Shown here one piece after another: positions 1 to 24,475 of a stretch of 24,475 nucleotides of DNA. A program made the position numbers and the translations under genes. The stretch comes from a virus, in the IMG/VR virus record IMGVR_UViG_3300020448_000037, positions 1 to 24,475 of that record. One strand, given 5' to 3'. The notes beneath the pieces are model-generated. The model worked only from the letters and a program-made list of their open reading frames with translations. It searched no databases and had not been told where the DNA came from. How positions within the stretch are numbered: position 1 is the first letter of the stretch; every line of letters begins with the position of its first letter.

Positions 1-12
1 TTGGGAGAATAG
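1..12 (+). CDS. Possible 3' end of an upstream gene (partial)
   Basis: The first four codons in frame 1 read Leu-Gly-Glu-stop, with the TAG directly against the ATG of gcvP. This fits the end of an upstream gene in the same operon. Only three residues are visible, so it cannot be identified. A gcvH or gcvT tail is possible given the neighbour but is not shown. Confidence 0.2.
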   Translation: MGE

Positions 13-2742
13 ATGTTTTCAAAGCGTCATATCGGACCTTCAGAAGAAGAGCAAAAGAAGATGCTCGAAGATTTAGGTCTATCTAGTCTAGATGAACTTG
101 TTAGAAATATTGTACCAGATTCTATTTTGTATAGAGAGAAGACAACCTTACCAAAAGGATGTGATGAATATAAAGCACTAAGTGAACTTAAGAATATAGC
201 AAAAGCAAACAAACCTAAACCATCTCTCATGGGTCAAGGTTACTATAATACGGTAACACCATCTGTTATTAAAAGAAATGTATTAGAAAACCCTGCATGG
301 TACACATCATACACACCATATCAGGCAGAGATATCACAAGGTAGATTAGAATCATTGTTTAATTTTCAGACTCTAGTTACAGAGTTGACTGGATTGCCAA
401 TAGCAAATGCATCTTTATTAGATGAAGCAACTGCAGCAGCAGAAGCAATGACTCTAGCATACAACTCAAATTCTAAGTACAATACATTTTTAGTAGACAG
501 TAGAATATTCTTTTCTACACTTCAAGTTTTACAGACAAGAGCAGAACCATTAGGTATTAATATAATAACTCTTGATTTGAATGCTCCTATACCACTAGAC
601 GAATTTGAAACTGCATTTGGATTTCTTATGCAACTACCTAACTCTGTTGGTCAACTCAAACAACCTAATGGATTGATGCGAGTTTGTGATGTGCATAAAG
701 TTGTTAAGATTGCAGTTGTAGATCCTATGTGTCAGGTACTAATGAAACCTGTAGGTGATATGGGATTTGATATAGCAGTTGGTAGTATGCAGAGATTCGG
801 TATACCTATGGGTTTTGGAGGTCCTCATGCTGCATTCTTTGCATGTAAGGACAAGTATAAAAGAAAAGTACCAGGTAGAATAGTTGGATTATCTAAAGAT
901 AAAAATGGTGATTCTGCATATAGATTAGCATTACAGACTAGAGAACAACATATACGAAGAGATAAAGCAACAAGTAATATTTGTACAGCACAGGCACTAT
1001 TAGCAAATATGTCTGCGTTCTATGCAATCTATCACGGACCTGAAGGATTGAAAAAGATAGCAAGACGGATCTGGTTATTAAGACAAACTCTACTTCGCTG
1101 TTTAAAATGGTGTGGAATAGAGGTAGTAGATAGTGATGGATTTGATACTATAAAATTTAAATCTATCAAAATGATTGATGGGTATAATGTGACTATAAAA
1201 AATGGTTGGACTACATTATCTGTAGATGAAACTACTACATTTGAAACAATATACAGTATTATTAATAGTCAGGTTTCATTTGATTCAAGTCAAACAACTG
1301 TTATTAGTGTATGGGATAGTTGTGTAGATGATGTATGGAGTAATATACCAGAGAGAACTAAACCATGGTTACAACAAGAAGTGTTTCAAAAGTATAGAAG
1401 TGAAACTAACTTGATGAGATATATTCATGAGTTAGAATCAAAAGATTTTTCATTGATAAATGGTATGATGCCACTTGGTAGTTGCACTATGAAACTAAAT
1501 GCAGCATCAGAACTTACTCCTGTATCATGGGAAGAGTTTGCCAACGTACATCCTCATACACCAGGTGGTCAAATACTAGGATATGATAGAATAATCAAAG
1601 ATTTATCAGAATGGTTATGTGATCTTACTGGTTTTCACTCAATGACTTTTCAACCAAACTCAGGTGCACAAGGAGAGTATGCAGGACTACTAGCAATCAG
1701 AGATTATCATGAATCAAAAGAAGATTTTAAACGTAATATATGCCTGATACCAGAGTCAGCACATGGTACAAATCCTGCATCAGCAGTGATGGCAGGTATG
1801 AAAGTAGTAGGTATTAAATGTGATAGTGAAGGTAACATAGACATACATGATTTAAGACTCAAAGCATGTTTAGAAGCAAATGAACTAGCAGCATTGATGA
1901 TTACATACCCATCTACTCATGGTGTATACGAACAAAACATCAAAGAGATCTGTAGCATTGTACATGAGTTTGGTGGACAAGTTTATATGGATGGTGCAAA
2001 CTTTAATGCACAGGTAGGATTGTGTCAACCTGGTGAATTTGGTGTAGATGTAGCACATCTAAACTTACATAAGACATTCTGTATACCACATGGAGGTGGA
2101 GGACCTGGTGTAGGTCCTATTGGTGTTGCAGAACATCTAGCACCATTTATAGATCAGAAAGTATCAGCAGCAGAATATGGTAGTGCATCTATACTACCTA
2201 TAGTTTGGATGTATATTCGTATGATGGGTGAAGATGGACTAAGAAATGCAACAGAAGTAGCACTACTAAATGCAAACTGGTTAGCAAAGAAAATAGATCC
2301 TCATTTCAAGGTATTATATAAAGGTAAAGATGGGTGGGTAGCACACGAATGTATCTTTGATTGTCGTAACATGGCAGCAAATGCAGAAGATGTTGCTAAA
2401 AGATTGATGGACTATGGTTTCCATGCACCAACCCTATCATGGCCTGTGTCTGGAACTATGATGGTAGAACCTACAGAGTCAGAATCATTAGATGAGTTGC
2501 AAAGATTTGTAGATGCTATGGCAAAGATTAGAAAAGAGATTGCAGAGTTACCTGCAATATTAAAAAATGCTCCACACACAGAGTCAGCAGTATGTGGACA
2601 CTGGGAGCATTCATATACAAGAGAAGAAGCATGCTTCCCTAATCAACCAAAGAAGAAGTTTTGGCCAGCAGTGAATCGTATTGATAATGTATACGGTGAT
2701 AGGAACCTAGTATGTTCGTGTACTGTTGAGATAAATAGTTAA
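13..2742 (+). CDS. gcvP: Glycine dehydrogenase (decarboxylating), glycine cleavage P-protein
   Basis: PLP enzyme of the glycine cleavage system: it decarboxylates glycine and passes the aminomethyl group to lipoylated H-protein, ultimately giving CO2, NH3 and methylene-THF. The 909-aa product is a little shorter than bacterial P-proteins (roughly 950-980 aa) but has both ends: the N-terminal RHIGPS block and the C-terminal RIDNVYGDRNLVCSC block. The PLP-binding lysine is K687 in NLHKTFCIPHGGGGPG. Other family blocks are GSMQRFG, FGGPHAAFFA, the segment around REQHIRRDKATSNI, and GSCTMKLN. The reading frame is uninterrupted, so the enzyme looks intact. A GGGAGA ribosome site lies 4 nt before the ATG, and the next gene starts directly after the stop. 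P-protein needs H, T and L partners; none is visible here, so it would use host ones or genes upstream of the window. The function call is firm; the role in infection is inferred. Confidence 0.95.
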   Translation: MFSKRHIGPSEEEQKKMLEDLGLSSLDELVRNIVPDSILYREKTTLPKGCDEYKALSELKNIAKANKPKPSLMGQGYYNTVTPSVIKRNVLENPAWYTSYTPYQAEISQGRLESLFNFQTLVTELTGLPIANASLLDEATAAAEAMTLAYNSNSKYNTFLVDSRIFFSTLQVLQTRAEPLGINIITLDLNAPIPLDEFETAFGFLMQLPNSVGQLKQPNGLMRVCDVHKVVKIAVVDPMCQVLMKPVGDMGFDIAVGSMQRFGIPMGFGGPHAAFFACKDKYKRKVPGRIVGLSKDKNGDSAYRLALQTREQHIRRDKATSNICTAQALLANMSAFYAIYHGPEGLKKIARRIWLLRQTLLRCLKWCGIEVVDSDGFDTIKFKSIKMIDGYNVTIKNGWTTLSVDETTTFETIYSIINSQVSFDSSQTTVISVWDSCVDDVWSNIPERTKPWLQQEVFQKYRSETNLMRYIHELESKDFSLINGMMPLGSCTMKLNAASELTPVSWEEFANVHPHTPGGQILGYDRIIKDLSEWLCDLTGFHSMTFQPNSGAQGEYAGLLAIRDYHESKEDFKRNICLIPESAHGTNPASAVMAGMKVVGIKCDSEGNIDIHDLRLKACLEANELAALMITYPSTHGVYEQNIKEICSIVHEFGGQVYMDGANFNAQVGLCQPGEFGVDVAHLNLHKTFCIPHGGGGPGVGPIGVAEHLAPFIDQKVSAAEYGSASILPIVWMYIRMMGEDGLRNATEVALLNANWLAKKIDPHFKVLYKGKDGWVAHECIFDCRNMAANAEDVAKRLMDYGFHAPTLSWPVSGTMMVEPTESESLDELQRFVDAMAKIRKEIAELPAILKNAPHTESAVCGHWEHSYTREEACFPNQPKKKFWPAVNRIDNVYGDRNLVCSCTVEINS

Positions 2743-4071
2743 ATGGCAAAGAAAGAAGACAACGACGAAGTAAGACTCGAACGAGCATTTGCAGCATTTA
2801 AAAAAGGTGCTAAAGACATCAAGGGTGTTGATGATAGCATCAAGAAAGAAGGTGGAAAGAGTGTGATAAAATATATGGTGAACTCTACTGATAGAGAAAC
2901 TTCTCGTGATCGTGTAGAGACAGCATTAAAGAAAGAATTTAAAAAAGTTACTCGTGTGCAAAGATCAGAGTCTTCTTTAGAGTGTACAAAAGTAGAAGGT
3001 GAAAATAAAGATAAGAAAGAAAAGAAAGATTATATTTTTATATACAAACCAATATCAGGTGGTATGTCACAGACCACATTGAATGCTACCATTACAGAAT
3101 TATATCCATGTATTGCTTTTGAAACAGGTATAAAAGCAACTTCTGTAAGTAAAATGGATATCAAAAAATTTCATCAGCAAGTATCAAAAAACTGGAGTAA
3201 AAATTTAAACTGTTTTGTAAATACTAAAGATGCACAGGCAGGGAAAGAGTTTATTGATAACGCAGAGAATGGTAAGTTTGATGAGAAGGTAAAGAATGCC
3301 ATAAACATATTGAGATGGATACAAGGAATCAATAGAAAACATCCTATCGAAAAAATAGTATGGGGATATCGTGCTAAACCTGCAGGTGTAATGGCAAATC
3401 ATCCTGGAGATATATTTTTACAGTTTAAAAATAAAAAATATCTAGGTGTATCACTTAAAGCAGGTGGTGCAAAAACTGATGAACCAAAATTAAATACCTA
3501 TGTTAAACCAATCTTTGATTATTTTGGTAAGTCAAATGATTATGAAAAAATAAAAGATAAACTGTGGCCACAGTATCTAGAAATACCTGGCATAGAAGAG
3601 GAAGATAAAAAGGATTGGGGTAAGAATACATTAGCAATGAAAACCTATGAGTTTGAGAAGATGAATAGTGCTAGATACGATGCATTGTATGATATAAATC
3701 TTAAGATTATCAAAGACGAACTCATAAAACTTATAGGTAGTCCACAAAACTTTAAGAAAGCAAAAGAGTGGGTGTCAGAAAAAGTTGCACAACAGCAGCA
3801 AGATGTGCCTTTACTTCTTGTAAAAGCAACTACGATTACTGCAAGACGAGATATGTCTAGTGATCTTCTTATTGAGGCAGTTGCTGCTGTTAAAAAAATA
3901 GAAGCAAAGGTTGCAACCACTGGTGGTAAACAAGCATTTAAGGTTAAACTATCAGATGGTTCTAGAGTAGAACTAGATTTTACTACTCGTACTAACAAAG
4001 TTGGTGCTTCTCATAAACTAGGACAGTTCACAAACTTAGCGGTAAAATTCAATAAAGTTAAAAAGGTATAG
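2743..4071 (+). CDS. Unknown 442-aa protein, possibly PD-(D/E)XK nuclease-like
   Basis: The ATG follows the gcvP TAA with no gap, so translation is probably coupled. I do not recognise the family with certainty. The N-terminus (about residues 1-100) is highly charged and rich in Lys and Glu. A middle block holds YKPISGGMSQTTLNATITEL. Residues 221-239 read P-G-D223, then 13 residues, then S237-L238-K239 followed by AGG. This spacing and the hydrophobic strands around it resemble a restriction-endonuclease fold active site (PD...(D/E)XK) with Ser in place of the acidic residue, a variant known in some nucleases. The C-terminal 60 residues are basic. The next gene is a DNA methyltransferase, which makes a nuclease role attractive, but a promoter separates the two. 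Treat the nuclease idea as weak inference; a structural or DNA-binding protein is equally possible. Confidence 0.6.
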   Translation: MAKKEDNDEVRLERAFAAFKKGAKDIKGVDDSIKKEGGKSVIKYMVNSTDRETSRDRVETALKKEFKKVTRVQRSESSLECTKVEGENKDKKEKKDYIFIYKPISGGMSQTTLNATITELYPCIAFETGIKATSVSKMDIKKFHQQVSKNWSKNLNCFVNTKDAQAGKEFIDNAENGKFDEKVKNAINILRWIQGINRKHPIEKIVWGYRAKPAGVMANHPGDIFLQFKNKKYLGVSLKAGGAKTDEPKLNTYVKPIFDYFGKSNDYEKIKDKLWPQYLEIPGIEEEDKKDWGKNTLAMKTYEFEKMNSARYDALYDINLKIIKDELIKLIGSPQNFKKAKEWVSEKVAQQQQDVPLLLVKATTITARRDMSSDLLIEAVAAVKKIEAKVATTGGKQAFKVKLSDGSRVELDFTTRTNKVGASHKLGQFTNLAVKFNKVKKV

Positions 4072-4097
4072 ACAAAAAAGTTTTATTATGCTATATT
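4069..4097 (+). promoter_or_regulatory. Sigma70-type promoter before the methyltransferase
   Basis: TAGACA (4069-4074), a 17-nt spacer, then TATATT (4092-4097), preceded by TATGC. The -35 overlaps the stop codon of the previous gene. The predicted transcription start falls on or next to the ATG at 4104, so the transcript could be leaderless. Confidence 0.5.
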
Positions 4098-4103
4098 CAT
4101 AGT

Positions 4104-5042
4104 ATGAATAAGATATTATTTGGAGATTGTAGAGATACACTCCCTACTATTGATGTCAAAGCACGCATGTGTGTTACTAGTCCACCTTATTATGGTTTAA
4201 GAAACTATGGTAATGAAGATAATCAGATAGGACAAGAAGAAACACCAGAGCAGTTTATTGAAAATTTAGTATCAGTGTTCCGATCAGTGCGTGATGTTCT
4301 TACTGATGATGGAACACTGTGGGTCAATATAGGAGATAGTTACTATAACTATAGACCTGGCAAAGGTCAGTCATATCCTAAACAATCAGTATCTAAGACT
4401 AAGCAAGATCTACCTGACAAATGTAATAAGCGTGGCAATAAGTTAGAAGGATTGAAAGAGAAAGACCTGATAGGTATACCTTGGATGTTAGCATTTGCAT
4501 TGAGGGCAGATGGATGGTATCTACGTCAGGATATTATATGGCATAAACCTAATCCTATGCCTGAGTCTGTCAAGGACAGATGCACTAAATCACACGAACA
4601 CCTATTCTTATTATCTAAAAACAAAAAGTATTACTATGACAACGAAGCAATCAAAGAACCAGTCAAGCAAGATTGGGGTAAACGAGACAGGACAACTGGT
4701 AAGTACCATAATCCTGGCACTGGCCTTCAACCTCATAGTGGTCTTACCAAGTCTTATGAACGGAAAAATAAACGAGATGTTTGGACAATAACAAACAAAC
4801 CATATAAGGGAGCACACTTCGCAGTGTTTCCACCTGACTTGATTGAACCATGCATACTAGCAGGGAGTCAGGAGGGAGATATAGTTCTCGATCCATTCAT
4901 GGGATCAGGAACTACAGCAATGGTTGCTAAGAAACATGATCGTAAATATATTGGATGTGAGTTGCATGAAGGATATGATAATCTGATACAAAAAAGAGTG
5001 GATGAAATTCCTACTAGGTTACCCCTAGACCAGTTGATATAG
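4104..5042 (+). CDS. Site-specific DNA methyltransferase (N6-adenine or N4-cytosine, beta-type order)
   Basis: AdoMet-dependent amino-methyltransferase of 312 aa. Catalytic motif IV TSPPYY is at residues 25-30 and the AdoMet-binding motif I block DPFMGSGTT at 263-271. Motif IV before motif I is the beta-class order. Between them lie the motifs WVNIGDSYYNY and the segment around WHKPNPMPESVKDR, typical of stand-alone phage and restriction-modification enzymes. SPPY alone does not separate N4-cytosine from N6-adenine activity. The likely role is modification of phage DNA against host restriction, or epigenetic control. There is no clear ribosome site, and the nearby promoter would start the mRNA almost at the ATG. 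The gene is flanked by promoters on both sides, so it looks like its own transcription unit. Confidence 0.88.
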   Translation: MNKILFGDCRDTLPTIDVKARMCVTSPPYYGLRNYGNEDNQIGQEETPEQFIENLVSVFRSVRDVLTDDGTLWVNIGDSYYNYRPGKGQSYPKQSVSKTKQDLPDKCNKRGNKLEGLKEKDLIGIPWMLAFALRADGWYLRQDIIWHKPNPMPESVKDRCTKSHEHLFLLSKNKKYYYDNEAIKEPVKQDWGKRDRTTGKYHNPGTGLQPHSGLTKSYERKNKRDVWTITNKPYKGAHFAVFPPDLIEPCILAGSQEGDIVLDPFMGSGTTAMVAKKHDRKYIGCELHEGYDNLIQKRVDEIPTRLPLDQLI

Positions 5043-5074
5043 TGGCACACTGAAGTGCACAATAGGTCTGAGTA

Positions 5075-5083
5075 TGCTATAAT
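5075..5083 (+). promoter_or_regulatory. Extended -10 sigma70 promoter
   Basis: TGC followed directly by TATAAT (5078-5083), an extended -10 element, with no good -35 at the usual distance. It lies in the 62-nt gap between the methyltransferase and the next gene and shares TATGCTATA with the promoter at 4069-4097. The start would be near 5090. An AGGA ribosome site is at 5097-5100, 4 nt before the ATG at 5105. Confidence 0.5.
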
Positions 5084-5104
5084 ATTAGTATACAACAGGA
5101 TACT

Positions 5105-6013
5105 ATGCCAAACAGACATCTAGAACATCCAGAAGATACTATTCTCCTCAGTAGAAGGAAGTGTTATCAGGTTGTTTGTACCTTGATGCAAGAGCAAATA
5201 CCTCTTGGAGTCAAGTGGGATGGTGCACCTGCTATAGTATTCGGAACTGACCCTCGCAACAATAAGTTCTTTGTTGGTACTAAGTCTGTATTCAACAAAA
5301 AGAGAGTCAAAATCTGTTATTCTTATGAGGACATCGATGAAAACTACAAAGGCGAACTGGCGAACATCTTACGTTTATGTTTTAGGAACCTTCCTAGGAT
5401 TGGTGGTATTGTTCAAGGGGACTACATTGGCGTCAGTGGTGGTACTCGCTATACTCCTAATACCCTTGAGTATATTTTTTCTACCGCAACTAGTGGTAAT
5501 ATTGTTTTCGCTCCTCATACTTGCTATACCGAAATATCTCCCGATGCTGTGCCTACTTTTGGTTGCGTTTTGTCTGGTGAAACTGGCACTCATATGGTCG
5601 GTCCCAACGAAGGCAGTGCGTTTATTCAAAAAAGTAAGAAGAGATTTAATTGGGCGAAGTTCATCTACAACCTTGCAAGAGCGCAGAGACCAAGCAAAAA
5701 ACACTATGCAGAAATACTAAAACATGTAAACAAATGGGTGAGAGAGGGTCTAGTTCCTCCTGCAGAAAAAATGTATAAGACCTTACCTGCTAAATATAAG
5801 GGAGAAGTAAATGTTTACACATTCAAAGTGTGGGATCAAATCTTCCAACTGAAACAGTCATTAATGGATAACATAGAGGTAAGTGGTTCAGTAACTCCAT
5901 ACTTAAATGGTGAACCAACTGCTCATGAGGGGTTCGTTACACAGACAGAACACCCAGTGAAACTCGTAGACAGACTGACCTTTAGCAAAGCAAACTTCAA
6001 ATTAAATGGGTAA
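5105..6013 (+). CDS. Conserved cyanophage protein (DUF6267-like) with ligase/nucleotidyltransferase-like motifs
   Basis: 302-aa protein beginning MPNRHLEHPED, which I recall as the opening of a conserved cyanophage family (DUF6267, from memory). The motifs look like those of covalent nucleotidyltransferases (DNA/RNA ligases): K37-W-D-G40 (motif I, KxDG), GIVQGDYIG in the middle, and near the C-terminus HEGFV then VKLVDR, placed like motifs IV (EG) and V (K). If real, K37 would carry the nucleotide. The middle of the gene (about 5380-5690) uses codons ending in C or T and CGC, unlike the A-ending codons around it, and contains a long hydrophobic ORF in another frame. The next gene starts directly after the stop. 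Gene presence is sure; the ligase idea is inference from motifs only. Confidence 0.8.
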   Translation: MPNRHLEHPEDTILLSRRKCYQVVCTLMQEQIPLGVKWDGAPAIVFGTDPRNNKFFVGTKSVFNKKRVKICYSYEDIDENYKGELANILRLCFRNLPRIGGIVQGDYIGVSGGTRYTPNTLEYIFSTATSGNIVFAPHTCYTEISPDAVPTFGCVLSGETGTHMVGPNEGSAFIQKSKKRFNWAKFIYNLARAQRPSKKHYAEILKHVNKWVREGLVPPAEKMYKTLPAKYKGEVNVYTFKVWDQIFQLKQSLMDNIEVSGSVTPYLNGEPTAHEGFVTQTEHPVKLVDRLTFSKANFKLNG

Positions 6014-7174
6014 ATGAAAAAGTTTAGTGCTTTCCTATCAGAAGCAGAGAGATCTTTTGCTGCGAAAGAAGCAGAAAAATTAAGACTTAAACATGTAGGT
6101 TACGGTAAGTATGCCGATGCATCAGGCAATGTAACTCACTTTACAAAGAATGGTAAGTTAGAAAAAATAACTGGAAAAGAAGGGGGTGCTTCTACAGAAA
6201 CCCCTACAAATGGTGAAGAATCGAATGCTGATGGTGGTGTAGATCAAGGTGCAATAGCAATAACATTTGGAAGGTTTAACCCTCCTACTACTGGACATGA
6301 AAAACTTCTAGACAAAGTAGCAAGAGAGGCAAAAGCAAGTGGAGGAACGTATAGAATATACCCCTCAAGGTCGGAGGATCCTAAGAAGAATCCCCTCGAC
6401 GCGGGGACTAAAGTTAAATATATGCGGAAGGCATATCCAGATCACGCGAACTCAATCATTGACAATGATGATATGCGTACCATTTTTGATGTTCTCGCAT
6501 CACTCGATAATGATGGGTATAGCAGCGTTAATATTGTTGTGGGTGGTGATAGGGTCAGTGAGTTTAACTCGTTAGCAACCAAGTATAATGGTGACCTGTA
6601 TAACTTTGATGATATTAAGGTAGTATCAGCAGGTGATCGTGACCCAGATGGTGAAGGTGTTGAAGGTATGAGTGCATCTAAGATGAGAAAGGCAGCAGCA
6701 GATGGTGATCTTGAGTCATTTAAGAAGGGTGTACCATCAGGAATCAAAGATAAAGATATACAATCTCTTTACGGAACGTTAAGAACTGCAATGAAAGTTG
6801 AAGATGTTGACGATTTTGCAGATTCATCTTATAATTTATATGAGATAGCACCAAAACTAGATCCTCAAGGATTGCGTGAAGCATACCATGTAGGAGATTT
6901 ATTCAAAGAGGGAACATTCGTTGAAAACAGTAACACAGGACTCATTTCTAAAATTGTTAGTCGTGGTAGCAATCACGTCATCAGTATTGATGAGCATGAT
7001 CATCTTTTTCGTAATTGGTTAAAAGACTTAAACGAAAAAAATAATATAAAATTCTTTACCTATAAACCTGCAGGTCTTATGGGCACACCAGAACTTACCA
7101 ACTATATGAAAAGAATGACACCTGGTGAGTTTGTAAAGAAGATAAATAAAAAGGACAAAGTAGCGACAACTTAA
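6014..7174 (+). CDS. Cytidylyltransferase/NMN adenylyltransferase-like nucleotidyltransferase with possible capsid-targeting leader
   Basis: 386-aa protein. Residues about 80-240 form an HIGH-superfamily nucleotidyltransferase: FGRFNPPTTGHEKLL at 85-99, with TTGH (92-95) as the variant of the (H/T)xGH nucleotide-binding motif; VVGGDR at 175-180; and GMSASKMRKA at 218-227, the counterpart of the ISSTxxR motif. Such domains join a nucleotide to a phosphorylated substrate, as in NadM, CoaD and CTP transferases; the substrate is not readable here. The N-terminus MKKFSAFLSE-AE resembles the T4 internal-protein capsid-targeting leader, with LxE ending at residue 10, followed by a low-complexity linker. 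The C-terminal 130 residues are unassigned. It directly follows the upstream gene (stop then ATG). Packaging in the head is inference. Confidence 0.8.
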   Translation: MKKFSAFLSEAERSFAAKEAEKLRLKHVGYGKYADASGNVTHFTKNGKLEKITGKEGGASTETPTNGEESNADGGVDQGAIAITFGRFNPPTTGHEKLLDKVAREAKASGGTYRIYPSRSEDPKKNPLDAGTKVKYMRKAYPDHANSIIDNDDMRTIFDVLASLDNDGYSSVNIVVGGDRVSEFNSLATKYNGDLYNFDDIKVVSAGDRDPDGEGVEGMSASKMRKAAADGDLESFKKGVPSGIKDKDIQSLYGTLRTAMKVEDVDDFADSSYNLYEIAPKLDPQGLREAYHVGDLFKEGTFVENSNTGLISKIVSRGSNHVISIDEHDHLFRNWLKDLNEKNNIKFFTYKPAGLMGTPELTNYMKRMTPGEFVKKINKKDKVATT

Positions 7175-7176
7175 CA

Positions 7177-7785
7177 ATGTACGATAAACCATTACCCGAT
7201 ATGTCTGCTGCATATGCAGAGATACAGGAAAAAGCAAAGAAAAAACTTGACCCAGTGGGCAAGAGTGACGGTGACGTAGACAATGATGGTGACAAAGATT
7301 CATCTGATTCCTACCTTCTTAACAGAAGAAAAGTTATCGCTAGTAAAATGAAGAAAGAACATCATCAGAAAGATGCTGACGGTAAAGTCATTGAGCATGA
7401 TCATGATGGAGAAGAAATTACTGAAAAGAAAATGGTAGTTACTAATGCTGATAAGAAAGGTAACACACCTGCATATCAAAACTTTAAGAAAGGTGATAAG
7501 AGATATGTTGCTGCTGATCATATGAAGGAAGAAGAGATTCATCCTGACGATAATGCACTATCACCAGAAGAACTAGAAAGAGTAGCAGAACTGTCTAGAG
7601 AGTGGGATGCTAAGATGGAAGAAGGATATGGTGGCAAACCTATGATGAGTAAGGGTGGTGAAGTAAAGGCACCAAGAATGCAGAAAGGTGCTATGGCATA
7701 TGATGGTGCTAATAAAGAAGCATCAGAAGCAAAGGACAGACTACTTGCAAAAGCAAAGGCAAAACGTGAGGCAATGAAAAAATGA
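7177..7785 (+). CDS. Charged conserved phage protein with an EF-hand-like loop
   Basis: 202-aa, very hydrophilic protein rich in Lys, Glu and Asp. Near the N-terminus, after LDPVGKSDG, comes DVDNDGDKDSSD, which matches the 12-residue calcium loop pattern (D at 1, 3, 5, G at 6, D at 12), followed by SYLLNRRK. I recall similar EF-hand-plus-RRK segments in cyanophage virion-associated proteins. The remainder is low complexity with HHQKDADGK and HDHDGEE segments. It starts 2 nt after the previous stop and overlaps the next gene by 4 nt (ATGA). Its place in the block of leader-bearing proteins suggests a head-internal or scaffold-like role, which is not shown. Confidence 0.7.
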   Translation: MYDKPLPDMSAAYAEIQEKAKKKLDPVGKSDGDVDNDGDKDSSDSYLLNRRKVIASKMKKEHHQKDADGKVIEHDHDGEEITEKKMVVTNADKKGNTPAYQNFKKGDKRYVAADHMKEEEIHPDDNALSPEELERVAELSREWDAKMEEGYGGKPMMSKGGEVKAPRMQKGAMAYDGANKEASEAKDRLLAKAKAKREAMKK

Positions 7786-7967
7786 AATCCTTCAAACAAT
7801 ATTGCTCAGAAAACTATCGTGCAATGAGAAATCCTGAGAAGTATAAACCAGATGATGAATCTGATAAACCATACAGAGAGAGATCAAAAGCAAACAGGAT
7901 GAAAGATCCTAAGAGAGGTATCAACTCTCCTGCATTTAAAAAGTTCATGGCATCCCAAGGTATGTAA
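7782..7967 (+). CDS. Small basic protein with capsid-targeting-like leader
   Basis: 61-aa basic protein overlapping the previous gene by 4 nt and the next by 1 nt (TAATG), so it is translationally coupled at both ends. It begins MKSFKQYCSE-N, close to the T4 internal-protein leader pattern M-K-(S/T)-(F/Y)-x-x-(F/Y)-x-x-E, with Glu at residue 10. The rest is rich in Arg, Lys and Pro. No enzyme motif is present. A packaged internal protein or DNA-condensing peptide is the favoured guess. Confidence 0.65.
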   Translation: MKSFKQYCSENYRAMRNPEKYKPDDESDKPYRERSKANRMKDPKRGINSPAFKKFMASQGM

Positions 7968-9547
7968 TGTTATCATTTAAAGAACTCTCAGAAAAGAAAA
8001 AGAAAACTAATATCTTGATAAATCCTAAGAAGACGGATTTACAGGAGAAGAATCATGGTGAGGACTGTGATTGTCCTAAGTGTGAAAAGAAACGTAGGAG
8101 TGAGGACGTCAATGATGGTCCTGACATAGCAACAGAAGAAGCATGTGGTAAGGGTATGTACTATTGTCACGATGATAAGAAGTGCAAACCTATACCTAAG
8201 GGATACAAAGAAGGTAAGGATGGTATGCTAGTCAAGGAAGCAAAGTATGAAGCAGGTGCATCAGACTATGGTAAGATGTCTATCAGAAATAAAAGAGCAG
8301 TAGGATATGGTGGTAATGCTGCACCTCCAGAGGAGAGAAGGAAAGCACATGCTGAAAGAATGAAGAAGCATAAAAAAGAAGATGCAGAAGTATACTGGTC
8401 AAGTAAAGCATTAGATCAGTTAGATGAAATAAATGCAAAAGAGCGTATGAAAAGAGACGCAGGTGCTATTGCTAAAAAGAAAATGCGTAACAAGGAACAC
8501 AAGAAGTATGTTAATTTCCTAGACGTAGATGAAAATACTATACATAGTTTTAACACATTCATTCAAAACAACAAACCGTATGACAGTCAAAAAGAAGTTT
8601 CAGAAGAAAGCGATAAAGAAAGCAAAGTTGAGACTTCACTGTTAAAATTCTCGGAGTGTTGGAAGACACACAAGAAAGTAGGCATGAAAATGAAGGGTGG
8701 TAAACTCGTCAATGATTGTCGTCCAAAAACAGCATCCGACTATAAGAAGGAAGAAGTTGAGATAGAAGAAAAAGTATACACAGGACCTGACAAAAAAGAC
8801 AGAGCAGTTATCAAGAAGATGGATAACCCTAGTTACGCTAAGAAGTTAGCAGACTATGAAAAGAACATGGATCCTAAGAAACGTCAGGCACTCAAAGATA
8901 AAGCAACTAAGGGCATGAAGTTTACTCATGAAGAAACATTGAGTGAGTTGAAGATGCCAAAGGATACTAAGTATCACAAAATGTCCTATAAAGACTTGAA
9001 GAAGACTCATAAAGACTTCAAGAACATGGACTCTACACCACCAAGAGTTACAACACTTGATAAGAAAACAAACGCAACAGTATCCAGACCTGTTAAGTTT
9101 GTCCCAGACAAAAAGAAAACTAATGAAGCAGCAAACCCTGCACAACAAGCAGCGATTGCTATTGATATGAAGAAGAAGGGAAAGAAACCCAAGGATGTAC
9201 AGGAGGCAACTCGTCTCAAGAAAGAAATGGGTTACGACAAAGGTGGCACTAAGAAACCTACAGCACCTAAGCAAAAGGATACTGCACTTGATTTGGTAAA
9301 GAAATCAATCACTGCTAAGTATGGTAAGGGTGCTATCATGTCAGGTGGTAGTAGACAGCAGAAAAAAGTCAAGGGTGAGAAGGATACTCGTGGCACTGGT
9401 AAGTTTAAGAAAGCAGCAGATGCTAAGAAACAAACTGCCTCAGATGCTAAGAAACGTGGGTTCAAAGATGTAAAATCTTACGTCAATACCATGGCAAGAT
9501 ATGGTGGAAAAGACAACTATGATAAGGGTAAAGGACTAGGTACATAA
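7967..9547 (+). CDS. Long Lys-rich modular protein, possible head-internal protein
   Basis: 526 aa, strongly basic and low complexity, starting MLSFKELSEK, again a leader-like N-terminus with LSE at residues 7-9. It looks like a chain of short modules: a Cys cluster DCDCPKCEKKRR; a second Cys module around MYYCHDDKKCKPIPKGY; a third, CWKTHKKVGMKMKGGK followed by VNDC; and long Lys/Asp stretches to the end. I recall the CW...K.GGK.VN.C type of module as recurrent in cyanophage virion proteins. There are no membrane segments or enzyme motifs. Modular basic proteins with this leader could be cut by the gp21-type prohead protease into packaged peptides; that is inference. Confidence 0.7.
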   Translation: MLSFKELSEKKKKTNILINPKKTDLQEKNHGEDCDCPKCEKKRRSEDVNDGPDIATEEACGKGMYYCHDDKKCKPIPKGYKEGKDGMLVKEAKYEAGASDYGKMSIRNKRAVGYGGNAAPPEERRKAHAERMKKHKKEDAEVYWSSKALDQLDEINAKERMKRDAGAIAKKKMRNKEHKKYVNFLDVDENTIHSFNTFIQNNKPYDSQKEVSEESDKESKVETSLLKFSECWKTHKKVGMKMKGGKLVNDCRPKTASDYKKEEVEIEEKVYTGPDKKDRAVIKKMDNPSYAKKLADYEKNMDPKKRQALKDKATKGMKFTHEETLSELKMPKDTKYHKMSYKDLKKTHKDFKNMDSTPPRVTTLDKKTNATVSRPVKFVPDKKKTNEAANPAQQAAIAIDMKKKGKKPKDVQEATRLKKEMGYDKGGTKKPTAPKQKDTALDLVKKSITAKYGKGAIMSGGSRQQKKVKGEKDTRGTGKFKKAADAKKQTASDAKKRGFKDVKSYVNTMARYGGKDNYDKGKGLGT

Positions 9548-9584
9548 GTCGTATATATATTCTATAACCCTACGAGATTTAATC

Positions 9585-9782
9585 ATGATTGGAAAGTTTT
9601 TAATGCCACTGGCATACAAAGTAATAGATTCTGCTGTCAAGAAAATTCCTGACGATGCGGAACTTGGAGAAAAACTAATAGAAATTTGCTTACTTATTAT
9701 TGGTAAGGCAGTTAAACTAACTAAAACTACTGCAGATGATGAACTCTTTAACAAAGTTAAAGAAGCGTTGGCTGCTAAATAG
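9585..9782 (+). CDS. Small conserved-looking protein, unknown
   Basis: 65-aa protein with amphipathic helices and one moderately hydrophobic stretch (IEICLLIIGKAV). The ribosome site is weak. It sits alone between the Lys-rich protein and the Ig-like virion protein. A small virion or membrane-associated protein is possible, but nothing identifies it. Confidence 0.55.
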   Translation: MIGKFLMPLAYKVIDSAVKKIPDDAELGEKLIEICLLIIGKAVKLTKTTADDELFNKVKEALAAK

Positions 9783-9810
9783 TACATAGAAAAATACCGA
9801 CGGAGTACAA

Positions 9811-10614
9811 ATGTCAATCTACGGAGTACTTGACGCAAAAGCAATGGGCACTAATGTTGGAGTAACCAACGGTGATGCTACAGTAACTACATCGGGGGAC
9901 TTTACAGACACATCTGACAATTTTGTCAAGGTCGGAGACGTATTGGAACTCAGTGGTGTTGCATATATTGTCAAGCAAGTAACGAGTGCAACAGCAATCG
10001 AATTGCACAAAGCATATGCAGGATCAACTGCAACTATTACTGCAGCAAACGCAGTAAGAAGAAACCCTCCAACTGCAGTAGCAGAGTTTGTAGTAAAAGG
10101 AGGAGATACAAACTCATATGAGTTATTGTTTGTCGATAGCACTGAGGTTGGTATCGCAGCAAATAAAACTCGTGGTATCACTGGTCCTGGTTGGTGGCAG
10201 TATCATACATACACTGATGTATCTGGTGCAACTCGTCATAAGGCAGAGTGTCTAGCATTTGTACACGCAGCATCGGGAGTATCTGGTGATGACTCAGACG
10301 ATACACTTGTAGCAGACGCAGCAAACACTATTACATTGTCTACAAATAACACTGATAAGACAACTTCAAGTGGTGCAGCAACATTCGCAGTGGTAGCATC
10401 TGTAACCAACAGTGGTACAGCAACATTCCAGTGGCAGAAGAGAACATCTTCATCTGGAAGATTCTCTAATGTATCTGGTGCAACTAGCACAAACCTTGCA
10501 CTTACATCACAGACTGCAGCAAACGATGGTAACCAGTACAGAGTTAAAGTTAACTCAGACAATGGTGCACCAGAAGTTATATCCGCAGTAGCAACCTTAA
10601 CATTCGGCAGTTAA
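9811..10614 (+). CDS. Virion structural protein with C-terminal Ig-like domain
   Basis: 267 aa, Thr/Ser/Ala/Val-rich beta protein with no signal peptide. Residues about 180-267 look like a bacterial/phage Ig-like domain: AVVASVTNSGTATFQWQK, then the Trp strand, LALTSQTAANDGNQYRVKV (the D.G.Y.C-like strand with Val in place of Cys) and a closing AVATLTF. The N-terminal part, after MSIYGVLDAKAMGTN, is repetitive beta sequence. Such proteins decorate capsids or tails in cyanomyoviruses. A CGGAGT ribosome site lies a few nt before the ATG. Structural role is likely; location on the virion is unknown. Confidence 0.75.
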   Translation: MSIYGVLDAKAMGTNVGVTNGDATVTTSGDFTDTSDNFVKVGDVLELSGVAYIVKQVTSATAIELHKAYAGSTATITAANAVRRNPPTAVAEFVVKGGDTNSYELLFVDSTEVGIAANKTRGITGPGWWQYHTYTDVSGATRHKAECLAFVHAASGVSGDDSDDTLVADAANTITLSTNNTDKTTSSGAATFAVVASVTNSGTATFQWQKRTSSSGRFSNVSGATSTNLALTSQTAANDGNQYRVKVNSDNGAPEVISAVATLTFGS

Positions 10615-10625
10615 TAACTAACTAA

Positions 10626-10988
10626 ATGAAATTTGACGAACTGAATGAGTCTAACTACATTCTGTTCGCTATAAAACATTATGAAAATCCTCATTGTGTT
10701 ACACGAGAGGATTTTGATGAAGATGTGAAGCGTTTCAAATACTTGAAACGTCTATTGAAAAGATACTTAAGAGGGGGTCCTTTGAGGATCCCTTTAATCT
10801 TAAATCACCTCATCATACTTTATAATGTCTTTGGCGAGGCAGCAACACCTCTATTGTATTTCAAATTTGAAAGAGAATATTGGTCATTGCTTAAGACTCT
10901 ATTACTTTATTTGAATAAATACCCTATAGGTATGATGCCAGACCTTGACATCGATGCTGACTTACAAGAAGAACTAGACAAAATCTAA
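10626..10988 (+). CDS. Conserved T4-like cyanophage protein of unknown function
   Basis: 120-aa helical protein, MKFDELNESNYILFAIKHY, with a basic helix FKYLKRLLKRYLRGG and hydrophobic helices around PLILNHLIILYNVFG. I recall near-identical sequences in other T4-like cyanophages, but no function. There is no good ribosome site upstream. Its stop overlaps the next ATG by 1 nt (TAATG), so it is coupled to the following gene. Confidence 0.75.
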   Translation: MKFDELNESNYILFAIKHYENPHCVTREDFDEDVKRFKYLKRLLKRYLRGGPLRIPLILNHLIILYNVFGEAATPLLYFKFEREYWSLLKTLLLYLNKYPIGMMPDLDIDADLQEELDKI

Positions 10989-11524
10989 TGAACGAAGAAA
11001 TGATGACAGCAGGAACAGGAGGTTTCAGTGGAAGTGCTGATGCTAAAGGTCCTAATGCGGGATTTGATCCTGTCATGAAGTTCAGAAAGAAAGTCCAGAA
11101 AAGAAAAAAACTACAAAAAGAATCCAGAGAAAATCCAACAGAACCATCCAAACTATACCAATACAAAGTAAACATTCCTACAGTAGGAGAAACTATCATC
11201 TATGCTAATAGTCCTGCTGAACTAAAAATGAAACTTCGCATGTCTATCATGCCTAAGTATAGAGGTGATATAAGCATAGAAAGAATACTTCCCGCTAATG
11301 CAGGTAAATTCTTCATGGATAAGAGGATGAAACATATGAGAAATGTACAGGAAGAAGCAGGTGGCGATACACAGATGAAGCAGAAGCAAGCAATGATGAA
11401 GATCGCTATTGAGAAGAAAAAAGTACAGATGAAAAAACAGGAGTTAGCAAAACAACTTCAAATGAAAACTCAACAACTGAAGAAACAAGCAAGGGCAGGA
11501 GCAGAACAAGACGCAACAAGGTAA
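10988..11524 (+). CDS. Conserved cyanophage protein with C-terminal coiled coil, unknown
   Basis: 178 aa. The N-terminus is flexible and Gly-rich, followed by a basic Lys run, then a small folded block (YQYKVNIPTVGETIIYANSP...) that looks like a compact alpha/beta domain, then a long Met/Lys/Gln-rich helix (about 120-178) likely to form a coiled coil. It overlaps its neighbours by 1 nt on both sides. A virion assembly or chaperone-like role is possible; no motif decides it. Confidence 0.7.
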   Translation: MNEEMMTAGTGGFSGSADAKGPNAGFDPVMKFRKKVQKRKKLQKESRENPTEPSKLYQYKVNIPTVGETIIYANSPAELKMKLRMSIMPKYRGDISIERILPANAGKFFMDKRMKHMRNVQEEAGGDTQMKQKQAMMKIAIEKKKVQMKKQELAKQLQMKTQQLKKQARAGAEQDATR

Positions 11525-11904
11525 TGTCTGACATTAATACCGCTATAATAGAAAGACTAGAAAAAGTCGTTCAATCTTTACAAGACAACTCTGTAAAGAT
11601 GGGTCAACTTTTGGCGGTTCATAATGAAAAGTTAGAAAAACAAGATAAAATAGACGAAATATTATTTGAGAAGATTGACAGATTATCTGCAGATGTCAAT
11701 AGAGAAACAGAGTTAATAAAGAAAGGATGTGAAAGGGATATAAGAAAAGTGGATGAGAGATTAAGAACGATAGAGAAAAAAATGTGGTCTATAGCAGGTG
11801 GATTGGTAGTAATATCATTCATATTATCAGTGCCAGGCATACAAGTTATGAGAAACTTGACAAATGACTCAGGAAATACTACAATAGAAAAGTTAGTTAA
11901 GTAA
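11524..11904 (+). CDS. Coiled-coil protein with a single C-terminal membrane helix (XhlA-like layout)
   Basis: 126 aa. Residues 1-88 are a heptad-rich coiled coil; residues about 90-110 (MWSIAGGLVVISFILSVPGI) form one transmembrane helix; a short polar tail follows. This layout, KKMW at the membrane edge, resembles XhlA/hemolysin-type proteins that act with holins. It may be a lysis accessory or inner-membrane protein. The layout is visible; the lysis role is inference. It overlaps the upstream gene by 1 nt and ends 9 nt before the primase start. Confidence 0.65.
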   Translation: MSDINTAIIERLEKVVQSLQDNSVKMGQLLAVHNEKLEKQDKIDEILFEKIDRLSADVNRETELIKKGCERDIRKVDERLRTIEKKMWSIAGGLVVISFILSVPGIQVMRNLTNDSGNTTIEKLVK

Positions 11905-11913
11905 CTACTCTTA

Positions 11914-12900
11914 GTGATTGACATACTGTATACTAATCTAGTATCAGCAAGACTGGACAAATTTAAAAAGATCAAAGAGGGAACCTATAATTTTAGGTGC
12001 CCTTATTGTGGTGACTCACAAAAATACTTAAACAAAGCAAGAGGTTATCTCTTTCAGAAAAACTCAGGACTTATCTACAAGTGCCACAACTGTGGTGTAG
12101 GTAGGTCTTTTGGCAATTTTTTGAAGGATCAAGCAAGTGATCTCTATGATGAATATGTCATGGAGAGATACAAAGCAGGACTTACTGGCAAGGGTAGGAA
12201 TGTGGCAAACCCAACCTTTGATTTTGAAAAAACAACATTCAAAAAGAAGGGAGATCTAGACAATATCCGATCACTAAATATATCGCACCCTGCAAAAAAA
12301 TATATCATCGATAGAAAGATTCCAGAGAAATATTTCTCTGATCTATACTACGCTGAGAACTTTTGCACATGGGTAAATACACAAAAACCAACATTTAAAA
12401 ATGTCAATAAAGATCACCCCAGAGTTATTATTCCATTCATTGATGAAAACGGAGAATGGTTTGGTTTCCAAGGGAGGTCGCTTAATGTAAAGGATAAACT
12501 TCGTTACATTACTATAATGCTTGACGACTCTAGAACAAAAGTCTTTGGATTAGATAGAGTTGATTTCAAGAAAACTGTTTACATTACGGAAGGACCGTTT
12601 GATAGTCTCTTTATTGACAATGCAATCGCTATGGCAGGTGCAGATATAGATTGGAAGTTGATAGACAATAAAGATGCTGTCTTCGTTTTCGATAATGAAA
12701 GACGAAACCCAGAGATAATCAAACGTATGGCACAAGTCATTGACAAAGGTTACGAAGTTGTCATCTGGCCAACACATTTGATTGAAAAAGATCTTAATGA
12801 TATGACAATCTCTGGACATAATGTACAATCTCTGGTAGAATTTAACACCTACGACGGATTACAAGCACACGTTAAACTTAGCGAATGGAAAAAGGTATGA
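11914..12900 (+). CDS. gp61: DNA primase, T4 gp61-type
   Basis: Synthesises RNA primers for lagging-strand replication together with the gp41-type helicase. In the 328-aa product a zinc finger holds C29, C32, C57 and C60 (CPYCGD...CHNCG). The TOPRIM catalytic core shows EGPFDSLF with E226 and D230, and D260-N-E262. The start codon is GTG (11914); the opening IDILYTNLVSARLDKFKK matches my memory of cyanophage gp61, so the GTG is preferred over any later ATG, although no strong ribosome site is seen. The 3' end overlaps nrdA. Confidence 0.9.
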   Translation: MIDILYTNLVSARLDKFKKIKEGTYNFRCPYCGDSQKYLNKARGYLFQKNSGLIYKCHNCGVGRSFGNFLKDQASDLYDEYVMERYKAGLTGKGRNVANPTFDFEKTTFKKKGDLDNIRSLNISHPAKKYIIDRKIPEKYFSDLYYAENFCTWVNTQKPTFKNVNKDHPRVIIPFIDENGEWFGFQGRSLNVKDKLRYITIMLDDSRTKVFGLDRVDFKKTVYITEGPFDSLFIDNAIAMAGADIDWKLIDNKDAVFVFDNERRNPEIIKRMAQVIDKGYEVVIWPTHLIEKDLNDMTISGHNVQSLVEFNTYDGLQAHVKLSEWKKV

Positions 12901-15209
12901 CACCAGTAGCAGAAGCAACTAAAATCAATGTACTCAAGAGAGATGGAGAATCAGAACCTCTTGATATTAATAAAATACACAAGATGGTAGAACTTGCATG
13001 TGAAGGACTTGCAGGTGTATCAGAATCACACATAGAAGTGAATGCAAACTTACAGTTCTTTGATGGCATCAAGAGTTCAGACATCCAAGAGATTCTTATC
13101 AGATCAGCAAATGATTTGATTGATGTTGAGTCACCAAACTATCAGTATGTTGCTGCTAGACTTCTTTTATTTTCCTTAAGAAAATCTGTTTATGGTGATC
13201 ACCCAGACAATCATCCTACACTATTGACCCATATCAAAAAGTGTGCTGAGGGAGGGGTATATGACCCTACAATCATCGATAAGTTTACTGAGGAAGAATG
13301 GGGTATAATAGATGGTTATATAGATCATGATAGAGACTATTTGTTTACCTATGCAGGTATTAGACAAGTAGCAGATAAATATCTTGTACAATGTAGGACT
13401 ACTGGTGCAACATACGAAACACCTCAGTTCATGTATATGATGGTTGCTCTTACATTATTTCAAGATGATGATAAATTTTACAGGTTAGAATATGTCAAAA
13501 AATACTACGACGCAATCTCAAAACACAAACTCAATATACCGACACCTATTATGGGAGGTGTTAGAACACCCATCAGACAGTTTGCATCGTGTGTTCTTGT
13601 TGATGTTGATGACACCCTCGATAGCATTTTTAGCAGTGACATGGCTATCGGCAAGTATGTTGCACAGAGGGCGGGAATCGGTATCAACGCGGGTCGCATC
13701 AGGGGTATCAACAGCAAAATCCGTAGCGGAGAAGTACAGCACACAGGGGTTGTACCTTTCCTCAAAAAGTTTGAAAGTACTGTCAGATGTTGCACTCAGA
13801 ATGGCATTAGAGGTGGATCAGCGACTGTCCACTTCCCGATCTGGCACCAAGAAATAGAAGACATTATTGTTCTCAAGAACAATAAAGGAACTGAAGACAA
13901 CAGGGTAAGAAAACTTGACTACAGTATACAACTATCGAAACTCTTCTATCAGAGGTTCATACAAAATGGGGAGATTACTTTATTTTCTCCTCATGATGTG
14001 CCAGGGTTGTATGATAGTTTTGGTACAGAGGATTTTGATAGTCTATACGTTAAGTATGAGTTAGATGAAAGCATACCTAAGAAGACTGTAGGTGCACAGA
14101 AACTAATCATGGATATACTTAAGGAACGAGCAGAGACTGGTCGTTTGTATATTATGAACATTGATCACTGCAACAGTCACAGTTCATTTAAAGATAAAGT
14201 AAACATGAGTAACCTCTGTCAGGAGATTACTTTACCAACAGATCCTATTCAACATATAGATGGATCAGGTGAGATTGCTTTGTGTATTCTATCTGCTATA
14301 AATGTAGGTAAGATTAATAGGTTAGATGAACTTGATGAGTTATGTGAACTAGCAGTAAGAGGATTGGATGCTCTGATTGATTATCAAAACTATCCTGTCA
14401 ACGCTGCAAAAGCAAGTACACTTAACCGAAGATCATTAGGAATAGGATACATTGGTCTAGCACATTATCTTGCAAAAAATGGTGCAAAGTATGATTCACA
14501 GAAAGCACATGACTTGGTGCATAAGTTAACTGAGAGGTTCCAGTATGCCCTTCTAACAACTTCTAATCGTCTTGCTATGGAAAAGGGTCCTTGCGGTTAT
14601 TTTGGTAAAACAAAATACGCTGATGGAATCTTACCTATCGATACATATAAGAAGGAAGTTGATGAGATAGTACCGAATGACTTACTTTGTGATTGGGAAT
14701 CTCTACGGGAGAGGATCAAACAGTATGGACTCAGGCACAGCACTCTGTCCGCACAGATGCCTTCGGAGAGCAGTTCCGTTGTGTCAAATGCAACCAATGG
14801 AATAGAACCACCTAGAGACTACCTGTCCGTTAAAAAATCAAAGAAAGGACCTCTTAAGCAGATTGTTCCGTCTTATGGGACACTGAAAAATAATTATACT
14901 TTGTTATGGGATATGCACAATAATGATGGTTACATCAAGATTGTGTCTGTGATGCAAAAATTCTTTGACCAAGCAATCAGTGGTAACTGGAGTTACAATC
15001 CAGAGAACTATGCTGACAATGAAGTACCTGTGACCGTAATGGCACAAGACCTTCTTAACACCTATAAGTATGGTTGGAAGACATCATACTACCAGAACAC
15101 ATACGACTCCAAGAAAGATGGAGACGACGAACCCTCTAATAATGTAGATCAGTTGATTAACAACCTATTAAACTCGGAGGAAGACGACTGTGACAGTTGC
15201 AAAGTTTAA
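12897..15209 (+). CDS. nrdA: Ribonucleoside-diphosphate reductase large subunit (class Ia)
   Basis: Reduces ribonucleoside diphosphates to deoxy forms with NrdB. The catalytic set is complete: active-site Cys C232 and C463, radical Cys C441 with N439 and E443 (NLCQE), the radical-path Tyr pair Y731-Y732, and the C-terminal redox pair C765-x-x-C768. Length is about 770 aa, as in E. coli and T4. An in-frame ATG at 12885 would add MEKG but has no ribosome site; the ATG at 12897 overlaps the primase stop as ATGA and is preferred. The segment around 13600-13860, covering part of the catalytic barrel, uses more C/G-ending codons than the rest. It overlaps nrdB by 20 nt if nrdB starts at its GTG. 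Confidence 0.95.
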   Translation: MTPVAEATKINVLKRDGESEPLDINKIHKMVELACEGLAGVSESHIEVNANLQFFDGIKSSDIQEILIRSANDLIDVESPNYQYVAARLLLFSLRKSVYGDHPDNHPTLLTHIKKCAEGGVYDPTIIDKFTEEEWGIIDGYIDHDRDYLFTYAGIRQVADKYLVQCRTTGATYETPQFMYMMVALTLFQDDDKFYRLEYVKKYYDAISKHKLNIPTPIMGGVRTPIRQFASCVLVDVDDTLDSIFSSDMAIGKYVAQRAGIGINAGRIRGINSKIRSGEVQHTGVVPFLKKFESTVRCCTQNGIRGGSATVHFPIWHQEIEDIIVLKNNKGTEDNRVRKLDYSIQLSKLFYQRFIQNGEITLFSPHDVPGLYDSFGTEDFDSLYVKYELDESIPKKTVGAQKLIMDILKERAETGRLYIMNIDHCNSHSSFKDKVNMSNLCQEITLPTDPIQHIDGSGEIALCILSAINVGKINRLDELDELCELAVRGLDALIDYQNYPVNAAKASTLNRRSLGIGYIGLAHYLAKNGAKYDSQKAHDLVHKLTERFQYALLTTSNRLAMEKGPCGYFGKTKYADGILPIDTYKKEVDEIVPNDLLCDWESLRERIKQYGLRHSTLSAQMPSESSSVVSNATNGIEPPRDYLSVKKSKKGPLKQIVPSYGTLKNNYTLLWDMHNNDGYIKIVSVMQKFFDQAISGNWSYNPENYADNEVPVTVMAQDLLNTYKYGWKTSYYQNTYDSKKDGDDEPSNNVDQLINNLLNSEEDDCDSCKV

Positions 15210-16356
15210 ACAAGAAATTGAAGGAATGACCGTATTTAACAAAGACAAAGTAGAAACTAACAAACAACCAATGTTTTTTGGACAACCCCTTGGTGTTCAA
15301 AGATACGACCAATATAAGTATCCAGTATTTGATAAACTAACACAACAGCAGTTAGGTTATTTCTGGAGACCAGAGGAGGTATCTCTACAAAAAGATCGTG
15401 GTGACTATCAAACACTTACACCAGAACAAAAACATATCTTCACATCTAACCTTAAGTATCAGATTCTTTTAGACTCTGTACAGGGTCGTGGACCTGGAAT
15501 GGCATTCATTCCTTATTGCTCTCTTCCTGAGTTAGAAGCATGCATGACTGTGTGGGAGTTCATGGAAATGATTCATAGCAGATCATATACATACATCATC
15601 AAGAATGTATATGCAGATCCTTCCGAGGTCTTCGATACAATTTTAGATAACGAAAAGATATTAGAAAGAGCAGAGTCTGTTACTGCATCATATGATGACT
15701 TTATTAATGAAGCACATGAATATGATTCTGGCAATCAATGGAAGTTTGCTAGAGAAGGTCATCCTGCAGGAACTCTTGACAGGAAAGAAGTAAAACGTAA
15801 ACTCTATAGGGCAATCGCTAATGTTAACATCCTTGAAGGTATTCGTTTCTACGTTTCGTTTGCGTGTTCGTTTGCTTTTGGCGAGAACAAACTTATGGAA
15901 GGTTCAGCGAAGATACTCTCTCTTATTGCTAGAGATGAAAGTCAACACTTGGTTATCACGCAAAATATCCTCAAAAAATGGGCAGACGGAGACGACCCAG
16001 AAATGAAAGTCATTGCAAATGAAGAGAAAGAACATACAGAGTTTATGTTTAGGAAGACAGTTGATGAGGAGAAGGCATGGGCAAACTATCTTTTCAAGAA
16101 AGGTAGTATGATTGGATTGAATGAGAAACTATTACATAAATATGTTGAGTGGATTGCTAATAAAAGAATGAAAGCAATAGGTTTGACACCAGTATATGAT
16201 GTACCTGCTAGAAGTAATCCTTTACCTTGGACTCAGCACTGGTTGAGTTCTAGAGGTCAACAAAACGCACCACAAGAAACGGAGATAGAAAGTTATGTCG
16301 TTGGAGGAATCAAACAAGATCTCAAAGGAGACACCTTCGCAGGATTCTCTCTCTAA
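15190..16356 (+). CDS. nrdB: Ribonucleoside-diphosphate reductase small subunit (class Ia)
   Basis: Provides the diiron-tyrosyl radical for NrdA. Counting from the GTG, metal ligands are D95, E126, H129, E216, E250 and H253, with radical Tyr Y133 in EMIHSRSYTYI; all are present. The GTG at 15190 lies inside the last codons of nrdA and has a strong GGAGG site (15176-15180) 9 nt upstream. An ATG at 15226 (MTVFNKDKVET) aligns better with the T4 NrdB start and gives 376 aa, but its AAGGA directly abuts the ATG. The product continues EPMFFG-like (KQPMFFGQPLG), RPEEV and the rest of the family blocks. Confidence 0.94.
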   Translation: MTVAKFKQEIEGMTVFNKDKVETNKQPMFFGQPLGVQRYDQYKYPVFDKLTQQQLGYFWRPEEVSLQKDRGDYQTLTPEQKHIFTSNLKYQILLDSVQGRGPGMAFIPYCSLPELEACMTVWEFMEMIHSRSYTYIIKNVYADPSEVFDTILDNEKILERAESVTASYDDFINEAHEYDSGNQWKFAREGHPAGTLDRKEVKRKLYRAIANVNILEGIRFYVSFACSFAFGENKLMEGSAKILSLIARDESQHLVITQNILKKWADGDDPEMKVIANEEKEHTEFMFRKTVDEEKAWANYLFKKGSMIGLNEKLLHKYVEWIANKRMKAIGLTPVYDVPARSNPLPWTQHWLSSRGQQNAPQETEIESYVVGGIKQDLKGDTFAGFSL

Positions 16357-16543
16357 TCCTAGACCAGAGGAAGAGATAGCAGCACAACTTGCGTACGCTG
16401 AGAACTCTGAGTGGTTAGATAAAACCTACAATGATCTAGTGGAGTCTGGTAATGACTATAGTCCTGATGTCACTGACATGCTTTGGACTGCAGCGAAAAA
16501 AGAAGCGTTAAGAAATGATAAAGATTCAGATAAAAGTCGGTAA
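16295..16543 (+). CDS. Small acidic protein overlapping nrdB end, unknown
   Basis: 82-aa ORF starting 62 nt inside nrdB in another frame and continuing well beyond it. The non-overlapping part (PEEEIAAQLAYAENSEWLDK...) looks like ordinary phage coding sequence with the local A-rich codon use, and it fills the gap before the next gene. No family is recognised. The start within nrdB is the only ATG available. Confidence 0.5.
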   Translation: MSLEESNKISKETPSQDSLSNPRPEEEIAAQLAYAENSEWLDKTYNDLVESGNDYSPDVTDMLWTAAKKEALRNDKDSDKSR

Positions 16544-16582
16544 ACTGTAACACAGCGAACAACATTTGTCAGGAAACTATGA

Positions 16583-16590
16583 TATAAATA
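16583..16590 (+). promoter_or_regulatory. T4-type late promoter
   Basis: Exact TATAAATA, the consensus -10 of T4-type late promoters. Transcription would start near 16597, about 30 nt before the ATG at 16627. It falls inside the extended TTG-started version of the next ORF, which argues for the shorter gene. Confidence 0.55.
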
Positions 16591-16626
16591 TAGATGTAGC
16601 GTATGCTACATTACTCGTTCATCCAA

Positions 16627-16829
16627 TGATAGAAGTCGCACTACTCGCAACACTTCTCTCTGAACACAACGCTTCTCACTGGGAAATGTCATGTTCAGAG
16701 TGGAACCGTAACAGAATAGAGATACTTAGTGATAAGAATCTTAACTCTGATGCACACGAGTACCTAATAGATTATCTTCGTACGAAAGTAGAAGGTGATT
16801 GTGATACTTTCATCATCGGACGCAAGTAA
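16627..16829 (+). CDS. Small conserved-looking cyanophage protein, unknown
   Basis: 67 aa from ATG 16627; the frame is open back to a TTG at 16566 (87 aa). The late promoter box at 16583-16590 favours the ATG. The product is helical, with SHWEMSCSEWNRNRIEILSD and a tail ending VEGDCDTF. I recall a similar W..WNR.RIEILSD sequence in other cyanophages, with no function known. Confidence 0.55.
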
Positions 16830-16853
16830 GTCGCGGAACGGAGCGTTCATCCT

Positions 16854-17045
16854 ATGATACATATGCTTGCTTTATTAGCATCAACTACTCAAATTGTCAC
16901 AGTCTCATGTGGAGACATCAATGAACTTGTAGATCGTGCTAGGGTCTATCCAGACATTAGCGAACAAGATAGACAAGAAATAATTGATCTTTACTATGAC
17001 TTTGGTGAGACGCAAGGGTTGTATTGTAAGGACGCAAACGACTGA
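16854..17045 (+). CDS. Small protein with signal-like N-terminus, unknown
   Basis: 63 aa. The opening MIHMLALLASTTQIVTVSC is hydrophobic and may be a short signal or anchor; the rest (DISEQDRQEIIDLYYDFGE...) is an acidic helix ending with Cys. A GGAG lies about 11 nt upstream. ATG 16863 is an alternative start. An exported small phage protein is possible. Confidence 0.55.
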   Translation: MIHMLALLASTTQIVTVSCGDINELVDRARVYPDISEQDRQEIIDLYYDFGETQGLYCKDAND

Positions 17046-17085
17046 AGGAACGGATGTAAAAGTCCAACTACTTTAGGAGCAAATT

Positions 17086-17205
17086 ATGGCACAAGTCACT
17101 TATCGCGGTATCGTTTATGATACTGACAGATCTCGCAAACAATCACAACAGAATGCTGAACTTACCTACAGAGGTCAGAAGTATGTTGTAGGAGCGAAGA
17201 AGTAA
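17086..17205 (+). CDS. Mini-protein of DUF4278 type
   Basis: 39-aa product. Two copies of a TYRG block are visible: VTYRGIVYD near the start and LTYRGQKYVVGAKK at the end, the pattern of the cyanobacterial DUF4278 family (YRG..Y). A good AGGAG ribosome site is at 17075-17079. The stop overlaps the next ATG (TAATG). Function is unknown. Confidence 0.7.
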   Translation: MAQVTYRGIVYDTDRSRKQSQQNAELTYRGQKYVVGAKK

Positions 17206-17291
17206 TGCTAGTAGTATCAGAAATCATACTCGCAAGTGTAATGTTTCTGAGTTTAATCTACTTAGAAACTAAACTTCTATACAAATATTAG
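17205..17291 (+). CDS. 28-aa membrane mini-protein
   Basis: Starts at the TAATG overlap of the upstream gene and ends in TAG just before the late promoter at 17292. The product is essentially one hydrophobic helix (MLVVSEIILASVMFLSLIYL) with a short basic tail (KLLYKY). Translational coupling supports it being real. No family is recognised. Confidence 0.45.
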   Translation: MLVVSEIILASVMFLSLIYLETKLLYKY

Positions 17292-17299
17292 TATAAATA
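17292..17299 (+). promoter_or_regulatory. T4-type late promoter
   Basis: Exact TATAAATA, 25 nt before the ATG at 17325. It abuts the stop codon of the upstream mini-gene and is followed by AAAGG (17313-17317) as ribosome site. Confidence 0.6.
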
Positions 17300-17324
17300 T
17301 TTGTAACAGGGTAAAGGTATATAC

Positions 17325-17501
17325 ATGGAATTGTTACATTTAAATTGGAAGGGTCATCGCGAAAAATTGCCTGACGTAGAAGAACCGACGGAGGTTTTTG
17401 CTATGTTGTGTTACCGTGGGATTCATTATGCCAAATGGGTGTTAATAAATCCGTTTATATCAGAAGAATGGTTACTAAAAAATCCAAGAGCATCCGAGTG
17501 A
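17325..17501 (+). CDS. Small 58-aa protein, unknown
   Basis: 58-aa product beginning MELLHLNWKGHREKLPDVEE, with a later CYRGIHYAKWVLINPF block that looks like a small folded domain. It has a late promoter and AAAGG site in front and a strong terminator whose stem includes its stop codon region, so it forms a complete one-gene late unit. Function unknown. Confidence 0.65.
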   Translation: MELLHLNWKGHREKLPDVEEPTEVFAMLCYRGIHYAKWVLINPFISEEWLLKNPRASE

Positions 17502-17513
17502 TGCTCTTTTTTT
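17487..17513 (+). terminator. Rho-independent terminator
   Basis: Perfect 8-bp stem AGAGCATC / GATGCTCT (17487-17494 with 17500-17507), loop CGAGT, then a run of T to 17513. It overlaps the end of the 58-aa gene and separates the small-gene cluster from the talC unit. Confidence 0.9.
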
Positions 17514-17535
17514 ATGTCAAAAAGTGCTGACACAC

Positions 17536-17564
17536 TTGACATCTTAGAAATTAGATGCGATAAT
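17536..17564 (+). promoter_or_regulatory. Sigma70 promoter of the talC unit
   Basis: TTGACA (17536-17541), 17-nt spacer, GATAAT (17559-17564) with TGC directly before it (extended -10). The start would be near 17571, with AGGAAG (17584-17589) ahead of the talC ATG at 17593. Only one base of the -10 departs from consensus. Confidence 0.8.
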
Positions 17565-17592
17565 AAATATCATATAACATTATAGGAAGTCA

Positions 17593-18258
17593 ATGAAATT
17601 ATTTCTAGACTGTTCTGACGCTGAGTTAATTAAAACTTACTATGAGACGGGTCTTGTTGATGGTGTTACCACCAACCCGTCTCTCATGCTAAAGGCAGGA
17701 GAAAATCCTAAGGATGTATACAAGAAAATATCTGATATATTTCCTTTCCATGCATCTATTTCAGCAGAAGTAGTAGGTAACACAGCAGAAGAGATGCTTG
17801 ATCAGGCAGAGGAACTTATTGACATAGGTCCTAACATTACGATCAAAGTACCATGTACACCACAAGGTCTTAAAGCATGTAAAGATCTTACGGATGATGA
17901 GGTTAGTGTAAATGTTACTTTAATATTCAGTGCTGCTCAAGCAATACTAGCATCCAAGGCAGGTGCCACATTTGTATCACCATTTGTAGGCAGAGTCTTT
18001 GATCAATCATTCGATGGTATTGGTCTCATAGAGGAGATCTCAGATATATTTGCAACACATGGTGCTAAGACACAAGTACTTGCTGCCTCAGTAAGAGAGG
18101 TATATCAAGTAGCACAGGCATTTAAAGTCGGTGCTGATATTTGTACCATACCTTCTAAAATTTTCCAAGGAATGTTCTCACATATCTTAACAGATAAGGG
18201 ACTAGAAATCTTTGATAAAGATTGGAAGAAACTGCAAGAGGAACTAGAGACACCATGA
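17593..18258 (+). CDS. talC: Transaldolase, TalC/fructose-6-phosphate aldolase-like type
   Basis: Transfers a three-carbon unit between sugar phosphates in the pentose phosphate pathway. At 221 aa it is the short TalC form carried by many cyanophages, not the long host form. The Schiff-base lysine is K85 in NITIKVPCTPQGLKA; other marks are D6 in FLDCSD, TTNPS near residue 27, and FVSPFVGR. It has its own strong promoter and ribosome site, after a terminator, so it heads a new transcription unit. The known cyanophage role is to push carbon toward NADPH and ribose for nucleotide synthesis, which fits nrdAB nearby. Confidence 0.94.
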   Translation: MKLFLDCSDAELIKTYYETGLVDGVTTNPSLMLKAGENPKDVYKKISDIFPFHASISAEVVGNTAEEMLDQAEELIDIGPNITIKVPCTPQGLKACKDLTDDEVSVNVTLIFSAAQAILASKAGATFVSPFVGRVFDQSFDGIGLIEEISDIFATHGAKTQVLAASVREVYQVAQAFKVGADICTIPSKIFQGMFSHILTDKGLEIFDKDWKKLQEELETP

Positions 18259-18419
18259 AAAAGAAAAACTTAAAAACACTAATCAATGACCTTGAGGTTG
18301 CAATCGCTGAACTAAAAGCAGAGGTGTATTCAGACCCTGCTGCATATCGTATAAGTAGTGATAGCGATAAAACAACATCCTATCTTGACATCAACGACGA
18401 AGACGGACTCTGCGACTGA
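18255..18419 (+). CDS. Small acidic protein coupled to talC, unknown
   Basis: 54 aa, overlapping the talC stop as ATGA. It has a basic start (MKKKNLKTLINDLEVAIAEL) forming a short helix, then an acidic tail (DINDEDGLCD). The next ORF overlaps it without an ATG. No family is recognised; the coupling suggests co-expression with TalC. Confidence 0.6.
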   Translation: MKKKNLKTLINDLEVAIAELKAEVYSDPAAYRISSDSDKTTSYLDINDEDGLCD

Positions 18420-18849
18420 CTATGAAAATCCCTGGTTATATCAAGGTGCAACTTTCACTTCTAACCATATTAATGATTTCTTCGGTTTTGTCTACTGTAT
18501 TACAAATACTAACAATGGGCGAAAATATATTGGAAGAAAATACTTTTATGCGTACAGAACACCTAAGGGGAAGAAGCGAAAAGTAAAACAAGAGTCTGAT
18601 TGGAAAAAATATTATGGGTCTTGCCCAGAGTTAAAAGAAGATATTAAACGGTATGGAAAGGAACAGTTCCAACGTGAGATCATGAGCATACATAAGGCAA
18701 AGGGACTAGTCAACTTTGAGGAGACTAGACAACTTTTCCACTACAATGTTCTCACGGAGGCACTCGACGATGGCACACCACTCTACTACAACAGTAACAT
18801 CCTTGGTAGGTACATGCGAAAAGACTATTTTGGATGCAATAAATCGTAA
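18358..18849 (+). CDS. SegE-like GIY-YIG endonuclease
   Basis: Up to 163 aa. The GIY-YIG nuclease core is seen as GFVYCI (43-48) and KYIGRK (56-61, with Arg at 60), followed by SDWKKYYGSCPELKEDI, YGKEQFQREI and FEETRQLFHYNVL, then YYNSNILGRY. This layout matches my memory of the SegE-like phage GIY-YIG proteins, which are homing-type or DNA-processing nucleases. No in-frame ATG exists near the N-terminus: the candidates are GTG 18358 and TTG 18385, both inside the upstream 54-aa gene, without a clear ribosome site. Domain call is good; the start is uncertain. Confidence 0.72.
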   Translation: MIAIKQHPILTSTTKTDSATDYENPWLYQGATFTSNHINDFFGFVYCITNTNNGRKYIGRKYFYAYRTPKGKKRKVKQESDWKKYYGSCPELKEDIKRYGKEQFQREIMSIHKAKGLVNFEETRQLFHYNVLTEALDDGTPLYYNSNILGRYMRKDYFGCNKS

Positions 18850-18853
18850 AACA

Positions 18854-18994
18854 ATGCTTGACACAGAGAACCCTGTAGTGTATAATAAACTTATACGACA
18901 TTATGAAGATAAAGGAGCACAGTTCTACGGTGACGTAGATGAAAACTATGACCTCCTCTTATCTAAACTTGAACAGGATCTTAACTATGCCTAA
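18854..18994 (+). CDS. Small 46-aa protein, unknown
   Basis: Starts 4 nt after the GIY-YIG stop; product is acidic and helical (MLDTENPVVYNKLIRHYEDK...). A consensus sigma70 promoter lies inside its first codons. It overlaps the next gene by 8 nt. A longer frame to 18716 exists but would lie over the nuclease gene and is less likely. Confidence 0.5.
   Translation: MLDTENPVVYNKLIRHYEDKGAQFYGDVDENYDLLLSKLEQDLNYA
18858..18886 (+). promoter_or_regulatory. Perfect-consensus sigma70 promoter inside a gene
   Basis: TTGACA (18858-18863), 17-nt spacer, TATAAT (18881-18886). The start would be near 18893, inside the 46-aa gene. The first full gene downstream is at 18987. Confidence 0.7.
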
Positions 18995-19253
18995 AACTGA
19001 AGTCATTCATGAACGCTTTCCTTATCGTTATGTAAGGAAAGGAACCATTGAACTCAATGGTAAACCTGATTATCGCATTCAAAAATTCAACGAGATTACT
19101 CGTCTCTACAATGACATGTACTTATTGGACAACAGTGTTCAACTAGATTATGTTATTGAAGACTTTGAATATACAAAGTGGTTAGACCCTGATCCAGAGG
19201 TTGCTGCTTACGCATATTCTCATGGAGATCACGTCATATCCCCTTACACTTAG
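18987..19253 (+). CDS. Small 88-aa protein, unknown
   Basis: ATG 18987 has an AGGA site at 18975-18978. The product (MPKTEVIHERFPYRYVRKG...) is rich in aromatic and acidic residues with a YRYVRKGTIELNGKPDYRIQ block, and ends in a tail HGDHVISPYT. An upstream in-frame ATG at 18939 lacks a ribosome site. It lies downstream of the consensus promoter at 18858. No family recognised. Confidence 0.6.
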   Translation: MPKTEVIHERFPYRYVRKGTIELNGKPDYRIQKFNEITRLYNDMYLLDNSVQLDYVIEDFEYTKWLDPDPEVAAYAYSHGDHVISPYT

Positions 19254-19259
19254 AATACA

Positions 19260-19337
19260 ATGACCGCCTTTCTTATTGTCGTTATGGTAATCCTAGCAGT
19301 AGGATATCTTATGAAATATTATGATCCCCACTCCTAG
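19260..19337 (+). CDS. 25-aa membrane mini-protein (tentative)
   Basis: The ORF MTAFLIVVMVILAVGYLMKY plus five residues is one hydrophobic helix with a basic end. It sits 6 nt after the previous stop and ends 2 nt before a TATAAATA box. No ribosome site is visible, so it is supported mainly by its position and its resemblance in type to the other membrane mini-proteins here. Confidence 0.35.
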   Translation: MTAFLIVVMVILAVGYLMKYYDPHS

Positions 19338-19339
19338 AG

Positions 19340-19347
19340 TATAAATA
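19340..19347 (+). promoter_or_regulatory. T4-type late promoter inside an inverted repeat
   Basis: Exact TATAAATA within AGAGTATAAATACTCT (19336-19351 approx.), a palindrome with 7-bp arms around AA. Transcription would begin near 19358 and meet a terminator at 19452-19472 with no gene in between. Confidence 0.55.
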
Positions 19348-19357
19348 CTCTGGTCTG

Positions 19358-19472
19358 GACTATTCTTCCGCCAATAGAATCAAATCCCGATGGCATTTTA
19401 GGCGCGACAGAAATCACATATAGGGTGATTTTCTTGTTCAGACATTACTATGGGGACGCAAGTCCCCTTTTT
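19358..19472 (+). ncRNA. Candidate small non-coding RNA
   Basis: Roughly 115 nt between a late promoter box and a strong terminator, without an ORF (the only ATG gives three codons). Besides the terminator stem there is a 7-bp hairpin AAATCAC / GTGATTT (19411-19417 with 19425-19431) and a shorter ATTCT / AGAAT stem near the 5' end. I could not fold it as a tRNA. The alternative is simply the untranslated leader of the gene at 19478. Start and structure are predictions. Confidence 0.35.
19452..19472 (+). terminator. Rho-independent terminator with GCAA loop
   Basis: GGGGAC (19452-19457), GCAA tetraloop, GTCCCC (19462-19467), then TTTTT to 19472. It ends only 5 nt before the ATG at 19478. Confidence 0.85.
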
Positions 19473-19477
19473 ATTAT

Positions 19478-19978
19478 ATGAAAGTATTAGATAACTTTCT
19501 TCCAGAGACAGAGTTCTATCCTATGCAACAGATGTTTCTTTCGGAAGAGTTTCCTTGGTTTTATAATCCTCGTGTAGTTGGTGATGAACAAACTAACCAT
19601 GAGTTATATCAAATGTGTCATTCCTTCTATGTGCAATGGGAGTGGCAATCACAATATCGTAATCTAGTTGCACCTGTATTGAATCGTTTAGACATATTAC
19701 AACCTCTTAGAATTAAAGCAAACTTAACTTTTAAAATGGATGACAACTATGAAAGTGGTTGGCACCATGACTTTGAGGCAGCAAATAAAATACAAGAACA
19801 TAACACAGCAATCTTTTATCTAACTACAACTAATGGACCTACTCTATTTGAAAATGACAGGGTTGATTGTGTTGCGAATAGACTAGTCTTGTTTCATAAT
19901 ACTGATAAGCACACTGGTACATATGCTACTGATGCAAAAGAACGAGTGGTAATCAACTTTAACTTTATCTCACCTTAA
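19478..19978 (+). CDS. 2OG-Fe(II) oxygenase-like protein (first of two)
   Basis: 166 aa. The iron-binding set of prolyl-hydroxylase-type enzymes is visible: H96-x-D98 in GWHHDF, distal H145 in DKHTG, and R156 in ERVVINFNF for 2-oxoglutarate. FYLTTTNGPTLFEND is the usual strand between them. Short 2OG oxygenases are common in T4-like cyanophages, with unknown substrates. No ribosome site can be seen: a terminator stem lies directly in front, so expression probably depends on read-through. The next gene follows after 2 nt. Confidence 0.75.
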   Translation: MKVLDNFLPETEFYPMQQMFLSEEFPWFYNPRVVGDEQTNHELYQMCHSFYVQWEWQSQYRNLVAPVLNRLDILQPLRIKANLTFKMDDNYESGWHHDFEAANKIQEHNTAIFYLTTTNGPTLFENDRVDCVANRLVLFHNTDKHTGTYATDAKERVVINFNFISP

Positions 19979-19980
19979 CT

Positions 19981-20523
19981 ATGGAATGGTTAGTACAACA
20001 CAAATTATTAGTAGCATACATTGAACCTTTTGCACAACTAGAGGAGTATGCATTCAAAGCAATAGAAAGAAAAGAACCTGTAGGAGATGATAAGTTAGTC
20101 TCCATCCAAAAAGAATATTCAATGGATGTGCCACCTGAGTTTGAGAAGTGGTTGTGTAACACTATTGACACACAGTTCGATCTACACAAACCTCAATGTG
20201 GTATCATAGGTAACAATAATGGCAAACGTCTTCGTATCATTAAGATGTGGGCAAATGAAATGTATAAAGGAGATCAGCACCAACCTCACATGCATCAATA
20301 TTCATTATATTCTTTTAGTTGTTATATAAGATCTACTAATGATGATGCTCCGTTCTATTTTATTGACAATAATCAAGGTCAAGCGGTCTGGATAAATGAG
20401 AACTCTCAAGGCCACGCCTTGATTTTTCCTGGTACACTCATCCATACTGTGTACCCTAAGCAGACAGAAGATGTCAGGATATCGGTATCAGGAAACGTAG
20501 TTTTAGATGTTGACAAAACTTAA
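19981..20523 (+). CDS. 2OG-Fe(II) oxygenase-like protein (second of two)
   Basis: 180 aa. HQPHMHQYSLYSFSCYI contains H103-M-H105 (HxH in place of HxD, as in the phage 2OG-FeII_Oxy_5-type family), then FPGTLIHTVYP with distal H155, and R166 in VRISVSGNVVL. The PG..H.V.P block is typical of this family. It is a different subtype from the upstream gene, so the two are not a recent duplication. It starts 2 nt after that gene, suggesting one unit. Substrate is unknown. The promoter of the hli operon overlaps its last codons. Confidence 0.75.
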   Translation: MEWLVQHKLLVAYIEPFAQLEEYAFKAIERKEPVGDDKLVSIQKEYSMDVPPEFEKWLCNTIDTQFDLHKPQCGIIGNNNGKRLRIIKMWANEMYKGDQHQPHMHQYSLYSFSCYIRSTNDDAPFYFIDNNQGQAVWINENSQGHALIFPGTLIHTVYPKQTEDVRISVSGNVVLDVDKT

Positions 20524-20538
20524 TCTTTCCTATATAAT
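20510..20538 (+). promoter_or_regulatory. Perfect-consensus sigma70 promoter of the hli operon
   Basis: TTGACA (20510-20515), 17-nt spacer, TATAAT (20533-20538); the -35 overlaps the end of the oxygenase gene. The start is near 20545, about 20 nt before the first hli ATG. It probably drives everything to the terminator at 22699. Confidence 0.85.
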
Positions 20539-20565
20539 ATTGTTACGTTTCTTAACAAAACTACA

Positions 20566-20772
20566 ATGACTGTTACAACTGAATCAGGCGGAAGACAAAA
20601 TGCCTTCCCAAACGAGACTCGTCCTTATATTGATGAGAGCATCTCCTATGAATCTTATGCAAAGAATGCAGAGAAGATTAATGGAAGATGGGCAATGCTC
20701 GGATTAGTTGCAGGTGTAATATCATATACTTTTACAGGAAACTTCTTTTTCTTTGGACTCGCAGGATTCTAA
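20566..20772 (+). CDS. hli: High-light-inducible protein (68 aa)
   Basis: Single-helix chlorophyll-binding protein that protects photosystem II. Its C-terminal half has the Hlip motif AEKINGRWAMLGLVAG with Glu, Asn and Arg ligand/ion-pair residues, then the helix ending in FFFFGLAGF. A 30-residue N-terminal extension precedes it, unlike the four mini-Hlips that follow. First gene of the operon; no ribosome site is evident. Confidence 0.9.
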   Translation: MTVTTESGGRQNAFPNETRPYIDESISYESYAKNAEKINGRWAMLGLVAGVISYTFTGNFFFFGLAGF

Positions 20773-20805
20773 AGACAACCCTTTACCCAACAACAGGACA
20801 CAATC

Positions 20806-20913
20806 ATGACACCAGAAGCAGAAAGATTTAATGGATGGGCAGCAATGCTTGGTTTCGTAGCAGCAGTAGGTGCATATGCTACAACAGGAAACATCATTCC
20901 AGGCATCTTCTAA
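20806..20913 (+). CDS. hli: Mini high-light-inducible protein (35 aa), altered motif
   Basis: MTPEAERFNGWAAMLGFVAA then a helix ending NIIPGIF. The Glu and Asn of ExxNGR are present but Arg is Trp (FNGWAAM), so the usual Glu-Arg pairing would be missing. An AGGA site precedes the ATG. The stop overlaps the next ATG (TAATG). Confidence 0.85.
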   Translation: MTPEAERFNGWAAMLGFVAAVGAYATTGNIIPGIF

Positions 20914-21035
20914 TGACAGACAAAGATGCAAAAACATTTGCTGAGAAACTCAATGGCAGATTCGCCATGCTCGGCATCATCGCAGGTTTAGGTGCTTACC
21001 TAACAACAGGTCAAATTATTCCAGGTTTCGTATAA
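20913..21035 (+). CDS. hli: Mini high-light-inducible protein (40 aa)
   Basis: Canonical motif AEKLNGRFAMLGIIAG and closing TGQIIPGFV. Starts at a TAATG overlap; the CCAGG of the previous gene's IPG codons may act as its ribosome site. It ends in a TAATG junction. Confidence 0.88.
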   Translation: MTDKDAKTFAEKLNGRFAMLGIIAGLGAYLTTGQIIPGFV

Positions 21036-21148
21036 TGAACAACAATGACATTTTCGTGAAAGCACAAGGACGTGCAGCAATGATGGGATTCGTAGTTCTA
21101 TGTGTAACTTACGCATTCACAGGTCAACTTATACCAGGTTTCGTATAA
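21035..21148 (+). CDS. hli: Mini high-light-inducible protein (37 aa), altered ligands
   Basis: The motif reads VKAQGRAAMMGF: the conserved Glu is Val and Asn is Gln, both being chlorophyll-ligand positions, while Gly-Arg and the helix remain. It closes with TGQLIPGFV like its neighbours. The two changes may alter pigment binding or mark an unneeded copy. Confidence 0.82.
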   Translation: MNNNDIFVKAQGRAAMMGFVVLCVTYAFTGQLIPGFV

Positions 21149-21261
21149 TGAACTACTGGAAGACAGCAGAACAAATGAATGGACGTCTCGCAATGATGGG
21201 TCTATTCGCAGCAATAGTGAACTATGGTTTCACTGGTTGGATAATTCCAGGTTTCTTTTAA
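21148..21261 (+). CDS. hli: Mini high-light-inducible protein (37 aa)
   Basis: Canonical AEQMNGRLAMMGLFAA motif and TGWIIPGFF end. It starts in the same 20-nt junction sequence that precedes the fourth hli gene and overlaps the following gene by 1 nt (TAATG). Last of five hli genes in tandem. Confidence 0.88.
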   Translation: MNYWKTAEQMNGRLAMMGLFAAIVNYGFTGWIIPGFF

Positions 21262-21440
21262 TGTCTGATATTATTCCACTTACCAATGACATTTCGTATG
21301 GTCAAGCATTAATATGGTGCTTGTATCCCTTCGGTGTCTTGGTGGGAATGGAATTATTTCTAAGAGCATCAAATGATGATGACGATGATGATGAAGGTGG
21401 CGGTGTAATGTCACCTGTAGGAGTCTATCAAGGAGCATAA
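21261..21440 (+). CDS. Small membrane protein with poly-Asp tail, unknown
   Basis: 59 aa from ATG 21261 (TAATG overlap with the last hli). One hydrophobic helix (ALIWCLYPFGVLVGMELFL) is followed by DDDDDD, EGGG and MSPVGVYQGA. I recall acidic tails of this kind in other cyanophage proteins next to hli genes. A membrane role in the thylakoid or inner membrane is likely, function unknown. Confidence 0.7.
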   Translation: MSDIIPLTNDISYGQALIWCLYPFGVLVGMELFLRASNDDDDDDEGGGVMSPVGVYQGA

Positions 21441-21514
21441 TGTATCAACAAATTTTATTCGCATGTGTATTAGGTTACACTGCAATCAACGGACTACCGT
21501 TCGTACTTTCTTAA
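21440..21514 (+). CDS. 24-aa membrane mini-protein
   Basis: MYQQILFACVLGYTAINGLP plus four residues: one short hydrophobic helix, starting at a TAATG overlap with the previous gene. The size is that of small photosystem or cytochrome b6f subunits, but no such subunit is recognised. Coupling to its neighbour is the main support. Confidence 0.5.
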   Translation: MYQQILFACVLGYTAINGLPFVLS

Positions 21515-21542
21515 ACTATAACGCTGAGGAGCACAAGCACAA

Positions 21543-21647
21543 ATGACCAACAAATTTTTAAATATCCCACCTGCATGGATGGGTCTCGCAGAGTTCGTAT
21601 TTTTCGTAGCAATAGGAGTTGCTGCAGGTAACGCAGGTTGGGTGTAA
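21543..21647 (+). CDS. 34-aa membrane mini-protein
   Basis: MTNKFLNIPPAWMGLAEFVF then a hydrophobic stretch rich in Gly and Ala ending GNAGWV. A GAGGAG ribosome site lies upstream. The stop overlaps the next ATG. One membrane helix of unknown function. Confidence 0.6.
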   Translation: MTNKFLNIPPAWMGLAEFVFFVAIGVAAGNAGWV

Positions 21648-22006
21648 TGTCGTACCACGACGTTATGCAGGTATACAAAAGACCCATGACGGTCAAGTAT
21701 ATTCCAACAATATTCTGGGCATTCATTTCTGTGATATCATTATCACTAGCATTCCCTGTACTAGCACATGCCTATGAGACAGAACCTACTATCTGGGTTC
21801 AAGTACCTCAATGGTCTGATGACTGGGAGAAGTGTGCAGTGGATGTACCAGATGCAGCATGTCATTGGTATGTTGCCAATGCAGACAATACCTTTGGTGA
21901 AGGGTTTGACTGGGAGAACGCACCATGGTATAGTGTAGAAGGACTACATGATGTAGCACCTATACAAAAACAAACAGTAGTACAAAAATTACAGGACGTA
22001 GGATGA
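21647..22006 (+). CDS. Exported protein with signal peptide and two cysteines, unknown
   Basis: 119 aa from ATG 21647 (TAATG overlap); ATG 21686 is a possible alternative start. Residues about 14-42 form a signal peptide with a clear cleavage site AHA-YE (residues 40-42). The mature part (about 77 aa) is rich in Trp, Asp and Glu (VQVPQWSDDWEKC) and has just two cysteines, C63 and C72, which could pair. It would act in the periplasm or thylakoid lumen. No family is recognised. It overlaps the next gene by 4 nt. Confidence 0.65.
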   Translation: MSYHDVMQVYKRPMTVKYIPTIFWAFISVISLSLAFPVLAHAYETEPTIWVQVPQWSDDWEKCAVDVPDAACHWYVANADNTFGEGFDWENAPWYSVEGLHDVAPIQKQTVVQKLQDVG

Positions 22007-22293
22007 TCCCACTATTACTAACAGCATCAAGTTTTCTTAACTTTTGTTTCTACATCTATGCAATCGGTTTCGTAGTTGCATTAGGTCTAGAACAGTATAT
22101 TAAAGTTAGACCTCTATCTGTTGACTCAACAATGAATGAAAGAAATGCTTTCATTGTTCAAACTAATAGGAAGTATCTATGGAGACAGACATGGGTAGTC
22201 AATATAAACTGGTTCGTATGTAACCTAGGTTTATACTTCTTATCAAGAAGCATGCAAGCACCTGTAGGAGATACTTTTTGGCAAGGAATGTAG
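22003..22293 (+). CDS. Small membrane protein (two or more helices), unknown
   Basis: 96 aa, ATGA overlap with the previous gene. A helix at residues about 9-29 (NFCFYIYAIGFVVALGLEQ), a polar segment, then a second around 68-81 (NINWFVCNLGLYFL). No family recognised. It overlaps the DoxX-like gene by 16 nt, so all three genes from 21647 to 22700 are tightly coupled. Confidence 0.65.
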   Translation: MIPLLLTASSFLNFCFYIYAIGFVVALGLEQYIKVRPLSVDSTMNERNAFIVQTNRKYLWRQTWVVNINWFVCNLGLYFLSRSMQAPVGDTFWQGM

Positions 22294-22700
22294 GTCTACT
22301 GATATTGAGAATATCAATAGGCACCATGCTCATACATCATGGTTATGAGAAGACAGCAGATATAGAGAACTTTGCAGATGCATTTGTAAGACCTATTGGA
22401 ATACCTTTTCCAATACTAGCATCTTACATAGCAGCATACTCTGAGATCTATGGTAGTTGGTTATTGATAGCAGGATTATTCACAAGACTAGCATCACTTT
22501 CAATCGTAGGCACAATAGGTGTAGCAATATACCATGCGATTGTCACAGCAGGATTTAACATATACTTACTAGAACTTCTAATCCTATACATGGGAGGAGC
22601 ACTTTGTATCCTTCTATTAGGTGGAGGAGACTTTGCTATCGACAGGTTATTGAAGAAGTTTGGTATAAAATTTAACAAACCTCATATACCTTTTACATAA
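22278..22700 (+). CDS. DoxX-family membrane protein
   Basis: 140 aa with about four helices. The opening LLILRISIGTMLIHHGYEKT is the DoxX signature region (LR...G..m..HG..K), followed by helices around YIAAYSEIYGSWLLIAGLF and YLLELLILYMGGALCILLLG. The start is TTG (22278), supported by AGGAG at 22266-22270, 7 nt upstream. DoxX proteins are membrane components of quinone-linked sulfur oxidation and redox-stress systems. Their role in a phage is unknown; an effect on the quinone pool is speculation. Last gene of the operon before the terminator. Confidence 0.78.
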   Translation: MARNVGLLILRISIGTMLIHHGYEKTADIENFADAFVRPIGIPFPILASYIAAYSEIYGSWLLIAGLFTRLASLSIVGTIGVAIYHAIVTAGFNIYLLELLILYMGGALCILLLGGGDFAIDRLLKKFGIKFNKPHIPFT

Positions 22701-22727
22701 AGTTGAGTATTTTTACTTAACTTTTTT
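22699..22727 (+). terminator. Rho-independent terminator
   Basis: AAAGTTGAGTA (22699-22709), TTTT loop, TACTTAACTTT (22714-22724), an 11-bp stem with one G-T pair, running into a T tract to 22727. It ends the hli-DoxX operon at the DoxX stop codon. Confidence 0.85.
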
Positions 22728-22755
22728 ACTTTACAAAACTTTACGTTTGTGTTAA

Positions 22756-22763
22756 TATAAATA
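22756..22763 (+). promoter_or_regulatory. T4-type late promoter of psbA
   Basis: Exact TATAAATA. The start would be near 22770, giving a leader of about 175 nt before the psbA ATG. No other gene lies between the terminator at 22699-22727 and psbA, so this box probably serves psbA (and perhaps psbD by read-through). Confidence 0.65.
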
Positions 22764-22944
22764 CAAACAAAGGTGGGGAAACCCGCATGCCAAGGACCCG
22801 AAAGAATCGTAACCCTTCGCACAACTGCTCTCAAACCAAGACCTATAGGCAGTATAATACTTCGTCTTTCTATCCAGTAGTGAGGGATTACTGGAAATAA
22901 GTTTCGCATCTACCCTTGATGCCCTACTTACAAACGTCTTACTA
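22764..22944 (+). ncRNA. Structured psbA leader, possible PhotoRC-type RNA
   Basis: The 5' leader has no ORF and several stems: GTGGG / CCCGC (22773-22777 with 22782-22786) closed by a GAAA tetraloop, a CCTATAGG palindrome near 22843, and a 7-bp stem TCCAGTA / TACTGGA (22873-22879 with 22889-22895). Known PhotoRC RNA motifs occur upstream of psbA in marine cyanobacteria and phages; whether this is one needs a covariance-model search. A TATAAT at 22853-22858 lacks a matching -35. Confidence 0.4.
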
Positions 22945-24027
22945 ATGACAACTCTATCTAAAAGGCAGGGTGGTCTCCTTCAGGGATGGCCAGAGTTCTG
23001 CGAATGGGTAACATCAACAAACAACAGAATCTATGTTGGTTGGTTCGGTGTACTCATGATTCCATGCTTACTCACAGCAGCAGCATGTTTCATCGTTGCT
23101 TTCATAGCAGCACCTCCTGTCGATATCGACGGAATCAGAGAACCAGTAGCGGGTTCTTTCTTATATGGTAACAACATCATCTCTGGTGCAGTTGTTCCAT
23201 CATCAAACGCTATAGGTCTACACTTCTACCCTATATGGGAAGCAGCAACTGTCGATGAATGGTTGTATAACGGTGGTCCTTATCAGTTGGTAATCTTCCA
23301 CTTCCTTATCGGTATCTCAGCATACATGGGAAGACAGTGGGAACTATCATACAGATTAGGAATGCGTCCTTGGATCTGTGTTGCTTATTCAGCACCAGTA
23401 TCTGCTGCATTTGCTGTATTCTTAGTATACCCATTTGGTCAGGGTTCATTCTCTGATGGTATGCCACTCGGTATCTCAGGTACTTTCAACTTTATGTTCG
23501 TGTTCCAAGCAGAGCATAACATCCTAATGCATCCTTTCCATATGGCAGGTGTAGCAGGTATGTTTGGGGGATCACTCTTTAGTGCAATGCACGGTTCTTT
23601 AGTTACATCATCTCTAATCAGAGAAACTACAGAGCAGGAGTCTCAGAACTACGGTTATAAGTTCGGACAAGAAGAAGAAACATACAACATAGTAGCAGCA
23701 CACGGTTACTTTGGTCGTCTTATCTTCCAGTATGCTTCATTCAACAACTCAAGAAGTCTTCACTTCTTCCTAGCAGTATTCCCTGTAGTATGCGTATGGT
23801 TAACATCCATGGGTATATGCACAATGGCATTCAACCTTAACGGTTTCAACTTCAACCAATCAGTTGTAGATGCAAACGGAAAGATTGTACCAACATGGGG
23901 AGACGTTCTTAACAGAGCAAACCTAGGTATGGAAGTTATGCATGAGAGAAATGCACACAACTTCCCACTTGACCTTGCTTCAGCAGAGTCTACACAGGTT
24001 GCATTAACAGCACCTACAATCGGTTAA
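22945..24027 (+). CDS. psbA: Photosystem II reaction centre protein D1
   Basis: Core D1 subunit of photosystem II in the thylakoid membrane. Full length (360 aa), one residue longer at the N-terminus than usual, so positions run one higher than standard. Redox Tyr Y162 (TyrZ), the Mn-cluster ligands around D171, E190, H333, E334 and D343, and the processing site (..PLDLA-SAES) are all present. The residue equivalent to 130 is Gln (YMGRQWEL), the D1:1-type state. There is no intron in the frame. The C-terminal half is near-identical to host-type D1. It has its own late promoter and leader and is followed by a terminator. Confidence 0.97.
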
Positions 24028-24048
24028 TAATTAACTGATATTCAATCT

Positions 24049-24070
24049 AGGCACCTTCGGGTGCCTTTTT
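24049..24070 (+). terminator. Rho-independent terminator with TTCG loop
   Basis: AGGCACC (24049-24055), TTCG tetraloop, GGTGCCT (24060-24066), then T residues to 24070. It lies between psbA and psbD, 4 nt before the psbD ribosome site. Confidence 0.88.
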
Positions 24071-24083
24071 CATAGGAGAAAAA

Positions 24084-24475
24084 ATGGTAGCATCTACCTT
24101 ACAAGCACCTACAAGGGGTTGGTTTGATCTACTTGATGACTGGTTAAAGAGAGACCGATTTGTATTCATCGGTTGGTCTGGTCTTTTACTTTTACCTTGT
24201 GCTTACCTTGCTATTGGAGGTTGGTTCGTTGGAACTACTTTCGTTACTAGTTGGTATACACATGGTGTTGCATCTTCATATCTTGAAGGTTGCAACTTCT
24301 TAACAGCAGCAGTCTCCACACCTGGCGACGCAATGGGTCATAGTCTTCTGTTCCTTTGGGGACCTGAAGCACAAGGTTCATTTGTTCGTTGGTTGCAACT
24401 CGGAGGTCTATGGAACTTTGTAGCATTACATGGAGTCTTTGGACTCATAGGTTTCATGCTTCGTCAGTTTGAGAT
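24084..24475 (+). CDS. psbD: Photosystem II reaction centre protein D2 (partial, cut by window end)
   Basis: The first 130 residues of D2: [20 protein letters not shown], then [31 protein letters not shown] and [15 protein letters not shown], ending at FMLRQFE. The gene runs off the right edge; the visible frame is intact. An AGGAG site (24074-24078) lies 5 nt before the ATG. D2 pairs with D1, so the phage carries both halves of the PSII reaction centre. The terminator directly upstream means psbD relies on read-through from psbA or an unseen promoter. Confidence 0.96.

Follow-up and report, generated by a model that had tools for sequence, protein, structure and literature searches.

Related cassettes and DoxX systems

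The closest described counterparts of the locus treated here are the photosynthetic cassettes of Prochlorococcus and Synechococcus myoviruses, e.g., P-HM1, P-HM2 and P-TIM68, in which psbA, psbD, hli, psa and ndhI genes are carried. The locus belongs to the same phages, the same neighbourhood and the same T4-GC gene groups, and the accessory genes of these cassettes have previously been given as hypothetical, as "carboxylesterase" or as thiosulfate:quinone oxidoreductase (TQO). No earlier description was found of host homology for the acidic-tailed, 34-aa (mini34) and DoxX proteins that such genes encode, or of the gene order psbD-DoxX-exported described below. The hli operon of Prochlorococcus is a second counterpart, containing the same hli-acidic-mini34 string as the phage and an hli gene 91% identical to the second hli of the locus. 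The host operon ends in hli, whereas at this point the phage carries genes for an exported two-cysteine protein, a two-helix membrane protein and a DoxX-family protein.

For DoxX itself, the nearest relatives are the proteins of marine picocyanobacteria (PF07681), whose HHG-x-EK and E-I-x-GSW motifs are kept in the phage protein. The latter is only 140 aa long, compared to a host reading frame of approximately 188 aa, and the host C-terminal tail is absent from it. The DoxX domain is also common to the phage protein and the DoxX-SodA-SseA membrane oxidoreductase complex of Mycobacterium tuberculosis, while the DoxX operon of Haemophilus influenzae and Neisseria, which is controlled by oxidative stress, also encodes a periplasmic protein (PMC7907618). 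No superoxide dismutase, rhodanese/sulfurtransferase or MNIO-type gene was found among the annotated neighbours of phage DoxX.

Organization of the predicted hli-led operon

The whole stretch of DNA that was analysed (the window, 24.5 kb) is a fragment of a T4-like cyanophage, with the Prochlorococcus phages P-HM1, P-HM2 and MED4-213 as its nearest relatives. Five hli genes (20566-21261) are followed without a gap by six short genes (21261-22700), and four of the junctions among these six overlap by 1-16 nt. The features of the operon and its immediate context are as follows.

20510..20538, + strand: predicted sigma-70 promoter of the hli-led operon, TTGACA-N17-TATAAT (12/12 consensus match)
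20566..20772, + strand: hli 1, high-light-inducible protein, 68 aa (PF00504 slightly below cut-off; synteny with P-HM1 hli03)
20806..20913, + strand: hli 2, 35 aa (91% identity to hli of the Prochlorococcus hli operon)
20913..21035, + strand: hli 3, 40 aa (ORF call and PF00504 profile search)
21035..21148, + strand: hli 4, 37 aa (ORF call; tblastn order)
21148..21261, + strand: hli 5, 37 aa (PF00504 above cut-off; 70% identity to the hli that ends the host operon)
21261..21440, + strand: acidic-tailed single-helix membrane protein, 59 aa; T4-GC 437, phrog_7843 (PHROG match; Prochlorococcus homologues)
21440..21514, + strand: mini24, hydrophobic 24-aa peptide (overlaps the acidic-gene stop codon at its start; length and position conserved)
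21543..21647, + strand: mini34, single-helix 34-aa peptide; T4-GC 554, phrog_17067 (PHROG match; host homologues)
21647..22006, + strand: predicted exported two-Cys protein, 119 aa; T4-GC 438 "carboxylesterase", phrog_14182/1187 (PHROG match; host homologues)
22003..22293, + strand: two-helix membrane protein, 96 aa; T4-GC 285, phrog_10609 (PHROG match)
22278..22700, + strand: DoxX-family membrane protein, 140 aa, TTG start; T4-GC 555, phrog_4606 (PF07681)
22699..22724, + strand: hairpin resembling an intrinsic terminator, with a T run after it (-10.5 kcal/mol; stem conserved in the related loci L011, L012 and L013)
22810..22908, + strand: PhotoRC-II cis-regulatory RNA, not part of the module but of the psbA unit that comes next (Rfam RF01717; 64.7 bits against a gathering threshold of 39)
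22945..24027, + strand: psbA (D1), context (ORF call; comparison with P-HM1, P-HM2 and MED4-213)

An initial reading of the sequence alone had described 21261-22700 as an uncharacterised module of six overlapping or adjacent genes, placed behind one hli promoter and closed by a terminator. All six reading frames are indeed present, and both signals were recovered as predictions, the promoter with perfect -35 and -10 elements at 20510 and the terminator as the hairpin at 22699-22724, which a terminator scan had missed owing to its GC rule. In 70 of 101 cassettes a perfect promoter match precedes the first hli, compared with a background of one per 20.9 kb. A single promoter and a single terminator for the hli-led run are thus sound as a prediction. 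The term "uncharacterised" is only partly apt, as the genes belong to the known groups T4-GC 437, 554, 438, 285 and 555.

Coding status of the small genes

Across 12-13 cassettes, pooled pN/pS was 0.30 for the acidic gene, 0.59 for mini24, 0.49 for mini34, 0.28 for the exported gene, 0.20 for the two-helix gene and 0.10 for DoxX. Because all six values fall below 1, the small genes are judged, from substitution patterns, to be real and to evolve under constraint. The weakest coding case is mini24, which has the highest pN/pS; a 24-codon ORF nevertheless stands at its position in approximately 30 of 37 loci, usually overlapping the stop of the acidic gene. In mini34, the pattern EFxFFxxxGxxAGxxG is invariant across eight diverged copies. 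A 32-aa Hlip-like peptide takes the place of mini24 in two loci (L145, 5731-5826; L192, 3233-3328), which hints that this position is a slot for exchangeable single-helix proteins.

Gene order across phages

The full order acidic-mini24-mini34-exported-two-helix-DoxX is found at the same place in P-HM1, P-HM2 and MED4-213. Between DoxX and psbA these three phages have a 27-aa ORF, a 72-aa ORF, heme oxygenase (ho1) and a 58-aa ORF, all of which are absent from positions 22701-22944 of the window. P-SSM4 keeps the cassette order, including the exported and two-helix genes, and is without DoxX. In P-TIM68, DoxX and the two-helix gene lie approximately 10 kb apart and the exported gene is absent; DoxX sits there in the order psaD-DoxX-ndhI. 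The two-helix gene has further settings: in P-RSM4 it lies close to gp32, in P-SSM2 it adjoins heme oxygenase and in P-SSM7 it is found 3' of psbA.

Among Synechococcus phages, the exported gene lies directly 3' of psbD in ACG-2014a, b, c, d, e, f, g, h, i and S-CAM8, with S-8S56 as an exception to this adjacency. The order psbD-DoxX-exported occurs in ACG-2014a, h and i, although some ACG-2014 records name the gene 5' of DoxX psbA or D1 rather than psbD. Most phages with the exported gene are without DoxX, and none of the Synechococcus phages carrying both is among those found with the two-helix gene. Taken together, the psbD-linked and P-HM-type layouts place DoxX and the exported gene as neighbours in two arrangements, and both genes recur next to reaction-centre genes.

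In environmental loci with enough upstream DNA around the exported gene, the acidic gene lay 5' of it in 65 of 68 loci, and hli likewise in 65 of 68; these loci are fragments, often redundant and sometimes overlapping stretches of one contig, that were retrieved by their similarity to the window, so that such counts are not population frequencies, and a gene missing from a neighbourhood may still exist elsewhere in the genome. Three loci (L159, L161 and L162) contain two copies of the exported gene, with hli, acidic and psbA markers all absent from the vicinity. The run is best described, on the evidence of gene order, as a composite of an old core (hli, acidic, mini-proteins and exported) and two mobile additions (DoxX and two-helix). 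Independent scattering in relatives, which the sequence-only reading had named as grounds for rejecting its proposal, is seen for DoxX, with 63 of its 80 loci lying away from photosynthesis cassettes, and likewise for the two-helix gene; it is not seen for the hli-acidic-mini-exported row (65 of 68). No sign was seen that any of the six products is a virion part.

Host relatives of the acidic and mini34 proteins

Homologues of the acidic protein were detected in 56 of 61 Prochlorococcus genomes (E<=0.01), some of them matching the Asp-rich tail only, and homologues of mini34 in 51 of the 61 at the same threshold. Four of five inspected genomes have the row hli-hli-acidic-mini34-(28-aa ORF)-hli, and the fifth has hli-acidic-mini34. 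The hli strings of the inspected host loci (L403-L407) correspond to the 5' half of the phage cassette, and their 28-aa ORF is signal-like. For the two-helix protein no convincing host homologue was found, the sole match being in one of 120 genomes at E=0.005. The exported protein, the acidic protein and mini34 do have host homologues, in keeping with a host relationship that by itself implies no direction of transfer. With DoxX, four of the six genes are host-related by homology, and the term "phage-made" is therefore wrong for most of them. Cyanophage photosynthesis genes would gain four host-related families in this way, namely DoxX, the exported two-Cys protein, the acidic-tailed protein and mini34.

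The exported two-Cys protein

This protein consists of a phage N-terminal membrane or signal segment and a host-type domain with invariant C63, C72 and H73. Host proteins of this type are approximately 82 aa long with a short hydrophobic N-terminus, and in Prochlorococcus their domain mostly shows 70-74% identity to that of the window. The phage-type N-terminus (Y-H-D-V-M and a hydrophobic stretch) is fused to the exported domain in 53 of 78 distinct phage versions, and it occurs without the domain in a few other cases, e.g., P-RSM4. In several phage versions the segment ends in signal-peptidase-like motifs (AYA, AHA or ASA), so export of the two-Cys protein is likely.

Of 250 genomes from the order that includes Prochlorococcus and marine Synechococcus, 177 matched the domain in a profile search, usually with two copies per Prochlorococcus genome. 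In a phylum-wide sample, 19 of 244 genomes matched, and all 19 were already among those of the order search; as judged by these profile searches, the family is confined to one cyanobacterial order. The host genes that were inspected are not adjacent to photosynthesis genes. Phage synteny links the family to psbD, which would suggest a PSII-related protein, so far unstudied, in highly abundant phototrophs.

The protein has no family match in Pfam or NCBIfam. T4-GC 438 has been given as "carboxylesterase" and as a sporadic host gene (PMC3037559), and a core "Carboxylesterase" cluster of high-light Prochlorococcus has been listed (PMC3686209), for which no connection with the exported gene could be made. 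The label was rejected: the 33 invariant columns among 30 sequences include two Cys, one His and five Trp and no Ser, and no esterase family was matched in Pfam or NCBIfam. In GenBank, "carboxylesterase" is also attached to unrelated short acidic-tailed peptides and to one bare N-terminal peptide (misapplied labels at L006 4682-4807, L239 1166-1291, L238 3409-3531 and L008 4160-4294). This labelling is a chain of annotation error, and it is one of two misleading labels, with "TQO", that the present comparison would correct.

Identity and origin of DoxX

The sequence-only reading had named a DoxX-family protein in the module, and the assignment holds, with a match to PF07681 of 63.9 bits (E=2e-17) against a curated cut-off of 23.6. 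A start at the first ATG would cut into helix 1, and the RefSeq proteins of P-HM1 and P-HM2 are shortened in this way, beginning at an internal ATG; alignment to copies with an ATG start supports the TTG start at 22278. A scan of bacterial genomes with the single phage sequence gave no match, which reflects a limit of sensitivity, since a profile search found DoxX homologues in 96 of 101 genomes of the genus Prochlorococcus, approximately 80 of them at E<1e-59. The phage protein is approximately 66% identical to Prochlorococcus DoxX.

Of 80 environmental DoxX loci, 17 lie within photosynthesis cassettes and 63 outside, and 55 of these 63 have T4-type replication genes (gp43, gp44, gp45, gp62, UvsX or gp41), or genes that usually adjoin these, within the retrieved DNA. 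An origin of the replication-type loci in pelagiphages was rejected, as the best nucleotide matches are cyanophages, e.g., P-SSM2 and P-TIM68, in a check made on one locus. In a FastTree phylogeny, rooted at the midpoint and read without a formal clade test, DoxX from psbA cassettes is nested in the replication-neighbourhood copies, and those in turn in marine picocyanobacterial DoxX; the phage copies thus fall within the host clade, as is expected of a host-derived auxiliary metabolic gene. Most simply, this nesting suggests that DoxX joined the cassette late, from the replication-gene neighbourhood of related phages.

DoxX proteins elsewhere have been linked to envelope oxidative or thiol stress (PMC7907618; PMC12452194), the DoxX operons described there being responsive to oxidative stress of the envelope (PMC7907618). 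The phage protein may likewise handle quinone or thiol stress, although direct thiol chemistry is uncertain because it is poor in cysteines. No paper was found that treats DoxX together with cyanophage, Prochlorococcus or thylakoid. Profiles of the DoxX, exported and two-helix proteins found no sequence relatives in the PDB, and AlphaFold models of the exported and DoxX proteins were unusably poor (mean pLDDT 51 and 54; pTM 0.26 and 0.21, respectively).

Proposed function and alternative explanations

High-light-inducible proteins (Hlips) protect photosystem components. The region may be regarded, with about even confidence, as the final part of an auxiliary operon, modular and mostly related to host genes, that serves photoprotection and the upkeep of photosystems in the course of infection, and the use of the cassette is probably to keep the photosynthetic membrane of the infected Prochlorococcus cell working. 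The association with photosynthesis, which the sequence-only reading had also drawn, is borne out by hli on the 5' side, psbA or psbD on the 3' side, the orders psbD-(DoxX)-exported and psaD-DoxX-ndhI, and the host hli operon. In P-HM2 infecting MED4, auxiliary metabolic genes including hli and psbA fall in the middle expression cluster and are strongly expressed in light (PMC5082946). What the comparisons show is the order of the genes, their conservation and constraint, their homology to host genes and their mobility; the mechanism that we infer runs as follows. One promoter would yield five Hlips and small partner proteins. Chlorophyll and carotenoid on intermediates of photosystem assembly would probably be the ligands of the Hlips. 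The acidic-tailed protein and mini34, which stand in the Prochlorococcus hli operon in the same string, would be probable Hlip-associated membrane subunits; the sharing of this string by host and phage makes the partnership a testable proposal. The phage N-terminus would carry the exported domain across the membrane, to a lumenal or periplasmic location close to freshly synthesized D1 and D2, where it would probably work by means of a disulfide. DoxX, as a recent arrival, would probably reinforce host DoxX against oxidative stress of membrane quinones or thiols. These parts could act in parallel on the same membrane, so that a single complex would not be needed, and a photosystem-specific role of DoxX is not required, since most DoxX loci adjoin replication genes.

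Co-location may reflect a mere hotspot for host-type genes. In this account, which is a less probable but serious contender, the hli-psbA stretch is a landing site, and the DoxX, two-helix and exported proteins have unrelated jobs. It draws on the 63 of 80 DoxX loci outside photosynthesis cassettes, the other contexts of the two-helix gene, the ho1 and small genes that the P-HM phages have between DoxX and psbA and the window does not, and the absence of DoxX from P-SSM4; it is opposed by the near-constant hli-acidic-mini-exported row, by the adjoining of DoxX and the exported gene in two architectures and by the occurrence of DoxX alone with PSI/NDH genes. The same mobility bears on complexes. 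A single six-part assembly, as first proposed, is not supported, with DoxX lying outside photosynthesis cassettes in those 63 loci and the two-helix gene moving as well. A smaller complex of the exported, two-helix and DoxX proteins, tuning the plastoquinone pool or photosystem assembly, would suit their overlapping genes and shared order in P-HM-type phages, yet it is improbable given that P-SSM4 has the first two without DoxX, that P-TIM68 separates two-helix and DoxX by approximately 10 kb and lacks the exported gene, and that the two-helix carriers found include no Synechococcus phage in which DoxX and the exported gene occur together. Slightly better placed, although still unlikely, is a picocyanobacteria-only redox pair of lumenal exported protein and membrane DoxX, protecting or assembling the reaction centre of photosystem II as a PSII-care factor that phages have copied, with the acidic protein and mini34 as Hlip subunits overlooked for their size.

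Two biochemical assignments of DoxX fare worse still. A copper-chelating, RiPP-like pair, in which a small exported Cys peptide would accompany an HvfX-type DoxX in the manner of bufferins, is very unlikely: HvfX is the best NCBIfam match of DoxX, many bufferin clusters contain doxX genes (PMC12452194) and the partner of DoxX is exported and Cys-bearing, but the match reaches 53.2 bits against a cut-off of 80 (NF050144), the exported domain has C-x8-C instead of the EGKCG or CxxxxC signatures, and the MNIO enzyme (PF05114) exceeded its cut-off in 0 of 61 Prochlorococcus genomes, so that this reading fails. The TQO label of RefSeq and PHROG, by which electrons from sulfur compounds would pass to the quinone pool, is hardly credible. 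It appears as the product annotation in P-HM1, P-HM2 and P-TIM68 and finds an echo in a weak DoxD match; at 20.5 bits, however, that match falls short of its cut-off of 22.7, the NCBIfam TQO large-subunit model scores 15.8 against 300, so that both curated cut-offs are missed, no DoxA partner was found among the neighbours, and neither the exported nor the two-helix protein has a Pfam match at E<=1. The DoxDA interpretation is thereby largely refuted, and the reading as a modular operon for photoprotection and photosystem maintenance is preferred.

Other features of the window

Elsewhere in the window, two PHROG labels disagree with Pfam: 18358-18846 is called "NAD synthetase" but has a strong match to the SegE GIY-YIG endonuclease (E=4e-54), and 19478-19978 is called "DNA endonuclease V" but contains a 2OG-Fe(II) oxygenase domain, which makes the label doubtful. 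A second perfect TTGACA-N17-TATAAT promoter is located at 18858, 5' of a 104-aa ORF.
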